Below are positions 1 through 64,000 of a stretch of 64,000 nt of DNA, piece by piece (within the stretch, counting starts at the first letter, position 1; every line of letters begins with the position of its first letter). The position numbers and the translations under genes are program-made. Source of the DNA: Hyphomicrobium sp. (GTDB lineage Bacteria > Pseudomonadota > Alphaproteobacteria > Rhizobiales > Hyphomicrobiaceae); assembly GCA_030148425.1 (NCBI GenBank), contig JASBTM010000017.1, forward strand, positions 124,001 through 188,000, given 5' to 3'. The notes under the pieces were generated by a model that searched no databases, was not told the origin of the DNA, and saw only the letters and a program-made list of their open reading frames with translations.

Positions 1-1
1 A

Positions 2-182
2 GTATTTAGACGCCTTTACCGATTGGAAAAAAGCCGCACAACGCGGGGAAACGGACTAGGCTTAGTTTTGTGGCCGCCATTGCCGAACTCCATGGCGCAG
101 TCATCACGCTCCGAGACAATGCACCCGCCTCGTCACCGAAGTGCGTTTTAACGCGAGTTCTGTCTGGAGCTTTCCGGCATAA
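2..182 (+). pseudogene. C-terminal remnant of a sensor histidine kinase, frameshifted
   Basis: From base 2 the sequence reads VFRRLYRLEKSRTTRGNGLG, the end of a histidine-kinase ATPase domain including the G2 box GLGL. Near base 64 one base is missing and the reading moves to another frame, AAIAELHGAVITLRDNAP. Near base 132 a second missing base shifts it again to LVTEVRF and a TAA at 180-182. The same peptide recurs as the minus-strand remnant at 14036-14341. The N-terminus lies outside the window, so the full extent is unknown. Two single-base losses mean the product is not made intact, unless they are assembly errors. Confidence 0.75.
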
Positions 183-217
183 ATTGCTTGTGACGACGGC
201 GTCTCGATCGTTTGATG

Positions 218-1231
218 TTACGGCACCGATGCCGGAACCGGCGCACCGACGATCACAAATGTTCCAGGCCGCTCCGCCTTCCCAGGCCTCTTAGTCACTT
301 CCGTGACGTTCTGCTTCCCGAGCTGCGTCGGTGAAGAGACGATTTCGGTCACGGGCTCGATCGCGTTCGGACTGGAAACGAGCGGTGTTCCGGTTAATGC
401 GCTCGTCTCCAGCGCATCCTGTAACGCCGCCTGCCGCTTCTGAACAGTTACGCTGCGAAGCATCGAATAAAAGTCGATCGAGCTTTCCTCGAGATCCTGC
501 ATATCCCCGGCCTTGCCCAAATTGCTGAGCGGGCCGGTAACCGTTCCCGCCACATCCACAACGTTGGTAATGGGCTCGATATCCTCCACGAAATCTGCTG
601 CCGTCTTCGCCGAGGCAAGTTGCGTGGGAATGATCCCGCCAGAGTTCATTTGCGCAGCGAATTCAACGCCGCTTCCGATGGCGTCTCTAATATTTGTCGG
701 GCCAACTACCGGAAGCACGAGGTAAGCACTATCGCGATAGCCCCATACGTACATCGTCTGCCCGAAATCGCCCGACTGCTTGGCGAGCCCCTGGGACGCA
801 GCAACATCGAAAAATCCACCGATCCCAACCGTTGAATTGAGCGTGAACCGCCCCAACGTCGTCGCTGCACTCTTGAAACGCAGCTGCAGAACGTCATTAG
901 CAAATACGGTGGGCTCGCCGAGATTGACCGTGAACGCATCGACCCGATCGCGCACCGGTTGCGGAATGTTCTCGTTGTAGGCCTTGGCGACAGGATAAAG
1001 AACCGCGTGATTGAACTTCTCATTTTGCTCGAACACGGCGCGATTAAATGACTCGTTCGGATCTGGGACGGCTGCTGACGCGTCATCCTGCTCCGGCAGA
1101 ACCTCGTCAACCTGCTCAGTCGAGCCGAGATGCTGAAGGGACGGGGCAAGGGGGCTCGTACCGGCGCAGCCGGATAGTCCGATGCCAATAATGAAGCAAC
1201 CGACGTATTCGAAGATGGCTTTAAATCCCAT
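218..1231 (-). CDS. mlaA: MlaA/VacJ family phospholipid-transport lipoprotein
   Basis: This 337-residue protein has a signal peptide ending in the lipobox LSGC (residues 19-22), so Cys22 is the likely lipidated residue. The MlaA/VacJ core follows from about residue 57 (DPNESFNRAVFEQNEKFN) through LGRFTLNSTVGIGGFFDVA and YLVLPVVGPTNIRDAIG. MlaA is an outer-membrane lipoprotein that removes mislocalised phospholipids from the outer leaflet and passes them to the MlaFEDBC path. The C-terminal tail of about 80 residues is Pro/Thr-rich and looks disordered. No mlaFEDBC genes lie nearby. The gene follows the RND operon on the same strand but is separated from it by about 220 bases, so it probably has its own promoter. 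Family confidence is high. Confidence 0.9.
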   Translation of the reverse strand: MGFKAIFEYVGCFIIGIGLSGCAGTSPLAPSLQHLGSTEQVDEVLPEQDDASAAVPDPNESFNRAVFEQNEKFNHAVLYPVAKAYNENIPQPVRDRVDAFTVNLGEPTVFANDVLQLRFKSAATTLGRFTLNSTVGIGGFFDVAASQGLAKQSGDFGQTMYVWGYRDSAYLVLPVVGPTNIRDAIGSGVEFAAQMNSGGIIPTQLASAKTAADFVEDIEPITNVVDVAGTVTGPLSNLGKAGDMQDLEESSIDFYSMLRSVTVQKRQAALQDALETSALTGTPLVSSPNAIEPVTEIVSSPTQLGKQNVTEVTKRPGKAERPGTFVIVGAPVPASVP

Positions 1232-1450
1232 CGTCTCGAGTTTCCCTTAGGCTGTCGCCTCGCTCAAATTCCGCGCGAAGAATAGCCACCTCAATCGCGG
1301 TTGTCTGTGGCGGGCCAGCAACCAGTTCTTTTCATCTGCACACTCGTAGCCACCCGTTAACCGAGCCCGGTAGAGCGGTGCGCACCCACGTTCCGAGAAG
1401 CGCCAGAAAGAGGAGCACACCTTGCCTATATATCGTGGCCACCGATGCTC

Positions 1451-4400
1451 TCACGTTTCAGCAAGATTTCTTTCAGGCGCGCCCGACCGCGGCAATGTCG
1501 ATCCGATCAAAGCGGGCATGACGAGCAGAACGAGCGGAAATTGCAAGACGAGCCCCGCGATAATGGAAATCGCGAGCGGCTGTTGGATTGCCGATCCCTG
1601 ACCGATGGCGAAGGCTAACGGCGTCAACGTCAAGATGGCCGCGAGCGTCGTCATTGTGATGGGTCGCAAACGATTGCGGCTGGCTTCTCGCAGAGCGCGG
1701 CGCGGGCTCATTGTATGACTGAGTTCAAGATATTCCGAAACGTAGAAAATTGCCATCTCAGTGCCGATGCCTATGATCATTGTCATGCCCATGAGCGCCG
1801 TGATGTTGAGTTCGACCCCGGTCAACCACAGAGCCGTAAACACTGCGGTTGTCGATAGCAGCGAGCAGCCGATGATGATAATCGGGAGCCAAAGACGCTC
1901 GTAGAGAAATAGCAACAACAGGAACTCTGCGACGAGCGCAGCCGCGAAGACCTGCGCAAGGCCGGCAAATGCTATCTGCTGCTGCTGGTAGAGGCCGCCG
2001 AGCTCGTAGCGGACACCCGGCGACAACATGCCGGGCTGGTTGAGCATCAGACGAACATCGTCTACAGCGGAGCCGATACCGCGCCCTTCAATTCGGCCCG
2101 TGACCGAGATGATGGGTTGGAGATTGTCGCGGGAGATTTCCGGCTGTCCGCTGGATGGAACCAGATCGGCGACCCGGTGCAACGGAAACACGTGACCGTC
2201 GGGTGCACGGATTGGCAAATCGGCAAGCTCGGATTCGCGAAGCGAGCGTGCGCCGACGAGATCCACGCGGACGCCGACCGATTTGGTCGGCTGGGGTAAT
2301 TGCGTGGTGACAGTGCCTGCCAACGCCCCGGCCACAGAGCGTGAAATATCGTCCGGCGTGACGCCCTCAATGCCTGCGCGGACCTGATCAATTTTGACAT
2401 TAAGCGCATCGCCGGCAAGTTTCACCCCGCTTTTCACCTCAACGACGCCATCGATTTTGCCAATAGCGGCAGCGACCTTCCCGGCTTGCGGGATCAAGGC
2501 GCTTGGATCCGACGCATAGAGCTTGATCTCAATCGGCTGGGGGACGGCTGTCAGATCGCCGATCAAATCTTCCATGAGCTCGGCGAGTTCAATCTCGACG
2601 CCGGGGACTTTTGATCCCACCTCCGCGAGAACGGCTGCCATGACATCTGGTGTCGAACGCGCATGATCGGATTTGAGGCGAACAAAATAATCACCGTGGT
2701 AACTTTCTCCGAGATCGCCCCCGAGCCCGGTGCCGAGCCGGCGGGAAAAAGTTGCGACCTCGGGTGTTTCACTGAGAATCATATCGATCTGGCTCACCTC
2801 GCGGCTGGTCTCGGTGAGCGAAGTACCCGGCGGCGTATAGTAGTCGAGCACGAAGCCGCCCTCGTCTACGGAAGGCATGAATCCCGTCGGGACGGCATTG
2901 AAGGCAACCCAACCAAAAGCCAGCATGGGCAGCAGCGCGATCGCGAACAGCCACGGCCGTTTTATCAACTCGTCAAGTAGCCAAGCATGGCTGCGTGCGA
3001 AGATGCCTGCCTCCGCGGCCCCTGGATCGTGCCAACGATTGAAATCCACGAAATTTCGGACGAGCACTGGCACGAGGAATGCCGTCATGACATATGAAAT
3101 AGCGAGTGCTGCGGCCATCGTCAGCGATAGCGCCTTCGAGAACGCGCCGGTGACGCCACTCAAAAAGCTCAACGGCAGAAAAACGATCAAGGTCGCCATG
3201 GACGACCCCGTGAGCGGCTGCAAAAATTCCTGGCTTGCTGGCAAGACTGCGTCGTTGCCAGCTTTGGCGTGGCCTTGAGCCGCGGCGCCAGCGCGCCGGG
3301 CGATGTGCTCGACCATAACGATGACGTCGTCGATCAATAGACCCACGGCGGCAGCGATCCCGCCAAGCGTCATGATGTTAAAGCTCATCCCCGCAATATG
3401 GAGCACAAGAACGGTGGTGGCGAGTGTCGCTGGGACCACGAGCACAGCAACAAGCGTAACTCGCCAGCTCCGCAGGAAGAACATCAGCACAAGCCCCGCC
3501 AGGACCAATCCGATCAATATTGCGTCGCGGACACTTGCGGCTGATTGGGTGACGAGTTCGCTCTGGTCGTACCAGTTTTTCAATTCCACGCCGGGAGGTA
3601 GATTAAAGGTCGCGAGCTTTTCACGGACGGCCGCAGCGATCTGCACCGCATTACCATCTGGTTGCTCATAGACGTTGAAAAGGACGGCGGGCTTGCCGTC
3701 TTCTACGACGCGAATCCATTGTGGCGCGACACTGTCCCGTACCGTCGCAACATCGCGCACGCGGACGATAATGCCGGCATCGGATCGGATCACGACATCG
3801 CCGACTGCCGCCGTCTTGTCAATACTGTGATCGGCGATCACCAGGTAGAGCTTATGATTGTCCTGAATCCGGCCGACCGCCTGAAGCACATTCGCTTTGG
3901 CGAGCGCATCGGAGACGTCCGTTAAACTTAATCCGTAGTTTGCCAGCCGCTGGGGATCGGTTAGAATCTCAGCCTCTGCCGTCTCGCCACCTTGCACGTC
4001 GATGCGCGCGACGCCTTCGATCGAGGATAAGAGCGGCACAATCTGATACCGCGCGAGATCCCTGAGCGAGATTTGCGATTGGGTTTGGGACAAGAGTGCA
4101 TAAGAGATGATTGGAAAGACCGTAGGGTCCATCCGCCGCAAATCATAGCTCGTGCCGGTGGGAAGCTTTGGAAGCGTTCGCGAAATGGCGGCGTCGACGA
4201 GTAGCGTGCTCGCAACCATGTCCCGGCCCCAGCCGAAATCGATCGAAATCTGGGCAGTGCCCCGCGAACTCGTGGAGCGCACGTCCTGTACGCCGGGAAC
4301 GGTGCGGATTGCTTGCTCGACCGGTAGCGTCACGAGCAACGCAGTCTGATCGGCGGGCCGATCTCCGGCGTCGAGGTCCACGACGACGCGTGGGAACGAT

Positions 4401-4519
4401 ACCTGAGGAAAAAGCCCTACCGGCAGCGAGAAAGTCGATACCAAGCCGGCAATGGCTAAAGCGATGGCCGCAAGGACGATAGAGCGGCTGTGCCGCCCAA
4501 GAAATGCAGGGAAGCTCAT
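1451..4519 (-). CDS. RND efflux pump, inner-membrane subunit (AcrB/CzcA superfamily)
   Basis: This 1022-residue protein has the full RND layout: TM1 (residues about 11-31), a large periplasmic loop, a central TM bundle and a second half repeating the pattern. The TM4 proton-relay motif GLLIDDVIVMVEH carries the Asp pair D397/D398. In TM10 the position that is Lys in AcrB is occupied by Glu (E921, in IGTEMAIFYV), which resembles the CusA/CzcA pattern. The substrate is not predictable; both hydrophobic compounds and metals are exported by relatives. The start ATG overlaps the adaptor stop by four bases (ATGA), so the two are probably translationally coupled. It is the last gene of a three-gene operon that encodes a whole tripartite pump. 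Confidence 0.93.
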   Translation of the reverse strand: MSFPAFLGRHSRSIVLAAIALAIAGLVSTFSLPVGLFPQVSFPRVVVDLDAGDRPADQTALLVTLPVEQAIRTVPGVQDVRSTSSRGTAQISIDFGWGRDMVASTLLVDAAISRTLPKLPTGTSYDLRRMDPTVFPIISYALLSQTQSQISLRDLARYQIVPLLSSIEGVARIDVQGGETAEAEILTDPQRLANYGLSLTDVSDALAKANVLQAVGRIQDNHKLYLVIADHSIDKTAAVGDVVIRSDAGIIVRVRDVATVRDSVAPQWIRVVEDGKPAVLFNVYEQPDGNAVQIAAAVREKLATFNLPPGVELKNWYDQSELVTQSAASVRDAILIGLVLAGLVLMFFLRSWRVTLVAVLVVPATLATTVLVLHIAGMSFNIMTLGGIAAAVGLLIDDVIVMVEHIARRAGAAAQGHAKAGNDAVLPASQEFLQPLTGSSMATLIVFLPLSFLSGVTGAFSKALSLTMAAALAISYVMTAFLVPVLVRNFVDFNRWHDPGAAEAGIFARSHAWLLDELIKRPWLFAIALLPMLAFGWVAFNAVPTGFMPSVDEGGFVLDYYTPPGTSLTETSREVSQIDMILSETPEVATFSRRLGTGLGGDLGESYHGDYFVRLKSDHARSTPDVMAAVLAEVGSKVPGVEIELAELMEDLIGDLTAVPQPIEIKLYASDPSALIPQAGKVAAAIGKIDGVVEVKSGVKLAGDALNVKIDQVRAGIEGVTPDDISRSVAGALAGTVTTQLPQPTKSVGVRVDLVGARSLRESELADLPIRAPDGHVFPLHRVADLVPSSGQPEISRDNLQPIISVTGRIEGRGIGSAVDDVRLMLNQPGMLSPGVRYELGGLYQQQQIAFAGLAQVFAAALVAEFLLLLFLYERLWLPIIIIGCSLLSTTAVFTALWLTGVELNITALMGMTMIIGIGTEMAIFYVSEYLELSHTMSPRRALREASRNRLRPITMTTLAAILTLTPLAFAIGQGSAIQQPLAISIIAGLVLQFPLVLLVMPALIGSTLPRSGAPERNLAET

Positions 4520-5541
4520 TGAGCAGCACCTTGACGGATCGCGGCCTTGTCAGTGAGCTGATAATTTCCTTCAACGATAACGGGGCGTTTGGGATCGAGC
4601 GCGCCTTCAACGACGTCGTCCGCGCCGGTGCTCCCCACGACTTTCACGTCGACACGCGCGGCAGTGGTTTCCATCGCTTGAAAGAGGTATTCGCCCTGAG
4701 CGTCTCGGAGAATTGCATCGTGGGGTATAATCCAGCCTGTGAGATTCCCGACCGTGATTTCCGCTTTAAATGCCGCGCCTGAAACCACGGATCCGGGCGG
4801 CACTGATATGTCCGCATTAAGCAATCGCGTTTTCGGGTTGAGTACGCTGTCAACGCGCAAGATGCGTCCCTTGGCTCGTTCCTTTCCCGAAAGAGGCACT
4901 AGTTCCACCGGATCGCCAACATGAACGCGAAAACGCGCTTCGGGTTCGATCCCAACCGTCGCAACGAGACCATCCTGACGTGTGATCGTCATCAAAGCGA
5001 TGCCGGGCTGGACACGATCCCCTTGAGAGACTGGAATTGCTGCGATTATGCCGTCGAAAGGCGCAGTGAGCGTCTGACGCGGCTGATCAGCCCCTTCGCG
5101 CTTCATGGCCTCCAAAGCTGCCTGCGCGTCAGCGACTGCCTTATCCGCTTGTGCGAGTTGATCGTGCGTCGCCAATCGCTGGGCCAGGAGCTCTGCTGTG
5201 TGCACGCGTTGCTCGCGCGCAGTATTGGCGGCACTTACCGCCTGTTCATAAGCCGATATTGCGACAGCCGATGCGCCAAACTCCAGCAGTCGCGCGCCGG
5301 CCTTCACCTTCTCGCCAGGAGTAACGTTGATAGCGAGAACGCGGCCTTCCTGTTGAAAACTTAGCGTCATGTTCCCGTTGAAGGCCGGACCGACCATACC
5401 ATAGGCAGTTACGATATCAGGCACCATTCCGCGGCGCGGCTCTTGCGTCTGAACGGCGACGCTCGCGACGTCGTTGGCGAATGCCGTTCCGAAACTAACG
5501 CCTACGAACAAAGAACAAAAAACCAAAACGCAATGCTTCAC
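4516..5541 (-). CDS. RND periplasmic adaptor (membrane fusion protein, HlyD family)
   Basis: The protein has 341 residues. The N-terminus is a Sec signal peptide ending near AFA-ND. It is followed by a barrel-sandwich lipoyl half (FQQEGRVLAINVTPGEKVKAG), a short coiled-coil hairpin rich in Ala/Glu/Gln, the second lipoyl half (LTAPFDGIIAAIPVSQGDRV) and beta-barrel strands. This order is typical of RND adaptors, which bridge the pump and the outer-membrane channel in the periplasm. The start overlaps the outer-membrane-factor stop by four bases and the stop overlaps the pump start by four bases. The short hairpin fits HAE1/CzcB-like adaptors. Substrate specificity cannot be read from it. Confidence 0.92.
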   Translation of the reverse strand: MKHCVLVFCSLFVGVSFGTAFANDVASVAVQTQEPRRGMVPDIVTAYGMVGPAFNGNMTLSFQQEGRVLAINVTPGEKVKAGARLLEFGASAVAISAYEQAVSAANTAREQRVHTAELLAQRLATHDQLAQADKAVADAQAALEAMKREGADQPRQTLTAPFDGIIAAIPVSQGDRVQPGIALMTITRQDGLVATVGIEPEARFRVHVGDPVELVPLSGKERAKGRILRVDSVLNPKTRLLNADISVPPGSVVSGAAFKAEITVGNLTGWIIPHDAILRDAQGEYLFQAMETTAARVDVKVVGSTGADDVVEGALDPKRPVIVEGNYQLTDKAAIRQGAAQ

Positions 5542-6890
5542 AATTCTTCTCCGGACGGAAGGACGATCTGCGGCATTCCCGCGCCTATGAGAGTCGCAAT
5601 CGCAATCTGCTGATCGAGCAGCGCTTGCTCCATCGTCACGATTTCCTGCTCCTTGTTGATCCGCGTCACGACAAAATCCACGTAGCTGCGCTCATCGATA
5701 TTGCCTTCTTTGAAGGCGGACTCGGCCTTGGCTGCGATCTGTCGAGTGGCAGTCATCTCCTTGCGGACTCCGCTGAGCTGTCGTGAGATGAGCTTGATCT
5801 CGGCCGCCATTGCACGGACCTGTCCGGTCGCTGTCGTCAAGCGGGCCGTGTATTCATCGTGTAGCTGCTGGCGCGTCGCCGTCTCGATGGCGATGTTGCC
5901 CTGGTTCTGATTAAAGATCGGCAGCTCCAGCGTAATCTGCGGTCCGACATTGCGAACATTGGAATTGTCGCTGCCTCCGGTAACGCCGATGGATAAATTG
6001 GGAAATTGGGAAAGGATGGCCGCACGCACCTTGGCATCCTGCGCCCGGAATCCAAACTGCAGGGCGACGAGGTCGGGCCGCCGTTGGGCGAGCGTTGCAA
6101 GGCCCTCGTAGACCGCATCGGAATCCCATCGTGGCAAATCCACCTTGGCGGCAAGCATAAGGTGCGCGTCAGGCGCGAGCCCTAGCAGAGCCGCGAGTTG
6201 ATGGCGCCTTGTAAGCTGCTGACGCTCCAGGTCGCGCAGCTGTGACGCCACCGATTGCATTGCGGTGAGGTCAGGGGCCGATGACGTCAGCGTCTGATTG
6301 CCGGCAAGCACGGCAATGCGCGATTTTTCATAGCGGCTCGCCAGCAAATCGTGGTTTTCGCGCAAAATCGTCATCAGACGTTCGTTTTGGATGATATCGA
6401 TGGCAAGCAATCGAGCCTGTCCGACGATCTGCCATTCTTGCCAAAGGACTTGCGCGTCGACCTGATCGGCGCTTGCTTGTGCTGCGCTGCGCGTACTTGA
6501 AAGTGTGATGAGCGAGCGGATGTCCTGGCTGAGGGCGGCCGTCCACGCATTCGTCGTCCCGATTCCGGCAACGAGGGGCAGAATAGCGGCCGAGACTTGA
6601 GGATTTGGCAATAGCCCAGCCTGCAAGAGCTGCGCTTGCGCGACCCGTCGTTGCGCCCGCACGGCGACGAGATCGGGATTGTTTTCAACCGCAAGGATAC
6701 CGATCTCCGTCACGGACAACGGATGCCCGAGAGAGAATTCGGTGCGCGCAAGTGAGGCGACATTTGGCGCAAGAGGCGCCGTGCTCGACAATGCCAACGG
6801 CTCGTACGTTGCGCATCCAGACAAAAAGGCGATGATCGCAGACAGCGAAGCGAGCGCGGGAAAAAGCGCGTAGCGGCGTTTCATTGGCAA
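5538..6890 (-). CDS. TolC-family outer-membrane efflux lipoprotein
   Basis: This 450-residue protein has a signal peptide ending in the lipobox LSGC (residues 23-26), so it is probably lipid-anchored like OprM or CzcC. Two OEP repeats follow. The first contains AVENNPDLVAVRAQRRVAQAQ and QAGLLPNPQVSA; the second contains RPDLVALQFGFRAQDAKVRA and QFPNLSIGVTGG. It forms the outer-membrane channel of the tripartite pump. It is first in the operon, ahead of adaptor and pump, so the promoter should lie in or near the 40-base gap to the beta-propeller gene, or the genes may be co-transcribed with it. Confidence 0.92.
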   Translation of the reverse strand: MPMKRRYALFPALASLSAIIAFLSGCATYEPLALSSTAPLAPNVASLARTEFSLGHPLSVTEIGILAVENNPDLVAVRAQRRVAQAQLLQAGLLPNPQVSAAILPLVAGIGTTNAWTAALSQDIRSLITLSSTRSAAQASADQVDAQVLWQEWQIVGQARLLAIDIIQNERLMTILRENHDLLASRYEKSRIAVLAGNQTLTSSAPDLTAMQSVASQLRDLERQQLTRRHQLAALLGLAPDAHLMLAAKVDLPRWDSDAVYEGLATLAQRRPDLVALQFGFRAQDAKVRAAILSQFPNLSIGVTGGSDNSNVRNVGPQITLELPIFNQNQGNIAIETATRQQLHDEYTARLTTATGQVRAMAAEIKLISRQLSGVRKEMTATRQIAAKAESAFKEGNIDERSYVDFVVTRINKEQEIVTMEQALLDQQIAIATLIGAGMPQIVLPSGEEL

Positions 6891-6930
6891 TCACCGGGCT
6901 TCAACGTCACCACGTACTGGGACGTTGGCC

Positions 6931-8070
6931 TCATGGCCCACCGAATACCGCGATACAGCCCGCAGGGCATGGGCTCTTATCGCCGCTGGGCGCAATCGGC
7001 ACGAACACCCGTCCACTCACTGGGTCCGCCGCGACGGAGTGTGCACGTGAGCCAGTTGGAATATTAGCGAGCCACTGATCCTTGCGCGCGTCGATGACGC
7101 CGAGGACAGGACCGTCCGTATTGGCGACAGCCGCCAGATAGTAACGGCCCGCATTCTGGTCGAACCAAACCTCATCGGCCCCCCCAACCTTATCGATCTT
7201 GGCTACCACCTTCCCCGACGGCAGATCCAGTATCAGCGATTTAGCCGCAAAACCTGCCGCAACAGCATCATCGCTGCAGCCTACCAGCAGCTGATGATTG
7301 ACCCCGAGGGCGAGACCCGCCGGAACACACTTGTCGACAAATAACATGCGAATCAGTTGGCGTGAATTCGGATCGATGACGGCAATTCCTCCACGGTCCG
7401 CCCGACCATCGAGCTCGGGAACCGCGACATAGACAAGATCATCGGTGCCATCCCATACGGGCTGCTCCAATCCGTCGCTGGCGTTCTTGAGCGCCATCCT
7501 GCCGACGACCGTATAGGGCTCTTTGGTCGAGATAAAAGACACGAAGGGTGGCTTGTCGCTGTTATTCGCTGCGATCACGAGGCCGTCGCGCGCATCGTAG
7601 GCAAGCTCATCGACGCGACCGCTGCCCCCAGTCGAGATCGTAGCAATGATTTTCCGGCCCGCGACATCGATGACCTTGGCGCTGCTATCGCCATCGCCGG
7701 CCCAAATTTGATTGGCTCCGACTGCAACCAAGCCATTTGGTCCCGACGTCAGCGGACCGCCCGACGTTCCCATGCCGGTGAAGCCAGCGACCCGACCAAC
7801 AAATAGGCCACTTTTCGTATCGAACAAATCTACGCTGACATTGGAACGATCGGCGAGCGCATAAATCCCGCTCGTGTCCACAACGATACCTTGGTCGAAA
7901 CTTTCAAGAGGGCTTCCAGGCACGCGCAACAAGTCAACCTGTCGGATGAGATCGCTCGTTCGTTTGATGTCGGCGAGCGAACTTTCCATACATGAAGCAA
8001 GTGACAAAAATGCAAGCGCAAGCGACAAAGAGATTGCCGGGGTGCTAACGTGAAATAAATTGCGGGGCAT
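6931..8070 (-). CDS. YncE-like beta-propeller lipoprotein
   Basis: From ATG 8070, which has a GGAGAG ribosome-binding site five bases upstream, the protein has 379 residues. Its signal peptide ends in the lipobox LASC (residues 24-27). The rest is built of 40-50-residue propeller blades, for example GIYALADRSNVSVDLFDTKS, KVIDVAGRKIIATISTGG and IAVIDPNSRQLIRMLFVD, as in YncE/SMP-30-like seven-bladed propellers. Relatives are periplasmic or surface proteins of uncertain function. It lies 40 bases upstream of the efflux operon on the same strand and diverges from the two-component genes, so it may be co-expressed with the pump. An upstream ATG at 8097 would add nine residues but has no better ribosome-binding site. 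Confidence 0.8.
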   Translation of the reverse strand: MPRNLFHVSTPAISLSLALAFLSLASCMESSLADIKRTSDLIRQVDLLRVPGSPLESFDQGIVVDTSGIYALADRSNVSVDLFDTKSGLFVGRVAGFTGMGTSGGPLTSGPNGLVAVGANQIWAGDGDSSAKVIDVAGRKIIATISTGGSGRVDELAYDARDGLVIAANNSDKPPFVSFISTKEPYTVVGRMALKNASDGLEQPVWDGTDDLVYVAVPELDGRADRGGIAVIDPNSRQLIRMLFVDKCVPAGLALGVNHQLLVGCSDDAVAAGFAAKSLILDLPSGKVVAKIDKVGGADEVWFDQNAGRYYLAAVANTDGPVLGVIDARKDQWLANIPTGSRAHSVAADPVSGRVFVPIAPSGDKSPCPAGCIAVFGGP

Positions 8071-8324
8071 TAGCTCTCCGATCCATCGCGGGGACATGAT
8101 TTTTCGCTTCTCTGCACATAGGAGAAACTGGACGATTCCCCTCTATCGCTGGTCGCCAATGAACAATCGGCCAAAGCATCATCAGTTGAAGATGCCCGGA
8201 AAACTCGATTCGGAAGATGCCGGACGTTGCTGACCAAATCCTGACGCGTACGCCATTGCCTTTGCCATCAGCTTTGGATCAAATCTACTAGCTTATGTAC
8301 ACAAGTGTTGAGTCGGCCCCGCGC

Positions 8325-9005
8325 ATGAGAGTTCTGCTTGTAGAAGACAACGTGGCCATGCGCGAGATGATCGCTGACCATCTCAAAGAATGCCGCTTCG
8401 CCGTGGACGCCGTAAATTGCGGTGAGGACGCTTTGGCGGCAGTTGCGGCTGTGCGCTTCGATGCGGTGGTGCTAGACCTCGGCTTGCCGGACATCGACGG
8501 TATGGAGGTCCTGTCCATGCTTCAGCGCTCGCAGCCCGATTTGCCAGCGATTATCCTCTCCGCGCGCGACAGCGTGGATAATCGCCTGCTCGGACTCAAC
8601 GCCGGCGCCGACGACTATATCGTGAAGCCCTTCGATCTCAGTGAGTTGGAAGCGCGCCTGCGCGCCGTATTGCGCCGGCCGAGACGTCGACACGGGACGA
8701 TCCATGCGGTGGGGAAGCTCACCTTCGATACGTCGTCACGCGAAGCGCACGTCGAAGGAACACCGATAATCTTGACGCGCCGCGAAGCGGCCCTTCTCGA
8801 AGAATTGCTACGCGCGCCGGGACGCGTCATCACCAAAGATACGCTCGAAGAACGCCTCTATTCCCTCGACGATGCCGGAAGCATGAACGCTCTCGAGGCC
8901 GCGATTTCTAGGCTGCGCCGTAAGCTTTCCTCGGCGCGCTGCGGACTTCAAATCGAAACCAAATGGGGTATCGGCTACCGGCTGGTTGTAAGTGAGAACG
9001 AATGA
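8325..9005 (+). CDS. OmpR/PhoB-family response regulator
   Basis: The protein starts MRVLLVEDN and carries a receiver domain with phospho-acceptor Asp51 (VVLDLGLPDIDG), the acidic pocket ED (residues 7-8) and the conserved Lys in YIVKPFD. A winged-helix DNA-binding domain follows (ILTRREAALLEELLRAPGRV and IETKWGIGYRLV). An in-frame ATG at 8295 would add ten residues; neither start has a clear ribosome-binding site, and I chose the one matching family starts. The stop overlaps the kinase start (ATGA). The pair diverges from the beta-propeller/RND operon, which suggests it regulates that operon, the downstream lipid-modification genes, or both. That is inference from position only. Confidence 0.93.
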   Translation: MRVLLVEDNVAMREMIADHLKECRFAVDAVNCGEDALAAVAAVRFDAVVLDLGLPDIDGMEVLSMLQRSQPDLPAIILSARDSVDNRLLGLNAGADDYIVKPFDLSELEARLRAVLRRPRRRHGTIHAVGKLTFDTSSREAHVEGTPIILTRREAALLEELLRAPGRVITKDTLEERLYSLDDAGSMNALEAAISRLRRKLSSARCGLQIETKWGIGYRLVVSENE

Positions 9006-10411
9006 GCCATTTTCATAGCCTTCGCGAGCGGCTACTCGTCGCGATGACATTGATCTTCGCGCTCGGCGTCCTCGCCGCGCTGGTATCCTATCGCCTCGAA
9101 GTGTCCGGCATTGTCCGGGATATTCATGCGCGCACGTTGCAGGCCCAAGCAAATGATGTCCTCGAGTCCATCCGCTTTCGCCCCGGCGGCGGAATCGAAC
9201 TTCAGTTGTCCGAAGACTGGCGACAAGCCTATTCCGATCAACGGGAGGAATTCTCGTTTACGATCTACGACACGGCAGGCAAAGTTCTGGAGCGTTCGCC
9301 CAATCTCACCGTTCCGCTGGTCAATGCGCTAGCAGGGTCCTCTCAATCTAAATCGCCCGTTCAATTTGTCGGGGTAGGTCGAAACCAGCGCGCCGTATTT
9401 ACCATGCGCGATAGAAATGGCCGCGTCGCGGTCGTCGCACGCGCGGATTTTTCGCACGATGCCTTAGCGGATAGCCTGTTTCAGGAACAGGCGGAGCAAG
9501 CGTTCATTCTCGCGCCGTTTGCGCTCCTGGCATTAATCGTCATCTGGTTCATCAGCGGCTGGAGTCTACGTCCGCTGGCGCGCGCGTCGAGAGAAGCATC
9601 CCTTGTCGGCCCGGCTAATCCGGAGATGCGCTTGTCGACGGCAGGGCTGCCGAAGGAGATCCAACCACTGGTCAAGGCGGTAAACGGAGCGCTCGATCGG
9701 CTTGCCCGGGCTTATGCAGCTGAGCGACGATTGACTGCGGATGCCGCTCACGAGCTACGCACACCACTTGCGGTTCTGAACCTCAGGCTGCAGCGAGCCC
9801 GCGCCAGCGGCAGGATAGACTGGCCGACGATCGAACGCGAACTGGGTCAAATGGGCCGTATCATCCTCCAGCTGCTTGACCTGACACGAAAGGAAGCGCT
9901 CATGCGCGAGGCCCTTCCCGAATTTCTGCCCGTCGTCAATCTATCACGCGTCATTCGCGAGGCATCCGCGATGCTCGTTCCGCTAGCCGAATCTCAGAAC
10001 CGCCCCGTTAATGTCGATCTTCCGGATATCGCCCCCGTAAGAGGACATGATGACGATCTTCGCGACATGTTTCGCAATTTGCTGGAGAACGCCATCGTCC
10101 ATGGCCGCGGGATCGTCAGCGTGACAATGACCCCTTCCCAGGCGCCGCAGTCGCATTGGCAGATCGAGGTTTGCGACGAAGGCGACGGTGTCACGGCAGG
10201 GCAGGAGGAATGGGTTTTCGGACGCTTTAGGAAGCTCAATTCGACATCTCCCGGCGCAGGTCTCGGGCTTGCCATCGTGCGGAACGTCGCAGCGCGGCAC
10301 GGAGGGCTAGTCAAGTTTAAGGCAGGCCGGGGATGTGTAATGGTCGAATTGCCGGCAAGTAAAAGTCCCACGGTTTTCGTTGCCGACGATTCGCGCGTCC
10401 GCGACGCATAA
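9002..10411 (+). CDS. Sensor histidine kinase
   Basis: This 469-residue membrane kinase has an N-terminal TM segment (about residues 13-30), a periplasmic sensor of about 130 residues, a second TM (FILAPFALLALIVIWFISGW) and a HAMP-like linker. The dimerisation box is DAAHELRTPLAVLNLRLQ with phospho-acceptor His250. The ATPase domain has N box NLLENAIVHG, G1 box VCDEGDGV and G2 box GAGLGLAIV. The overall form matches PmrB/QseC/TctE-type kinases that respond to metals or cationic peptides, although the signal cannot be deduced. It is translationally coupled to the response regulator by a four-base overlap. Confidence 0.93.
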   Translation: MSHFHSLRERLLVAMTLIFALGVLAALVSYRLEVSGIVRDIHARTLQAQANDVLESIRFRPGGGIELQLSEDWRQAYSDQREEFSFTIYDTAGKVLERSPNLTVPLVNALAGSSQSKSPVQFVGVGRNQRAVFTMRDRNGRVAVVARADFSHDALADSLFQEQAEQAFILAPFALLALIVIWFISGWSLRPLARASREASLVGPANPEMRLSTAGLPKEIQPLVKAVNGALDRLARAYAAERRLTADAAHELRTPLAVLNLRLQRARASGRIDWPTIERELGQMGRIILQLLDLTRKEALMREALPEFLPVVNLSRVIREASAMLVPLAESQNRPVNVDLPDIAPVRGHDDDLRDMFRNLLENAIVHGRGIVSVTMTPSQAPQSHWQIEVCDEGDGVTAGQEEWVFGRFRKLNSTSPGAGLGLAIVRNVAARHGGLVKFKAGRGCVMVELPASKSPTVFVADDSRVRDA

Positions 10412-10725
10412 AATCGAAGAGTCCAAGACGCGGCATCTGCACGATGCCCGACAAAAGTCCTTCTCCACCTTGCCCTTTCATGTCTCTGCTACGGCGTACT
10501 AAGAAAGCGCGAGCCAATGCGTCGGCATTTGCTTCGTGCCGCACTTTTCCGATGGGGCGGATGTCTCTAGTCGCGTCCTTGATTTGCACCAATGCATCAT
10601 GCCGCACTCGAAATCGCTTCGCATACAGAAGAGTATCAAAGCTGACACTTTTCTGCCGTCGAAAGCAAGCAAGTGCCCTGGGTGAGGATGGACTCGCGTC
10701 TCGTTTGCCAGCCGGTAACCTCAAA
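10412..10725. other. Inter-gene stretch with a possible DUF1640-like remnant
   Basis: This interval lies between the histidine kinase and the ArnT-like gene. The upstream extension of the plus-strand reading frame (from 10444) is Arg/Ser-rich and unlike a membrane-protein N-terminus, so it is probably not translated. On the minus strand, around 10609-10644, SFDTLLYAKRFR resembles the start of DUF1640 coiled-coil proteins, but the resemblance fades immediately. I see no convincing intact gene. Confidence 0.3.
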
Positions 10726-12192
10726 ATGACGATCGATAACGCCGGTGTCGCTGTTCAAGTGAAACGGCCGACCTCGGCGGTTCAGCAATCAGCACAACAT
10801 GCAATTGGGTTTTGGAAGGCAGTCGCGGGCCACGACTTTTCGCTTTTCTTGATCGTGTGCGTCTGGCTTTGGGTTACGCTGCCACAAGCGCTATTCCACG
10901 GTTATCATTATGTCGAAGGCCTCACTGTTACACTCGCGCAAAGCGCGATGGATGATGGAAATTGGCTTACACCGCATTTGTACAATTTTCGGTGGATCGA
11001 GCGCCCGACGCTTTTATCGTGGGTCATAGCCGCAATCAGCCTACCATTCGGCCACGTAAGCCCCTTTATTGCACGTCTGCCAATTGTTCTTTCTCTTCTG
11101 GCCGGCCTTTTGCTCGTTTGGCGCACCTTGCGCCCCGTGGCAAGCGCCGAAGCAGCGATTTTCGGGGCCGCAGTGTTTTTGGCGTGCCCGCTCGTTATGC
11201 GCTATTACGTGACGTCGGTTGCTGACCTGCCCCTTGCCGTTCTCTTGTTCTCTGCATTCCTTCTATGGTGGCGCGCGTATGCTGCCGCGCGATTTTCTTT
11301 CAACCGCTGGCTTGGCATCGGCTGTGTTTTGGCAATTGCAGCCCTGCTCAAGGGTCCTCAACCCATTGCATACTTTATGTTGGGCGTTCTTATATTCGTG
11401 ATTTTCACCTCTACTTGGCGGCAAATTCCGGGGCTTATCCTAGCTGGAATCCTCGCAGTCGGCCCATGCGCATTGTGGTACGCTCACGTGTTCTTGCCCG
11501 GCGATCAAGGCGAGTGGATGAGATATACGCGGCTCTCATCCGAAGGGTTTGCTTGGCCGCATCCTTTTGCCAACGCTGTTGATTTCTTCTTTGAAACTTT
11601 TCCTGCATCGTTGCTCGCTGCCGCGCTTTTATTGACCGGCACGCAAATAGCTCGAAAAACCGTCCCATCGAAGTTCGTGCTGGCGCTAAGCTGCTACGCC
11701 TTTGCATGCACCTTCGTCGTTCTGTTTTGGCCTAGCGTTGTGAACCCGCGCTATGTGCTGCCCACGGTGCTGCCGCTCTCCGTTCTCGCCGGCATCGCCT
11801 ATGATGCTCTTTTCGAGAGGCGTCCAGTCTTGGTCGCTGGCTGCATCTTTGTGGTCGTTGGATTACTGGGATACGCGACCGTTCATTCCGCCAATGATGT
11901 GCTATTCAAACCTGCGTATTTTCTTACAAAGATCTCCGGTAAGCAGATTGTAGAGATGGTTGCTAGCTCGCCGGCCCCGATCTATCGCACGATGTGGGAT
12001 GCAGGCATGAACGAGTTGGCTTACGTGAACCGCCGCGTTATCACCATTGCGCCTGCCGATATTATGTCAGTTGCCAGGCCCGCCTGGGTCGTCGTTCCGG
12101 CTGCCCAAAGAGATGCGATCCTCGCGCGCGGTGCCGGACATGTAAACTCCCGCCTCGTCCTCGATCGGGCAGTTTTGCTGCGCGTGGAGTAG
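10726..12192 (+). CDS. ArnT/PMT-like (GT39/GT83-type) lipid-linked glycosyltransferase
   Basis: From ATG 10726 the protein has 488 residues. It begins with a cytoplasmic leader, a TM segment, and the first periplasmic loop with the family pattern HGYHYVEGLTVTLAQSAMDD then WIERPTLLSWVIAA, where the acidic residues and the RPPL-like motif match dolichyl/undecaprenyl-phosphate-sugar transferases. About ten further TM segments follow and then a small periplasmic C-terminal domain. Relatives transfer a sugar, such as 4-amino-arabinose, from undecaprenyl phosphate to lipid A or another envelope acceptor. Its position after a two-component system and before PAP2 phosphatases supports a role in envelope remodelling. 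The sugar is unknown, and no arnBCAD genes are present. Confidence 0.82.
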   Translation: MTIDNAGVAVQVKRPTSAVQQSAQHAIGFWKAVAGHDFSLFLIVCVWLWVTLPQALFHGYHYVEGLTVTLAQSAMDDGNWLTPHLYNFRWIERPTLLSWVIAAISLPFGHVSPFIARLPIVLSLLAGLLLVWRTLRPVASAEAAIFGAAVFLACPLVMRYYVTSVADLPLAVLLFSAFLLWWRAYAAARFSFNRWLGIGCVLAIAALLKGPQPIAYFMLGVLIFVIFTSTWRQIPGLILAGILAVGPCALWYAHVFLPGDQGEWMRYTRLSSEGFAWPHPFANAVDFFFETFPASLLAAALLLTGTQIARKTVPSKFVLALSCYAFACTFVVLFWPSVVNPRYVLPTVLPLSVLAGIAYDALFERRPVLVAGCIFVVVGLLGYATVHSANDVLFKPAYFLTKISGKQIVEMVASSPAPIYRTMWDAGMNELAYVNRRVITIAPADIMSVARPAWVVVPAAQRDAILARGAGHVNSRLVLDRAVLLRVE

Positions 12193-12409
12193 GCTGCTCC
12201 GCAGCTGTCACACTCAATCTCTGCCGACCGCAAGATACCCGGTGTCCTCTTTGCGAATTTCGCTCTCCACTGAACCAAACGCCTACCGTCGTAGTAATGT
12301 GCATTCCGAGACCTCGTGACCGATGGCTCATCACAAGCCTGTATGGAAAGGAACGCAGTATCATTCGCAAACCGTCGACAGATCGCAAGGTATTAGACGA
12401 GAAGCGCGA

Positions 12410-13183
12410 ATGCCCCCGGAACTTTCAAGCACGCAAACCTTTTCGAAGGTCGCGGAAGTGACGATCTGCTTCTGGATCATGAAGATTCTCGCGACCACTC
12501 TGCGCGAAACGGCTGGCGACTTCATTTCAATGATGCTTGGCCTTGGCTATTATTGGCCTGGCTTTAACATTCCAATTCCCGCCATCGTCCTGTCCATTCA
12601 TATCGGCGCAACACACCACTATCCGCTTCTGTTCTGACTCTCGATTATCGCAGCCATGACTGCGGGTACGGAAATATCCGATTTCATGGACCGCTCGCTC
12701 GCCTTGGCTATCTGGCCGGCTCGTTGATCCTCGCCTCGGAATTATCGCTCACGCTCCTCTTTTGGTATATCCGTGAGCGGAATGTCCGCATCTATCTGAT
12801 TGTCCGGCGCGACGTGGAAATTTTCTTCTGGGCGGCGGTTTTCTTTTCAAACGGTCTTGGAGCTGCCTTTGGCGACTTCTCCGTCGATAATGCCAGCTTT
12901 GAGCTTCATTCAGGGCGCGCTGGTTACGGCGACCATTATCGTCACTGTCGGAGCGCTGTACTACGTCAACTGTATCAATGACGTTATTCTCTTCTGAGTG
13001 GCTTTTGTCTTCACCCGTCCTTTTGGCGCGACATTCGGCGATTTGCTGACGAAGCCATCCGATGCTGGAGGACTTAACCTGCCTCGTGCACATGCCTACC
13101 TTGTCTCCTTATTATTAACTCTACTTCTCGTTACGCTTTATGCATCGACGCGGTTGGCACGCGGCGCCATCGGACAAGGGTAA
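12410..13183 (+). pseudogene. COG4705-like multi-TM membrane protein, broken
   Basis: Translation from ATG 12410 gives MPPELSSTQTFSKVAEVTIC and then FWIMKILATTLRETAGDFIS, the start of the COG4705 (DUF347-repeat) membrane-protein family. The repeat recurs as TAGTEISDFMDRSL, FSNGLGAAFGDF and FTRPFGATFGDLLTKP. Intactness is lost in four places: an in-frame TGA at 12635-12637 where the family has Trp, a frameshift near 12700, another near 12890, and a second TGA at about 12995 again at a Trp position. The end, STRLARGAIGQG, still looks like a native C-terminus. The gene is recently decayed, since its sequence is otherwise well preserved. The stretch 12193-12409 upstream holds nothing I recognise. 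Confidence 0.8.
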
Positions 13184-13284
13184 CAGGTGAACCGCCCGCA
13201 ATCATACAGTTTTGAGAGAAAATCGCCACTTAACTGTCACGGTCTCTTCAGACGTTCGCGGCTTGAACCGACTGGAAGAGAGAA

Positions 13285-14025
13285 TTGAAGATATTGGAAG
13301 TCCGGTGTCCAACGCGCACGAAAAGCACGACCGACAACAAGCGCGTCATTGCAAAGGTGGTACTCTCGGCCTCCATTGTAGTCATGGCCGGCTTGGCACT
13401 GCTGTTCTATTTTTATCCGAGTTTAGATCTGAGCGCCTCAAGACTTCTTTACCGCGCTGATCACCACTTTATCGGCAGCGATTCAGCAGCCTTCGCGGCG
13501 TTTCGCTTTCTGTTCACCGCGATGTTCTCGAGTGTTTGCATCCTTACAGTGATAGGCTGTCTAATTACGCAAACGACACGCGGGCGTTGGCTTAAGCTCG
13601 CCTCACGCGATTGGCTTTATATGGCTGCTTGCCTTCTGATTGGGCCGCTGACAATCGTTAATCTCGGCTTTAAGGACCACTGGGGGCGTCCTCGCCCTGG
13701 CCACGTGACCGCGTTCGGAGGTGGCGAAAAGTTCGTACCGGCACTCAAGCCCTCCAATCAATGCAATAGAAATTGTTCTTTTGTTTCAGGTGAAGCCTCG
13801 TCAATCTACATTATCTGTTTTGCGGCGGCTTTTCTATTTCCCGATGCAGCAACGGTATGGCTTCTTTCGGGGATCGCTCTTGGTGGCTTGGCGGGCTTCA
13901 TCCGCATCGCACAAGGTGGCCATTTCTTTTCAGACGTTCTTTTCGCAGGGGTCTTTATGGCGATTACAGCCGCTGTCCTGCAACTATTTTTTCTGGAGCT
14001 GACCACTTGCCATGAAGACAGTTGA
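13285..14025 (+). CDS. PAP2-family membrane phosphatase, LpxE-like
   Basis: This is a protein of up to 246 residues with about five TM segments. It carries the three PAP2 active-site motifs in order: KDHWGRPRP, CSFVSGEASS and RIAQGGHFFSD. In the second motif the usual His (PSGH) is Glu, a variant seen in one PAP2 subgroup. PAP2 enzymes remove phosphate from lipids such as lipid A, phosphatidic acid or undecaprenyl pyrophosphate at the periplasmic face. The start is uncertain: TTG 13285 is the longest option, and TTG 13294 or GTG 13354 are alternatives, because no ATG precedes the first TM. Codon use and motif conservation suggest it is functional. It lies in a cluster of lipid genes. Confidence 0.8.
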   Translation: MKILEVRCPTRTKSTTDNKRVIAKVVLSASIVVMAGLALLFYFYPSLDLSASRLLYRADHHFIGSDSAAFAAFRFLFTAMFSSVCILTVIGCLITQTTRGRWLKLASRDWLYMAACLLIGPLTIVNLGFKDHWGRPRPGHVTAFGGGEKFVPALKPSNQCNRNCSFVSGEASSIYIICFAAAFLFPDAATVWLLSGIALGGLAGFIRIAQGGHFFSDVLFAGVFMAITAAVLQLFFLELTTCHEDS

Positions 14026-14035
14026 CTGCCGCCGA

Positions 14036-14341
14036 ACCGACTTCCGCGATGAGACCTGGGGCATTATCGTCGAGCGTTAGCAAGGCGCCGTGAAGCTCGG
14101 CAATCGCCGCTGCCGAGCTTAGGCCCAACCCGCTGCCACGTGTCGTCCGGCTTTTCTCCAGCCGGTAAAGCCCACGAAACACCTTATCTCGTTCCTCCAT
14201 CGGGATATCGGGACCTGAGTCGCTAATCCGTACCGTGGGCCGCCCGTCGACCGCCGAGAGTTGAATGTTGATATCCGTTGGCGTCAGGTAATGAGCGATG
14301 GCGTTGTCAATCAAGTTAATGAAGAGCTGAGCCAAAACTTT
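14036..14341 (-). pseudogene. C-terminal remnant of a sensor histidine kinase
   Basis: The minus strand reads FINLIDNAIAHY (N box), RISDSGPDIPMEERDKVFRG (G1/F region) and SRTTRGSGLGLS (G2), ending DNAPGLIAEVG. Directly upstream in frame there is a stop, and the H box and sensor are absent. The peptide is a close relative of the remnant at 2-182. It sits antisense between PAP2 and RND fragments, so it was probably left behind after a rearrangement. Confidence 0.8.
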
Positions 14342-14378
14342 TCAGGCATTGATGGCGAAGCCGTCGTTGCTTCTCACC

Positions 14379-14891
14379 GCTGTGGGTCTACATCGTGCTC
14401 GGCATGCTTTGCGAAAGCGCCGTCCATCCTATGACGGTTATCTCAGCCTTACCTTCCGCCGACGTCGGCGCGCGGCTGGTGTGGTCAAGACCTCTCTGTC
14501 ATCGGAATGATCGGAATCATCCTGCTGATCGGGGCGGTCGATAAAAACGCGATCATGATGATCGATTTCGCGCTTAAGGGGCAGCGGATGCGTCGCATGC
14601 CACCATCGGTCTCCATCAGGCGGGCTTGTCTGCTTCGTTTTCGACCCATTATGATGACGCCGCTTGGAGCTTTGCCCTGGCGGCTCGACACCGCCCGGCG
14701 CCGAGCCGCGGTTGCCGCTCGGTATCGCTATCGTCGGTGAACTGCTTGCCTCTCAGATGCTGACTTTATTCACGACGCCTGTTGCCTGTCTAACGTTCGA
14801 CCGCCTGACGCGCCGGATCGATTATCCGAAAGAGGTCGATATTCCGTCTGGTTCATGTGGGAGTGGACCGCGGGCGCGACCAACGCCCTAG
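14379..14891 (+). pseudogene. C-terminal remnant of an RND (MdtB/MdtC-like) efflux pump
   Basis: Three frames together give the RND C-terminal half. Frame one has [20 protein letters not shown], frame two [20 protein letters not shown] followed by [14 protein letters not shown] and [15 protein letters not shown], and frame three [19 protein letters not shown] followed by [12 protein letters not shown]. At least two frameshifts and a small deletion near 14680-14700 separate them. The family's TM10 Lys is changed ([10 protein letters not shown]). It is clearly a different lineage from the intact pump at 1451-4519. Only the last fifth of a pump is present. Confidence 0.85.
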
Positions 14892-14915
14892 AAGCAATCC
14901 ATAAGGAGAAATGAC

Positions 14916-15833
14916 TTGGCCATCGCCACGGTTCTCATAATCGCGCTCGCAGTCGCCTTGGCGATAATTCTCCTGCACGAATTGACACGATACGTGCTGA
15001 CCTTCGTGTTCGATCTCAGCAACAGACTGCCTGCGAGCGTTTCAAAATCACGTGTCTGGATCCGGTCGAATAGCCTTCGCGGTCGATTTGCCGAGCGCTA
15101 TCCATCGCTAACCGAGTTTATTCGCAGCCGAGTCGACGTGCGTCAGCCAACCGGTCTTCCACTCTCATTGATGGTGATCGCCGCATTTTATTTGGCGGCT
15201 CTCTTTAGCGGTCTGACCGAGGACATTCTCGAGGCGCAGGGCACGACTCATATTGATAATTTCGTGAACGCGGCTCTCGGTTCCTGGCGTGTCGAGCCTC
15301 TGATTTCCGCGTCGCTTTGGATAACGGCATTAGGGAGCAGCCCATCGGCCGTCGCCGCGGTCGTCATCGCGACGGGCTTTCTGTGGTCGCAGCGACGTTT
15401 AAGCACCATTTTCTCCCTTTGGATTACCTGCCTTGGCGCCATCGCGTCGACCTCGGCAGGGAAATTTCTGATCGGGAGGGACCGCCCAACAAGCGAATTG
15501 GACATAACCGTGATGACCTCGTCCTTTCCGAGCGGACATGCGACCACAGCGATGGCTGTATACGGATTTATTGGATATGCCATCGCGAGGAACTTGCCGA
15601 GGATACGCGACCGGTTTGAGATTGCCTACTGGACCTCTATTCTCATCCTCTTTATCGGCTTCAGTCGAATTTTTCTCGGTGTCCACTATCTTACTGATGT
15701 CATAGGTGGCTTTCTCGTCGGCGGATTTTGGCTATTAGTCGGCTTCGCAATTGCGGAGTGGAACGGCCGCAACCAAATTGCAAGCACAGGTGGCTCTTTA
15801 AAGATGCCCGGCAAAACGCACACGACAGAGTGA
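14916..15833 (+). CDS. PAP2-superfamily membrane phosphatase
   Basis: The 305-residue protein probably starts at TTG 14916, six bases after an AAGGAG ribosome-binding site. It has about six TM segments and canonical PAP2 motifs: KFLIGRDRP, SSFPSGHATTAMA and SRIFLGVHYLTDVIGG. The N-terminal 80 residues form one TM helix and a soluble stretch. The likely activity is hydrolysis of a lipid phosphate or pyrophosphate at the periplasmic face. Its stop is two bases from the start of the lipid-kinase gene, so the pair is probably one operon in which a phosphatase and a kinase act on related lipid substrates. Confidence 0.88.
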   Translation: MAIATVLIIALAVALAIILLHELTRYVLTFVFDLSNRLPASVSKSRVWIRSNSLRGRFAERYPSLTEFIRSRVDVRQPTGLPLSLMVIAAFYLAALFSGLTEDILEAQGTTHIDNFVNAALGSWRVEPLISASLWITALGSSPSAVAAVVIATGFLWSQRRLSTIFSLWITCLGAIASTSAGKFLIGRDRPTSELDITVMTSSFPSGHATTAMAVYGFIGYAIARNLPRIRDRFEIAYWTSILILFIGFSRIFLGVHYLTDVIGGFLVGGFWLLVGFAIAEWNGRNQIASTGGSLKMPGKTHTTE

Positions 15834-15835
15834 AA

Positions 15836-16795
15836 ATGCCAGCAGACGACCGATCCCGACTTTGCTTCTCACGCACTCGATTTCTAGTCATACACAATCC
15901 AAACGCTGGTTCTGCAGCACGACGGCTTTATCATGCCACGCTCGGTGAGCTGAAAGGCTTCGGGGCGCACATTGAGGTCGTCGAGACAAGCCGGCATGGA
16001 GACGGCGTCGCCGTCGCGACAGACGCCGCGTGGACCACGCGCTTTGACGCGATCGTGGCGGCCGGCGGCGATGGAACTGTCCACAATGTGGCAGAAGGGC
16101 TTGTCGGACACGATATGCCGCTCGGCATCATTCCGACAGGTACTGCCAACGTCTTCGCACGCGAACTCAATCTTTCCCGAAATCCGACCAAACTCGCACA
16201 GATCCTCGTTCATGGCCAGGTGCACGACATTCCCATGGGGCAGGTAAATGGCCGTCCTTTCCTGTTCGTTGTCGGGATCGGATTTGATGCCGAAGCCGTC
16301 CGCCTGTTTGAAACCGAAGGAACGCGTGCATTTGGCCAAGCGGGGTTTATCTGGCCTGCTTTACGCGCTCTTGCTTTGCGTCAGGATCGACCGTTATACG
16401 TCACGACAAAGCAAGGCGCGTCTTGCGCACATTGGATCATCATAACAAGAGCAAGGCGTTATGCCGGTAACCTGTTCCTAGCTGGGGCTGCAGATTTGCG
16501 CCGGCCTTTCTTTCATGTGGTACGTTTTCGGGGATCCGGGTTTCTGATCCGCATGCGTCAGCTCGCGTCGATCGCTCTCGGAGCAATCAATCATGATCCG
16601 ACCATCGAGATCGAGGCTGCAACCTGGGCGAGGATTGAAGGGGATCGGACCGTTCCCGTCCAGATCGACGGCGAGCCTCTCGGCGTGCTTCCACTGGAAC
16701 TCGGGTTGCATCCAAAATTGTTGAGGATCATCGTCGAAGAGCCCCGAACTGCCGACGGTCACAGCACAAATGAACCTGCCCAACCCAAGACATGA
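15836..16795 (+). CDS. Diacylglycerol-kinase-family lipid kinase
   Basis: From ATG 15836, two bases after the PAP2 stop, the protein has 319 residues. The DAGK catalytic domain starts FLVIHNPNAGSAARR. It includes the nucleotide loop AAGGDGTVHNVAEGL and the motif GIIPTGTANVFARELNL. The second half is the beta-sandwich lobe, ending with PVQIDGEPLG. Bacterial members (DgkB/YegS/BmrU type) phosphorylate diacylglycerol, sphingoid bases or related lipids at the inner face of the membrane. The reading frame is open upstream to 15728, but that region overlaps the PAP2 gene. The exact substrate is unknown. The 260 bases after it (16796-17055) hold no gene I can support. Confidence 0.9.
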   Translation: MPADDRSRLCFSRTRFLVIHNPNAGSAARRLYHATLGELKGFGAHIEVVETSRHGDGVAVATDAAWTTRFDAIVAAGGDGTVHNVAEGLVGHDMPLGIIPTGTANVFARELNLSRNPTKLAQILVHGQVHDIPMGQVNGRPFLFVVGIGFDAEAVRLFETEGTRAFGQAGFIWPALRALALRQDRPLYVTTKQGASCAHWIIITRARRYAGNLFLAGAADLRRPFFHVVRFRGSGFLIRMRQLASIALGAINHDPTIEIEAATWARIEGDRTVPVQIDGEPLGVLPLELGLHPKLLRIIVEEPRTADGHSTNEPAQPKT

Positions 16796-17055
16796 CGCTT
16801 CTCTGCGTTGACGAAGCTTCCTGTTGGTCGCAAGGGAAATTTACGAACGTCAAAACGACGGCGTGCGCATCATGCGCTTAAGCTAGCGGTTAACGATGCG
16901 GATCGGGTACAAGCAGACGGTCACTATACGCTTGCACAATCGATGGCGCACGCGCGCGTACAAACTTCCGATAGATCGGGTATCGACGAAGACCATTTTG
17001 GCGCCACCGATGCGAATGATCAGTATTGCGAGTGTTGCAGTATGCCACTGGTCAG

Positions 17056-17268
17056 CTATCGGGGTCGGCACGCAGTTCGCAATACACTGCCGACGAGCAC
17101 CGCGACGCATCCCAAAAACAGAAAGCCTCCGGCAGCAACAGACTGAGGTCCGAACGCGAACGAAAGGATACTCGCGAGTGCTACAATGACGAGTACGGCA
17201 ATCGCGAGAAACTCGTCGTCTAGAAAGAGATCGACGACGCTCTTCAGGATATCGATAATTACAATCAC
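17056..17268 (-). CDS. Small membrane protein, unknown function
   Basis: This 70-residue ORF starts with GTG 17268, overlapping the stop of the COG4280 gene (GTGA). It has two hydrophobic helices, LAIAVLVIVALASILSFAF and AAGGFLFLGCVAVLVGSVL, with an acidic N-terminal stretch (SVVDLFLDDE). The overlap and the clean two-helix layout support translation. I do not recognise a family. It may be an accessory subunit of the upstream transporter-like protein. Confidence 0.55.
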   Translation of the reverse strand: MIVIIDILKSVVDLFLDDEFLAIAVLVIVALASILSFAFGPQSVAAGGFLFLGCVAVLVGSVLRTACRPR

Positions 17269-18014
17269 TGTGCGCGCTCCTCGAAGGACCGCCGCGCTAC
17301 GTTCACGAGTACGACGCCCACACTTACAAAAACGGCCATGAACAATAGGATCGCGAGATCTTCGCCCGGCCAGTGGACGCCAAGGCCTTCTCCCGTCCAA
17401 AAGACGCCGAACGCCGACAACATGATGCCGACGCCAAATTTTATCGTGTTTTCCGGAATGCGCGAAAGCGGCTTGTGAACCATAAGCCCGATCAAAAGCA
17501 CAATAGCGCAGGCCGCCAGCGCGCCAACGCTAGCTGGCCACAGCGAGCCCTGCGCTGCGCCAATTGCTATCACGATAAATATCACCTCAATGCCTTCTAG
17601 CAGAATCGCCTTGAACACCGTCATTCCCGCTATCCAATTAAGCTGGGTCCTGTTTCTTGAAGCCTCCTGCCGAAGCGTTGCGGTTTCGTGGGTGTAGGCA
17701 GCTTCCTCGTCGTGCAATGCTATTATTCCCGCCGCGCGCAGAATGGCCTTTCGTAGCCACCGCAAACCGAACAACAGCAACAACACCCCGATCAGGAGCT
17801 GCAAAACATGGATTGGAAACATCGCTATCAGCGGACCGAGAAGCAGCGCGATTGCAGCCAACGTCAGGAGCCCGGCGATCGAGCCGATAAAGGCGGGTCG
17901 CCATCCTTGGAACATGCCCACCGCGAGCACGATTGTGAAAGCTTCGACGGCTTCGACGAAAGCACCTAAAAAAGCCGCTAAGATTGTCGGCCATCCACTT
18001 ACGAAACCTTCCAC
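17265..18014 (-). CDS. COG4280-like multi-pass membrane protein
   Basis: From GTG 18014, preceded by AGGAG nine bases upstream, the protein has 249 residues and about seven TM segments. The N-terminus ILAAFLGAFVEAVEAFTIVL and the later KAILLEGIEVIFIVIAIGAA form two related halves, each with conserved acidic residues in a helix (E-x-x-E, E-G-x-E). This is a transporter-like internal repeat, as in the COG4280 family and the wider GDT1/CaCA-like group of small cation transporters. The function is not established; a metal or proton antiporter is possible. A longer reading frame extends to 18257, but its N-terminus is not membrane-protein-like. It is coupled to the small downstream gene. Confidence 0.72.
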   Translation of the reverse strand: MEGFVSGWPTILAAFLGAFVEAVEAFTIVLAVGMFQGWRPAFIGSIAGLLTLAAIALLLGPLIAMFPIHVLQLLIGVLLLLFGLRWLRKAILRAAGIIALHDEEAAYTHETATLRQEASRNRTQLNWIAGMTVFKAILLEGIEVIFIVIAIGAAQGSLWPASVGALAACAIVLLIGLMVHKPLSRIPENTIKFGVGIMLSAFGVFWTGEGLGVHWPGEDLAILLFMAVFVSVGVVLVNVARRSFEERAQ

Positions 18015-18325
18015 GAACTTGATCTCCTGCAGCCGAACTCCGCATCTCGGCATAGTGCAATTTTCTGACGATGAAATTGCAAACATGATCCAACCTGTAC
18101 CTGAATATTGCATTGACGTTTTGATGTCTTGCCGTTTCGGCGGCCGCCGGGCACATGGCAAATCATTTCGGCTACCTCCCTCTTCCAAGTTTTGTAAACC
18201 GTTCCATACAAGTCCATGACTGAAGCGGCGCAGTTCTGCCGTGCCCACCAGAAACACATCTGCTTCCGATATCTACGGTTTAGCTTGCGGCTCACGCGGG
18301 AATTACGGGCAAGAGCGACGCGTCA

Positions 18326-18470
18326 ATGATGGTCTCTCATGATCATCGCTTCTTTTTTGTAAAAACAAGCAATACTGCAAGTAGCAGCGTCGAATTGCTT
18401 CTTTCAAAGTTCTGGGGCCCCGCCGACATCATTACTCCAGGGATGGAGGCAAATGATGCCAGAGCAATGG
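18326..18470 (+). pseudogene. N-terminal fragment of a sulfotransferase-like protein
   Basis: The reading MVSHDHRFFFVKTSNTASSS followed by VELLLSKFWGPADIITPG matches the start of cytosolic-type sulfotransferases, where the K-T-x-x-T-A-S/G-(T/S)-S loop binds the 5'-phosphosulfate of PAPS. The resemblance ends after about 45 codons, and the frame runs into unrelated sequence. Only the PAPS-binding loop region survives, so it cannot be functional. Confidence 0.6.
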
Positions 18471-18585
18471 CGAGTATTTCGGCCTCACCAGTACTACAAA
18501 CGCGACGATCACCAATGCCGGTGTCTTGGCTGCCGTGAACACAGCCAGTAGACTGGCTGGAGTCTAGATGAAGCTCGACTAGGCA

Positions 18586-18780
18586 AAGCGTTTCAAAGAT
18601 CTCGGACGCGAAAACGAGCGGTTGATGAAAGCCATCTCAGAGTTTACCCTCGAGAAGGTGATCCTAAAGGAAGCGCTCGAGTGAAAATACTGAGCCCTTC
18701 CGAGAGGTGAGCGTGCGTAGCACATGTCCGCTCTGAGCTACGCCGGGCGTTTGCGATCGTCGGGCAACCGCGCCTTCGTT
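18586..18780 (+). mobile_element. Degenerate IS3-family transposase fragment
   Basis: The first frame reads AKRFKDLGRENERLMKAISE followed by FTLEKVILKEALE, the leucine-zipper end of IS3 OrfA. A TGA follows. One frame over, ILSPSER then ACVAHVRSELRRAFAIVGQP match the start of OrfB. Stops interrupt both parts, no DDE catalytic core was found, and I could not see terminal inverted repeats. It is an old insertion relic. Confidence 0.65.
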
Positions 18781-19231
18781 CACCGTGTTGATGCACACCG
18801 CGATGGGTGCCACCGTACCATGATGTATTCGCTACACCCCGTGAAGCTCGCCGTGAACAGCTCAGCCCTCAACCCAAACGCATTGAAGTAGAGCGTTGTC
18901 GCCTCAGGCGCTACCTGTCGGAAGCAGGCATAATCGATGTCATGGCTGAGGCTCAAGGTGCGCATGCCCTGCGTACCGAAGAGGCATCCGGCACTTACGC
19001 TTGACCGCTCCAACCTGCATGCGATTACGATGCGTATGCGCGCCTTCAGCGCCTGAACCGTAAAGGGCGGAAACGACAAGAATAAGTGGGCTCTGACCTC
19101 TTTTGCCGTTTTCCTCTCCTTACGCTAGTATGGGCGTTTGCCGGTATCGTGCTCTGAGTTCAGCGTTGCGACTCGGATTTTTCATATTTGAAGATGCGCA
19201 TAGGCTCTTTGTATTGCTGCGAGCGGAGGAG

Positions 19232-22200
19232 CTATTGGACGCCGGCTTGCTCCAAAATTTTCTTTTTCTGCTCGCTCGTCTTCGGCCCCGCGCCAAGGTA
19301 CTGGACAGCACTATGTGTGTTGTAACTTTGTTTTCCCGCACCTTTGCGCTGCTTATCTTCCTTCGATGGCCCCTCACCGCCATCACCGCCGCCGTACCCA
19401 ACCACTTCGACGATGATGATCGACGGCTGTTCGGCGGGGGCACCTTGGTTGGCAACCTGGGATGTGTCTTTCGTCGTTGCACTCGCGGTGTTCGTTGCCT
19501 GTGTCAGGCCTGAGACGTTCGGCGGCTGGACAACCGGGATGCCGCTTGTCGCGCCCTGAACCTGAATGTTCGCGGTATTGATAATCTGCAGCGCGGCGAG
19601 GTTGATGTTACCCGACACGCGGATACCTGCTTCGCCCGCATCGATGGTGCCAAGCGGCGCTATCAGATCGATATCGCCGGGAGGCACATCTGGAATTGGA
19701 TTGAGCGTCGCTATACCTGCGCCGGATGCTGGCGCTTGCGGCGACAGCGTCACGTGACCGTAGTTGTCGTAAAGTCGCTTCGGCGGCGTGAAGATCACGG
19801 TCGTCTTCGAACCGCGGCCAGCGTTGATATCTCCTGTCGCCGACCACGCGACGATGTCGCCGCCGAAGGTCGTCATGATACGGCTCTGTCCGAGCAGGAT
19901 GCTGCCGAGCGAATAAACGTCGATGTCGCCCTTGCCCTGTGTGATGAGACCCGATTGGGGGCCCGGCGTGATGCCTTCGACGCCGACAATGGTCTGCCCG
20001 CCCGGATTGAGGATCTGTATGTCGCCGCCGAACTGAGTGTTGATGCCTGCGTCGGAGACGACCGGCACTGTAACGCCGTTGATGGTATTTGAACCGGTGA
20101 TACTGCTAAACATCGTGATCTTGCCCGCGTAATTCAACGGATTGCCGGCTGCGTCTGCGTCGGGGAACAGCATAGCGATCGCTTGGCGCCCGCGCAGATA
20201 TGAGCCCGGCCGTGGACTCAGCGAGTTCGTGTATTCGCGACCTGAAGCCTTCAACTCATCGTAATAGACCTGACGCACGAACACGCCCTGTTGGTCGCTG
20301 GGCAGCTTGAGGAAATACGCAAGCGCGTCGCTGGCCGAACCATTGTAACCGAAGCGTTCCTTCAACCAAGCGAGCAATTCCTGATCGTAGGCGTGCGCGA
20401 CCTTCCCGCTGCCTGCCAGTGGCGTTCCATCCGAGGGGAGCTGATTAGCTGCGTCGAAGTAGAGCTTCGCGAAGTCAGCGTAATCCGGTCCGTCAGCGCC
20501 GACGCCTGCCATCGCCGTGATGCTGGCGCCGCCTTCAGTCGTGCGGTGACTAACGATGTCGCCGACGCTCACGAGCGAGCCGTAATAGCCCTGATAGAGG
20601 TTGCGCCCCGCCTGAACCTGCAACAACCCAGGCCCCACGATCGCTACCGTTTCCTGGAAGATATCGCGACCCGCCTGCACCAGCGAAATGTCGGTGGCGT
20701 TGTTATTCGCGAATACATTCACGTTCGGTCCCGTGCCCACGATATCGCGACCGGCTATGACCTCGAACGGCTTGGCGGCGATGTACCAGGTGGAATTGGA
20801 TGGGATGAAGCCGTTGCCGCCGTCGTCAAGCTGCGGCAGCTTTTGCCCGATAGTCAAATCGACAATATCGACACCGGCGTAAACCCGCGCCGGTTGGTCG
20901 TCGACCGCATGCAGATAGGACACCGGCGTATCCTCGCCGAACGCGATTGGGCTGTACGGATTAGTCCGGAACGCTGCGTTCGCCGAGGCGTTGCTGTCGT
21001 TCTCGACAGTGAACACCGGATGGAACGGCGTCGCCAGCGTGCTCATATCGGCGCCCGACATCGAGATAATTTGCGAGGTGCCGAAGATCGAGACGCCGGA
21101 AAGCAATTCAAGCTGTCCTGTCGGCGACGGGACCAGTTCGATCGGCGCGAATGCCAAATTGCCGTTTCCTCCGGTTCCGCCCTCCGCGAAGCGGATATTG
21201 CCATTTGCCGCCGCCGCGATCAGCGTGCCCGGATAGAAGCTGGCGCCTGCGAGACCAGGAGGCGGATTGCCATCCATCAGCGCGACATCGCCACCGGCCG
21301 CATAGACATCGATCGCTGTACCGGGACGCCAAAGCGTGAAGTTCGTCGCCCCGCCGTCCGCAACAAATGTACCATCGCTGGTCGTATACGGATTTCCGTT
21401 GATATCAGCGGCAACCGCCATCCCCGCGTCGCTCGCGCCGCCGACGACCAGGTCGCCGCGCGCATTGATCGTGACGGTGCCGTCTCCGGGCGTGAAGATC
21501 GCGCCCGGCGTCTTGAGCGATCGCTGGAACACATTCGGATCCACGGCGCGCGGATCGTATGATGTCCAGTTCTTCGCATAGGTGTTTTGGGCCATCGTCC
21601 CTACCGCGCCCGCTACGATGCTGATATTGCCGCGTAAATCCGTAATGGCGCCGAAATAATCCGGCTTGAGACCGTTGGCGCTGGCGGCAGGCAACGGATT
21701 CAACACGCCGCCGACCTTCAGGATCAGATCGCCGCCGCCGGTCTGCACCAACGAGCCATCGGGCAGCACGCGTCCGGTCGAGGCAACCGCGAGATCGAGG
21801 CCCGTCGAGTTGAGCGTGTCATTGGCGCTATTGACGCCAGCATTGCGGCCCGCGATCACAGTGAGATTGCCGCCGCCGAGCGTGCCGATGCCCTGGAAAC
21901 CAATGACTTGGGTCCCCGCGCTGGACTGGTCCGTTTTTGCGGATGAACCAAAATTTATGTACCAGGCTGCCGGATCGGACGACGCGCCCCCGCCCTGCAG
22001 GAACAGCCAGTTGCTGGTCAGGTCGGAGTCGACATAACGAGCGGGGTTGTGGGCAATCTGGATATAGCCGGTCACATCCTGCTGGGCGCTGATGACGACA
22101 TCGCCGCCATGCTCGGGATACCATGCTGACGAATTCCCGCCGCTGGACCGGCTGACCAGATCGTACGGGTTGGAGCCGTCCGGCGCCAGGATCGACGCAG

Positions 22201-25200
22201 ACTGAGTGCCCGCGGTGTAAACACCGAACGGTGACGCCTCGCTGAAGCTGCCGCCAGCGAAAAGATCGAGATTGCCGGTACCGGTGCGCAGCACGCTGAA
22301 GAACTTCCCATTCAGTGCCGAATTATATGCTGCATCGTTGAGCGTAAGATTGCCGCCCCCATTGAGGACTTTCGCGGAGAGCACGGCGCGCGGATCGGCA
22401 GCTGCAATGTCCGCGCCCGCGACAAGGCGTATCGAGGCCGCGAGCGAGCCGGGGGCGAGCATTGACGCCATCGCTGAGGCAGCCGAGGCGCCGGGAATTC
22501 CGGGCGTGGCCACGGCGCCAATGGAAGGCAAATTGGCGATATCGAAGAATAAGTAGCCGTTACCTCCTAGCGAAGGGCCCGGATCTAGCGTCGTGCCCGC
22601 CGGGATTGTGCTACCGGGTCCATATTGACGGCCGTTGATATCGACAAATGGTACGCCATAAATCGAGACCATGTCTTGGTAGAATTGGTCGTTCGGTACT
22701 GTCCACTCACTGATCAGGGTGACGCCGCTGGTATAAACGTAACTGTTATCGTTGAGGCCCGTGTCATCGGGCGACCACAGCTCCGCATTCGGATCGTTCG
22801 GGATGTCAATCGGATCGTAGGTCGCCGGCGTTCCCGCAGATCCCTTGAACCCGTCCGAGATGCTGCCCTTGACGGTGAGGCCACCGGCGGCGCGGACAGC
22901 GAGCGCCATTGGCTCGCCCGCACCATAGCTCGCCGAGTTCGGATCGCGGTTCGCGTTAGCACCGTAACGATATTTCGCCAAATCGATATCGCCCGAGGTC
23001 GAGAGATCGCCGCTTGAGGTGATCTGCACACCCGGTCGCAGATGATAAGCACTGCCGTAAGCCGTCAGGCCTGCCACGCGCGATTGCAATCCGGCATTAC
23101 CGAGAGCTGCACCGATGAACTCCGTGCTCGCCACATCGTAGCCGTCGAGCGTCGCTTGCGTGATGACGCTGCCGCCCGGCAAGTTATAGGTCCAGAAGCC
23201 ATTGAGCGCGATGCTGTAGGCGCCACGGATGTTCAGCGGACCACCGGCCGCGATGGCGATGTCGCCGGAGATTTCACCCGTGCGCTGCGCATTGAGCTGA
23301 ATGTCGCCATAGCCGATGCCGTTCGGCGTGGTCAGATTCATCGTCGCGCCGGGGGACAGTACGAGCGAGCCGCCCGCCGCCGTCAGTTCGACATTGCCGC
23401 GGTTCTTGGCTTCGATCGGCTGGCCGTAACTATCGACCTGCAGCACGTTGCCATGCGCATCGAGCACCGCGCTCGACGCCAGCGTCAGACCATTGCCCGC
23501 CGAGAGACGTATCGTGCCCGGCGCAAAGCCCGACGCATCGATCGTGCCAACCACGGTGAGGCTTCCCGCGTCGGTCGCAACGGTGACATTCCTGGCCTTG
23601 ATGCCATTGCCAATCGTCAGATCACCGGTTCGGATATCGAAGCTGCGGGCGTCGAAGAAGCCTCCTTGGTTCAGCCTGGCGTTCAGTGCGGCGAAGTTGT
23701 CCGAGGAGAGCCTGCCAGTCGTGATCGAGAAGTCGCCGCTGGTGTAGCCTCCCGTCGCAGTGCCGTTGAGCAGGCCGCCGAAGACAGCAGCACCGTTGCT
23801 TGCGCTCGCGGTGATCGAACCGGCGGCGTTATTGATCGCCGACACATCGACTAGCGAACCGGCGTGCTGCGTGAAATTGCCCTGCGCGCTGTTGAAGATC
23901 GCCGCGCCGCCGAAGCCGTAGACGGTTGCCTTCTGGATCATCGACGGCTGACCGGAAAGATCGATGCGGCTGTTGCCATCGAGGACGATATCGTTCGTGG
24001 CGTTGACGACGAACTTGCCGCTAGGCAACAGGACGGTCGTGCCGACGGCGACGCTGTCGCCGGTGAGATTGAGCTCCGCACCCGACACTGTGGTCTTCGC
24101 CGCGCTCGGCGCGACGTCGGCCGGGGCGAGAACACTCAACATGCCGCCGGTGTTGTAGGCCATGATTGACTTCTGCACGCCGGTCAGCAGCGGTGTGGAC
24201 AGGGTCAGGTTGCCACCGACACCGCTCTGGCCGAACACCGCGCCGGTGGCGCTGCTCGGCGCCCGATAGACGTAGAGCTTGCTGTTGCCTGCCGAGACGA
24301 TCTTGCTGCGGCCCGTGATGTTAACGTTGCTGAACCCATAGGCCACACGGTTCGGCGTCGTCGTATCGAGGGAGGTGAACTGGCCGAAATCGACCTCGTT
24401 AGCAACGAGGTTCAACATCCCGTTTCCATTGCCTGGGCCTCCGGCCGCAATCGCAGGCGGCGTCGCCCCCGCGATGCCGTTCCAGGTGATCTTATCCGCA
24501 GCGATGGTAGCCACATCGCCAGCCCCTCCATAGCCGTAGATGGCCGGCGTATTCAGCGTGAGGTCAACGCCGGTGCCGGTGGCGTCGACCGAGGTGGTGC
24601 CGAACAAATTGATCGATTGCGCTGCGCTGAGCTTGATGGCTTCGAGCGCGGGAGCGCCACGCAGCGGATCGCCGTTGACCAGCGTGTTGAACAGCGCCTG
24701 ATCGAACAGCAAGCCGGAAGGATTTCCAGCGGCCGCAATCGTCGACGGATCGCCAATATTGATGGCGCCGACAGCCAGCGCGATGCTACGCGAACCAAAA
24801 TGCGTGTTAGGAGCGATAGTAGAGGGGCCGCTGGTCGCGATCGCCAGCGTGCCTTCGGAATAAAGGTTGGAATTTGCACCGACCGTAATTGCGCCGCTGC
24901 CGTTCGCGCCGAAGAATTCGAGATCGCCGTTCGACAAAGCCAGCACGGAGGTCGAGCCTGCGGCATAGCCCATACCTGTCGAATCGGAGTCGAAGGACGC
25001 CGCGCCCTGCCCTATCGTGGTCAGCGTGACGTTGTTGCCGACGCTGACATTGCCGCCGACCAGGAAGATCTCGCCCGACTTCAGGGTTACGCCGTCACGG
25101 ACCGCGATGCTGCTGTTGCCGACTTGGGAGAAAGAGATCGCACCATTGTCGACAAAGTTGTAGCCATTGACCATCAGGCGTGGCGCGCCGATCGCGTTGA

Positions 25201-28200
25201 TCTCATCGCCGCTCACCGACACGCTAGTGAATCCTGCGGTGGGGCTGCCGGCGTTGATCTCGCCGACATTCAGCAGCACCACCTGACCGGTGCGACCGCC
25301 CTCAGCGCCCTGCAACAACGCCGTGCCGTCGAAAGCCAGCGCCGGCTTGCCATTCAATGCCGCGGTCGGATTCTCGAACCACATCTGCAATGTTCGAGCG
25401 TCGGTCGGCAGAAGCGGTCGCGCGCCGCCGAACTGTGCGGTGTTGGCGACGAAGAAATCAGAATAGCCCTGTTCGTTGTACTGCGAATAAGCGCGAACGG
25501 ACTTGCCCGACGTAATCAACGCCGTCACCGGCAAACTACTCGTGATCGCCGTGTTGGCGACGCTAGTCGAGACAGTTGTGGCATAAGTTCCGCTGCCCAT
25601 CGCCACGGGATTTGCCAACGGCGTGACGGTGCTGCCTGCGAGTTCGACACGATAAGCGCCGGGCAGCAAAGCATAATTCGCAGGCAGAAGCGTGTAGGTA
25701 CCGGCCGTGAGCCCCGGTACACCAGCCGGGATCGTCACCTGCTGACCTATGGCTGGATCACCCGCTCCGTTCTCGGGCGCGACCGGAGCATAACCCGGGG
25801 CGTAGCCAGGAATGATGGCGTAAACCTTGTCGCTTCCCTTGCTCAGCGCAGTGAACGGATTGGCGTTGACGAGCGGCGTGGTCAACACGTTGACCGAACC
25901 GCCGCGGCCCGAGATGAACCCCGCGCCGGCCAGCGTTCCGCCGCCCGAGACATCAACGATCGCGCCGCTGGCGACGTTCACCGACTGCCCGTTCAGGCTC
26001 ACGCCAGATGTCATACCGAATTGCCCGTAGTCGGTGAAAATCGCCGGACTCACCGTGACGCCGTTATAAGTATAGGTGACGCCGTCGATGGTGCCGCCAT
26101 AGGGCAACGTCAATCCGTCCAGAGACACCGAGGTGATGCTGCCGGGCAGCACATTGACCTCGCGGGCCAAGATATCGGTATCGTAAGAAATATGGCCCGA
26201 GCCCAGGATTACGTTGCCGAGCGGAGCGCGGATGATACCGCCCTGATTGACCACTGGCGCACTCAGCGCCAGCGTGCCGAACACCGAGAATGGCACTGCG
26301 GGAATGTCGCTCGTGGTGCGGCCGACCGTGATGGCAATGTTGGAATTGCTGGGAAGTGCTGTCGCAGGATCACGATAGCGTAATCCTGCCTGCACGCTGG
26401 CGATTACATTGGTCGCTGGATAGATCTGCGCGGCGTCAAGCGTGATACTCCAGTCGCTGCCCAGCATGGTGCGCTGGTCGGCGGTGAGAACTGCGCCGGA
26501 CGCTGGTATGTTGAGCGGCAGGAAGCGGATGTCGCCGGAACTGATCAAGTTGACGTTGTTGAAGCCCGGTGCGTAGCTGTAGATATACTGAAATATTGCG
26601 CTGTCGTAGACGTTCGTGCTGGCTCCGAACTGAACCAGCCCCCGAATATCGATCTGGTCTGCGTGCGCGGTGAACGTCGCGTTGGTCGGAGCGCCGCCCG
26701 CGGACGGATTTGTCATCGCGCGAGTGGAGCCGTCCGGCACGGTGATGTACGGCCCGTAGAGCAAGACATAGGGCGCCGAGGCATCGACGGCGCCGGACGA
26801 AAGCGAATCTGTCAAAGCGGTTTTCGATATCACGCCGGAGGTGAAGGCGCTCGCTGTCAATGTCAGGCTGCGGCCGAGCGCGAGCGAGACATCGCCGCTG
26901 AACTGCATGTAATCGCCCGACGTCAGTGCCAGGCTATCGAAGCCGCCGGCCTTGATCCGGTCGGCGCTGATGGTCGTGTGGCCGAACTGAAGCGAGTAGA
27001 TATCCGTTCCCGGTGCGATATCGGTGGGCAGTGTCGAAGCCTGATAGCCTTGCGTCACCACCAGCGTGCTCGGAACGATCGGGGCTGTGGGGACCGCATC
27101 GTTGGCGAAGGAATGGGTCTGGAAGACCGGCGTGTTTATCGCAACCGAGAGGCTGCCGCCGGATGCATTCGCTCCGCCTGAAAAGGCATGCATGTTACCG
27201 TCGAGATACAGTCCGCTGCTCGAAGAAATCGAGATTGAACCGCCATTGGTGCCCCAGGTCACCGGCGAAACAACGCTGCCCGAGGCCACATCAACGACGG
27301 TCTGCGTGCCGTCGGCATCGAGTACTGCACCGGGACGGAGCAGCACAAACGCGCCGCCGCCATTGATGGTGATCGAGCCGCCATCGGTTGCCGTGCCGTA
27401 GGAACGGCCAGGGGAATTGGTCGCGCTATAGGCTACGCCAGAAACGTCGAGTTTGGCATTGCCGTCGATCCAGAGCGAGATGCCTCGGCCCCTGCCCTGA
27501 GCATCGAAGTTACGGCCTGCGTCGGATTGCGATCCATCAGCAATGTTGGCGACAGTAATGCTGCCGCCATGTGCAATGAGATCGCCAAAAATGTTTAGCT
27601 GCCCGAAGGAGCTGATCGCGATGCTCTGACCTGGATCGACCGCGACCGATGCGCCCTTATCGACGACGATCGAACCGCCACCCAAACTCGCTGCTCCGAA
27701 GGCTGTGGATTGCGACCGCAGCGAGAGGCTGGCGCCGGCACGCTGGCTGAGCGAGGCGCTCAGCGGATTTTCGGTGAATAGCGGCGGGGTCCACAATTGC
27801 ATCGCCTGCGACGGATCGCTGCCGGTGGAGGCCACATAACTGTTCGATGTGAATTGGTAGACCGGCATCCCCACGGTCAGGTTGCCGGAGACGACAACAC
27901 CCTGTCCGCCATTGACGTCGTATTTGGAAAAGCCTGCATTAAAGAATGATCGACTGAGCGACGGCGCGGACTCGATCGCCACCGTCTGTGTCAGCACCGC
28001 GCCAGCCGCGATGATCGCTCCCACCGGATACGTCATAGGCGTGGACTGAACCGATCCCGCAGCATAGGTGACCTGATAAGAGGGAACGGCGCCGATACCT
28101 TGAGGAAATACGTCTGAGGGAAATATGAAACCGGCAGGCAATGTCGGCGGTGCGCCATGCCAATACGAAATGACAGTTCCCGCCGGCGCAACGGCTTGTC

Positions 28201-31200
28201 CGAAAGGTCCGCCGTAGGCCTGGCCGTTGGTCCCGTTGAACGCCAGTCCTGCGGGAACAGGCCAGTCCTTGGCCAGAGTTGTGGTCACCAATGGAGCAGA
28301 CCCCAAAGGAATCGCGACCAATGTCGGTGTATCCAACGGCACTGTCGTCAGGGTGACGGTCAGGGCAGTCGGTAGAGGCGTTCCCGCAGGAACGCTGAAA
28401 GCCTCCTTGAGCTTTACGGTTGTCGGCGCAGGCGTCCCCGCTTCGAGCACGCCGCCGGCGAGCGCGGCATTGTCGCCGATCACGAGATTGCCCGGTGAAG
28501 AGATTGTAAGCGTGCCGCCGCCGGTGACGCCGTAGGCGCGGATTGTACCGTCGAGAACCAGGGTGCCGTCGCCCGAGGTGGCGTTCTGCTGCGCATCGCC
28601 TGCCTTGATGGTGACGTTGCCGCCCTTGCCACCTTGCGTCTTGCCAGTCGGAAGAATGGCGCCGCCGGAGGAAACGTCGATGACACTGCCTTCGGCTAGC
28701 GTGGCGTTCTGGGTGGAGTCGAACGTGACGTTGCCGCCGTTGAGGAATGCGAGGTCAGAGAGAGCGTTCTGATTGATCGCGCCGTTTACCCAGAGGCCGG
28801 TAGTATCGATCGTCGCGCCGGCGGCGAGCGTGAGATCGGCGCCGCCTGAAGCATTAATGAGCGCCGAGGTGCCCGTCGCAGCCTTGAGAATGTTGCTGAC
28901 TGTGACGCTGCCCGAATGCGCCGTGATATCGGCACTCACGTTGACCGCCGGTGCAACAAGGCTGACCTGCGCGCCGTTGGCGAGCGATACCGGCGCATCG
29001 AAGTTGATCTGTTTGTTGCTTGCGAAATTAAGGCCGCCGAGCTTCTGCTCCGAGAGATGCGTCGCGTCGAGATAGACGGTGTTGGCGCGGTCCGAAGTCA
29101 GCGCCGTTGTGGACGTCATGCCGCCAGAAATTGCAGCGATGTCGCCAACTTCGATATCGCTGTTGTAGCCTCCTGCGAGACCAAGAGCGCCGTATTGACC
29201 CACCGCCAACTGCCCCGCCAGCGCGGCCGTGTTCTGCGTTGCCTTGTAGCCATCCGTCAGGCCGGTGGGCCGTGCGTTGATTTGGCGTTCGCCTTGGATG
29301 ACGGATGCGAGGATGTCGCCTTCGAACACCGACGTCGGCGTCGAGAGAACAAGGCGCCCCGCATCGCGGCCGACGGTGTAGCCGTCTTCCCAGCGATAGG
29401 AATCTCGATTAAGGCCGAACGGATTCATCCAAACTTCGGTCTGGCCCCAATGCTCGTGGTCGCGGATGAAGCCTTCGCCGACGCCGTAGTACTTCATGTC
29501 GGCCGGTGCGTTGTCGCCGATGTTGTAGAGCCGTCCGTCGGCGCCGAGGAAGTTCGTGGTGCGGAGGTAGCCGCCCTGATACGCGACCGAGCCGCCGGAG
29601 AGATTGAAGATCGATCCCTTCTGCGTCACGACCTCGGGCGCAGAAAGTGTGATGGTGCCGCCGACCGCGGTCCACTCACCGATGCTGTGCGCGGTGTTGC
29701 CGAGATAGCCGCCAACCTCGAGCAGACCGCCCGGCGTGTAATAGCGATCCGACGCATAACCGCCCGTGCCAGCAGGCACTAAGGTCAGGTTCCGGACATC
29801 GATCCACACGTTCTCGTTGGCGAGATAGCCGCTGTCGCGGTTCTGCGGGCTGTCGTGCAGTTCGTTGCCTTGCACGTTGACGGAGATGTTGTTCGACCCC
29901 ATCGGCAGCAGCACGTTCTGCACGCCGGAGACGTCGAGCGTGGCCCCCGTCTCGGTGAAGATGCGCTTGCCCGCTTGCACGGCGATCTGACCGCCTTGCG
30001 CGGCGGTATAGGAGCCGCCTTGGAACACGGCATTGCCGCCGGTCACGATCTCGACGCGCGATTGATCGAGCCGATCTGCGAGCGTCGACAGGTTGTTGAA
30101 CTGACCGGTGGCGATGACGTTGGGGCCTGATGCTGCGATTAATGCGTCGCGCTGCGCGTTGAGCGCGGTGTCCTTGGAATCGAGCTCTGGCAGGATCGCG
30201 GTGATGGCGTCGCTTGTCAGCGTGACGCTGCCCGTGGCGTCGCTCATCGCATTCAACAGATGAATGGTGCCACGCTGATTGACCGATGTCGTCGCGGCGA
30301 GGATGCCGCCTTGCGTCACCTCATGACCGGCCAGCGTGATGTCGCCCTGCTGCGCGAAGATGAGACCCGCGTTCGTGACTTTACCCGCGGCGCTGCCGAC
30401 GGCGATGACGGGCGAGATCTCGGTGCCGCGCGTGGTCGAGAACTGGTTCGACGCGGTGCTGTAACCAGAGCGAAGGATGAAGCTGTCGCCCGCGGAGAGA
30501 AGCGCTTGTCCCTTCGGTGTGCTGATCGTTCCGCTGTTCGAGACCTCTGTGCCCATCAGCATGACGTAGCCGCCACCGCTGGTGACGGACTTCGGCGCGG
30601 CTGTCGTGATCTCGGCACCGGCTTCGACGCTGATCTTGCCGCCGGCGTTGATAAAGCTCGGCAGATACGTCGAACCGCTCTGCGTCGAATAGATGCCGGT
30701 GCTCATAAAGGCTGCCGGATCGATGCTGGCGCTCGATGCGATCAGCGAACCGACGTTGATCTGGCTCGAGCCGTTGAAGATGATGCCGTTCGGGTTGATC
30801 AGCAGAACCGTGCCTTCGGCTTTGATCTGGCCGAGGATCTGGCTCGGGGCGCCACCAGCGTTGATGCGATTGAGCGCCACCCAGTTGTTGCCGCTCGCCG
30901 CGTTGCCCTTCGACTGATCGAAGCGCACCGTCGTCTCGCGGCCGACGTTGAACTGCTGCCATGTCAGCAGCGCCTTCTGCGCTTGCTGCTCGATCGTGAC
31001 GGTGACTTGGCCGTTCGTCACCTGCTGCGTCGGCTTAGACGCGTTGACCCACAAGCTCGGATCGGTGCCGACGCGCGGATCGACGACGAGGCCGCCGGGC
31101 GACAAACCGTTCGTGACGTTGGTTGGCGCCTGGATCGCCAAGCTCCGCGCCGCCGACTGCGCCGCGCGCAACGCCTGGATGGCTTGGCTCGCCTTCGTCA

Positions 31201-31429
31201 GAGCATTGATCGACTGCTGCGCGGCCTGCTGTGCCGCCGCTGCACCCTGCTGCGCCGCAGCCTGAGACGCCGCCGCCGCCGGAGCCGCCCCGCCGCCGCC
31301 CTTCCCGCTCAGGATGTTCACCCCGCCGGCGTGAGCTGCAGGAACAAACGCAAACAGTACGGTTGCGGCCAAGCCGACTAGCAACGTGCACTGCTGTTGG
31401 AGTCGGAGGACAACTTTACGGACGGACAT
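19232..31429 (-). CDS. Giant filamentous-haemagglutinin-family exoprotein with DUF3739
   Basis: From ATG 31429 the protein has 4065 residues. A Sec signal peptide ends at AAHA-GG (about residue 34). An Ala/Gln-rich segment of about 70 residues comes next. Then comes the TPS/haemagglutination domain with LLTWQQFNVGRETTVRFDQS, ALNRINAGGAPSQILGQIKA and GTVLLINPNGIIFNGSSQIN. The bulk is Gly/Asn/Thr/Ser-rich beta-helix repeats. A DUF3739-type C-terminal region (about residues 3600-3760) contains LLAWLKERFGYNGSASDALA and GSYLRGRQAIAMLFPDADAA. The last 100 residues are charged and Gly-rich. Such proteins are exported through a TpsB pore and act in adhesion or aggregation. No TpsB gene is in the window. 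A starting ATG upstream (31522) is less likely. It lies downstream of sigma/anti-sigma genes, which probably control it. Confidence 0.92.
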   Translation of the reverse strand: MSVRKVVLRLQQQCTLLVGLAATVLFAFVPAAHAGGVNILSGKGGGGAAPAAAASQAAAQQGAAAAQQAAQQSINALTKASQAIQALRAAQSAARSLAIQAPTNVTNGLSPGGLVVDPRVGTDPSLWVNASKPTQQVTNGQVTVTIEQQAQKALLTWQQFNVGRETTVRFDQSKGNAASGNNWVALNRINAGGAPSQILGQIKAEGTVLLINPNGIIFNGSSQINVGSLIASSASIDPAAFMSTGIYSTQSGSTYLPSFINAGGKISVEAGAEITTAAPKSVTSGGGYVMLMGTEVSNSGTISTPKGQALLSAGDSFILRSGYSTASNQFSTTRGTEISPVIAVGSAAGKVTNAGLIFAQQGDITLAGHEVTQGGILAATTSVNQRGTIHLLNAMSDATGSVTLTSDAITAILPELDSKDTALNAQRDALIAASGPNVIATGQFNNLSTLADRLDQSRVEIVTGGNAVFQGGSYTAAQGGQIAVQAGKRIFTETGATLDVSGVQNVLLPMGSNNISVNVQGNELHDSPQNRDSGYLANENVWIDVRNLTLVPAGTGGYASDRYYTPGGLLEVGGYLGNTAHSIGEWTAVGGTITLSAPEVVTQKGSIFNLSGGSVAYQGGYLRTTNFLGADGRLYNIGDNAPADMKYYGVGEGFIRDHEHWGQTEVWMNPFGLNRDSYRWEDGYTVGRDAGRLVLSTPTSVFEGDILASVIQGERQINARPTGLTDGYKATQNTAALAGQLAVGQYGALGLAGGYNSDIEVGDIAAISGGMTSTTALTSDRANTVYLDATHLSEQKLGGLNFASNKQINFDAPVSLANGAQVSLVAPAVNVSADITAHSGSVTVSNILKAATGTSALINASGGADLTLAAGATIDTTGLWVNGAINQNALSDLAFLNGGNVTFDSTQNATLAEGSVIDVSSGGAILPTGKTQGGKGGNVTIKAGDAQQNATSGDGTLVLDGTIRAYGVTGGGTLTISSPGNLVIGDNAALAGGVLEAGTPAPTTVKLKEAFSVPAGTPLPTALTVTLTTVPLDTPTLVAIPLGSAPLVTTTLAKDWPVPAGLAFNGTNGQAYGGPFGQAVAPAGTVISYWHGAPPTLPAGFIFPSDVFPQGIGAVPSYQVTYAAGSVQSTPMTYPVGAIIAAGAVLTQTVAIESAPSLSRSFFNAGFSKYDVNGGQGVVVSGNLTVGMPVYQFTSNSYVASTGSDPSQAMQLWTPPLFTENPLSASLSQRAGASLSLRSQSTAFGAASLGGGSIVVDKGASVAVDPGQSIAISSFGQLNIFGDLIAHGGSITVANIADGSQSDAGRNFDAQGRGRGISLWIDGNAKLDVSGVAYSATNSPGRSYGTATDGGSITINGGGAFVLLRPGAVLDADGTQTVVDVASGSVVSPVTWGTNGGSISISSSSGLYLDGNMHAFSGGANASGGSLSVAINTPVFQTHSFANDAVPTAPIVPSTLVVTQGYQASTLPTDIAPGTDIYSLQFGHTTISADRIKAGGFDSLALTSGDYMQFSGDVSLALGRSLTLTASAFTSGVISKTALTDSLSSGAVDASAPYVLLYGPYITVPDGSTRAMTNPSAGGAPTNATFTAHADQIDIRGLVQFGASTNVYDSAIFQYIYSYAPGFNNVNLISSGDIRFLPLNIPASGAVLTADQRTMLGSDWSITLDAAQIYPATNVIASVQAGLRYRDPATALPSNSNIAITVGRTTSDIPAVPFSVFGTLALSAPVVNQGGIIRAPLGNVILGSGHISYDTDILAREVNVLPGSITSVSLDGLTLPYGGTIDGVTYTYNGVTVSPAIFTDYGQFGMTSGVSLNGQSVNVASGAIVDVSGGGTLAGAGFISGRGGSVNVLTTPLVNANPFTALSKGSDKVYAIIPGYAPGYAPVAPENGAGDPAIGQQVTIPAGVPGLTAGTYTLLPANYALLPGAYRVELAGSTVTPLANPVAMGSGTYATTVSTSVANTAITSSLPVTALITSGKSVRAYSQYNEQGYSDFFVANTAQFGGARPLLPTDARTLQMWFENPTAALNGKPALAFDGTALLQGAEGGRTGQVVLLNVGEINAGSPTAGFTSVSVSGDEINAIGAPRLMVNGYNFVDNGAISFSQVGNSSIAVRDGVTLKSGEIFLVGGNVSVGNNVTLTTIGQGAASFDSDSTGMGYAAGSTSVLALSNGDLEFFGANGSGAITVGANSNLYSEGTLAIATSGPSTIAPNTHFGSRSIALAVGAINIGDPSTIAAAGNPSGLLFDQALFNTLVNGDPLRGAPALEAIKLSAAQSINLFGTTSVDATGTGVDLTLNTPAIYGYGGAGDVATIAADKITWNGIAGATPPAIAAGGPGNGNGMLNLVANEVDFGQFTSLDTTTPNRVAYGFSNVNITGRSKIVSAGNSKLYVYRAPSSATGAVFGQSGVGGNLTLSTPLLTGVQKSIMAYNTGGMLSVLAPADVAPSAAKTTVSGAELNLTGDSVAVGTTVLLPSGKFVVNATNDIVLDGNSRIDLSGQPSMIQKATVYGFGGAAIFNSAQGNFTQHAGSLVDVSAINNAAGSITASASNGAAVFGGLLNGTATGGYTSGDFSITTGRLSSDNFAALNARLNQGGFFDARSFDIRTGDLTIGNGIKARNVTVATDAGSLTVVGTIDASGFAPGTIRLSAGNGLTLASSAVLDAHGNVLQVDSYGQPIEAKNRGNVELTAAGGSLVLSPGATMNLTTPNGIGYGDIQLNAQRTGEISGDIAIAAGGPLNIRGAYSIALNGFWTYNLPGGSVITQATLDGYDVASTEFIGAALGNAGLQSRVAGLTAYGSAYHLRPGVQITSSGDLSTSGDIDLAKYRYGANANRDPNSASYGAGEPMALAVRAAGGLTVKGSISDGFKGSAGTPATYDPIDIPNDPNAELWSPDDTGLNDNSYVYTSGVTLISEWTVPNDQFYQDMVSIYGVPFVDINGRQYGPGSTIPAGTTLDPGPSLGGNGYLFFDIANLPSIGAVATPGIPGASAASAMASMLAPGSLAASIRLVAGADIAAADPRAVLSAKVLNGGGNLTLNDAAYNSALNGKFFSVLRTGTGNLDLFAGGSFSEASPFGVYTAGTQSASILAPDGSNPYDLVSRSSGGNSSAWYPEHGGDVVISAQQDVTGYIQIAHNPARYVDSDLTSNWLFLQGGGASSDPAAWYINFGSSAKTDQSSAGTQVIGFQGIGTLGGGNLTVIAGRNAGVNSANDTLNSTGLDLAVASTGRVLPDGSLVQTGGGDLILKVGGVLNPLPAASANGLKPDYFGAITDLRGNISIVAGAVGTMAQNTYAKNWTSYDPRAVDPNVFQRSLKTPGAIFTPGDGTVTINARGDLVVGGASDAGMAVAADINGNPYTTSDGTFVADGGATNFTLWRPGTAIDVYAAGGDVALMDGNPPPGLAGASFYPGTLIAAAANGNIRFAEGGTGGNGNLAFAPIELVPSPTGQLELLSGVSIFGTSQIISMSGADMSTLATPFHPVFTVENDSNASANAAFRTNPYSPIAFGEDTPVSYLHAVDDQPARVYAGVDIVDLTIGQKLPQLDDGGNGFIPSNSTWYIAAKPFEVIAGRDIVGTGPNVNVFANNNATDISLVQAGRDIFQETVAIVGPGLLQVQAGRNLYQGYYGSLVSVGDIVSHRTTEGGASITAMAGVGADGPDYADFAKLYFDAANQLPSDGTPLAGSGKVAHAYDQELLAWLKERFGYNGSASDALAYFLKLPSDQQGVFVRQVYYDELKASGREYTNSLSPRPGSYLRGRQAIAMLFPDADAAGNPLNYAGKITMFSSITGSNTINGVTVPVVSDAGINTQFGGDIQILNPGGQTIVGVEGITPGPQSGLITQGKGDIDVYSLGSILLGQSRIMTTFGGDIVAWSATGDINAGRGSKTTVIFTPPKRLYDNYGHVTLSPQAPASGAGIATLNPIPDVPPGDIDLIAPLGTIDAGEAGIRVSGNINLAALQIINTANIQVQGATSGIPVVQPPNVSGLTQATNTASATTKDTSQVANQGAPAEQPSIIIVEVVGYGGGDGGEGPSKEDKQRKGAGKQSYNTHSAVQYLGAGPKTSEQKKKILEQAGVQ

Positions 31430-31650
31430 CGGCGCTATCTCGGCGTTGGACGAGAGGCGAAACCAGAAGTACGCCCCATCGTGAAATTCGTTTTGGCGCC
31501 TTAAGACGAATGAGCCCCGCACTCAGTGCAAACCATTCGATACTTTTTTCACCAACCGAAGTTTCGGGCCGAATTATCCGGCTTTCGCCGGGGAATACCG
31601 CTGCGAGCTGTGGCTTTAGTGCCACCTCCTCGCATCGCCGATACTCTTGG
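31430..31650 (-). promoter_or_regulatory. Leader region of the giant exoprotein gene
   Basis: A gap of 221 bases separates the FecR-like gene from the exoprotein start, long for an operon of this type. It could hold an ECF-sigma-dependent promoter and a 5' untranslated leader. I could not identify -35/-10 elements with confidence. Confidence 0.3.
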
Positions 31651-32625
31651 CTAGCTGACGAGAACGATCCCCCCCGGCAAGGGCGTGACCTGTGCGCCAA
31701 ACGCAGCCTTGAGCTGAGCGATCAAATCGAGATGATCGAGCTTGAACCGCGCCGTAAAATGGCGCTCCCCCAGAGCATCATTGAGAAGGATAATTTTACC
31801 TGGCCGGTAACGGTTGATCTCGGCGATGACCCGCGACAGAGGTTCATCCCGGAAGAATAGATTCCCCTGCCGCCACCCCGTAACCTCATCCGGGTCGACG
31901 GTTACCGTCTGGCCGAGACCGCGGGCGGCATATTTGATCTGGTGGCTTGGCGCCAAAGTGATCGATTGCCCGTTGCGCTCGACCTGAACCGCGCCAGCAA
32001 GACATGTAACTTGAACTTCTGACCCATCGCAACGCACGTTGAACTGCGCTGTATCCGCCCGGGCGCGGACGTCGGAAGCAATAACCTCAACCGGTTGGGA
32101 TTGCGCGGCTACAATTGCCTCTCCAGCGATCAGCTCGATCATGCCGCTCTTGGCGGCTGAACTACGGACGTTGAGGCTGGTCTGGGTGTTCATTTCCACA
32201 GATAGCCGGTCGGTCAACGTAAGACGCCGCTGTTCACCAGTGGTGGTCCGATGGTCCGCTGAAAATTCGCTGACTGACGGCCAAAGTCCAAAAGGCGGAC
32301 GTACGATTATGAACGCAGCGCCGGCCGCAGATGCGGCCATAGCGCCGCCAATAAACGCCCGACGTCCGACTGCACGTTTACGGCCTTGCACAGCAGCGAG
32401 CTGAGATTCTCCGCGGACAATACTTTCCATCGCCGGACGAAGCGCCTGCCATCTGAGACTCGCTTGCGCGAAGGCTTCGGCGTGGCGCGGACTCTGCGTG
32501 CGCCAACGCTTGAGCGCCGCGAGATCGGCCCGCGTGGCATCGCCCGAGGACACATGCACGAACCAAGACCACGCCTCACGGCGTAGCGGATCGAGTTTCA
32601 AGTCTTCTTCGTCAGATGTGGTCAT
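31651..32625 (-). CDS. FecR-family anti-sigma/sigma-regulator membrane protein
   Basis: This 324-residue protein has the full FecR order. An N-terminal DUF4880-type cytoplasmic domain comes first (EAWSWFVHVSSGDATRADLA, then LKRWRTQSPRHAEAFAQA). A single membrane segment follows (RRAFIGGAMAASAAGAAFII). The periplasmic FecR domain includes TTGEQRRLTLTDRLSVEMNT and MIELIAGEAIV. A C-terminal DUF4974-like domain begins PLSRVIAEINRYRPGKIILL. FecR proteins hold or activate their ECF sigma factor in response to a periplasmic signal, often delivered by an STN domain. It starts 55 bases after the sigma gene stop, so both are probably co-transcribed. Confidence 0.92.
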   Translation of the reverse strand: MTTSDEEDLKLDPLRREAWSWFVHVSSGDATRADLAALKRWRTQSPRHAEAFAQASLRWQALRPAMESIVRGESQLAAVQGRKRAVGRRAFIGGAMAASAAGAAFIIVRPPFGLWPSVSEFSADHRTTTGEQRRLTLTDRLSVEMNTQTSLNVRSSAAKSGMIELIAGEAIVAAQSQPVEVIASDVRARADTAQFNVRCDGSEVQVTCLAGAVQVERNGQSITLAPSHQIKYAARGLGQTVTVDPDEVTGWRQGNLFFRDEPLSRVIAEINRYRPGKIILLNDALGERHFTARFKLDHLDLIAQLKAAFGAQVTPLPGGIVLVS

Positions 32626-32680
32626 TGTTAGAGTAAGTTTTCATTACATTTCGATTGATCCGGAACCTTGGGAGCAGCAG

Positions 32681-33244
32681 CTAGCGCTGACTGTCCTTAA
32701 GACGTTTCGAGCGGTCGGGAAGTGCAATTTTGGCAGCCTCCCTTTTTTCCAAGACTGCGTCGAGCTGCTCGAGGCCGCGCTTCAGCTCGTAAAATACCGT
32801 TCTTCTGGAAACGCCGAGCTTTGCGGCGATCTCCTCGTGCGATAGCCCCTCAAGCCGCGTTGCCATGAGAATGGTGCGCGTGCGCGGGGGTAGCTCGTTA
32901 ATAGCCCGCTCGGTTTCCCTGAGATCGGCTCGAACCTGAAAAACCTTCTCCGGCCCAGGCGAAGGGTCGGCTATCTCCAGAACTGCGTTGACATCCGATC
33001 GGCTGGCTCGGCGGTGCTGCCCCCGTAAGGAATCCCTGGCTATATTCGTGGCAATACGCAGGAGATAGTTGGCGGGGCTCTTAATCTGTCCCACGTCATC
33101 CTGGCGATGGAGGCGGAGCCATGTCTCGTGAAGGCTTTCGCTGGCGAGCTCCTCGGAGCCCAATCGCCGCGTCAGGCGTCCCTTGATTTCGTCGTATCTG
33201 TCCGCGAGCAGCGCACGCAATACGGCCCACGTCGTTTCAGTCAT
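32681..33244 (-). CDS. ECF RNA polymerase sigma factor, FecI-like
   Basis: This 187-residue protein has sigma region 2 (ASESLHETWLRLHR, then NYLLRIATNIARDSLRGQHR) and region 4 (LPPRTRTILMATRLEGLSHE, then IAAKLGVSRRTVFYELKRGL), joined by a short linker as in the FecI group. The C-terminal tail is basic. It is expected to direct RNA polymerase to a few promoters, most likely its own operon and the exoprotein gene. The FecR-like gene directly follows. No TonB-dependent receptor is present, unlike in classic FecI/FecR/FecA systems. Confidence 0.92.
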   Translation of the reverse strand: MTETTWAVLRALLADRYDEIKGRLTRRLGSEELASESLHETWLRLHRQDDVGQIKSPANYLLRIATNIARDSLRGQHRRASRSDVNAVLEIADPSPGPEKVFQVRADLRETERAINELPPRTRTILMATRLEGLSHEEIAAKLGVSRRTVFYELKRGLEQLDAVLEKREAAKIALPDRSKRLKDSQR

Positions 33245-33448
33245 TCACGGGCAGCCCCTATCGATGGACCGATTCGGGTCCTAAGCTGTCCCGTTCCGGC
33301 CTGATCGACAACGGTTAACGACATGATTTCAGATTTTTTCGAGACCTTCAGACCGCTCATCGACAATGTCGCTAAATAAAAAGTATCAAGCGCATATGAC
33401 AGAAGGGCATTTGCGCTGGCGACGGCGGACTTGAGCGCGATACTTCTC

Positions 33449-34192
33449 TTATCCCGAGCAATCGCCGGTTTGGCGGGGCGAGCGCTGCGCAATAGCGAGA
33501 AGGAAAGGTTGGGGCACGTCGGGCGGAGGTTTCATACCGATGCGCGCCCCTTGCAATGCCGCGGTCAGCAGCGTGTCACGCTGCGCATCTCCGGTCGAAT
33601 CGATGAGTGCGCTGTGCTCGATTATACCGGTCGGTGTGACCCACAGCTCGATCCCGGCCCTGTATCCTCCCGGCCTTGTGCGCGCGTCGCGGCATAGGAC
33701 GTCGAGCACGCCATGCTGCAGGGCGCCCAAAAACCCGATGTCCGGGCGCTTGCTCTGCGCATCGCTTCCATCGGACGTTGCCGCGATGACGAAGGAATCG
33801 GCGCCGGTGCGAAGGGCGACCACTCCTGTCCCCGCGAGGAGGGTTTCCAGGGCGACCTCCGGCGAAAATTGCCCCTTGACCTCTGTCGATCTACGTCCGG
33901 CGGCGATCGAAGTTTCAAACAAAACCTGGGTGCCACTGGCAACGATGTATCGATCCAGAGCTGCATCGAGCGGTTGCGCCGGGATTTCGTAGACCTGGGT
34001 TGAACCAGCCGTACGATCCTGCGCAGAGCCCTCCGCCGAGCCAAACGTGACCATCGAAGCTATTACCGCCACTGCGCGCAAAACATGCCGTACCTCGAAA
34101 TCGATCGCATGTATCAAGCTGTCGTCCTTGGCCCGAAAGTGATGGAGAAGTTCATGAATTTCAGAGTCGATGATTGCATCCCGTGAAGTCAA
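33449..34192 (-). CDS. Secreted STN-domain protein with TonB-C-like domain
   Basis: This protein of up to 247 residues has a hydrophobic export segment (VLRAVAVIASMVTFGSAEGS), an STN (secretin/TonB N-terminal) domain and a second domain. The STN domain includes YEIPAQPLDAALDRYIVASG, EVKGQFSPEVALETLLAGTG and VVALRTGADSFVI. The second, GYRAGIELWVTPTGIIEHSA, then RDTLLTAALQGARIGMKPPP, resembles the TonB C-terminal fold. The start is uncertain: ATG 34192 gives a long leader, and a TTG nearer the export segment is possible. STN domains of TonB receptors contact FecR, so this free STN protein may carry a signal to the adjacent FecR. The 204 bases to the sigma gene may hold a promoter. Confidence 0.78.
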   Translation of the reverse strand: MTSRDAIIDSEIHELLHHFRAKDDSLIHAIDFEVRHVLRAVAVIASMVTFGSAEGSAQDRTAGSTQVYEIPAQPLDAALDRYIVASGTQVLFETSIAAGRRSTEVKGQFSPEVALETLLAGTGVVALRTGADSFVIAATSDGSDAQSKRPDIGFLGALQHGVLDVLCRDARTRPGGYRAGIELWVTPTGIIEHSALIDSTGDAQRDTLLTAALQGARIGMKPPPDVPQPFLLAIAQRSPRQTGDCSG

Positions 34193-34289
34193 GATCCCTC
34201 GCGCCGGCAGATGCAGCCTGTCAGCAATCTTTTATGTGCACGTGATGCCTACTCCGCAGATTCTCCCCGGTGTTGTCGTCGTTAATCCA

Positions 34290-34790
34290 GGTTCACAAAA
34301 GTTTTTCCCGTATCGCGCAGAATTCCTTGTTCTCCTGTGACATGATGATAGCGAAGCAGAATGACGGCGACAAAGCGCGGATCGGGTTCGAAGCCCCGAC
34401 AGCACCCGCCGGTCTATTCCGTAGCGATGAGCGTCGAACCAGAACCCAGGAACGTGTCGAGCACGATGTCCAAGAGCGCGTTGCCATGACGAACTCGCGG
34501 TGCGCACCTCGGGTGACATTGCCAGGATTTTGACGTTATAAGGCTCGCCGGCTACAGAAACTGCGCTTGGTCTTCGTGCGTCAGGCGTTCGAGGATGCGG
34601 GGATCGGTGGCATCGCCGCGGATGATCTCGTGCCGGCCGAGAATGAAGTGATTGCCGACACGCGCGATCGGCGGGACGTCAGGCCCCGGTGCCCGAGGTC
34701 CTTGTTCGATGGCAGCAACCTCGGCGTCCAGGAGAACCTGATTGATCTCCGGCAGCGACCATTAACGGCTGTAGGCCGCTCACAGTCCGG
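34290..34790 (-). pseudogene. ParB-domain/DNA (cytosine-N4 or adenine-N6) methylase, broken
   Basis: Several frames together spell a known methylase architecture. The first is VGNHFILGRHEIIRGDATDP then RILERLTHEDQAQFL and a stop. Next is EPYNVKI, a remnant of the catalytic DPPY motif. Next is HREFVMA, and finally LLDIVLDTFLGSGSTLIATE followed by a stop and FEPDPRFVAVILLRYHHVTG, the SAM-binding FxGxG region. The upstream ParB-like segment (LPEINQVLLDAEVAAIEQGP) is partly present. At least two frameshifts, two stops and an internal deletion separate the pieces. Such methylases often travel on prophages and integrative elements. Confidence 0.8.
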
Positions 34791-34816
34791 TCATCCGTTT
34801 TTATGTTCGTCCTGCT

Positions 34817-36040
34817 CTAATCTTTGATCAGTCGACTCGTGGCGGCCCAAAAAATCAAAGCGCTCGCGCTGAAAAACGCTCCAAGTGCGGAAACAGCAAC
34901 CCAACCACCATAAGCAAACGCAGATGTCGAAGAGATTGCGCCAACTGCACTCCCTATCGAATAAAAGACCATATAGCCGCCGACCAGCCGACTTCCCGCA
35001 TCAGGGACACGTGAGAGAAGAAGCGTTTGATTTGAAACATGAACGGCCTGTACCGCAAGGTCCAGAAGAACGACACCCGCAAGCAAAGGGAAAACTGATA
35101 CGGGAAGACAGGCGATCAAGCCCCAAGACATAAAGAGCAGAAACAGAGCCCAGCCCGTAGTGGATTGGACAAGCCCGCGATCGGCTAGCCTACCAGCACC
35201 CCGGGCGCCGAGCGCCCCGGCAATTCCAACAAATCCAAACAAACCAATCTCGGTGTGGGACAACGCAACCGGCCCCGATCTGAGCGGCAGCACGAGCGCA
35301 GTCCAGAAAGTGCTGAATGATGCGAAGATAAAAAATGCTAGAACGCCTTGCGAAAGCAACGTGAAGTCACTGAGGAAAAAACGCGGCGCCGAACGAATGA
35401 GATAAAAATAACCTCGTGCTGGTCTTCGATCGCGCTCGCTCGGCAAATAGATAAAGACCAAAGCAGCTACGAGGAGGCTCAACGCAGCAGACGTCAGGTA
35501 AACGGCTCTCCAGCCGCCCAGGTCAGATATCAGCCCCGCGACGAAGCGAGCGGTGAGAATACCAATAACGATGCCACTTGTGACAAAACCAATCACCCTC
35601 CCTTGTTGACTAGGCGCCGCCAGTGTAGCTGAAAAGGCCACTGCGACCTGGGCGACTACCGCCAGGAAGCCGACCGCCAGCATTCCAAAAAAGAATACGA
35701 ATGATGATGAGGCGGTGGCCGCCACGCTAAGTGCGAGCGCCAATAATATCATTTGCGTTAAGATGAGCGACCGACGATCGATGAGATCACCAAGCGGAAG
35801 CAGCAAGATCAAACCCAGAGCGTAGCCTACCTGGGTAAGCGTGATGACCACGCCGATCGATGCCGGATCGATCGCGAGATCCTTGACCATATAATCAAGC
35901 ACGGGCTGAGCAAGATAAACGTTCGCGACACCCAAGCCCGCGACGACAGCAAACAGAATCGTGGTTAGAAAATTCAGATCGGGGAGATTTTCGCATTCCG
36001 CTCGTCTGCCCTGCGCCTCGCACAAACTTGAATGATCCAT
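34817..36040 (-). CDS. Major facilitator superfamily transporter
   Basis: This 407-residue protein has twelve predicted TM segments. The family loop motif between TM2 and TM3 is GDLIDRRSLIL. The first helix reads FLTTILFAVVAGLGVANVYL and the second VGYALGLILLLPLGDLIDRR. It resembles drug/proton antiporters of the DHA type, so export of a small organic molecule is likely. It diverges from an HxlR-type regulator, with two inverted repeats between the starts, which is the usual layout of a repressor controlling an efflux gene. The substrate is unknown. Its start ATG at 36040 is supported by the position of the operators upstream. Confidence 0.9.
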   Translation of the reverse strand: MDHSSLCEAQGRRAECENLPDLNFLTTILFAVVAGLGVANVYLAQPVLDYMVKDLAIDPASIGVVITLTQVGYALGLILLLPLGDLIDRRSLILTQMILLALALSVAATASSSFVFFFGMLAVGFLAVVAQVAVAFSATLAAPSQQGRVIGFVTSGIVIGILTARFVAGLISDLGGWRAVYLTSAALSLLVAALVFIYLPSERDRRPARGYFYLIRSAPRFFLSDFTLLSQGVLAFFIFASFSTFWTALVLPLRSGPVALSHTEIGLFGFVGIAGALGARGAGRLADRGLVQSTTGWALFLLFMSWGLIACLPVSVFPLLAGVVLLDLAVQAVHVSNQTLLLSRVPDAGSRLVGGYMVFYSIGSAVGAISSTSAFAYGGWVAVSALGAFFSASALIFWAATSRLIKD

Positions 36041-36058
36041 CCGATTGCGTTCCTCATC

Positions 36059-36081
36059 CTAGTTCTATAATAAGACCAGAT
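36059..36081. promoter_or_regulatory. Second, imperfect operator-like repeat
   Basis: The bases CTAGTTCTATAATAAGACCAG carry the same left arm (CTAGTTCTA) as the palindrome 35 bases downstream and a weaker right arm. The two copies probably form paired regulator sites between the MFS and HxlR genes. Confidence 0.5.
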
Positions 36082-36093
36082 CGGAGAACGAAG

Positions 36094-36118
36094 ATCTAGT
36101 TCTAATTTAGGACTAGAT
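36094..36118. promoter_or_regulatory. Palindromic operator, probable HxlR site
   Basis: The arms ATCTAGTTCTAA and TTAGGACTAGAT are inverted repeats with one mismatch around a single central base. The site lies in the divergent promoter region, 25 bases before the regulator start. Confidence 0.7.
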
Positions 36119-36142
36119 AGATGACAGATCGACGAGGTAGCT

Positions 36143-36592
36143 ATGGTAAAGCGGCTGAGTTTAGGAGAAGAAAACTGCCCCGTGGCACGCGCTTTGGACG
36201 TGATCGGCGACTGGTGGTCGCTCCTCATCATTCGAGACATTTTTGACGGGCTACATCGTTTCGGAGAGATTCAAGAAAATCTCGGTGTTGCGAAGGGTGT
36301 GCTGGCGGCGCGTTTGCGCAATCTTAGTGAGCGCGGCGTCCTTGAAACTGCTCCTGCTTCCGATGGAACGGCATATTCGGAATACGTGCTGACGAAAAAA
36401 GGTCGCGGCCTATTTCTCGTAATCGTCGCTCTGCGCCAGTGGGGGGAAGCATACCTGTACGAGCGTGGCGAGAAACACTCTCTCCTGGTCGAGACAGCAA
36501 CGAACAGGAAAGTGGCAGCTCTACAGCTAATGTCGTCGGACGGTAGGGAGCTGACCTGCGATAAGACCAGCGTTCAAAAATTGGCAAAGTGA
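36143..36592 (+). CDS. HxlR-family winged-helix transcriptional regulator
   Basis: This 149-residue protein starts at ATG 36143 with GAGGTAGCT just upstream. The HxlR domain is complete: CPVARALDVIGDWWSLLIIR, IFDGLHRFGEIQENLGVAKG, VLAARLRNLSERGVLE and YVLTKKGRGLFLVIVALRQW. The N-terminal Cys (NCPVA) is the residue that senses oxidants or electrophiles in several HxlR members such as HypR and QorR. This suggests redox or quinone sensing, but that is inference from one residue. It most likely represses the divergent MFS gene through the palindromes in between. Confidence 0.92.
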   Translation: MVKRLSLGEENCPVARALDVIGDWWSLLIIRDIFDGLHRFGEIQENLGVAKGVLAARLRNLSERGVLETAPASDGTAYSEYVLTKKGRGLFLVIVALRQWGEAYLYERGEKHSLLVETATNRKVAALQLMSSDGRELTCDKTSVQKLAK

Positions 36593-37195
36593 AAGCGAGC
36601 GCGGCGTGCGGGCGCGAAGGCACGATGGGTCACGCGAACACTTGATACCGGTTCGATGCCGCCATTGCCCGCACTTGCGGCTTTAAAGGATGGCGGCTAC
36701 CTCGTCGTCGCCGCGATTCAAGGCGATCGCGTGCTGGTGCAAGAACCCGGGGCAGCGAAACCCTCTGTCAGCAATCTGCAGCTGGACGTTCCTGTCCCAC
36801 ACTCTCCGCCGAGCCAAACATACACATAGCGACAAGAGCCACTATGGCGTGGAGAAAATCACGTTCGCCGGAGAAGCTCGAGATCTCGTGTCTCAATCTG
36901 TTATCCTTGCTTCCGAAAGCGCGAAGGAATTTCGGAGCCCTCATACTCCGATAACGGCGTCCCGCGCCAGCTTCCCATCACCAGCTGAGTTCTGGAAGGC
37001 AATGATACGCTCGCCGTGAAGAAGGGTTCTAATCTCCTCATGCTGCGTACCCAAGAGGAGGTGAAAGCGCAATCTGGCGATTGCCTCTTTCGGTAACGGG
37101 AGGAGCGGACTTAGTCCCTGGTGCCACGTCTCTTAGTTGCACAGCGCGGTCAGCTTACCGATTATCAGCGTTACGAGCGCTGATCGTCAACGCTA
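36593..37195. other. Non-coding stretch with a type I secretion ABC fragment
   Basis: On the plus strand, at about 36655-36780, MPPLPALAALKDGGYLVVAA followed by IQGDRVLVQEPGAAKPSV resembles the peptidase-like N-terminal domain of HlyB/PrtD-type secretion ATPases. The frame then loses similarity and no ATPase motifs follow. The rest has only short frames. On the minus strand around 37020-37100 a stretch containing IARLRFHLLLGTQHEEIRTL looks protein-like, but I cannot assign it. Confidence 0.45.
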
Positions 37196-39079
37196 TCATG
37201 GAGTCTGTTGCAACGTCGCGCGTTGGCCGTGCTTGAGGAAGACGAAGGCTTGCCGGGCGATGGTCTCCCCGTCCAGCACGGTCGCCGCGCCGACCAGTTT
37301 CTCACGTGTGCGGACCTTCGCGGCATGGGGAGTGAGAATGAAGATCGCCGCTTCCTCGAAGGGCTGGCCGCTGGCGATCATGGTGCGCAGCGCGGACACG
37401 ACACCAACCCAAGCCGCGACCTGCTGCTTGGAGGCGGCGAAACGGAAAAGGAAGTGGCGAAGCCCGGTGCCGTAGGTCGAAGCCATTTGCGAGGCCGAGA
37501 GTGCCGGATACTCCCGATCGAAATAGATAAGCGCGTTCGTGATTCCGTTGAGCACGAGGGGCCGGAGGTCCGTGTCGAGTCGCCTGGTATTGCGACCGCA
37601 GACGTCGACATAGAGCCACGAAAACCGTGAGCTTCGCGGGAACTGCATTTTCGAGAAGGTGGCGATGGCGGAGGGCACAAAGGTGAACCACCAGCGCCCT
37701 ATCTCGACGAGTTGGAAGCGGACATTGCACTGCTCTCGAATAAGGTCCTCTGGCGCGAGCAGTGATAAGGCCCGTATCCGATCGGCATCCAGCACGCGCA
37801 GGCTGGTTGCCGCCACGGCGGCTGCCGCCCCGAGATTCGCGAGCAGCGCGCCGGCAGCGTCGGTGTCTTCGAGCATGGAATCCGCGAGCGCCTCGGAGAC
37901 GACCACCGAATCCCACAGCGCGTTGGCGAGGATGAGCCGCAATAACGAATGCGGGTCGGAGGCTGCCAGAAGCGGCGATGCGGCGCGAGGAACGTAGCTG
38001 ACGCGGGAAGCATTGGTTCCGATGTAAGGGCTGATGATCGCAGAGTTGATCCGCTTTGAGGGGGACGTAAATGCACCCCAGAAGGCCGCGAGGGCTGGTT
38101 CAAGAAATTCCGCCAGAACCGTTTCCGGAGAAGCTGCTGGTGAGACGGTGTTGGCATCACGTGTTGCGGCCCTGATCCGAGCCCGCACGTCCCGCGCGCT
38201 CGCGGTCATGAGGGTTCGGCGCAACGCACCATCCCCCACCGCGACGGGATACTCGGTCTTTGTCTCATAGAAATACTGGCCGCGCAGGCTTCCCTCGGCC
38301 CGCAGCGTGGCCCCCGAATTTCCGATCGCCAGCATACGCAATCCGGCAGAGGTCTGTAGGCCCCAGGAGATGCCGCCGGGCACAGGGAATCCAGCATTGA
38401 CGCGTTCGAAGGTGATGCCTTCCTGCGCGCAGGTGGTGCGGGCGGCGATTTGGATTGGGTCCGTTGCCGCGTGACGCTCCTTGTCTCGGCGGACGTAATC
38501 CTCGCGGGCAGTTCGCAAGGGATTGCGCGCGATGACCGCCTCGCGCTCGGCATTGAGGCGATCTGCCGGAAGCGGCCGCAAGTTCGGCAGTCCGCGCAAC
38601 CACGCCGCGCTGAGCGCGGTCATCGTCTTCAATGCGAAGAAGCGCCTGTCGAGTTCCTTGATTTCGGGATCGACATTCCCGAATCCGCTCCCATCCTGGA
38701 TGGCTTTTGCGCGCGCGACATCGCCGTTCATGATGGCCATGAAGTCGTCGAAGATACCGACATAATCCGTGGCTCCCATCGCCACGAGCCCCTTGCGGCA
38801 ATTGTCGAGGGTCTGCTCGCCCATTCTGCTGTTATGGGCGAACTGGCCGTGGCCGCCATTGTTGACCTGCGCCAGATAGTAGTCGGCGTGGTAGGCCCAG
38901 AATGCCTCTGGCGCGATCTCGCCGGACACGAGGCTCGCGTGGTCCACTGCCCAATTGACGAAATCGATGACGCCGGCGACAAGGTCCGTGTCATCGGCGG
39001 CCGCGTTCTCCGGCACGAGGATATCGGGTGCGATGAGACTCTGCGGTTCAAGCACGCGCGTGTCGTCATTCTCGGCCAT
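37196..39079 (-). CDS. Large DUF4375-domain protein, unknown function
   Basis: This 627-residue cytoplasmic protein begins with a DUF4375 (DMP19-like) domain at about residues 40-130: FWAYHADYYLAQVNNGGHGQ and LDNCRKGLVAMGATDYVGIF, where the VNNGG motif is the family hallmark. The remaining 490 residues show no domain I know. They contain an Ala-rich helical middle part and LRPLVLNGITNALIYFDREY near the end. DUF4375 proteins are often single-domain and of uncertain function, sometimes suggested to bind nucleic-acid-mimic partners. The long C-terminal extension is unusual. No signal peptide or TM segment is seen, and the gene appears monocistronic. Confidence 0.75.
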   Translation of the reverse strand: MAENDDTRVLEPQSLIAPDILVPENAAADDTDLVAGVIDFVNWAVDHASLVSGEIAPEAFWAYHADYYLAQVNNGGHGQFAHNSRMGEQTLDNCRKGLVAMGATDYVGIFDDFMAIMNGDVARAKAIQDGSGFGNVDPEIKELDRRFFALKTMTALSAAWLRGLPNLRPLPADRLNAEREAVIARNPLRTAREDYVRRDKERHAATDPIQIAARTTCAQEGITFERVNAGFPVPGGISWGLQTSAGLRMLAIGNSGATLRAEGSLRGQYFYETKTEYPVAVGDGALRRTLMTASARDVRARIRAATRDANTVSPAASPETVLAEFLEPALAAFWGAFTSPSKRINSAIISPYIGTNASRVSYVPRAASPLLAASDPHSLLRLILANALWDSVVVSEALADSMLEDTDAAGALLANLGAAAAVAATSLRVLDADRIRALSLLAPEDLIREQCNVRFQLVEIGRWWFTFVPSAIATFSKMQFPRSSRFSWLYVDVCGRNTRRLDTDLRPLVLNGITNALIYFDREYPALSASQMASTYGTGLRHFLFRFAASKQQVAAWVGVVSALRTMIASGQPFEEAAIFILTPHAAKVRTREKLVGAATVLDGETIARQAFVFLKHGQRATLQQTP

Positions 39080-39451
39080 GTCATTTCCTGAAATGCGCAG
39101 ACTCCCCTACCTGACAGACGACCGGAAGGGGCCGCACCCGAAAGCCTGTCAGAACTTTATTTGGCCAGTGGCGTTCGAGACACGCAGAGAAAGGTTCTTG
39201 GGGAAGAAGGCGTCCGGACGAAAGAGGCTGGGCGGGAGCGTCAAATTCGATTTGCTTTGCTAAAATCTGTTGGGCAGCCACTGGCAGCGAGCCGATTACA
39301 GCAATGCGAAACCGAGCGGACAAATGAGATCGTTGTTCTCCGCCGCTGGCTACGACCACGGATGTCCGCTGCCGGTAGCTCCTGACGGGCGTATGTCGAA
39401 AATCAAGTGGCAGCCGCTCAACCGTTCAGGGCTGAGCGGCGGCTTGCTGCG
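39080..39451. other. Intergenic stretch, nothing recognised
   Basis: The stretch lies upstream of the DUF4375 gene and downstream of the PRISE gene, both on the minus strand. It presumably contains the DUF4375 promoter. Short open frames on both strands have no recognisable motifs. Confidence 0.5.
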
Positions 39452-40546
39452 TTAGGCGACGCAAAGCACTTGCTTTACAGCAACGGGCGGAATGACGCGC
39501 TCCTGCTGCATGCGGTCGAACAGATCGAAGAAGGCCTCGTCGGAGGGCCTGGATGCGGTGAAACCGAGTGCTCGGCTCTTGGACATATCCGTGATGCATT
39601 CGAACGGTCGCAGCAGATCGGCATCCGTATGCCAGAAGGATGCGATGCGTTCGAGATTGGCTTCCACGAGATCATGCCTCTTCGCGATATCGGCCCACGT
39701 CGGGCCGGCATCGACCATCTGCTCGCCGAGCGGCTCGTTCTCCTTTGAGAAAGGCACGGCTTCGAGGCCAAAATAATCGGCGAGACGTCCCCACATCCAT
39801 TTCCAGCGGAATACATCGCCGTTGGTGACATGCAGCGCCTGATTGCGCGCAGCAGGTGTCGTGGACGCCCATTCCAGGTGCTGGGCGAGGACGCGCGCAT
39901 CAGTTACGTCCGTGACGCCATTCCACTGCACCTCGTCGCCCGAAAAGGCGAATGGCTTACCCGTCTCTCGGCAGTAGGCAGCGTAGGCCGCGAGCGTCAT
40001 GCCCATGTTCATGACGTTCGTCTTGGCAAAGCCGATCATCGTGTGCGGGCGATGAACGCTCCAGCCGAAGCTGTCCTGCTCGGCGGCTGCGAATACCTGA
40101 TCCTCGAGATCATAGTAGAAGTTCGGGATATCGAGGCGGGGCAGTGTTTCCCGGAACGGAGTCAGCGGCGGGGCAACCTGAGCGTACATCTCGAACGGAC
40201 CGATGAAGTGCTTGAGGCCGGTGACCAATGCGAAGTGCTCAAGGCTATCCTTCGGGCGGATGACCTGAAGTAGATTGCGCATCATAGCGCCGTTGACCGC
40301 GATGTTCTCCGCCTCGGTGGGATTACGTGACCAAGTGGCGAAAAAGACGTGTGTCGGGTTGACGTCCTTCAGGGCCTTTACGAGCCCAGGATAGTCCAGA
40401 AGGTCCGCCCCGATCGAATGGACGCCTTTGATCTCTACGGGCCGACGTGCGAGGCCGTGAACCCCCCACCCGCGACTGACCAGATGCTCGGCCAGATTGA
40501 AGCCGACGATGCCGGTGCTTCCGATGACGAGTGCTTGTCCGCTCAT
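39452..40546 (-). CDS. PRISE-type (progesterone 5-beta-reductase-like) SDR reductase
   Basis: From ATG 40546, with GAGGACACA upstream, the protein has 364 residues. The NADPH-binding motif GSTGIVG lies at residues 9-15. The atypical SDR catalytic residues of the PRISE/VEP1 group are visible: Lys112 in VTGLKHFIGPFE and a Tyr in NFYYDLED (144/145). This differs from the YxxxK of classical SDRs. PRISE enzymes reduce activated enone C=C bonds, as in progesterone 5-beta-reductase and iridoid synthase, and bacterial members act on small enones. The natural substrate is unknown. GST and SDR genes nearby suggest a reactive-carbonyl or xenobiotic context. Confidence 0.88.
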   Translation of the reverse strand: MSGQALVIGSTGIVGFNLAEHLVSRGWGVHGLARRPVEIKGVHSIGADLLDYPGLVKALKDVNPTHVFFATWSRNPTEAENIAVNGAMMRNLLQVIRPKDSLEHFALVTGLKHFIGPFEMYAQVAPPLTPFRETLPRLDIPNFYYDLEDQVFAAAEQDSFGWSVHRPHTMIGFAKTNVMNMGMTLAAYAAYCRETGKPFAFSGDEVQWNGVTDVTDARVLAQHLEWASTTPAARNQALHVTNGDVFRWKWMWGRLADYFGLEAVPFSKENEPLGEQMVDAGPTWADIAKRHDLVEANLERIASFWHTDADLLRPFECITDMSKSRALGFTASRPSDEAFFDLFDRMQQERVIPPVAVKQVLCVA

Positions 40547-40681
40547 TGTGTCCTCGCGCATTGATTTGCGATCAGCGCGATTGGCCGCGCGTTTCGTGGA
40601 TATGAGCCCCGTCAGAACTGCGATAAAGTCGTGCCTGGGCGCTTCTCTGTCGCTTCAGAAGAGACAACCGGGGGCGAGAGT

Positions 40682-41209
40682 TTGAGGATTGCGTACGGCC
40701 GCGCCATCGATGCGAATGATGTGCTCGGTCTGCTCGCGGAGTTCGATCCGCATGTTGCGGGAACGCCGCCGCTCGGGATCGATGTCGACACAAGTGACAT
40801 CGACATTCTCTGTGCGTTCACCGATCCGCTCGCATTTACAAATGCGATGGTCCTGTCATTCCAAGATGCGGAAGGCTTCACCATCCGGCAGTGGCGGAGT
40901 GGGAAGCGCGCCGTTGTTGCCCAGTTTCGTTCGAGCGGCTGGCAGTTCGAGATCTTCGGCGAGGAAACGCCGGTCGAGCGGCAAGAGGCATGGCTCCATT
41001 TCCTCGTCGAGCGGCGTCTGCTTCGGCTGGGCGGGGATGGGTTGCGCGCAGAGATCGTGAGGCAGAAACAGAACGGACTAAAAACCGAGCCGGCGTTCGG
41101 ACGGGTGCTTGGGCTCGACGGCAACGCTTATCAAGCGCTTCTGGAGCTGGAGCAGAAATCAGACGAACATCTCTCCGTTGTATTGAGGAACGCCGGGTTT
41201 CGTTGTTGA
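40682..41209 (+). CDS. DUF4269-domain protein (nucleotidyltransferase-like)
   Basis: The protein contains the DUF4269 core: FDPHVAGTPPLGIDVDTSDI then DILCAFTD, where a D-x-D pair stands where nucleotidyltransferases bind metal, followed by FEIFGEETPVERQEAWLHFL near the middle. Starting at TTG 40682, after a GGGGCGAGAG ribosome-binding-like stretch, it has 175 residues; a GTG at 40631 would add 17 poorly conserved residues. DUF4269 proteins have a minimal nucleotidyltransferase-like fold and unknown function. It runs divergently from the PRISE gene and converges on the LysR gene. Confidence 0.75.
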   Translation: MRIAYGRAIDANDVLGLLAEFDPHVAGTPPLGIDVDTSDIDILCAFTDPLAFTNAMVLSFQDAEGFTIRQWRSGKRAVVAQFRSSGWQFEIFGEETPVERQEAWLHFLVERRLLRLGGDGLRAEIVRQKQNGLKTEPAFGRVLGLDGNAYQALLELEQKSDEHLSVVLRNAGFRC

Positions 41210-41213
41210 TCGG

Positions 41214-42131
41214 CTACTCTCCGGCCAGCGGAGCCCGCAGGACTTCCGCCAGATGCTCTAGGACTGCGCGCGTCTTCGGGGGCATGCGCCGGCCAAGAGG
41301 AATGAGAGCGTGCACCGGGACGTCTCTCGGGTCGTCGGCTTCTGCCAAGACATGAATCAACGCGCCCTCGGCCACGAACGGCTGGACGACGCGATCGTAG
41401 ATCTGCGCCAGGCCCAGGCCGTTCAGCGCCGCATCGATCATGGCGTGGCCATCGTTGACCAGGAGGCCGATCCTGGGCGTCATCTGAACCGCCTGGCCGC
41501 CGTCAGCAATGGTCCACGGCCGGAGCTGACCGGACCCGCCGCGAAAAATGATCCCCTCGTGGTTCCAAAGATCGGCGACGGACCTGATGGACGGATGACT
41601 GGCCAGGTACGCCGGCGATGCATAGAGCCGTTGCCGGATATCGCAAAGCTTGCGCACGGTGATATCGCCACTCGGCGGAAGCGCCCCAATGCGTACGACG
41701 ATGTCCCAGCCTTCGCCGACGGCGTCGGAGTGACGATCACTGAGCGACAGATCCAGTGTCACTTTGGGATAGCGCTCGCGGATGGATGCGATCGTGGGAA
41801 GCAAGACGCGGCCGAAGCCGATCGGAACATCGAGACGCACGCGACCAGTCGGCTCATCACGGCGGGCGGACAAGGCGACCTCAGCGTCGCCGAGGCCGTC
41901 GAGCGCGGCGCGGGCGGCCTCGAGGTAGGTTTCGCCATCCTCGGTGAGCCGCACGGCGCGTGTGGTGCGTTGAAATAGCTTCGTGCCGAGGCGTTCCTCG
42001 AGGCGCTGCACCGCCTTTCCAACATTCGATTTGCTTGTCCCGAGACGCTCGGCCGCGCGCGTAAAGCTCGCGTGCTGGGCCACGGCGACAAAGGTAGCGA
42101 TGTCGTGGATAGGGGGTGCTGACCGGGTCAT
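41214..42131 (-). CDS. LysR-family transcriptional regulator
   Basis: This 305-residue protein has the LysR helix-turn-helix (VAVAQHASFTRAAERLGTSK, then SNVGKAVQRLEERLGTKLFQ) and the substrate-binding domain from about residue 90 (GRVRLDVPIGFGRVLLPTIA). It is of the CrgA/DmlR type. It diverges from the GST gene across a 127-base gap with a perfect palindrome, the classic arrangement in which a LysR protein activates the neighbouring gene and represses itself. The effector is unknown; a GST/SDR substrate or electrophile is plausible. Confidence 0.93.
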   Translation of the reverse strand: MTRSAPPIHDIATFVAVAQHASFTRAAERLGTSKSNVGKAVQRLEERLGTKLFQRTTRAVRLTEDGETYLEAARAALDGLGDAEVALSARRDEPTGRVRLDVPIGFGRVLLPTIASIRERYPKVTLDLSLSDRHSDAVGEGWDIVVRIGALPPSGDITVRKLCDIRQRLYASPAYLASHPSIRSVADLWNHEGIIFRGGSGQLRPWTIADGGQAVQMTPRIGLLVNDGHAMIDAALNGLGLAQIYDRVVQPFVAEGALIHVLAEADDPRDVPVHALIPLGRRMPPKTRAVLEHLAEVLRAPLAGE

Positions 42132-42162
42132 GACGTCCCTGATTTCTTGGACAGGTCAACAT

Positions 42163-42181
42163 TGTCGCCTCTGAGGCGACA
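42163..42181. promoter_or_regulatory. Perfect palindrome, probable LysR-type operator
   Basis: TGTCGCCTC and GAGGCGACA form a perfect 9-1-9 inverted repeat in the gap between the divergent LysR and GST genes, 32 bases from the LysR start. Its centre and T/A ends fit a LysR-type binding site. Confidence 0.75.
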
Positions 42182-42258
42182 GAGCAACGCATTTGTTGAT
42201 GTTTATCTCCATCCCGGTGGAAAGCATATCGGGGCCATCCAAGTGAAAGGATGGTTGC

Positions 42259-42900
42259 ATGAAGCTTTATATCGCCCAGGCCACGTGCTCACTCGCCGCC
42301 CAGCTCGTCGCGAATGAGCTCGGTCTCTCGCCCGAGTTGGTCCACTTCGATGTTCACGACAGGTCGACATCGAATGGCCAGTCGTTCACCGAGGTAAACC
42401 CGTTGGCTTATGTCCCGGTCCTCGAGTTGGATACGGCAACGAAGGATCGTCTCACGGAGACCATCGTCGTCGCATCGTACCTCGCTGACCAACATCCGGA
42501 GCGCGGATTGATCCCGGCGCCTAGCACGCTGGAGCGTGCGAAGTTCGACCAGCTTCTCGTTTTCGTCGCGACCGAGATCGCGCAGAAGCACATTCCGTTG
42601 ATGCGCAAGCTGTTGACGGAGGACGGCGCGGAATGGACGCGCAACAAGCTCCTGAATGCCTACACCGAGCTCGACCAGCGTCTGGCTGACGGACGTGCGT
42701 ATCTGACCGGCGATAACTTCACGGTCGCCGACGCGTACGTATGGGCCACCATGTGGCACGAGAGGTCAGGCGTGAAGATCGACAACCTAAAGAACCTGAT
42801 GGCCTACGTGGCCCGCGTCGATGCACGTCCAGCCGCGCAGAAGGCGCTTCGGGATGAAGCCGAATTGGTCGCACGGCATCAGGCTCGCACGGCCGCCTGA
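42259..42900 (+). CDS. Glutathione S-transferase, beta-class-like
   Basis: This 213-residue protein has an N-terminal thioredoxin-like domain (MKLYIAQATCSLAAQLVANE) with Cys10 at the position typical of bacterial beta-class GSTs, the cis-Pro motif NPLAYVPVLEL and the Glu/Thr pair in RLTETIVVASYLAD that binds the glutathione gamma-glutamyl group. The all-helical C-terminal domain holds YLTGDNFTVADAYVWATMWH, the GST N-capping box. It would conjugate or reduce electrophiles with glutathione in the cytoplasm. It starts at ATG 42259 after AAAGGA and is followed 34 bases later by the SDR gene, so both probably form an operon controlled by the divergent LysR regulator. Confidence 0.92.
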   Translation: MKLYIAQATCSLAAQLVANELGLSPELVHFDVHDRSTSNGQSFTEVNPLAYVPVLELDTATKDRLTETIVVASYLADQHPERGLIPAPSTLERAKFDQLLVFVATEIAQKHIPLMRKLLTEDGAEWTRNKLLNAYTELDQRLADGRAYLTGDNFTVADAYVWATMWHERSGVKIDNLKNLMAYVARVDARPAAQKALRDEAELVARHQARTAA

Positions 42901-42934
42901 AACCCACGCCAACCAAAGATAAAGGACACTGATC

Positions 42935-43720
42935 ATGAGCAATCGAACGATCGAGAGAAACCAGAATGACCCGTCGCAACGGCTCTCCGGCAAGGTCGCA
43001 GTGGTAACAGGCGCATCGAAAGGTATCGGCGCAGAGATTGCCCGTCGGCTCGCTATGGAAGGAGCTTCCGTGGTCGTGAACTATGCGGGCGACCGCTCAG
43101 GTGCTGAAGGTGTCGTCTCCGACATCACTACCACCGGCGGAAATGCCATCGCTGTACAGGGCAACGTCGCGAAATCCGATGATATCGAGCGGATCTTTTT
43201 GCAGGCAGCAAATGCCTTCGGAAATGTGGATATCCTCGTGAACAATGCTGGCGTGTACAAATTCGGTACGATCAATGAAGTCACAGAGAGCGAGTACCGG
43301 CGCCACTTCGATACGAATGTTCTGGGTCTTCTGCTCGCAGCGAAGGCGGCGGTTTCTCAATTTGGTTCGCGGGGCGGGAGCATCATCAACATCGGCTCGG
43401 TGGCAAGCCGTCAAACCCCGGCTGGCGCTTCGATCTACACTGCCACTAAGGGAGCCGTCGATGCCATTACCCGCACGCTTTCGAAAGAGCTCGGCCCGCG
43501 CAATATTCGCGTGAATTCGATCAATCCCGGTGGCGTCGAGACACCCGGCACGCGTGCGGCCGATCTCATCGGCAACGCGTTCGAGGCAAACATGATCGGC
43601 ATGACACCACTTGGCCGCTTTGGCCGGCCGGACGACATTGCGCCGGTGGCGGCATTCCTTGCCTCTGACGATGCCCGCTGGATCACCGGTGAAATCATCG
43701 TGGTATCGGGCGGCATGTAG
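42935..43720 (+). CDS. Classical short-chain dehydrogenase/reductase (FabG-like)
   Basis: This 261-residue protein has the Rossmann motif GASKGIG (residues 26-32), NNAG at about 103-106, catalytic Ser155 in NIGSVAS and the pair Tyr168/Lys172 in IYTATKG. The C-terminal PGGVETPGTR and ITGEIIVVSGGM are typical of 3-oxoacyl-reductase-like SDRs. NADPH is likely, because residues after the first beta strand are not acidic at the NAD-selective position. The substrate is unknown. It lies 34 bases after the GST gene with AAAGGACACTG before the ATG, so the two are co-transcribed. Confidence 0.92.
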   Translation: MSNRTIERNQNDPSQRLSGKVAVVTGASKGIGAEIARRLAMEGASVVVNYAGDRSGAEGVVSDITTTGGNAIAVQGNVAKSDDIERIFLQAANAFGNVDILVNNAGVYKFGTINEVTESEYRRHFDTNVLGLLLAAKAAVSQFGSRGGSIINIGSVASRQTPAGASIYTATKGAVDAITRTLSKELGPRNIRVNSINPGGVETPGTRAADLIGNAFEANMIGMTPLGRFGRPDDIAPVAAFLASDDARWITGEIIVVSGGM

Positions 43721-43756
43721 ACGATGCCGATAGCCGATGCTCTTTGCGGATACTCG

Positions 43757-44173
43757 CTACCGAGCACACTTGGTGCAGCGGCAGATTCCAGCCAAATGTA
43801 TCTCGAAATATTCTTCGCCGTAATCGTAGGAAAGTTCTTCGCCAAGTTCGATGTCGCGGAGCGCGAAGATATATACGCGACGCTTGAGGATATCGATCTC
43901 GCAATTCGGCGCGCAGGAGTGGTTGATAAAGCGGGCGGTATTCGCCGGGATGTTCCCGTCAATCATGCTCCTGTCGCTCGTCCAAAAAAGGTACTTCCCT
44001 CGATTCTCTTTTATCTGCTTGGCCGTGGCTGGGCGTCCAAGGTACTCGATGACGCACGAACCCTTAGGTATGCGTTCATGAGTGAAAAGACCTCTGCCAC
44101 TGAGCGACCGACGGACCGCAAGACGGAAAGGAGCAGGCATGAAGCGTCGCTTCATAGGAGGAAGATACCACAC
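43757..44173 (-). CDS. SET-domain protein-lysine methyltransferase
   Basis: This protein of up to 138 residues has the complete SET-domain motif set: GRGLFTHERIPKGSCVIEYL (SAM-binding G-x-G region), RFINHSCAPNC (residues 81-91, the pseudoknot NHSC motif), GEELSYDYGEEY (111-122, with catalytic Tyr118) and a post-SET CRCTKC (131-136) able to bind zinc. SET enzymes transfer methyl groups from SAM to lysine side chains of proteins; bacterial members have chromatin-like or ribosomal targets. Possible starts are GTG 44173, ATG 44155 and ATG 44140, none with a clear ribosome-binding site. It is convergent with the SDR gene and follows the organosulfur operon by 130 bases. Confidence 0.88.
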   Translation of the reverse strand: MWYLPPMKRRFMPAPFRLAVRRSLSGRGLFTHERIPKGSCVIEYLGRPATAKQIKENRGKYLFWTSDRSMIDGNIPANTARFINHSCAPNCEIDILKRRVYIFALRDIELGEELSYDYGEEYFEIHLAGICRCTKCAR

Positions 44174-44304
44174 TTCATTTTCTGTCGATCCGGCGTCTGT
44201 ATAGTGAGCATATGAGGAGAAAATTGACGAGCCACTTTTTTTCTTTCAGCTTAAGCGCGATTGCCCAAAAACGGCCGCTCAACCCTTTGTCCGTTCTTAG
44301 CACC

Positions 44305-44976
44305 TCAGGCGTAGCCAGCCGCATAAAGGTCGAGCAGACCGATCGCAACAAGGCTCAGAGCCCAGAAGGCATCGAGATTGATCCAGAGTTTCGATAGAAC
44401 CTGCAATCCGAGATAGCGGTACACACTCCAGGCGATGACGCCCCCAGCGGCTATCATCGCGGCGGTGTGGACCGCGGCGACTGCGAGAGCCAGGATCAAA
44501 CTATTCGACGCGAGAACAATTGCTGCTTCGTGTCCCGGGTCGGCTGGTTGTGTCGTCGTGCAGAGCCCGAGATAGATTGGCACCAGCATCAAGCCAGCGC
44601 CATGGGCAACGGCAATGGCAAACGACCACAGCGCGAGCTTGGTCGGTGGTATGCGTGCGAGAACTCGGGGATGCCGGCGATTAAAGAAAAGAAATATCCC
44701 GAAGCCGATGACGAGCACGGCCGCGGTTACCTGAATCTGCCGACTCCAGGCGATGAGCATTGTTAGAAGACCGAACGGGAGCAGCACGACAGCCATCGCT
44801 GCCAAATGGCCGACGCCGAGCAGGGCAAGTGCCTTGAAGACCGCCGCCGAACGCCGCTCGAACAGTCCCGCAGAGACGGCGAGCGGCCAGCCCATGCCCG
44901 GATTGGTTCCGTGATAGAGCCCGCTGACAACGACGGCCAGCCAGAGCCCAGCGTTCCAGCCTCCCGCGGTGAGCAT
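44305..44976 (-). CDS. Multi-pass membrane protein at the end of the organosulfur operon
   Basis: This 223-residue protein has six or seven TM helices. It begins GLYHGTNPGMGWPLAVSAGL; the H-x-x-N-P-x-x-G pattern, a second His in LGVGHLAAMAVVL and another in AIAVAHGAGLM could bind metal or heme. I do not recognise a named family. It starts inside the last base of the mtoX-like stop (TGATG), so it is translationally coupled to that oxidase and probably serves it, for example in copper supply, sulfide/product export or electron transfer. This role is inferred from context only. Confidence 0.65.
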   Translation of the reverse strand: MLTAGGWNAGLWLAVVVSGLYHGTNPGMGWPLAVSAGLFERRSAAVFKALALLGVGHLAAMAVVLLPFGLLTMLIAWSRQIQVTAAVLVIGFGIFLFFNRRHPRVLARIPPTKLALWSFAIAVAHGAGLMLVPIYLGLCTTTQPADPGHEAAIVLASNSLILALAVAAVHTAAMIAAGGVIAWSVYRYLGLQVLSKLWINLDAFWALSLVAIGLLDLYAAGYA

Positions 44977-46376
44977 CAGGCAGATGAATAGCAGAACGAG
45001 TCGGTCGAGCAGTCGCCGCCCTCGAGCCTGATCTGATGCGTGCGGTAACCTTCCGGGATCTCAACTTCGAAGTTTTTGTCGATCTCAATTCCGCCCGATG
45101 GGTTGACGTTGACCAACGCGACAGTCCCCGGCACGCCGTCCGGATAGAACTGATCGTCCCATGTCGAATAGAGAGAATTGGTGACGTAGACGCGTTTGCC
45201 ATCGCGGCTAATCTCCAGCATCTGTGGGCCGCCGGCAAAGGTGGCCCCGCTCCGATGTGGGCTTTTTCGAACGATGCCACCAGCGTGGATCGAGCCTGTT
45301 AGCTTTGGTTTGCGCGGATCGGTGACGTCGTACTGTCTCAATTCTCCGGTGCCCCAGCAGGCAACATAGAGAAATTTGTCGTCGAGCGAGAGGTCGATGT
45401 CCGTCACCAGCGGCGGCACCGCCCCGAAACCTTTGAGAAGCGGCGGAAGCATATCGGGGTCGGCCTTTTCCGGCGGGATGGTTGCGGTTTTCTCGATGCG
45501 GAATTTTTCGCCTTCGCGCCACCATGTCCAGATCGAGCCTTCGAGATTGGTCGTATCAACGACGACGCCGAGAAAGCCGTATTCGCGTGCTGGATCGTGC
45601 GCGGGGCGGATTTCGAGAGCCATCTGATGGTGGGCGCCGAGATCGATCGTTTGCACGTTGCGGCGTCCGGCGAGATCCCAAAAGTGGACGCGGTGGCCAT
45701 ACTTGTTGGCGAGCAGATCTTCAGGAACGATGCCGTTTTCGAACTGTGGCGGCAATCCCCACTCGCTGCTCACCATGTAATTGCGCGGCAGGTTCCACCA
45801 AAAATCGTAGTGCAAGGTTTGCGGTCCGCGGTCGATTTCCCAACGACCGAGAACGTCGAACGTTTCGCAATCGATGATGAAGATGCCAGGCGGCCCGTCC
45901 GTACCGTTGGGCCCGGAGCCGCCAAGCGTACTTACGTAAATGCCGTCGGGGCCGCAATGAACTGTGTGCGGACGCGAATAACCTGTCTTATGGAAGACTT
46001 CCTCGGGTTCAATGATCTTGTGAATCTTGGCTTGGGTTGGATGCGGCTTCGTATCGATGATGTAGAGCCGGGACGATCGAAGTCCCGGAATTATGAGAAA
46101 TCGCCGTTCGACGAAAGCGTGACCAGTCAGTGGTGACAACGCCGACGAGCATGCATTCCAGCCGAAATGGTGAAACTCGTCGCCTTTGTTCGGCATCGTG
46201 ATGGTGTGGAAGATCTTTCCATAATCGCTGGAAGCTGGATCGACGTCGATGACGGCGAGCGCATCTGGCTTCGAGAAATCGCTGCTCAGCAGCAACGAAT
46301 ACGCGAACTTTTCGGGAGGCGCTTCGATCGCGAGCTTTGGCGAGGCGTGAAACGTCGGATCTGGCCGCTGGATCAT
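44976..46376 (-). CDS. mtoX: Selenium-binding protein/methanethiol oxidase homologue (SBP56)
   Basis: This 466-residue protein is a full-length SBP56 family member. Conserved patches are visible: HHFGWNACSSAL (His pair near residue 70), RPHTVHCGPDGIYVSTLGG, RGPQTLHYDFWWNLPRN, GAHHQMALEIRPAHDP and THQIRLEGGDCSTDSFC at the end. In the bacterial enzyme MtoX, which oxidises methanethiol to sulfide, formaldehyde and hydrogen peroxide, histidines in these patches bind copper. No signal peptide is visible, so this copy appears cytoplasmic, while the characterised Hyphomicrobium MtoX is, as I recall, exported. It lies 49 bases after the ABC ATPase gene and just ahead of a membrane-protein gene. A methanethiol oxidase is the best reading, not proven. 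Confidence 0.88.
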   Translation of the reverse strand: MIQRPDPTFHASPKLAIEAPPEKFAYSLLLSSDFSKPDALAVIDVDPASSDYGKIFHTITMPNKGDEFHHFGWNACSSALSPLTGHAFVERRFLIIPGLRSSRLYIIDTKPHPTQAKIHKIIEPEEVFHKTGYSRPHTVHCGPDGIYVSTLGGSGPNGTDGPPGIFIIDCETFDVLGRWEIDRGPQTLHYDFWWNLPRNYMVSSEWGLPPQFENGIVPEDLLANKYGHRVHFWDLAGRRNVQTIDLGAHHQMALEIRPAHDPAREYGFLGVVVDTTNLEGSIWTWWREGEKFRIEKTATIPPEKADPDMLPPLLKGFGAVPPLVTDIDLSLDDKFLYVACWGTGELRQYDVTDPRKPKLTGSIHAGGIVRKSPHRSGATFAGGPQMLEISRDGKRVYVTNSLYSTWDDQFYPDGVPGTVALVNVNPSGGIEIDKNFEVEIPEGYRTHQIRLEGGDCSTDSFCYSSA

Positions 46377-46425
46377 GACTTCTGCTCCTGGAGAATTTTG
46401 TTATCGATTTTAAAATACCAGCTTC

Positions 46426-47199
46426 TCAGCGGTGCTTTCTGCGTCTGTGCCGCGGTGAGCGTCCGGTCCTTGTTTCCGCGAAGGGGGTCACGACGGATCC
46501 CTTTTCACCGACTATCTCGTCGGCAACGATTGTGCCTCCGCCACCTTTAGCAAAACCGAAAGTCACAAGCCGCGTCGCAAGCGCGCGTGCCTCCTGAAGA
46601 TCGTGAGTCACCATAATGATGGTCGCTTGACTTTCGCGCCAAAGCTTCAGGACGACGCGATGCAGTTGCGCCCGCGTATCAGGATCGAGAGCCCCAAACG
46701 GCTCGTCGAGCAATAACACCTTGGGCCTTACGATCATGGCTTGGGCTATTGCCAGACGCTGACGCATCCCGCCGGAGAGTTGGGACGGATATTTTTCGAC
46801 TGAGCTCTCAAGTCCTACGTCAGCTAGTGCTCGCCGAGCCGCACTTATGAGCGGCTGCCGGCGCCGGCCGAAGAGCCGTCCGAAAACACGCGCCTTCTTG
46901 AATTCTAAGCCGACGAGGACATTTTGCAGGGCCGTCTTATGCGGAAACACCGAATAGTCCTGGAAAACAACGCCGCGGTCTGGCGCCGGAAACCTCGGAA
47001 TGGGCGTTCCGTCGATCGCGATCTCTCCCTGGCTCGGCCGTAATTGACTCAAGAGCAGGCGAATAAACGTCGTCTTGCCACTGCCGGAGGGGCCGGTGAT
47101 GACACAGAACTCTCCGCTTGCGACTTCGAGATTCACGTTTCGCAGAAGAGGATGGCCGTCGATCGTGACGTCGAGATTTCGTACCGAAAACCGGCTCAT
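46426..47199 (-). CDS. ABC transporter ATPase, SsuB/TauB type
   Basis: This 257-residue protein has Walker A GPSGSGKTT (residues 36-44), signature LSGGMRQRLAIAQAM, Walker B KVLLLDEPFGALD and the H-loop MVTHD. It is the nucleotide-binding subunit of the NitT/TauT family of importers, which carry nitrate, taurine, alkanesulfonates and aromatic or thiamine-precursor compounds. The start is directly adjacent to the permease stop. Together with permease and binding protein it forms one importer, probably for a sulfur compound given the flanking oxidases. Confidence 0.95.
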   Translation of the reverse strand: MSRFSVRNLDVTIDGHPLLRNVNLEVASGEFCVITGPSGSGKTTFIRLLLSQLRPSQGEIAIDGTPIPRFPAPDRGVVFQDYSVFPHKTALQNVLVGLEFKKARVFGRLFGRRRQPLISAARRALADVGLESSVEKYPSQLSGGMRQRLAIAQAMIVRPKVLLLDEPFGALDPDTRAQLHRVVLKLWRESQATIIMVTHDLQEARALATRLVTFGFAKGGGGTIVADEIVGEKGSVVTPFAETRTGRSPRHRRRKHR

Positions 47200-48018
47200 T
47201 TAGGTCGATCCTGTCCTTGTCCAGGGCGTGAGCCGTCGCGCGCCCCAACGCAGGGCGAGATCGAATGTGAAGGCGAGTAATCCGATCCAGACGACGTAAG
47301 GAATGATGACATCCATCGCCATGTAGCGTCGAACCAGAAAGATGCGGTAGCCAAGACCGCTCTGCGCCGCGATCGCTTCGCCCGACAGCAAGAAAAGCCA
47401 CGCCGGTCCGAGACTCAAACGTATGCTGTCGAGAAGCCGAGGCAAGATTTGGGGAAGCACGATGTCCAGCACGATCAGCCATGTCGAGCCGTAAAGCGTC
47501 TGTGCCTTGATCAGCATCTCGTGCGGTATTTCTTGCGTGCGAGATGCAATGTCGCGCGCGATGAATGGCGCAATGCCGACCACGATCAGAATGATCTTGG
47601 AGAGGTCTCCCAAGCCGAAAGCGATGAACAAGATTGGCAGAAGCGTGATCGGCGGAATAATCGACAAGACAGCGACGAATGGAGATAGCGTGGCTCGAAC
47701 GAGAGGGATGAGGCCTATCGCGATGCCCAGCCACAGGCCGAAGAAGGCGGCGATTCCAACGCCGATGCCAAGGCGTTCGAGGCTTGCAAGCGTATCAGCC
47801 AGGAAAATAACGTGGCCGGAGATGGGATCGGGTTCAAATCCCACACGAATGAGCCCGGCAAACATCGCCTCCAGAGACGGCAGAAGGTTGTCGCGCGCGT
47901 TCACAAGCAGTCGCTCCGCGGAAGCGAAGGCATAGACCGCCGCGGTGGCGAGAAAGGGGACCGTCCCGAGGGCGAGCGCAATGCCCCGGGACGGCGTCAT
48001 ATTCAGAAGACGAGCCAT
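47200..48018 (-). CDS. ABC transporter permease, SsuC/TauC type
   Basis: This 272-residue protein has about six TM helices and a BPD_transp_1 domain with the EAA-loop region IPHEMLIKAQTLYGSTWLIV then LDIVLPQILPRLLDSIRLSL, typical of the NitT/TauT group. It forms the membrane channel of the importer. The gene is adjacent to the ATPase gene (no spacer) and 12 bases after the binding-protein gene, so all are one transcript. Confidence 0.93.
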   Translation of the reverse strand: MARLLNMTPSRGIALALGTVPFLATAAVYAFASAERLLVNARDNLLPSLEAMFAGLIRVGFEPDPISGHVIFLADTLASLERLGIGVGIAAFFGLWLGIAIGLIPLVRATLSPFVAVLSIIPPITLLPILFIAFGLGDLSKIILIVVGIAPFIARDIASRTQEIPHEMLIKAQTLYGSTWLIVLDIVLPQILPRLLDSIRLSLGPAWLFLLSGEAIAAQSGLGYRIFLVRRYMAMDVIIPYVVWIGLLAFTFDLALRWGARRLTPWTRTGST

Positions 48019-48030
48019 TGTTTCCTGCGA

Positions 48031-49095
48031 CTAGAGCTTACCGGCCGCAGCGAGCGCGAGAACGGATCGATCGAAGCGAAGAAGCACGTTCTTTGGGTCG
48101 CCGACGACTTCGCCTCCGGGCAGCTCGATTCCGATCGCATTGGCGTCTTTGACGCCTTTGCCGAGAAGATTATAGCGGTAGGCGAAATCGCGGACGCGAA
48201 CGAGCGTTTCCTTGGTCTGCGGTCTCTCAGCAAACGCCAAGGCATCCTTGGGGCTCGAGAAAATGACGACCGACTTCAGCTGCTGCTCGTAACCCGCCGG
48301 ATCCGTGGCCGAAGCTGTCGCGAGGGCCTTTATCACGTTTGCACGCTCGGGCGACGCGCCATTGATGATCGATGTCGTCTCATACCACACGCCGAGGAGC
48401 GCTTTGGCGATATCGGGATTTTCCTTCAGCTTGCTTGTCCGGATGAGGACGGATTCGAAAATCTCGCCATCTATCTTCGATGAATCGAAAACGATGTGAG
48501 CATCACCGCTTTTTTGAATCTGCTCGACCTGCGGGTTCCATGCGACGATGGCTGATACGTCAGGGCTCTTATAGGCGGCAACGAAGTCGGCATCGGAGGT
48601 GTTCACGCGCTTGACGTCGTCGGGTTTCAGATTGGCAGACTCGAGCGCACGGTCAAGCAAGTAGTGGGACACAGAAAACTCTACGAGATTGACCGTCTGC
48701 CCCTTGAGGTCGGCAAGTTTATCCTTGCCCTTCAGAATGATCGCGTCGGCGCCGTTCGAATAGTCGATTGGAAAGATCGTTGTGTCGACGCCGTTGGCAA
48801 CGGGAATGGAGTAGACGTCCGCTATGCTGCCGAGAACGCCGTCTAGACCACCAGCCGAATACTGGTTGAGCGATTCAACGTAGTCATTGAGCTGAACCAG
48901 CTCGATGTTGACGTTATACTTGTCCGCCCATTTCTTTAGGATACCGCTCTGCTGCGCATATCCCCAAGGCATCCAAGGCGTAAAAACGACCCAACCGAGC
49001 TTGAACGTCGGCTTGTCGGCTGCAGAAGCCGGTAGAGCGCCGACCTGCAGAATGGTTGCAAAGGCCAGCAACGTGGCCATCAGTCTGAGTTTCAT
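48031..49095 (-). CDS. ABC transporter periplasmic binding protein, SsuA/TauA-like
   Basis: This 354-residue protein has a Sec signal peptide ending near ASAAD and a type-II periplasmic binding fold: FKLGWVVFTPWMPWGYAQQS, LNQYSAGGLDGVLGSIADVY, VNLVEFSVSHYLLDRALESA and VSAIVAWNPQVEQIQKSG. These resemble NMT1/SsuA-type binding proteins for alkanesulfonates, taurine or thiamine precursors. The residues that set the ligand are not readable from sequence alone. It lies 44 bases after the monooxygenase gene. In this context a small organosulfur compound, such as a sulfone or sulfonate, is the most likely ligand. Confidence 0.92.
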   Translation of the reverse strand: MKLRLMATLLAFATILQVGALPASAADKPTFKLGWVVFTPWMPWGYAQQSGILKKWADKYNVNIELVQLNDYVESLNQYSAGGLDGVLGSIADVYSIPVANGVDTTIFPIDYSNGADAIILKGKDKLADLKGQTVNLVEFSVSHYLLDRALESANLKPDDVKRVNTSDADFVAAYKSPDVSAIVAWNPQVEQIQKSGDAHIVFDSSKIDGEIFESVLIRTSKLKENPDIAKALLGVWYETTSIINGASPERANVIKALATASATDPAGYEQQLKSVVIFSSPKDALAFAERPQTKETLVRVRDFAYRYNLLGKGVKDANAIGIELPGGEVVGDPKNVLLRFDRSVLALAAAGKL

Positions 49096-49139
49096 GGGGG
49101 GCTCCTTTCGAGAGTCACGTGCGATTAAAAACTTAAACG

Positions 49140-50456
49140 TCAGAAGGCGCGGAGATTCTCGCGCAGTGTCTTGTGGCTATAGCTCTCCCGCACCAGGCCT
49201 TTGCGCTGGAGAGCGGGCACGAGACCGTCGGTGACTTCGGCTATGTGTCGGCGATTGGTCGAAAGGCTCGGCGTCGTGATCAGGAAGCCATCGCCACCTA
49301 CTTGTTCCATTGCTTCGCCCATCTGGTCGGCGACTTGATCTGGCGTCCCGACAAGTTCAATCGATGCGCAGATCCCGCCTGACGCTTCGACCACGAGTTG
49401 GCGCAAGGTCTTGCCGCTGCCCCACTGCTGGAACATATCGAGCGAGCCCTGTTCGCCGTTGGTGATGAGGCGATCTGGCAGCGGCTTCTCGAGATCGAAT
49501 TTCTTAAAGTCAATGTCGGTTATCGCTGAGATCAGCGCCAAGTTCTGTTCGATGAAATATGGCGCATCGGTAATCCGCTGATGGCGGTCGCGTGCTTCTC
49601 GCTCAGTTTCTCCAAGCACCGGTGTCACAAGGAACATCACCTTGATGTCATCGGGGTTGCGTCCGTGCTTCTTGGCGCGGGTGCGTATGTCGTTGCGGTA
49701 TTCCTTCATCCCCGCGACGCCGCCGCTGACTGCGATGATCGCATCAGCATACCTTGCCGCGAAGTCGCGGCCGGTCGGCGAGCCACCCGCTTGAAGAAGC
49801 GTTGGGCGTCCTTGCGGCGAGCGCGCGGTGTTCAGAGGACCGCGTGATTTGAAATATTTTCCTTCGAAGTCGATCGTGTGGACCTTCTTAAAGTCGGCGT
49901 AGGTTCCAGAAGCACGGTCGCGGATGATGGCGCCGTCTTCCCATGAATCGAAGAGCCTGAAGGCGAGGTCCATGTACTCGTGGGCTCTCTCGTAGCGCTG
50001 CTCGCGCGGCGGCAATCGTTCCAAGCCAAAGTTCTGTGCCGCCGAATTCTCCGCGCTGGTGACGACATTCCAGCCGAAGCGCCCGCCAACTAAGTGGTCG
50101 ATCGTTGACGACAGCCTCGCGAGAAGGAACGGTGGATAGCCGAGGGTCGACATCGTGGCGACAACGCCAAGATTTTTCGTCGCGGCGCCGAGCAGCGTTG
50201 CGAGCGGAACTGGATCGTGCTTCGGCGCCATACCGAGGGCATGCTTGAGGTAAGTTTCGAAACTTCCGCCATATGCTTCCGGAATAGCAAGCTTGTCCTC
50301 GAGCATGATGAAATCGAAACCGGCGCGATCAAGTGCTTGCGCCATTTCGATATGAAACTTTCCGTCCCAGGAATTTCCGCCGTTTGAAAACGGCTCGTTC
50401 CACTCGTCGGTGGTGAAATTGGTGAACCAGCCCAAGTGAAATTTCTTCGCGGCCAC
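49140..50456 (-). CDS. FMNH2-dependent monooxygenase, NtaA/SnaA/DmoA type
   Basis: This 438-residue protein is a full-length flavin-dependent monooxygenase of the NtaA/SnaA/DszA/SoxA subgroup. Typical patches are GWFTNFTTDEWNEPFSNGG, FDFIMLEDKLAIPEAYGG, HLVGGRFGWNVVTSAEN, SPQGRPTLLQAGGSPTGRDF and EASGGICASIELVGTPDQVA. Members use FMNH2 supplied by a separate reductase to attack C-S or C-N bonds, for example in nitrilotriacetate, dibenzothiophene sulfone or dimethyl sulfide (DmoA). With a methanethiol-oxidase gene in the same operon, a C-S-cleaving role on a methylated sulfur compound is plausible. No FMN reductase gene is present, so that partner must be encoded elsewhere. Confidence 0.93.
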   Translation of the reverse strand: MAAKKFHLGWFTNFTTDEWNEPFSNGGNSWDGKFHIEMAQALDRAGFDFIMLEDKLAIPEAYGGSFETYLKHALGMAPKHDPVPLATLLGAATKNLGVVATMSTLGYPPFLLARLSSTIDHLVGGRFGWNVVTSAENSAAQNFGLERLPPREQRYERAHEYMDLAFRLFDSWEDGAIIRDRASGTYADFKKVHTIDFEGKYFKSRGPLNTARSPQGRPTLLQAGGSPTGRDFAARYADAIIAVSGGVAGMKEYRNDIRTRAKKHGRNPDDIKVMFLVTPVLGETEREARDRHQRITDAPYFIEQNLALISAITDIDFKKFDLEKPLPDRLITNGEQGSLDMFQQWGSGKTLRQLVVEASGGICASIELVGTPDQVADQMGEAMEQVGGDGFLITTPSLSTNRRHIAEVTDGLVPALQRKGLVRESYSHKTLRENLRAF

Positions 50457-50481
50457 TTCTCTTTGTCCTCTTGAGATTGCT

Positions 50482-51921
50482 TTAGTGTGTTATCTCAGCG
50501 CCAGCTCGAGATTTGTTGAAGGCATCAGCGATCAGAGTCTTCGATTTCGCTTCACTCGCGGCGGCCTCGTCTAAAGCGCGCGAGAGCCGCAGCACTTCCG
50601 CCATCTTTGACCAGTTGTGCGGATTGCCTGCATTGTCGTGCACACGTTCGGACGCGAGCGCTTTTGAGAGCGATGTGTGTCCACTGCGGACCGCTGCCTC
50701 GATGAGCGTGCGATCAATCGCGTCCCTCTGAGCTTCCGAGCCACCGAATTCGATGGCGCGCTCTCGGACCGCGTAAAGCTCATCTACGGCGTCGCCGTAT
50801 TTCCCTTCGCCAAACGCGAGCAATCCTCTTGTAAGGGGCAGGCCGACGCGTAGCGTATTGGAATAGTTGTTCGAGGATCTCTTTCCGCGATTTACATATC
50901 TTTCGAGCCGGTTCACGAGGCCGCGCGCATCTTCGAGACGGCCAGCTCCGATGTAAGCCATGATCGCATGGACATCGTTGAATACATAAAATGACTCTTC
51001 CGGGATGAGCGTGTCCCAGGCGGAAGCGAGCTTCTGGAATCGGTGCCCAACGTCCACCGCTTGTAGATGGAGCCGCCACAGCAAGGACGAGGCGTCGAGC
51101 AGGACAAGGGCTAATCTTGGCGACGACTCGTTGAAGATCGCCCGATCGTAGATATCGAGCGCCTCAGAGTGACGGTAAATGTCAGAGTTGAACAAAGCCT
51201 CGTGCCATGAATTGTGAGCGCTGAAGAGATTGTTTTCCGCCCAATCGCGACGGCGATCGCCCATGAAGCGAAGGCCTTCTCCGATATCGCCTCGCATCTC
51301 GTAGCTGTGTGTCACTGCATGAATGGCCCAGACATCGTCGGGCCGGGCGCTAAGTGCGATGAACCCGTGCTGCGCGGCTCGCTCGTACTCGCCATTCTCC
51401 TCTAATCCAAAGGCGAAGCAGCCCTGCACGATGCCGTAATGGATGTCAGAAGGGCTCCAGGCGCTGAGCTGGCGAGCTACACGGTCACGCAGTGCTCTTT
51501 TATTGCCCGTGAAGAAATCAAGCTCGTGCCCAATTCTGAGCGCGAGAATGTCTCGCGGCTCGTCAATTCCAAGGCGATCAAGGATACGAGCGGCTTGGCG
51601 CAGATCTCCTTCGATCCAGGCTTCGATCGCGAGCGCGTGCTGCAGCTCTCGATCGGATAGCTTGGCAAAATCAACACGAGTTCGAGCTTTATCAAGCGTA
51701 CGCTGAGCGTGCTCGGCGAATCGTTTTTCCGTCATAAAGAGATCGAGGTAGGCGCGCGCAAAATATGGCAGCGCAAATCCAGGCTCTTCAAGAATCGCCT
51801 TATCGAACGTCTCTAAAACCGAACTTTTGAAGTAGACGAGTTCGTCGAGGCCTGCACGAAAGAGTTCTGCGCCGCGATTTCCCGCTCCTGTTAGCGCCAG
51901 TCCCTGCTGATCTGTCTGCAT
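50482..51921 (-). CDS. TTC38-like tetratricopeptide-repeat protein
   Basis: This 479-residue protein belongs to the family of tetratricopeptide protein 38: LAIEAWIEGDLRQAARILDR, then HYGIVQGCFAFGLEENGEYE, VWAIHAVTHSYEMRGDIGEG and NLFSAHNSWHEALFNSD are characteristic. It is almost all helical repeats, without a signal peptide, so cytoplasmic. The molecular function of the family is not known; a scaffold or enzyme is possible, since conserved His residues (WAIHAVTHSYEM, SAHNSWHEAL) are unusual for a plain TPR protein. It is the first gene of the organosulfur operon, 25 bases before the monooxygenase. Confidence 0.85.
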   Translation of the reverse strand: MQTDQQGLALTGAGNRGAELFRAGLDELVYFKSSVLETFDKAILEEPGFALPYFARAYLDLFMTEKRFAEHAQRTLDKARTRVDFAKLSDRELQHALAIEAWIEGDLRQAARILDRLGIDEPRDILALRIGHELDFFTGNKRALRDRVARQLSAWSPSDIHYGIVQGCFAFGLEENGEYERAAQHGFIALSARPDDVWAIHAVTHSYEMRGDIGEGLRFMGDRRRDWAENNLFSAHNSWHEALFNSDIYRHSEALDIYDRAIFNESSPRLALVLLDASSLLWRLHLQAVDVGHRFQKLASAWDTLIPEESFYVFNDVHAIMAYIGAGRLEDARGLVNRLERYVNRGKRSSNNYSNTLRVGLPLTRGLLAFGEGKYGDAVDELYAVRERAIEFGGSEAQRDAIDRTLIEAAVRSGHTSLSKALASERVHDNAGNPHNWSKMAEVLRLSRALDEAAASEAKSKTLIADAFNKSRAGAEITH

Positions 51922-52866
51922 CGTTTAGCGGATCGATCTCTAGTTGAAATTGCATGCGTCAGGTGCCCCTGCGAAAGCACGCAGAGGGGCAACGGACGAC
52001 ACAGCACCCGATAAAAACCGGCACGTTGCGAACGTTGGTTCTGAGTTTGGCGATCCAGCTCAGTGCGGAAGCCTGGAAGCCCCAAAGCTAGTTGGGCATC
52101 CGTCTATTTTCACATCACCACGCTCAAAACACTGGCAAACGTTTATTCAGACGAAATTCAAGTGAGAAGAAAATAGAACTTCTAAGCTTAGAACTGAGCG
52201 TGAGAAGCGCGCCTTGTCGGTTACCCCACAGATGCCAAAAAATGTCCGGCCCCACATTGTTAGGAGTAGCCCAGCAGCGCTCCGTATCCTTCCGTTTGGG
52301 GTTCACCCGATCAAGTAGATCGTCACTGTCCGTTTCCAATCTGCTTGCGGACATCCTCATCTCAACACGTATCAATCTGAGAATCGCGTGTGTAGAGTCA
52401 GCTATCTCTGCTTTTCTACGTTGTTGTTCGTTGGCTTTTATACAAAAGTAGCCACTCACCTTGAGACGCTTCGGTGCGGGTTGCGCTCATTCCGCCGCGA
52501 ACTGGATATGGAGATCGCACGCTCCCGTCCCGCTACTAATCCAAAGCGGCCGCTTTCAGTTTGGCTAACGCATCGCCGTGAATTTGTCGTGTAGGTCACA
52601 TGTGGATCCCCGCGAATCACTTAGGCCACCGATAAGAAATTGAAAAAACCAGCCGGACTGATTTTCCGCGTTCACTCGTCGCCTACGGCCGACCGCGTCT
52701 CTGCGGGACGTTTCTCAAGAGGCCGATCAGTGTGGTATTAGACCTCTTGGTAGCGTCGGCATTTTTTGGGTGAGGGTGTCGAACTGCGGTGACGCGGCGT
52801 AATTCAAATAACTCCAAGGTGAGACCCAATGAGAATGTCGCACCGTCCTCGGGCCAAAAACCAACC
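51922..52866. other. Long intergenic region between divergent operons
   Basis: The region separates the organosulfur operon (minus) from the nucleotidyltransferase gene (plus). The part near 51922 presumably carries the operon promoter. Only short open frames occur, none with recognisable motifs, and I see no RNA gene. Decayed sequence is likely. Confidence 0.45.
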
Positions 52867-54000
52867 ATGACGAAATCGGTTCTTTCCACGCCTAGGCGCG
52901 AAACCCAATCGCTGCCCAATAATCAAATACCTCTTGAGCAGGGTGCCGAAGACCTTCGCGATCGCTATCGCTCGTCGCGCATCGCGTACCTATTGAATTT
53001 TCGAAGTCTGCTTCCAAACGAGCAAAGACGACGCATCGCCGCTTGGCTGATCTACGGCGCGGATCCCCAATCTCTACGATCCCCTCCGAGTTTTGATCTC
53101 ACGCCAATGCAGGTGAATATTCTTTTTTCTGAAGCTGAAGCGCACGGTGTCCTGCCTTCGGTTTTCTCGAAGACAAGAGCGCATCTTAGTCACCCGCAAT
53201 ATGAAGACGGCCTTCGACATGCGTCGGAAAGGCTTGTCTTGCTGCGCTCACATACGATGATGCTTCGCGCGTGCTGCGATACCCTCACCCGCCGAATGCA
53301 GGGATTGCCTTTCGTGACAGTGAAGGGCAGGTCATTTGCTACGACAATCTACCCCGATCCAGCGCTTAGGCCGTACACAGACGTTGATTTTCTTGCCGCG
53401 CCGGAAGCTCTGGCTGAAATCGAAGCAGTCCTCAAATCAGAAAATTTCGTCCTGGCCGCGCCAGAGGAAGACGGGTTGCGTCAGGAATGGAAATGGCAGC
53501 ACTCATCCAACCCTGCGTTGCTCGTAGAAGTGCACACGAACATGGTCCACGCGGAAAGTCTGAGATCCGCTGCATCCCTGCCGTATCGGGCCTTGGAACG
53601 CATCGGCGCGCAAAGCCCTGCCGCGATGCTCGGAGTCGCTGTGACGCACGGCGCGCTCCATCAGTTTGAGCGGCTCCGCTATCTCGTCGATATCATCCAA
53701 GCCGCACGGATGATGAAAACGGCGGAAGATGAAAAGGCTTTCGTGGATCTCGTTGAAATCTCGGGGATGAAACTTGGAGCGGTGACAGGACTGAAACTCG
53801 CGTACAAACTCTTTGGCGAGCCTCGATGCATGGAACTGGTTCACGCCGTCGGCAAAACCCGATACGCGCTGCTCGCGCACATCTTAATGCGCCCCTCGGT
53901 CGTTACGTCGTCCATGAACGAGGCACGAACGTATCACGCATGGAGGCGTCAGGGATTTCGCGAATTGTTGAAGAGGGATAAAGCGCTGCCGTCTTCGTAG
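52867..54000 (+). CDS. NTP_transf_5-family nucleotidyltransferase-like protein
   Basis: From ATG 52867 the protein has 377 residues; an upstream GTG at 52789 would add 26. The NTP_transf_5 core is VKGRSFATTIYPDPALRPYT followed by DVDFLAAPE (about residues 152-180), with the G-S and D-x-D metal-binding pattern. Further on are HSSNPALLVEVHTNMVHAES and VTHGALHQFERLRYLVDIIQ, typical of this group. Relatives occur with HPr-kinase-like and PqqD-like genes in lasso-peptide and polysaccharide loci, where they are thought to transfer a nucleotide or act as a kinase partner. It lies directly before the PqqD-like gene on the same strand. Confidence 0.85.
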   Translation: MTKSVLSTPRRETQSLPNNQIPLEQGAEDLRDRYRSSRIAYLLNFRSLLPNEQRRRIAAWLIYGADPQSLRSPPSFDLTPMQVNILFSEAEAHGVLPSVFSKTRAHLSHPQYEDGLRHASERLVLLRSHTMMLRACCDTLTRRMQGLPFVTVKGRSFATTIYPDPALRPYTDVDFLAAPEALAEIEAVLKSENFVLAAPEEDGLRQEWKWQHSSNPALLVEVHTNMVHAESLRSAASLPYRALERIGAQSPAAMLGVAVTHGALHQFERLRYLVDIIQAARMMKTAEDEKAFVDLVEISGMKLGAVTGLKLAYKLFGEPRCMELVHAVGKTRYALLAHILMRPSVVTSSMNEARTYHAWRRQGFRELLKRDKALPSS

Positions 54001-54071
54001 CCTTGACCGCCTCGCGCACCTTCAATACGAGTGGAAGCAGGCGGAAACAAGAATTGGCGGGCAGTGAATAC

Positions 54072-54356
54072 ATGGGTCCGAACTCAGTCCTTAAACAGGC
54101 GAACGGATTTTTTGCCGAGGACATGGAAGGTGAGACGCTTCTCTATCGTCTGGGGGCGCACAAGGCTATTCACCTCAATCAAAGCGCCGCAGTCATTTGG
54201 ACGCTTTGCGACGGAAACCGTACGGTCCAAAATATCGTCGATCTTCTTTTGAAAGAATATCCAGGATCTGAGCCCGATATCTCCAGCGACGTTCTTCGCG
54301 CCGTCGATGCCCTGGTAAAGGAAGGTGCGTTGCTTGAAGACGAGAGCGGGGCCTAG
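54072..54356 (+). CDS. PqqD-family peptide-carrier protein
   Basis: From ATG 54072 the protein has 94 residues; a TTG at 54003, two bases after the nucleotidyltransferase stop, would add 23. The PqqD fold is visible: EDMEGETLLYRLGAHKAIHL, NQSAAVIWTLCDGNRTVQNI and DVLRAVDALVKEGALLED. PqqD-like domains bind leader peptides of modified peptides and hand them to enzymes, and they also occur with HPr-kinase-like proteins. Its stop overlaps the stop of the convergent fusion gene by four bases. This supports one functional unit with the fusion protein and the Tat-signal peptides. Confidence 0.85.
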   Translation: MGPNSVLKQANGFFAEDMEGETLLYRLGAHKAIHLNQSAAVIWTLCDGNRTVQNIVDLLLKEYPGSEPDISSDVLRAVDALVKEGALLEDESGA

Positions 54357-56956
54357 CGAGATAGCGGCCTCTCTTCAATCTCCTGCTTCATGTGGCTCAG
54401 AATTTTGTCCGCGACGCTTGCTCCTAGTAATGTACGGAAATGCTCTTCCATTTCCTGCGTATCAAGTCCGAGTTCTTGAAAGCCGATCAAGTAATTTCGG
54501 ATTCGATCGTCCCAAGTATTTGCATACGGTATTCCAAGCGGCCGATTGAAACGATGCAGCCATCGCAAGAAAGGGAGACAAAGAGTTCTTCCTCCCCGCT
54601 GCCGAAACTTTTCATGGATGTATCCCTCTTCACCGCCAAATCCCTTGAACCGCGGATTAAATCCCGGCCAAGCCTTCCGGCGGCAGGCAAATATGCCAAG
54701 GCCCTGCATAGGTATCTCAAACGGCTCACCTTCCGGATCCAGTCCGCGCTCGTCGGCCTCCCAGACACCGTACATTCCCGAACGCCATTCCGGCCGGAAA
54801 TGCGTGGCGATCTTCGTCAGATCATCGTGGACCAGCGGTCCCTGCAGGAGGTCGTTGGAGTCGGGATTTGCTTCGAGATATGCTAGAAGCTTTTTCAGCG
54901 CTCCGGGGACAAGAAAAACATGACTGTCCATGCAAAGCACATGATCTCCGACGGCTTCATCGAATAAGATCTGCCGTATGCGCGTGCCACTTTGCTCGCC
55001 GTATGGAACGTAACGATAGTTCGGAATTGAGTTTTCAAGATCTTTGAGCGCTGCCGCACAAGGACCATCTGGATGGTTGTCCACGACGAGGAGTTCGATT
55101 TCGTCGAGTAGGTCACCGTGGTAAAGTCTCAAAGCCTGCAGCGAAAAATATGCACCGTCGTAGTCATCATAGGTCGCCATTCCGACAGTAAGTTTCTTTT
55201 CCGCCGCTTCTTGCCGGGGCGTCGCGATGGGAACCGGATACGTTTTGACTTTCGGAGCTTCGACCGCGATTTGCGGCTTGTGCAATATTCCACCTAAGAA
55301 CTGGCGCATCGCGCGAGCGTCGAGATCACTTTCGAGCATGAGGCGCGTCAACACATCGATGACGCCATCGAGGTCAGCGAAGTCACCATACTGGACCTTG
55401 AGCGCAACGGTCCGACGCGCAAGCCCAGCCACGGCTTTGAAGCCGCCATCCGGAAAATTCCGGGCATTGAGATTGCACTCGATGAGTCTCAGGCCAGCTT
55501 CAGCGGGCGACAACGCTTCGATGTAAAGTGATGATCCCGCTACATAGGAGGGGAAGATGATCAACCGGCATTTTCCGGAGGAATTCGGCGCCACTTTTTC
55601 GAACGCAACATTCGCTGCGAAATGCGATCCGGCTTGAACCGCTCGAGCTCCTTGGAACGCTTGGAACGCCAAAACTTTATCCGCAGCGCCGGGCTTCAGC
55701 ACCAATGAACGCGGAAAGCCGACGACCTTGTCCTGTTCGTTCACCAACGCGACAACTTCATCCGAAAGGTACTGGAAACCCCTCTCTAACAGCCATGCGG
55801 TCAAGGACGATTTGCCCACGCCGCTGCCTCCAGCGATTAGAATCGCATTTCCATTCGCATCGGAAACCGCGCCGGCATGAAGCGCCACCGCCGACTGCAT
55901 GCGGTAAACGAGATCATGGACAACGGCCTCCATGAGAAACGTTGCAAAATCGCCTTCAGTGAGATTTTGAGCATTTAGTTCGCTACTGCGCACCGAAAAG
56001 AGGCTGTCTCCATTTTCGCCTACGAGAATGGGGAAACGGCCCACCGAACTATCATCTATGCAATGTCGAAAGAGTGCATCGATCTCGGTCTTGAGGCCGA
56101 GCGGAAAATGCAAGTCCACAGTCTGATCGTGGAAGCGCAAAGAGATACGGCGAACGCCTTCATCAGATACTACATTGCGAACTGCATGCGGTCTGGAGTT
56201 GTCTTGGACCACCTGATCGGGCTGTGCCTCCATGATGCGCGGTACAGCCAGCCGACGTTTGATCTGATGGTCGGTACATGCGGGAGTGCCGAGAGCCGAA
56301 TGCCCCCGAAGATAAAACTTTTGCCAACCGGCGGCGAGAGTGTCCGGATCTCTCTGCGACAGACCATCGAGAAAATTGTTCCTCGACTTTTCCCATGCTC
56401 GAAATTCCCGATGAAGTTCGAGATTGTCCTCGAGCGAACAAATGTCGACGCCCACTTCCTCAACGAGTGGAAGGGGCAGCGGCGTGATGAAACAGAAGGG
56501 CTCGCCTTTCTCGAAGGTAATTCTTCCCGGACGGGTGAAAGCCCAGTTCATTGTGAAGCGGAAAGGCAGCCAATCCGACTCTACGACGGCGTCAAGCGGC
56601 TGAATTCCATCTTTCGGCGAATTGGGTGAGCCCCTGACCCAAAGGTGCCAACCTGTTTCCGTCGTGAAGAGATAGCTCGGATAAAAAGTCAGAATGCCGT
56701 GGCCGAAGTGCGATTTGACGAGTTCAGGAAGGTCGGGATAGCCGTCCAACGACTCTACACGCAGATCGGCCGGAGCAGCGCCCCCGTTCCAGGAAACGGA
56801 AAAATGGCTCGGACTTAATATTTCCCAACCGGTAGCATTGGCCATTGCGAGCGGGATGCAACGATAGGCCTGGACTTCGTCCATCCAACGCCGCTGCCAG
56901 CTCGCTGGCACGATTTCCTGCGTATCCCGCCTAAACCGATAACACGTGAGCTTCAT
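54353..56956 (-). CDS. DUF6065–HPr-kinase-like–GT2 glycosyltransferase fusion
   Basis: This 867-residue protein joins three parts. Residues 1-225 resemble DUF6065: MKLTCYRFRRDTQEIVPASW and LTFYPSYLFTTETGWHLWVR. Residues about 250-570 are HPr-kinase-like, with Walker A GGSGVGKS at 376-383 (Lys382), a preceding ALHAGAVSDANG and a following LERGFQYLSDEVVAL that correspond to HprK motifs. Residues 587-867 are a GT2 glycosyltransferase: KKLTVGMATYDDYDGAYFSL, a DxD-like CMDSHVFL near 678 and FKGFGGEEGYIHEKFRQRGG. All three look intact. The kinase-like part may phosphorylate a peptide or sugar intermediate and the GT2 part may glycosylate it. The gene converges with pqqD-like and follows the Tat-peptide genes on the same strand. 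Confidence 0.88.
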   Translation of the reverse strand: MKLTCYRFRRDTQEIVPASWQRRWMDEVQAYRCIPLAMANATGWEILSPSHFSVSWNGGAAPADLRVESLDGYPDLPELVKSHFGHGILTFYPSYLFTTETGWHLWVRGSPNSPKDGIQPLDAVVESDWLPFRFTMNWAFTRPGRITFEKGEPFCFITPLPLPLVEEVGVDICSLEDNLELHREFRAWEKSRNNFLDGLSQRDPDTLAAGWQKFYLRGHSALGTPACTDHQIKRRLAVPRIMEAQPDQVVQDNSRPHAVRNVVSDEGVRRISLRFHDQTVDLHFPLGLKTEIDALFRHCIDDSSVGRFPILVGENGDSLFSVRSSELNAQNLTEGDFATFLMEAVVHDLVYRMQSAVALHAGAVSDANGNAILIAGGSGVGKSSLTAWLLERGFQYLSDEVVALVNEQDKVVGFPRSLVLKPGAADKVLAFQAFQGARAVQAGSHFAANVAFEKVAPNSSGKCRLIIFPSYVAGSSLYIEALSPAEAGLRLIECNLNARNFPDGGFKAVAGLARRTVALKVQYGDFADLDGVIDVLTRLMLESDLDARAMRQFLGGILHKPQIAVEAPKVKTYPVPIATPRQEAAEKKLTVGMATYDDYDGAYFSLQALRLYHGDLLDEIELLVVDNHPDGPCAAALKDLENSIPNYRYVPYGEQSGTRIRQILFDEAVGDHVLCMDSHVFLVPGALKKLLAYLEANPDSNDLLQGPLVHDDLTKIATHFRPEWRSGMYGVWEADERGLDPEGEPFEIPMQGLGIFACRRKAWPGFNPRFKGFGGEEGYIHEKFRQRGGRTLCLPFLRWLHRFNRPLGIPYANTWDDRIRNYLIGFQELGLDTQEMEEHFRTLLGASVADKILSHMKQEIEERPLSR

Positions 56957-57500
56957 AACGCAATTCGCAACAGAGACGCTAAACTTCTATACTATCGAGC
57001 TGCGAAGACACTTATCCTCGCAGATCTCGACTACGGAGCTAAATCGAAATTCGCATCACGGAGGCGCAACCGTTGTTGTCGTCGTGGTCGTAGTAGTTGT
57101 TGTTGTCGTCGGCGTCGCAGTGGTCGTCGGCGCAACTGTTGTTGTCCCTGGAGCACCTGTTGTTGTGCTCGTCGTTGTGGCTGGCGCAGAGGACGCTGCG
57201 TGGGCGGGGACAACGACAGAGTTGACCACCGGCTTCATCCAACGCGACGGAAGTGCGATGGCCGTGACCACGCCACCGATGGCGACTATTTTGAGAAATT
57301 TTCGGCGGTCTGGGCCGCCATCCTGCGACTGCATCTTCTCTCCCCCAGCGCGATTCAATTCCGCGCTCCCTTTATATCCTAAAGAGCCCAAAGATGGTGT
57401 TACGCGAGAATCACACAGATCTGCTCGAGCAGTTTTCTCAACGTTTAAATCGAAATCAATAGGCAAGTCTCAGGGCTATCGCGTTCTCATCTCGCGGGAT
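56789..57500. repeat. Segmental duplication, copy A
   Basis: This unit contains the 5' end of the fusion gene and the first Tat-signal peptide gene with its upstream region. Bases around 56821-56899 match 57558-57636, and 57172-57360 match 57735-57920 almost throughout. The fusion gene is complete in this copy. Edges are approximate. Confidence 0.8.
57056..57334 (-). CDS. Small Tat-signal protein with Thr-rich mucin-like tail (copy A)
   Basis: From ATG 57334, right after the ribosome-binding site GGGGAGAGAAG, the product has 92 residues. It begins with a twin-arginine signal (DRRKFLKIVAIGGVVTAIAL) and a hydrophobic core, then WMKPVVNSVVVPAHA with probable signal-peptidase cleavage after AHA (residue 46). 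The predicted mature part of 46 residues is nearly only Thr, Ala and Pro, with a run of 13 Thr near the end, like a mucin O-glycosylation region. It has no cysteine. It lies just upstream of the fusion gene on the same strand. It is probably the substrate of the neighbouring modifying enzymes, which is inference. Confidence 0.72.
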   Translation of the reverse strand: MQSQDGGPDRRKFLKIVAIGGVVTAIALPSRWMKPVVNSVVVPAHAASSAPATTTSTTTGAPGTTTVAPTTTATPTTTTTTTTTTTTTVAPP

Positions 57501-57520
57501 CGTCAACTGGAAGCAGCGCC

Positions 57521-57650
57521 CCGTTCTAGGAAACAGAAAAACGGCGGGAAGTTAGTATTTCCCAACCAGTAGCATTGGCCATCGCGAGCGGCAGGCAACG
57601 ATAGGCATGGACTTCATCCATCCAACGTCGCTGCCGACCGATAACACATG
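57521..57650 (-). pseudogene. Truncated 5' fragment of the fusion gene (from duplication)
   Basis: Bases 57558-57636 match 56821-56899, the N-terminal coding part of the 867-residue fusion protein, with only scattered substitutions. The rest of that gene is missing here. The fragment lies between the two Tat-peptide genes and has no function of its own. Confidence 0.8.
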
Positions 57651-57660
57651 CAGACTCCGA

Positions 57661-57894
57661 CTAGACCGGATTTGTCGTACTTGTCGAAATTGTTGGTGTT
57701 GTTGTGGACGTCGTTGTTGAGGTTGTACTCGTCGTTGTCGCTGGCGCAGAGGATGCTGCGTGGGCGGGGACGACGACAGAGTTGACTACTGGCTTCATCC
57801 AACGCGATGGAAGTGCGATGGCTGTGACCACGCCACCGATGGCAACTATTTTGAGAAATTTTCGGCGGTCTGGGCCGCCGTCCTGCGACTGCAT
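57661..57894 (-). CDS. Small Tat-signal protein with Thr/Ser-rich tail (copy B)
   Basis: From ATG 57894, after GGGGGAGAGAAG, the product has 77 residues. The first 46 residues, including RRKFLK and the cleavage motif PAHA, are the same as in copy A. The mature part of 31 residues is made of TTSTTSTTTSTTTPT-like repeats ending STTNPV. The shared signal and diverged tail show a recent duplication in which the low-complexity tail changed by repeat slippage. It may be expressed from its own copy of the upstream region. Confidence 0.72.
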   Translation of the reverse strand: MQSQDGGPDRRKFLKIVAIGGVVTAIALPSRWMKPVVNSVVVPAHAASSAPATTTSTTSTTTSTTTPTISTSTTNPV

Positions 57895-58139
57895 CTTCTC
57901 TCCCCCAGCGCGATTCACTTCCGTCTCTTTTTACATATCCTAAAAAACCCAGGACAATGTTGCGCAAGAATCACACAGCTCTAATTGACCAATCTTTTCA
58001 ACGTTCAGATTAGAGATCAATGGGGAGAGCCTGGGAGCTATGGTGTTCTTTCCTGCGCGATCGCTGATTGGAAGTACACTGCGGTTTACTCCTTAGCCGT
58101 TGATCTGTCGAAGGAACGACCTTCGATCATCAAGCCCTG

Positions 58140-58529
58140 TTATCTCTTACGCTTGGATTTTACCTTTTCTGGCTTCGCTAAAACTTCGCGAAGATATTCA
58201 GCGAGGACCACAGCGTGATTGTGGATCTCATCGTGAGCGGCATACAGCAGCGTTACCGGTTCGTGTTTCAGCAAGCTGGCGACCGTCTGCACCGCTGCAG
58301 GGTTTGCCGAGAGCTCGACTCGATATCGCATACGGAATTCTTCGAATTTCTCCGGATCATGCCCGAACCAGGTTCGTAACTCCGAGGTCGGAGCGATTTC
58401 CTTCAACCATAATGTCAGAGCAGCACGTTTTTTGGATAACCCCCGCGGCCACAGGCGATCGACCAAAACCCGCGCGCCGTCCGTTTCCTCAGCAGGCTCG
58501 TATGCGCGTTTTATTTTGATCTTGGTCAT
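58140..58529 (-). CDS. DUF488-family protein
   Basis: From ATG 58529 the protein has 129 residues. The DUF488 core is visible: VDRLWPRGLSKKRAALTLWL, then EIAPTSELRTWFGHDPEKFE and FRMRYRVEL. These small cytoplasmic proteins are widespread, with unknown function; structures suggest a Rossmann-like fold and a stress-related role has been proposed. It follows the NsrR gene by 26 bases on the same strand, so it is likely co-transcribed with it and could be part of the nitric-oxide response. Confidence 0.88.
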   Translation of the reverse strand: MTKIKIKRAYEPAEETDGARVLVDRLWPRGLSKKRAALTLWLKEIAPTSELRTWFGHDPEKFEEFRMRYRVELSANPAAVQTVASLLKHEPVTLLYAAHDEIHNHAVVLAEYLREVLAKPEKVKSKRKR

Positions 58530-58555
58530 TTCGGTTTTCCGCTTTTGTGCGCAGC

Positions 58556-58978
58556 TCACAGCTTGCCGAGGAAATCCCGCGGCCTGAGCGCAACGTCCGC
58601 AAGGGTGTAGCGATCCAGCGCGGCGAGGAACCCCGTACGCGCCTCATTGAGCACACCACGCAATTTACAGCGCGGGGTGATCGTACAATGGTTCTCAGCG
58701 CCGAAACATTCGACCAATGCAAAGTCGGGCTCCGTTGCGCGAACAACGTCTCCGAGGCGGATTTTTTCCGGCGGCATGGCGAGGATGACGCCGCCTGAAC
58801 GGCCACGTACGGATGTGAGAAAGCCGCTGCTGGTGAGTTGGTTCACCACCTTCATCAAGTGGGCGCGCGAAATGCCATAGACGCCCGCGGTCTCTTCGAT
58901 GGTGATTCTCCGGTCTCCTTGGCTCGCCGCATAAAGAAGAACGCGCAGACTATAGTCGGTAAAGTTGGTCAACCGCAT
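58556..58978 (-). CDS. nsrR: Rrf2-family NO-sensing repressor NsrR
   Basis: From ATG 58978 the protein has 140 residues. The Rrf2 winged helix is complete (MRLTNFTDYSLRVLLYAASQ, then AGVYGISRAHLMKVVNQLTS and VRGRSGGVILAMPPEKIRLG). The three Cys of the Fe-S ligand loop are present in ECFGAENHCTITPRCKL. NsrR carries an iron-sulfur cluster that is destroyed by NO, releasing its targets. It diverges from the flavohaemoglobin gene across a clear NsrR-type palindrome, a standard arrangement. Confidence 0.9.
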   Translation of the reverse strand: MRLTNFTDYSLRVLLYAASQGDRRITIEETAGVYGISRAHLMKVVNQLTSSGFLTSVRGRSGGVILAMPPEKIRLGDVVRATEPDFALVECFGAENHCTITPRCKLRGVLNEARTGFLAALDRYTLADVALRPRDFLGKL

Positions 58979-59154
58979 TGCGATGCCTGGGTTCCGCGCG
59001 CCATTATCAATGGATTCGAAGGTATCTTTTGCCGATATGCTTCGCAACGCGAAGATGCATACCCGCTACGCGAGCGTCCTGCGGCGTCTTCTGACCGAGA
59101 GCAAATCATAGATCGATGTGGTGGCCATTTCGCCGTTTTGTTCTCCTTGACCTA

Positions 59155-59179
59155 AAAGATGCATTAAAAATATATCTTT
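59155..59179. promoter_or_regulatory. Probable NsrR-binding site
   Basis: The arms AAAGATGCATT and AATATATCTTT form an inverted repeat with two mismatches around AAA. This follows the NsrR consensus, with its AAGATG half-sites and A/T-rich centre. It lies 60 bases upstream of the flavohaemoglobin start. Confidence 0.75.
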
Positions 59180-59238
59180 GCATTCGTTGAACCGGGAACG
59201 GGGCAAATTTTTGCCGCGAAGCATCGAAGGGAAGCGCT

Positions 59239-60471
59239 ATGCTAAGTGAGAAAACCATCGAAATCGTGAAGGCCACGGCTCCTGTTCTTCAGGAGCATGG
59301 GAACACGTTGACCCGACATTTCTACAACCGCATGTTTTCTCACAATCCGGAAGTTCTTCCCTATTTCAATCGCGCGAACCAGGCGGCGGGCAAGCAACAG
59401 GCCGCCTTGGCGTCTGCAATTTGCGCCTATGCCGCGAACATCGACAATCTCGGCCAGCTCAAGGAAGCTGTGGAACTCATCGCGCAGAAGCATACATCGC
59501 TGCAGATAAAGCCCGAGCACTATCCGATCGTCGGCGAGAATCTTCTGGCGTCCATCCGAGAGGTGTTGGGAAGCGCCGCGACCGACGAAATCATCGCCGC
59601 GTGGGGCGAGGCCTACGGATTTTTGGCCGATATTCTCATCGGTCGCGAAGCTCAAATATATCGCGCAGCTGCATCGGTTCCGGGTGGCTGGGAAGGATTC
59701 CGACGCTTTATCGTCTCCAAGAAAGAGCAAGAAAGCAGCGTCGTTACGTCTTTCTATCTGACCCCGGAAGACAAAGGACCGCTGCCGTCCTTCAAGCCGG
59801 GCCAATACATTACCATCCGAGTCCCGACCGGCGACGGCTTGACGACTATGCGCCAATATAGCCTTTCGGCCAAACCCAACTCGGATTGGCTGCGCATCAG
59901 CGTCAAGCGCGAAGATGGCGCCGGCATCAGCGCCCCTCCAGGTTATGTCTCGAATCTTCTGCATAATTCTTTGACTGTCGGCTCGGTGCTGGATGTCGCT
60001 CCGCCGTGCGGCGAGTTCTTCCTCGACAGAGACTTAAACGACGACCGGCCGCTGGTGCTGATCGCTGGAGGCATCGGCATCACTCCGCTGATGAGCATGC
60101 TGCAAAGCGCGCTGGAAAACTCCCCTCAGCGCCAGGTCACCTTTATTCACGGGTGCCAGAACGAAGATGTGCAAGCCTTCAAATCCACGGTCGAGAACCT
60201 CAAGACACAGCATGCCAATTTGATCGCGCACTTCCGCTACCTCGATCCGCAGAAGCCTCTCAGCAGCAATGGGATTGGTGCGAGCAAAGGTTTCATAGAT
60301 ACATCGCTGCTTGAGACCATGATCGGCGATCGAGACGCGGACTACTATTACTGCGGCCCGACGCCTTTTCTCGCCAATATGCATCGTCTGCTGAATGCAA
60401 GGAATGTCCCGCACGAGCAGCAACATTTCGAGTTCTTCGGACCCAAGGAGGAACTCGCAGCATTCGCCTGA
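59239..60471 (+). CDS. hmp: Flavohaemoglobin, nitric oxide dioxygenase
   Basis: This 410-residue protein starts at ATG 59239, after AAGGGAAGCGCT. The globin domain (residues 1-140) has the proximal heme His85 (IAQKHTSLQI). The FAD-binding domain has RQYSLS and PGYVSNLLHN, and the NAD domain has GGIGITPLMSML and YYYCGPTPFL. It oxidises NO to nitrate with O2 and NADPH. It is regulated by the adjacent NsrR through the palindrome upstream. All catalytic elements appear intact. Confidence 0.95.
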   Translation: MLSEKTIEIVKATAPVLQEHGNTLTRHFYNRMFSHNPEVLPYFNRANQAAGKQQAALASAICAYAANIDNLGQLKEAVELIAQKHTSLQIKPEHYPIVGENLLASIREVLGSAATDEIIAAWGEAYGFLADILIGREAQIYRAAASVPGGWEGFRRFIVSKKEQESSVVTSFYLTPEDKGPLPSFKPGQYITIRVPTGDGLTTMRQYSLSAKPNSDWLRISVKREDGAGISAPPGYVSNLLHNSLTVGSVLDVAPPCGEFFLDRDLNDDRPLVLIAGGIGITPLMSMLQSALENSPQRQVTFIHGCQNEDVQAFKSTVENLKTQHANLIAHFRYLDPQKPLSSNGIGASKGFIDTSLLETMIGDRDADYYYCGPTPFLANMHRLLNARNVPHEQQHFEFFGPKEELAAFA

Positions 60472-60478
60472 CGATAAA

Positions 60479-60495
60479 TTCCACCTTTAGTGGAA
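60479..60495 (+). terminator. Weak stem-loop after hmp
   Basis: TTCCAC and GTGGAA pair around CTTTA, eight bases after the hmp stop. No T-tract follows, so termination here is uncertain. Confidence 0.35.
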
Positions 60496-60511
60496 ACAAC
60501 ACGGCCGGCAG

Positions 60512-60527
60512 GCGATATTAATATCGC
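60512..60527. promoter_or_regulatory. Perfect palindrome near the end of the MarR gene
   Basis: The 16 bases GCGATATTAATATCGC are a perfect palindrome, followed by TTACGATCTATATTATCG. The half-site resembles the palindrome at 61274-61290 upstream of the ClC gene, so both could be recognised by the MarR-type protein. Position downstream of two convergent genes is unusual for an operator. Confidence 0.4.
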
Positions 60528-60660
60528 GTTACGATCTATATTATCGGCAAGGTGACTGCTAGTAATGCGCGGCGCTCGCTTCCTCGTCCCAGAGGGTCGG
60601 CGCCGGATAGCCCGGGTGTGCTCTCTCGCGCATCCGGGCATTTCTTTGAACGTCTTTTGC

Positions 60661-61137
60661 TCACTCGCGGTCGCTACAGCGGATCTGCCTAAGAAGTTTG
60701 CGGAGTGTGGGCTGGATATTTTTGACTTCCGCGATGTGACTCGCTGAAAGAGACCTCAGCCGTTCTTCACCGTCCTTCGTGACATGTACTTGTATCCGCC
60801 GGCCGTCTTCCGGATCGGCCATACGAGCGACAAGCCCAAGAGCAACGAGACGATCAACAAGCTCTACTGCCGTATGGTGGCGGATAAGCAAACGCTCCGC
60901 TATTTGACTAATGCTTAGCCAGTCGGCGTCGGGCGCGCCCTTGATCGAGAGAAGCGCCTGGTGCTGTTGAGGCGTGAGACCGGCCCCAGACGCGGCCTCC
61001 TCGCTGAAGGCGAGAAATTTCCGAAGCGCGTAGCGAAATTCAGCAAGAGCCTCGTAGTCGGCTTTCTTTATGGATGCGCCTTTTGCCTTCGCCGTCCGTT
61101 TTCGAGATGCCGCTTGCTTTCGATGGCTTTCGTCCAC
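60661..61137 (-). CDS. MarR-family transcriptional regulator
   Basis: From GTG 61137, with AGAAGGGGG upstream, the protein has 158 residues. The MarR winged helix is complete: FRYALRKFLAFSEEAASGAG, LTPQQHQALLSIKGAPDADW, IAERLLIRHHTAVELVDRLV and MADPEDGRRIQVHVTKDGEE with the conserved D-x-R wing. The N-terminal tail is Lys/Arg-rich. It diverges from the ClC-channel gene across a palindrome and probably controls it. The ligand is unknown. Confidence 0.9.
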   Translation of the reverse strand: MDESHRKQAASRKRTAKAKGASIKKADYEALAEFRYALRKFLAFSEEAASGAGLTPQQHQALLSIKGAPDADWLSISQIAERLLIRHHTAVELVDRLVALGLVARMADPEDGRRIQVHVTKDGEERLRSLSASHIAEVKNIQPTLRKLLRQIRCSDRE

Positions 61138-61273
61138 GAACACCCCCTTCTCAACACGCCCTATCGTCCCTTCAGAGCAGAATAGGGTGCGCCAGCAAAT
61201 GGTCAATCGCCTCGAAACGGCGCGGCCCGGAATTCATCATCCCTCCGGTGTGGTCTTTTTAAACATTGAAAAT

Positions 61274-61290
61274 ATATCGTATTACGATAT
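61274..61290. promoter_or_regulatory. Palindrome between MarR and ClC genes, probable operator
   Basis: ATATCGT and ACGATAT are perfect inverted arms around ATT. The site lies 41 bases upstream of the ClC start and in the divergent promoter region, a position suited to repression by the adjacent MarR protein. Confidence 0.65.
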
Positions 61291-61330
61291 TAGTTCGCGA
61301 CGAGCGTCACGAAAACTTATTGGGAGACTT

Positions 61331-63100
61331 ATGCGTCCTATAGAGATCGATCGTTCTCGTGGAGACTTCACCGCTAACCCGAGAGTTTTGTGGATCGCGG
61401 CAATCGCCGTGGTCGTCGCCACCGTGAGTGTCGGGGCAGGCGTCGGCTTGCTCGCGCTCATTCGCCTCAGCACGAACGTCGCTTATTTTGGTGAGTGGTC
61501 GTTCGCTTCTCGCACGATCGGCGAGTTGCATCTCGGCATAAGCTCGATTTTCATACCGGTTGTAGGGGCGTTCATCATTGGACTGATGGCGCGCTATGGC
61601 AGCGAGAAAATTCGGGGCCATGGCATACCGGAGGCGCTTGAGGCGATTCTTCTCGGCCGTTCTCGGCTCAGCCCGAAAGTCGCTGTTCTGAAGCCTATTT
61701 CGTCAGCGATCTCGATCGGAACGGGCGGTCCTTTCGGCGCCGAAGGGCCGATCATAATGACTGGCGGCGCGCTCGGCTCGATCATCGCCCAGATGCTTCC
61801 CGTCAGCGACAGCGAGAGAAAGACTCTCCTCGTCGCAGGTGCCGCCGCAGGAATGACGACAGTCTTCGGGACGCCAATCGCTGCGGTAATGCTGGCTGTA
61901 GAACTGCTTCTCTTTGAGTGGGCTCCCCGAAGCTTCATTCCTGTCGCCGTTGCCGCGATCGTCTCCGCGGTCGAACGCTCATACCTGCACATGCCATCGC
62001 CGCTGTTCCCATTCTCCGCCGCCGTGCATATTTCGATGGCTGGTTCGATGACCTGGGTTGCGGCCGGGGCCATCGCCGGCCTTCTTTCAGGATGCCTCAC
62101 GAAGCTCGTCTACACGACGGAGGATTTGTTCTCCAGGCTGCCGCTTCACTGGATGTGGTGGCCGATGATCGGCGGCGTATTCGTCGGCGTAGGTGGCCTT
62201 ATCGATCCGAGGGCACTGAGCGTCGGCTACGATAATATCGATCACCTGCTCAAAGGCGATTTGACAACGGCGAGCGCCCTTTCGCTATTGCTGGTGAAAA
62301 TGAGCATTTGGGGCATTGCACTTGGGTCCGGCACGTCCGGCGGCGTGCTGGCACCGTTACTCATCATCGGCGGCGCGATGGGTATGGTGTTGACGGCCAT
62401 CTTGCCGGCCGCCAGCGCGGGCTTCTGGCCACTCGTCGTTATGGCGGCGACTATGGGCGGAACGATGCGCATTCCGTTGACCGCAACATTCTTCGCCGTC
62501 GAGCTAACCGGCGCGAACGAATGCCTCTTGCCAGTCATGACGGCTTGCGTTGTCGCTTATGGCGTTGCGGTTTTAATGATGCGCCGCTCGATTTTAACGG
62601 AGCGTCTGGCTCGGCGCGGGCACCACATCCTATGTGAATATTACGTCCGATCATTTGCGCTGGCGCGCGTCGAAGATGTCATGACGAAGGAAGTACAAAC
62701 CGTTTCCGCGTCACTGACGCTGCGCGGAGCCGCGGCGTTTCTCGTTGATCCACGGACAGTTCATCCGACATATCCCGTTGTCGATGACGATCGCCGGGTG
62801 CTCGGAGTTCTTGATCCGCCAGCCGTCATAAGGTGGCGGCGGAGCGGTCATCAGAAGACCGCTCGTCTTGAGGAACTTTTGAAGGGAGCAAAGCCGGTAA
62901 CGGCTCATCCAGACGAGCATCTGGAGACCGTTGCGGAGCGCATGAATTCAGCGAACGTCGCTCATGTTCCGGTCGTCGAGAGAAATGGCGGCCGGCTCGT
63001 CGGCTACGTTGGTTGGAAGGACATCGTCAGCGCGCAAGCCAGTCAGCTCGAAGAACGGCCGAGGTCAAAATTCTTTGGATTAAAGAAACTCGGCGCATAA
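61331..63100 (+). CDS. ClC-family chloride channel/transporter with CBS domains
   Basis: From ATG 61331, after GGGAGACTT, the protein has 589 residues. The ClC core contains GHGIPEAL, SIGTGGPFGAEGPIIMTGGA, in which the Glu (GAEGP) corresponds to the gating glutamate, and GSGTSGGVLAPLLIIGG. The C-terminal 150 residues are a pair of CBS domains (RVEDVMTKEVQTVSASLTLR and NSANVAHVPVVE). ClC proteins move chloride or exchange it for protons; CBS domains bind nucleotides to regulate them. The frame is open upstream to 61070, but that part overlaps the MarR gene and has no ClC similarity. A possible proton-coupled role is not decidable from sequence. Confidence 0.92.
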   Translation: MRPIEIDRSRGDFTANPRVLWIAAIAVVVATVSVGAGVGLLALIRLSTNVAYFGEWSFASRTIGELHLGISSIFIPVVGAFIIGLMARYGSEKIRGHGIPEALEAILLGRSRLSPKVAVLKPISSAISIGTGGPFGAEGPIIMTGGALGSIIAQMLPVSDSERKTLLVAGAAAGMTTVFGTPIAAVMLAVELLLFEWAPRSFIPVAVAAIVSAVERSYLHMPSPLFPFSAAVHISMAGSMTWVAAGAIAGLLSGCLTKLVYTTEDLFSRLPLHWMWWPMIGGVFVGVGGLIDPRALSVGYDNIDHLLKGDLTTASALSLLLVKMSIWGIALGSGTSGGVLAPLLIIGGAMGMVLTAILPAASAGFWPLVVMAATMGGTMRIPLTATFFAVELTGANECLLPVMTACVVAYGVAVLMMRRSILTERLARRGHHILCEYYVRSFALARVEDVMTKEVQTVSASLTLRGAAAFLVDPRTVHPTYPVVDDDRRVLGVLDPPAVIRWRRSGHQKTARLEELLKGAKPVTAHPDEHLETVAERMNSANVAHVPVVERNGGRLVGYVGWKDIVSAQASQLEERPRSKFFGLKKLGA

Positions 63101-63163
63101 ATTTTTATGCTCGGGCTTCGAGTATCTTCGATAAGAATCTTTGGCAGATTTCAGCAGTAGATT

Positions 63164-63188
63164 GCGGCGCGCCTCAGCAGCGCGCCGC
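63164..63188. terminator. Strong GC-rich hairpin between convergent genes
   Basis: GCGGCGCGC and GCGCGCCGC form a perfect 9-base stem with a 7-base loop, between the convergent ClC and sufS genes. No T-tract is seen on either strand, so it may be a factor-assisted terminator rather than an intrinsic one. Confidence 0.4.
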
Positions 63189-63217
63189 GATGGGTAACAC
63201 CGGCGAGAATCACATGC

Positions 63218-64000
63218 TCATAGGCTGGTGATTGCGACTTCCGACTGAATATCTTTCAGCGCGTCGACAAGCACATCGATCTCGCCACACGTGTTGTAGA
63301 AGGCAAAAGAAGGGCGCACCGTCGTTTCCTGGCCGAACCGGCGCAGGATGGGCTGGGCGCAATGATGACCCGAGCGCACGGCGATCCCGTACTTGTTGAG
63401 ACGCGCACCTATTTCCTCGCTCGGAATGCCTTTGAGAGTCAGCGATATGACGCTCGCCTTCTCGGGTGCCGTTCCGATGATGCGCAAACCTGGAATTTCT
63501 CCCAGCCGCTTCGTGGCGTACACAAGCAGCTTGTGCTCGTAGTCTGCGATGTTCTGCAGTCCAATGCGCTCGACGTAGTCGATTGCAGCACCAAGCCCGA
63601 CGGCATCAGCAATGTTGCCCGTACCTGCTTCGAACCGTTGTGGCGATTTGTGGAATTCGATCCGCTCGAACGTCACATCGCGGATCATGTTGCCGCCGGT
63701 CTGATAAGGCGGCAACGAATCCATAAGGTCCTTCTTGCCGTAGAGGGCGCCGATACCGGTCGGAGCAAACAGTTTGTGACCGGAGAACACGAAGAAGTCC
63801 GCGTTGAGATCCTGTACGTCGACCTTCATGTGAGAAACGGACTGAGCGCCATCGACCAGCACGCGCGCGCCAACCCGATGCGCCATCTCGATGATGGCTT
63901 TCGCGGGCGTGATCGTGCCGAGCGCATTTGAGACTTGCGTAAAGGCCACGAGCTTCGTGCGAGCGTTCAGCAGCTTCCCGAATTCATCGAGCAGCAACGC
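63218..64000 (-). CDS. sufS: Cysteine desulfurase SufS, partial (5' end beyond window)
   Basis: The visible C-terminal 260 residues contain the PLP region VLVDGAQSVSHMKVDVQDLN, the PLP-binding Lys in DFFVFSGHKLFAPTGIGALY, RFEAGTGNIADAVGLGAAID and the catalytic Cys loop AVRSGHHCAQPILRRFG. This loop is of the group-II SufS type. The enzyme removes sulfur from cysteine for Fe-S cluster assembly in the SUF pathway. The gene runs off the right edge, so upstream suf genes are expected outside the window. The stop is at 63218. Confidence 0.9.
   Translation of the reverse strand, partial: ALLLDEFGKLLNARTKLVAFTQVSNALGTITPAKAIIEMAHRVGARVLVDGAQSVSHMKVDVQDLNADFFVFSGHKLFAPTGIGALYGKKDLMDSLPPYQTGGNMIRDVTFERIEFHKSPQRFEAGTGNIADAVGLGAAIDYVERIGLQNIADYEHKLLVYATKRLGEIPGLRIIGTAPEKASVISLTLKGIPSEEIGARLNKYGIAVRSGHHCAQPILRRFGQETTVRPSFAFYNTCGEIDVLVDALKDIQSEVAITSL

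Follow-up and report, generated by a model that had tools for sequence, protein, structure and literature searches.

In lasso peptide tailoring, the kinases PadeK and PsmK and the nucleotidyltransferase PsmN act on a ribosomal precursor (PMC9266682), and the review describing these enzymes leaves open whether PsmN itself transfers hexose. PqqD-type RREs occur in lasso clusters, and a number of RRE groups, PqqD among them, share W/Y/LxxP/L/I as a recognition sequence; fusions of RREs with PF00535 glycosyltransferases are mentioned as well, without further detail (PMC12710340). DUF2063/DUF2282 systems combine RRE-associated precursors with an export signal (PMC12710340), and the ppGalNAc-transferases (ppGalNAc-Ts) of CAZy family GT27 are GT-A enzymes with DxH, third His and GGE motifs (PMC4202792, PMC11074326). 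HprK_rel_A (TIGR04352), PqqD-like and NTP_transf_5 genes together form what we take to be the 'HPr-rel-A' cassette. In serine-rich repeat adhesins, Ser/Thr repeats are glycosylated in the cytosol before dedicated export through accessory Sec. No description of a bacterial ppGalNAc-T or of the cassette analyzed here was found in the part of the open-licence literature surveyed, and the open-licence full texts searched gave no paper on DUF6065 and none on HPr-rel-A, HprK-rel-A, TIGR04352 or PF14907.

Here we analyze a cassette at positions 52789-57894 of a 64,000-nt stretch of DNA from Hyphomicrobium sp. (GCA_030148425.1, contig JASBTM010000017.1, 124,001-188,000 of the forward strand), hereafter the window. 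Like lasso tailoring systems, it couples a kinase and a nucleotidyltransferase to a putative ribosomal precursor and includes a PqqD-type protein, but its leader is a Tat signal and it adds a ppGalNAc-T-like domain and Thr-rich tails. It holds the same three families as the HPr-rel-A cassette, although its kinase falls below the HprK_rel_A cut-off and is fused to DUF6065 and a glycosyltransferase (GT). The GT resembles GT27 enzymes in its predicted fold, its motifs and its mucin-like Thr-rich partner; unlike them it is bacterial, lacks a detectable ricin lectin domain and is fused to DUF6065 and a kinase, while some relatives are fused to PqqD, GT25 or GalE. DUF2063/DUF2282 systems differ in using Sec rather than Tat and in having no specific RRE motif reported, and the adhesin systems differ in their enzymes and export route, their large adhesins, and in not being known to involve an RRE or kinase. 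On balance, we favor the view that the cassette performs leader-guided modification of Tat-exported, mucin-like peptides, a proposal that rests on sequence and structure prediction without laboratory data.

Results

Architecture of the locus

The gene content of the cassette is directly observed and consists of two convergent groups, with the nucleotidyltransferase and PqqD-like genes on the plus strand, in that order, and the two Tat peptide genes followed by the fusion gene on the minus strand (Table 1). A first-pass annotation had placed these parts at 52867-58075 and had named a nucleotidyltransferase, a PqqD-like protein and an HPr-kinase-like domain occurring together, the latter fused to a DUF6065-like domain and a GT2 glycosyltransferase, beside two tiny Tat-signal proteins with Thr-rich tails. 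All named parts are present, the fusion and the two Tat proteins were confirmed, and it aptly drew the comparison with the HPr-rel-A combination and with the tailoring of lasso peptides; the left end lies slightly farther out than noted, the kinase is recognized only below curated cut-offs, and the domain labeled GT2 is ppGalNAc-T-like by predicted fold and motifs. Its statement that no radical-SAM or cyclase gene is present holds for only eight scanned proteins (the five parts and three neighbors), among which no cyclase, radical-SAM, lasso cyclase or leader protease family was found; the remainder of the window lay outside the scan.

Table 1 Features of the Hyphomicrobium cassette (window coordinates)
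Feature	Position	Strand	Details
NTP_transf_5-like nucleotidyltransferase	52789-54000	+	403 aa; PF14907 E 9.5e-25, over cut-off
PqqD-like protein	54003-54356	+	117 aa; PF05402 E 1.8e-14, over cut-off
DUF6065/HprK-like/GT fusion	54353-56956	-	867 aa
ppGalNAc-transferase-like GT-A domain (predicted)	54356-55246	-	residues 571-867; D677-S-H679, G-G-E776-E777, H801
HprK-like kinase domain	55367-55936	-	residues about 341-530; TIGR04352 E 9.2e-22, below cut-off
DUF6065 domain	56249-56950	-	residues 3-236; PF19541 E 1.5e-86, over cut-off
Tat peptide 1	57056-57334	-	92 aa; twin Arg, W32-x-K-P35, PAHA, Ser49 (+3), 27 Thr total
DUF6065 5'-end remnant	about 57517-57636	-	one in-frame TAG; PF19541 match E 2.7e-12; between Tat genes
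Tat peptide 2	57661-57894	-	77 aa; leader as in peptide 1, Thr-rich tail differs, 16 Thr total

The HprK-like part is divergent, scoring 77.4 bits against the 200-bit cut-off of TIGR04352 and 29.3 against the 33.3 required by Pfam Hpr_kinase_C. It carries the Walker A K382 and D399, with the GK and Asp at least 85% conserved among 27 aligned sequences, and a candidate His, H360, was picked by eye. The KG...D.D motif of the nucleotidyltransferase is likewise at least 85% conserved (11 aligned sequences). The PqqD-like protein also matches lasso_PqqD_Bac below cut-off (E 3.6e-8).

An AF2 model of the DUF6065 domain (pLDDT 88.6) weakly matches dUTPases, which make up all 50 listed hits (best E 5.1e-4, TMq about 0.4), and this predicted resemblance could hint at nucleotide or nucleotide-sugar binding. 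DUF6065 was rejected as a marker of the system, as 27 of 240 genomes of the class have a match over cut-off; no GT was found in the roughly 1.5-kb flanks of 29 DUF6065 loci fetched from class genomes. Compared with the GT loci fetched below, only the window joins DUF6065, HprK-like and GT domains in a single protein. Loci L004-L007 retain the window's gene order minus DUF6065, with Tat genes and a kinase-GT gene facing convergent, adjoining PqqD and NTP_transf_5 genes, and in Streptomyces loci with DUF6065 beside the GT the two are separate ORFs, adjacent or overlapping.

The glycosyltransferase domain resembles ppGalNAc-transferases

Pfam assigns the GT domain only to Glycos_transf_2 (PF00535, residues 593-727, E 2.5e-8, over cut-off). 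The predicted fold is more specific: for an AF2 model with pLDDT 94.5, ppGalNAc-Ts account for all 50 listed PDB matches, out of 461 at E 1e-3 or better, with a best E of 1.5e-14, TMq of 0.58-0.70 and Foldseek rmsd values of 3.7-10.6 A at 14-21% identity. We aligned 51 GT domains, from the window and 50 other loci, leaving out the near-duplicate L033. The DxH, GGEE and HRF motifs are conserved, and D107, H109, E206, E207 and H231 of the alignment (D677, H679, E776, E777 and H801 of the fusion) are invariant in 51/51 rows. Searched against PDB sequences, the resulting profile places ppGalNAc-T10 second (E 5.4e-4) to the GlcNAc-transferase 6h1j (E 1.6e-4), whose match covers the N-terminal half only; in the ppGalNAc-T10 alignment, the DSH and GGE motifs and the third His all fall opposite their counterparts. 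The C-terminal ricin-type lectin domain of GT27 is absent from the window protein and from the 10 relatives scanned. As predicted fold and motifs fit but the lectin domain was not found, we call the domain ppGalNAc-T-like and do not assign it to GT27. We infer that it probably also works like a ppGalNAc-T, a prediction from the model for which activity and donor data are lacking.

Domain fusions among relatives bear on substrate and donor. The GT is fused to PqqD in L024, L027, L029 and L054 (with L041 below the Pfam cut-off and L032 detected by BLAST only), to GT25 in L008, L027, L029, L041, L044 and L054, and in some relatives to second GT2 or group 1 glycosyltransferase domains. A GalE domain over cut-off is fused to the GT in L030, and a separate GalE gene adjoins it in L020; such indirect evidence favors, and does not show, a Gal or GalNAc donor. 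GalE in the Hyphomicrobium genome itself is uninformative, as all 14 control genomes have a GalE match, 8 of them over cut-off. The GT occurs in 1 of 398 genomes of the phylum, namely the source genome, and no plasmid-borne relatives were found at E 1e-20.

Tat peptides share a conserved leader and probably arose by duplication

Both Tat peptides exceed the TIGR01409 cut-off of 16.7 bits (18.8 and 20.2 bits for peptides 1 and 2), while Pfam TAT_signal remains below its own cut-off. Over the first 58 codons the two genes differ at 11 synonymous and 0 nonsynonymous codons, and their tails diverge. Thr codons are mixed in both copies (ACA, ACG, ACT and ACC in copy 1; ACA, ACG and ACC in copy 2). 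This codon-level constraint and codon mixture mark these ORFs as real genes rather than chance frames, and the same observations led us to reject a tandem-repeat artefact.

Between the Tat genes lies a broken start of DUF6065 (contig coordinates 181517-181636). The position of this remnant leads us to infer that a unit comprising a Tat gene and the 5' end of the fusion gene was probably duplicated in tandem, and a duplicated unit of this composition ties the two genes together.

The leader of the Tat family carries a W-x-[KR]-P consensus, in which W and P are invariant in 28/28 profile rows and W-x-x-P is present in 46/46 unique leaders from the Tat regions fetched, a few of which also supplied rows to the 28-row profile. 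As this motif fits the published RRE recognition sequence (PMC12710340), we infer, in the absence of binding data, that the PqqD-like protein is probably an RRE that reads the Tat leader. Downstream, 66/67 unique leaders have Ser or Thr three residues past A-[HQ]-A (position +3), compared to 4%, 66% and 4% at +1, +2 and +4. These leaders derive from 77 Tat matches, of which 3 were off-pattern and the remainder collapsed to 67; the profile that finds the family includes the W-x-x-P and +3 columns, so some bias is possible.

The tails might alternatively be functionless simple-repeat expansions behind an ordinary Tat signal peptide, and their different lengths and sequences in the two copies are consistent with this. 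Against it stand the mixed Thr codons and the 11:0 ratio in the leader part, the conservation of W-x-x-P and the +3 Ser/Thr across phyla, and the Thr-rich stretches found on unrelated scaffolds beside the same enzyme (see below), and we regard this explanation as very unlikely.

Thr-rich exported proteins accompany the glycosyltransferase

We searched for GT loci with six short peptide patterns, which returned 73 stretches, 51 of them confirmed; these 51 loci are an incomplete set. A Tat gene of the same family lies within the fetched stretch at 19/51 loci (L031 and L033 being near-duplicates) and is absent from it at 32/51. An export-like Thr-rich ORF lies within 2.5 kb of the GT at 28/51. 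Either partner is found at 34/51 loci, 3 of which rest on doubtful frames (L048, L049 and L051), and neither at 17/51. Under the looser filter used for these Thr-rich ORFs, the criteria of which are our own, 33 such ORFs occur in 219 kb near the GT, compared to 3 in 355 kb beyond 2.5 kb. Near matches resembling chance or antisense frames are the second in L007, the first in L038, and those in L016, L022, L045, L048, L049, L051 and L052. One of the 3 far matches is a Tat paralogue in L004.

When a stricter ORF filter was applied with a threshold of at least 7 Thr in 20 residues, the density of Thr-rich ORFs was 0.142 per kb within 1.5 kb of the GT and 0.003 per kb beyond 3 kb. With this filter, a random-anchor control was run over 49 loci (near-duplicates L033 and L040 dropped; 1000 draws). 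At the same threshold 19/49 loci were positive, while the random draws averaged 5.0 and never exceeded 10; at 9 or more Thr, 9/49 were positive, with random draws averaging 2.5 and reaching at most 7. The looser count was added because the strict filter missed several real Thr genes (e.g., L008, L011 and L039).

The partners differ in kind. Thr tails near the GT are borne by unrelated scaffolds, both short W-x-x-P Tat peptides and longer Tat proteins, and also by PqqD-Tat-Thr fusions (L037, L038 and L040) and by Thr-rich proteins that, by eye, resemble outer-membrane proteins (L020 and L053). Pro/Thr-repeat ORFs lie just upstream of DUF6065 in 4/4 Streptomyces loci with DUF6065 beside the GT, and no HprK-like match was found in these Pro/Thr-repeat loci. 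Among the 17 loci counted as partnerless, L046, L047 and L050 do hold a Pro/Thr-repeat ORF, in L015 the fusion protein carries a Thr stretch of its own, and L010, L012, L024, L032 and L044 have Tat-family genes elsewhere in the genome; at L019, L021, L025, L028, L034, L035, L036 and L043 no partner was found after recheck.

These data bear on a second alternative, which places the GT in a surface polysaccharide pathway and treats the Tat peptides as incidental neighbors. In its favor are the GT25, second GT2 or group 1 glycosyltransferase domains fused in some relatives and the 17/51 loci where our filter detected neither a Thr-rich nor a Tat partner. Against it, the density of export-like Thr-rich ORFs is much higher close to the GT than at a distance, PqqD fusions to the GT point to a peptide substrate, and the Tat family is commoner in GT-bearing genomes, subject to the taxonomic and profile-bias caveats given below. 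We consider this alternative, too, very improbable.

The Tat family and the cassette occur without the glycosyltransferase

The Tat family is present in 22/48 GT-bearing genomes (near-duplicates L033 and L040 dropped) compared to 1/385 genomes of the class sample, the one being the source genome itself. This enrichment is overstated, as the two sets are not taxonomically matched and the Tat profile drew rows from 17 of the 22 genomes. A fairer test is a comparison within the Desulfofustis family, where, among 93 genomes, 20 have the Tat family and 4 the GT (both in 3, Tat only in 17, GT only in 1, neither in 72). The Tat family is thus found in 3/4 GT-positive and 17/89 GT-negative genomes (Fisher p 0.03). 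Exclusive pairing of Tat and GT was rejected, since 17/20 Tat-positive genomes of this family lack the GT and 1/4 GT-positive genomes lacks Tat.

Of the GT-lacking Desulfofustis-family Tat regions, 11/17 hold PqqD, HprK-like or NTP_transf_5 genes, recognized with profiles custom-built for this analysis, and 7/17 hold all three. Sixteen of the 17 GT-lacking genomes contributed to this set, G858 with two regions and G859 with none, and an eighteenth region, the GT-bearing L171, was excluded. Across 13 Tat-rich genomes there are up to 14 Tat genes and only 1 or 2 GT genes, and many Tat paralogues, in these genomes and in the GT-lacking regions, have no Thr tail. As the cassette occurs with Tat genes in the absence of the GT, we infer two separable modules: the wider unit is probably a Tat leader protein with PqqD, HprK-like and NTP_transf_5 genes, to which the GT and Thr tails were added. 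The first-pass annotation had proposed that homologues of the fusion protein regularly found without the small Tat proteins would refute its reading, and the 32/51 loci without a same-family Tat gene in the fetched stretch partly meet this, as do the 17/20 Tat-positive Desulfofustis-family genomes that lack the GT; we read them as reflecting the two modules, not the absence of a link.

TIGR04352 kinases occur in 9/230 class genomes at E 1e-15, 6 of them over cut-off. When the source genome is excluded, a small twin-arginine protein sits, by eye, beside the cassette in 5/8 of the other TIGR04352 regions; these proteins match the W-x-x-P profile poorly. Tat-exported substrates may be a general theme of TIGR04352 cassettes.

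A third alternative confines modification to the conserved Ser/Thr: the kinase and NTP_transf_5 would act there and the GT would merely extend the sugar at that site, leaving the Thr tail as an unmodified spacer. This is supported by the near-invariance of the +3 Ser/Thr, which the Thr tails do not share, by the report that PsmN adds hexose to phosphoserine (PMC9266682), and by the existence of the cassette with Tat genes but without the GT. However, Thr-rich stretches accompany the GT on unrelated scaffolds, including the Streptomyces Pro/Thr-repeat loci without an HprK-like match, and ppGalNAc-Ts act on peptide Thr/Ser (PMC4202792, PMC11074326). We therefore consider this single-site model unlikely.

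Discussion

Across many lineages the GT is found together with the Tat leader family and with Thr-rich exported proteins, and in genomes that lack it same-family Tat genes adjoin PqqD, HprK-like and NTP_transf_5 genes. On these grounds, the neighboring enzymes probably have the small Tat proteins as their substrates. Their assignment as substrates, already made in the first-pass annotation, is supported by this conserved linkage, which is itself observed, and is not shown. To that annotation we add the ppGalNAc-T-like nature of the GT, the RRE-type W-x-x-P leader, the near-invariant Ser/Thr at +3 after AHA, and the Thr-rich or Tat partners at 34/51 GT loci.

In the reading that we prefer, the Tat signal would double as a leader, with the PqqD-like RRE binding W-x-[KR]-P in the cytoplasm and presenting the precursor to the modifying enzymes; binding, cellular location and the order of steps are all inferred. 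The HprK-like kinase and NTP_transf_5 protein would then modify the Ser/Thr at +3 after AHA (Ser49), probably, by analogy with PsmK and PsmN on the lasso precursor, through phosphorylation followed by sugar or nucleotidyl transfer. The ppGalNAc-T-like domain would add a sugar, probably Gal or GalNAc from its UDP form, to threonines of the tail; this chemistry and the donor are inferred as well, without activity, donor or mass data. Finally, Tat would export the product and cleavage after AHA would free a short glycopeptide, although both cleavage and the purpose of such a product are inferred only.

A bolder reading, which we consider less likely than not, is that a general HprK-like/PqqD/NTP_transf_5 system marks Tat-exported proteins at the post-AHA Ser/Thr and that, in some lineages, it has acquired a bacterial ppGalNAc-T that builds genuine mucin-type O-glycans on the Thr tails while these are still in the cytoplasm, ahead of Tat export. 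Within that reading, fused GT25 domains could conceivably extend such glycans. If true, prokaryotes would possess a mucin system related to that of animals.

The proposal makes sharp predictions, which concern a single Ser, a single W-x-x-P and a single DxH motif, the Thr tail and a shift in mass. It names a specific candidate substrate for a kinase/PqqD/nucleotidyltransferase cassette that has lacked an explanation and, if correct, would link Tat export with the leader-guided modification of peptides, with a bacterial enzyme that resembles the starter of animal mucin glycosylation and whose likely peptide partner is encoded next door.

Protein architectures at related loci

Several architectures were seen at loci of the ppGalNAc-transferase-like (GT) domain, of related cassettes or of the Tat leader family. 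In the PqqD-Tat-Thr fusions, assignment of the PqqD-like part is not supported by Pfam in L037, where a search returned no PqqD match for it, and falls under the cut-off in L038. The Streptomyces Pro/Thr-repeat ORFs showed no obvious export signal, as judged by visual inspection only. The Tat proteins of four GT-bearing loci (L029, L031, L041 and L054) appear by eye to carry a further AHA-, AYA- or SYA-like hydrophobic motif, ~20-40 residues past the first.

Features at the window and related loci. Fusions are single proteins (PqqD-like part, internal twin-arginine signal, Thr-rich stretch) adjoining GT; Pro/Thr ORFs (Streptomyces) adjoin DUF6065 and GT; Gly-rich proteins are members of the Tat leader family (twin-arginine proteins with a W-x-x-P leader and an AHA site) with a long Gly-rich mature part, without a Thr tail; small Tat proteins are twin-arginine proteins of a different leader type adjoining an HprK_rel_A cassette (HprK-like kinase, PqqD-like protein, NTP_transf_5).
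Feature	Locus	Coordinates	Remark
PqqD-Tat-Thr fusion	L037	1787-2719	
PqqD-Tat-Thr fusion	L038	6840-7724	
PqqD-Tat-Thr fusion	L040	2153-3121	
Pro/Thr-repeat ORF	L046	7114-7815	
Pro/Thr-repeat ORF	L047	1494-2183	
Pro/Thr-repeat ORF	L050	1021-2181	
Pro/Thr-repeat ORF	L052	7002-7883	
Gly-rich protein	L117	6994-7911	
Gly-rich protein	L120	7487-8374	
Gly-rich protein	L136	7129-8112	
Small Tat protein	L184	2334-2879	by eye
Small Tat protein	L185	794-1021	by eye
Small Tat protein	L187	7262-7828	by eye
Small Tat protein	L188	7343-7993	by eye
Small Tat protein	L189	5367-5756	by eye
DUF6065	window	56249-56950	Pfam family, function unknown
Rrf2-family regulator and flavohaemoglobin-like genes	window	58556-60471	divergent pair

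Other elements of the window

The nearest model for the Rrf2-family regulator is NsrR, with a score under that model's cut-off; the divergent gene reads, by eye, as a flavohaemoglobin. For DUF6065, all 50 best-listed matches in a fold search are dUTPases (top E 5.1e-4). Stand-alone DUF6065 proteins are also common, and the family exceeds its cut-off in 27 of 240 genomes sampled from the source organism's class.
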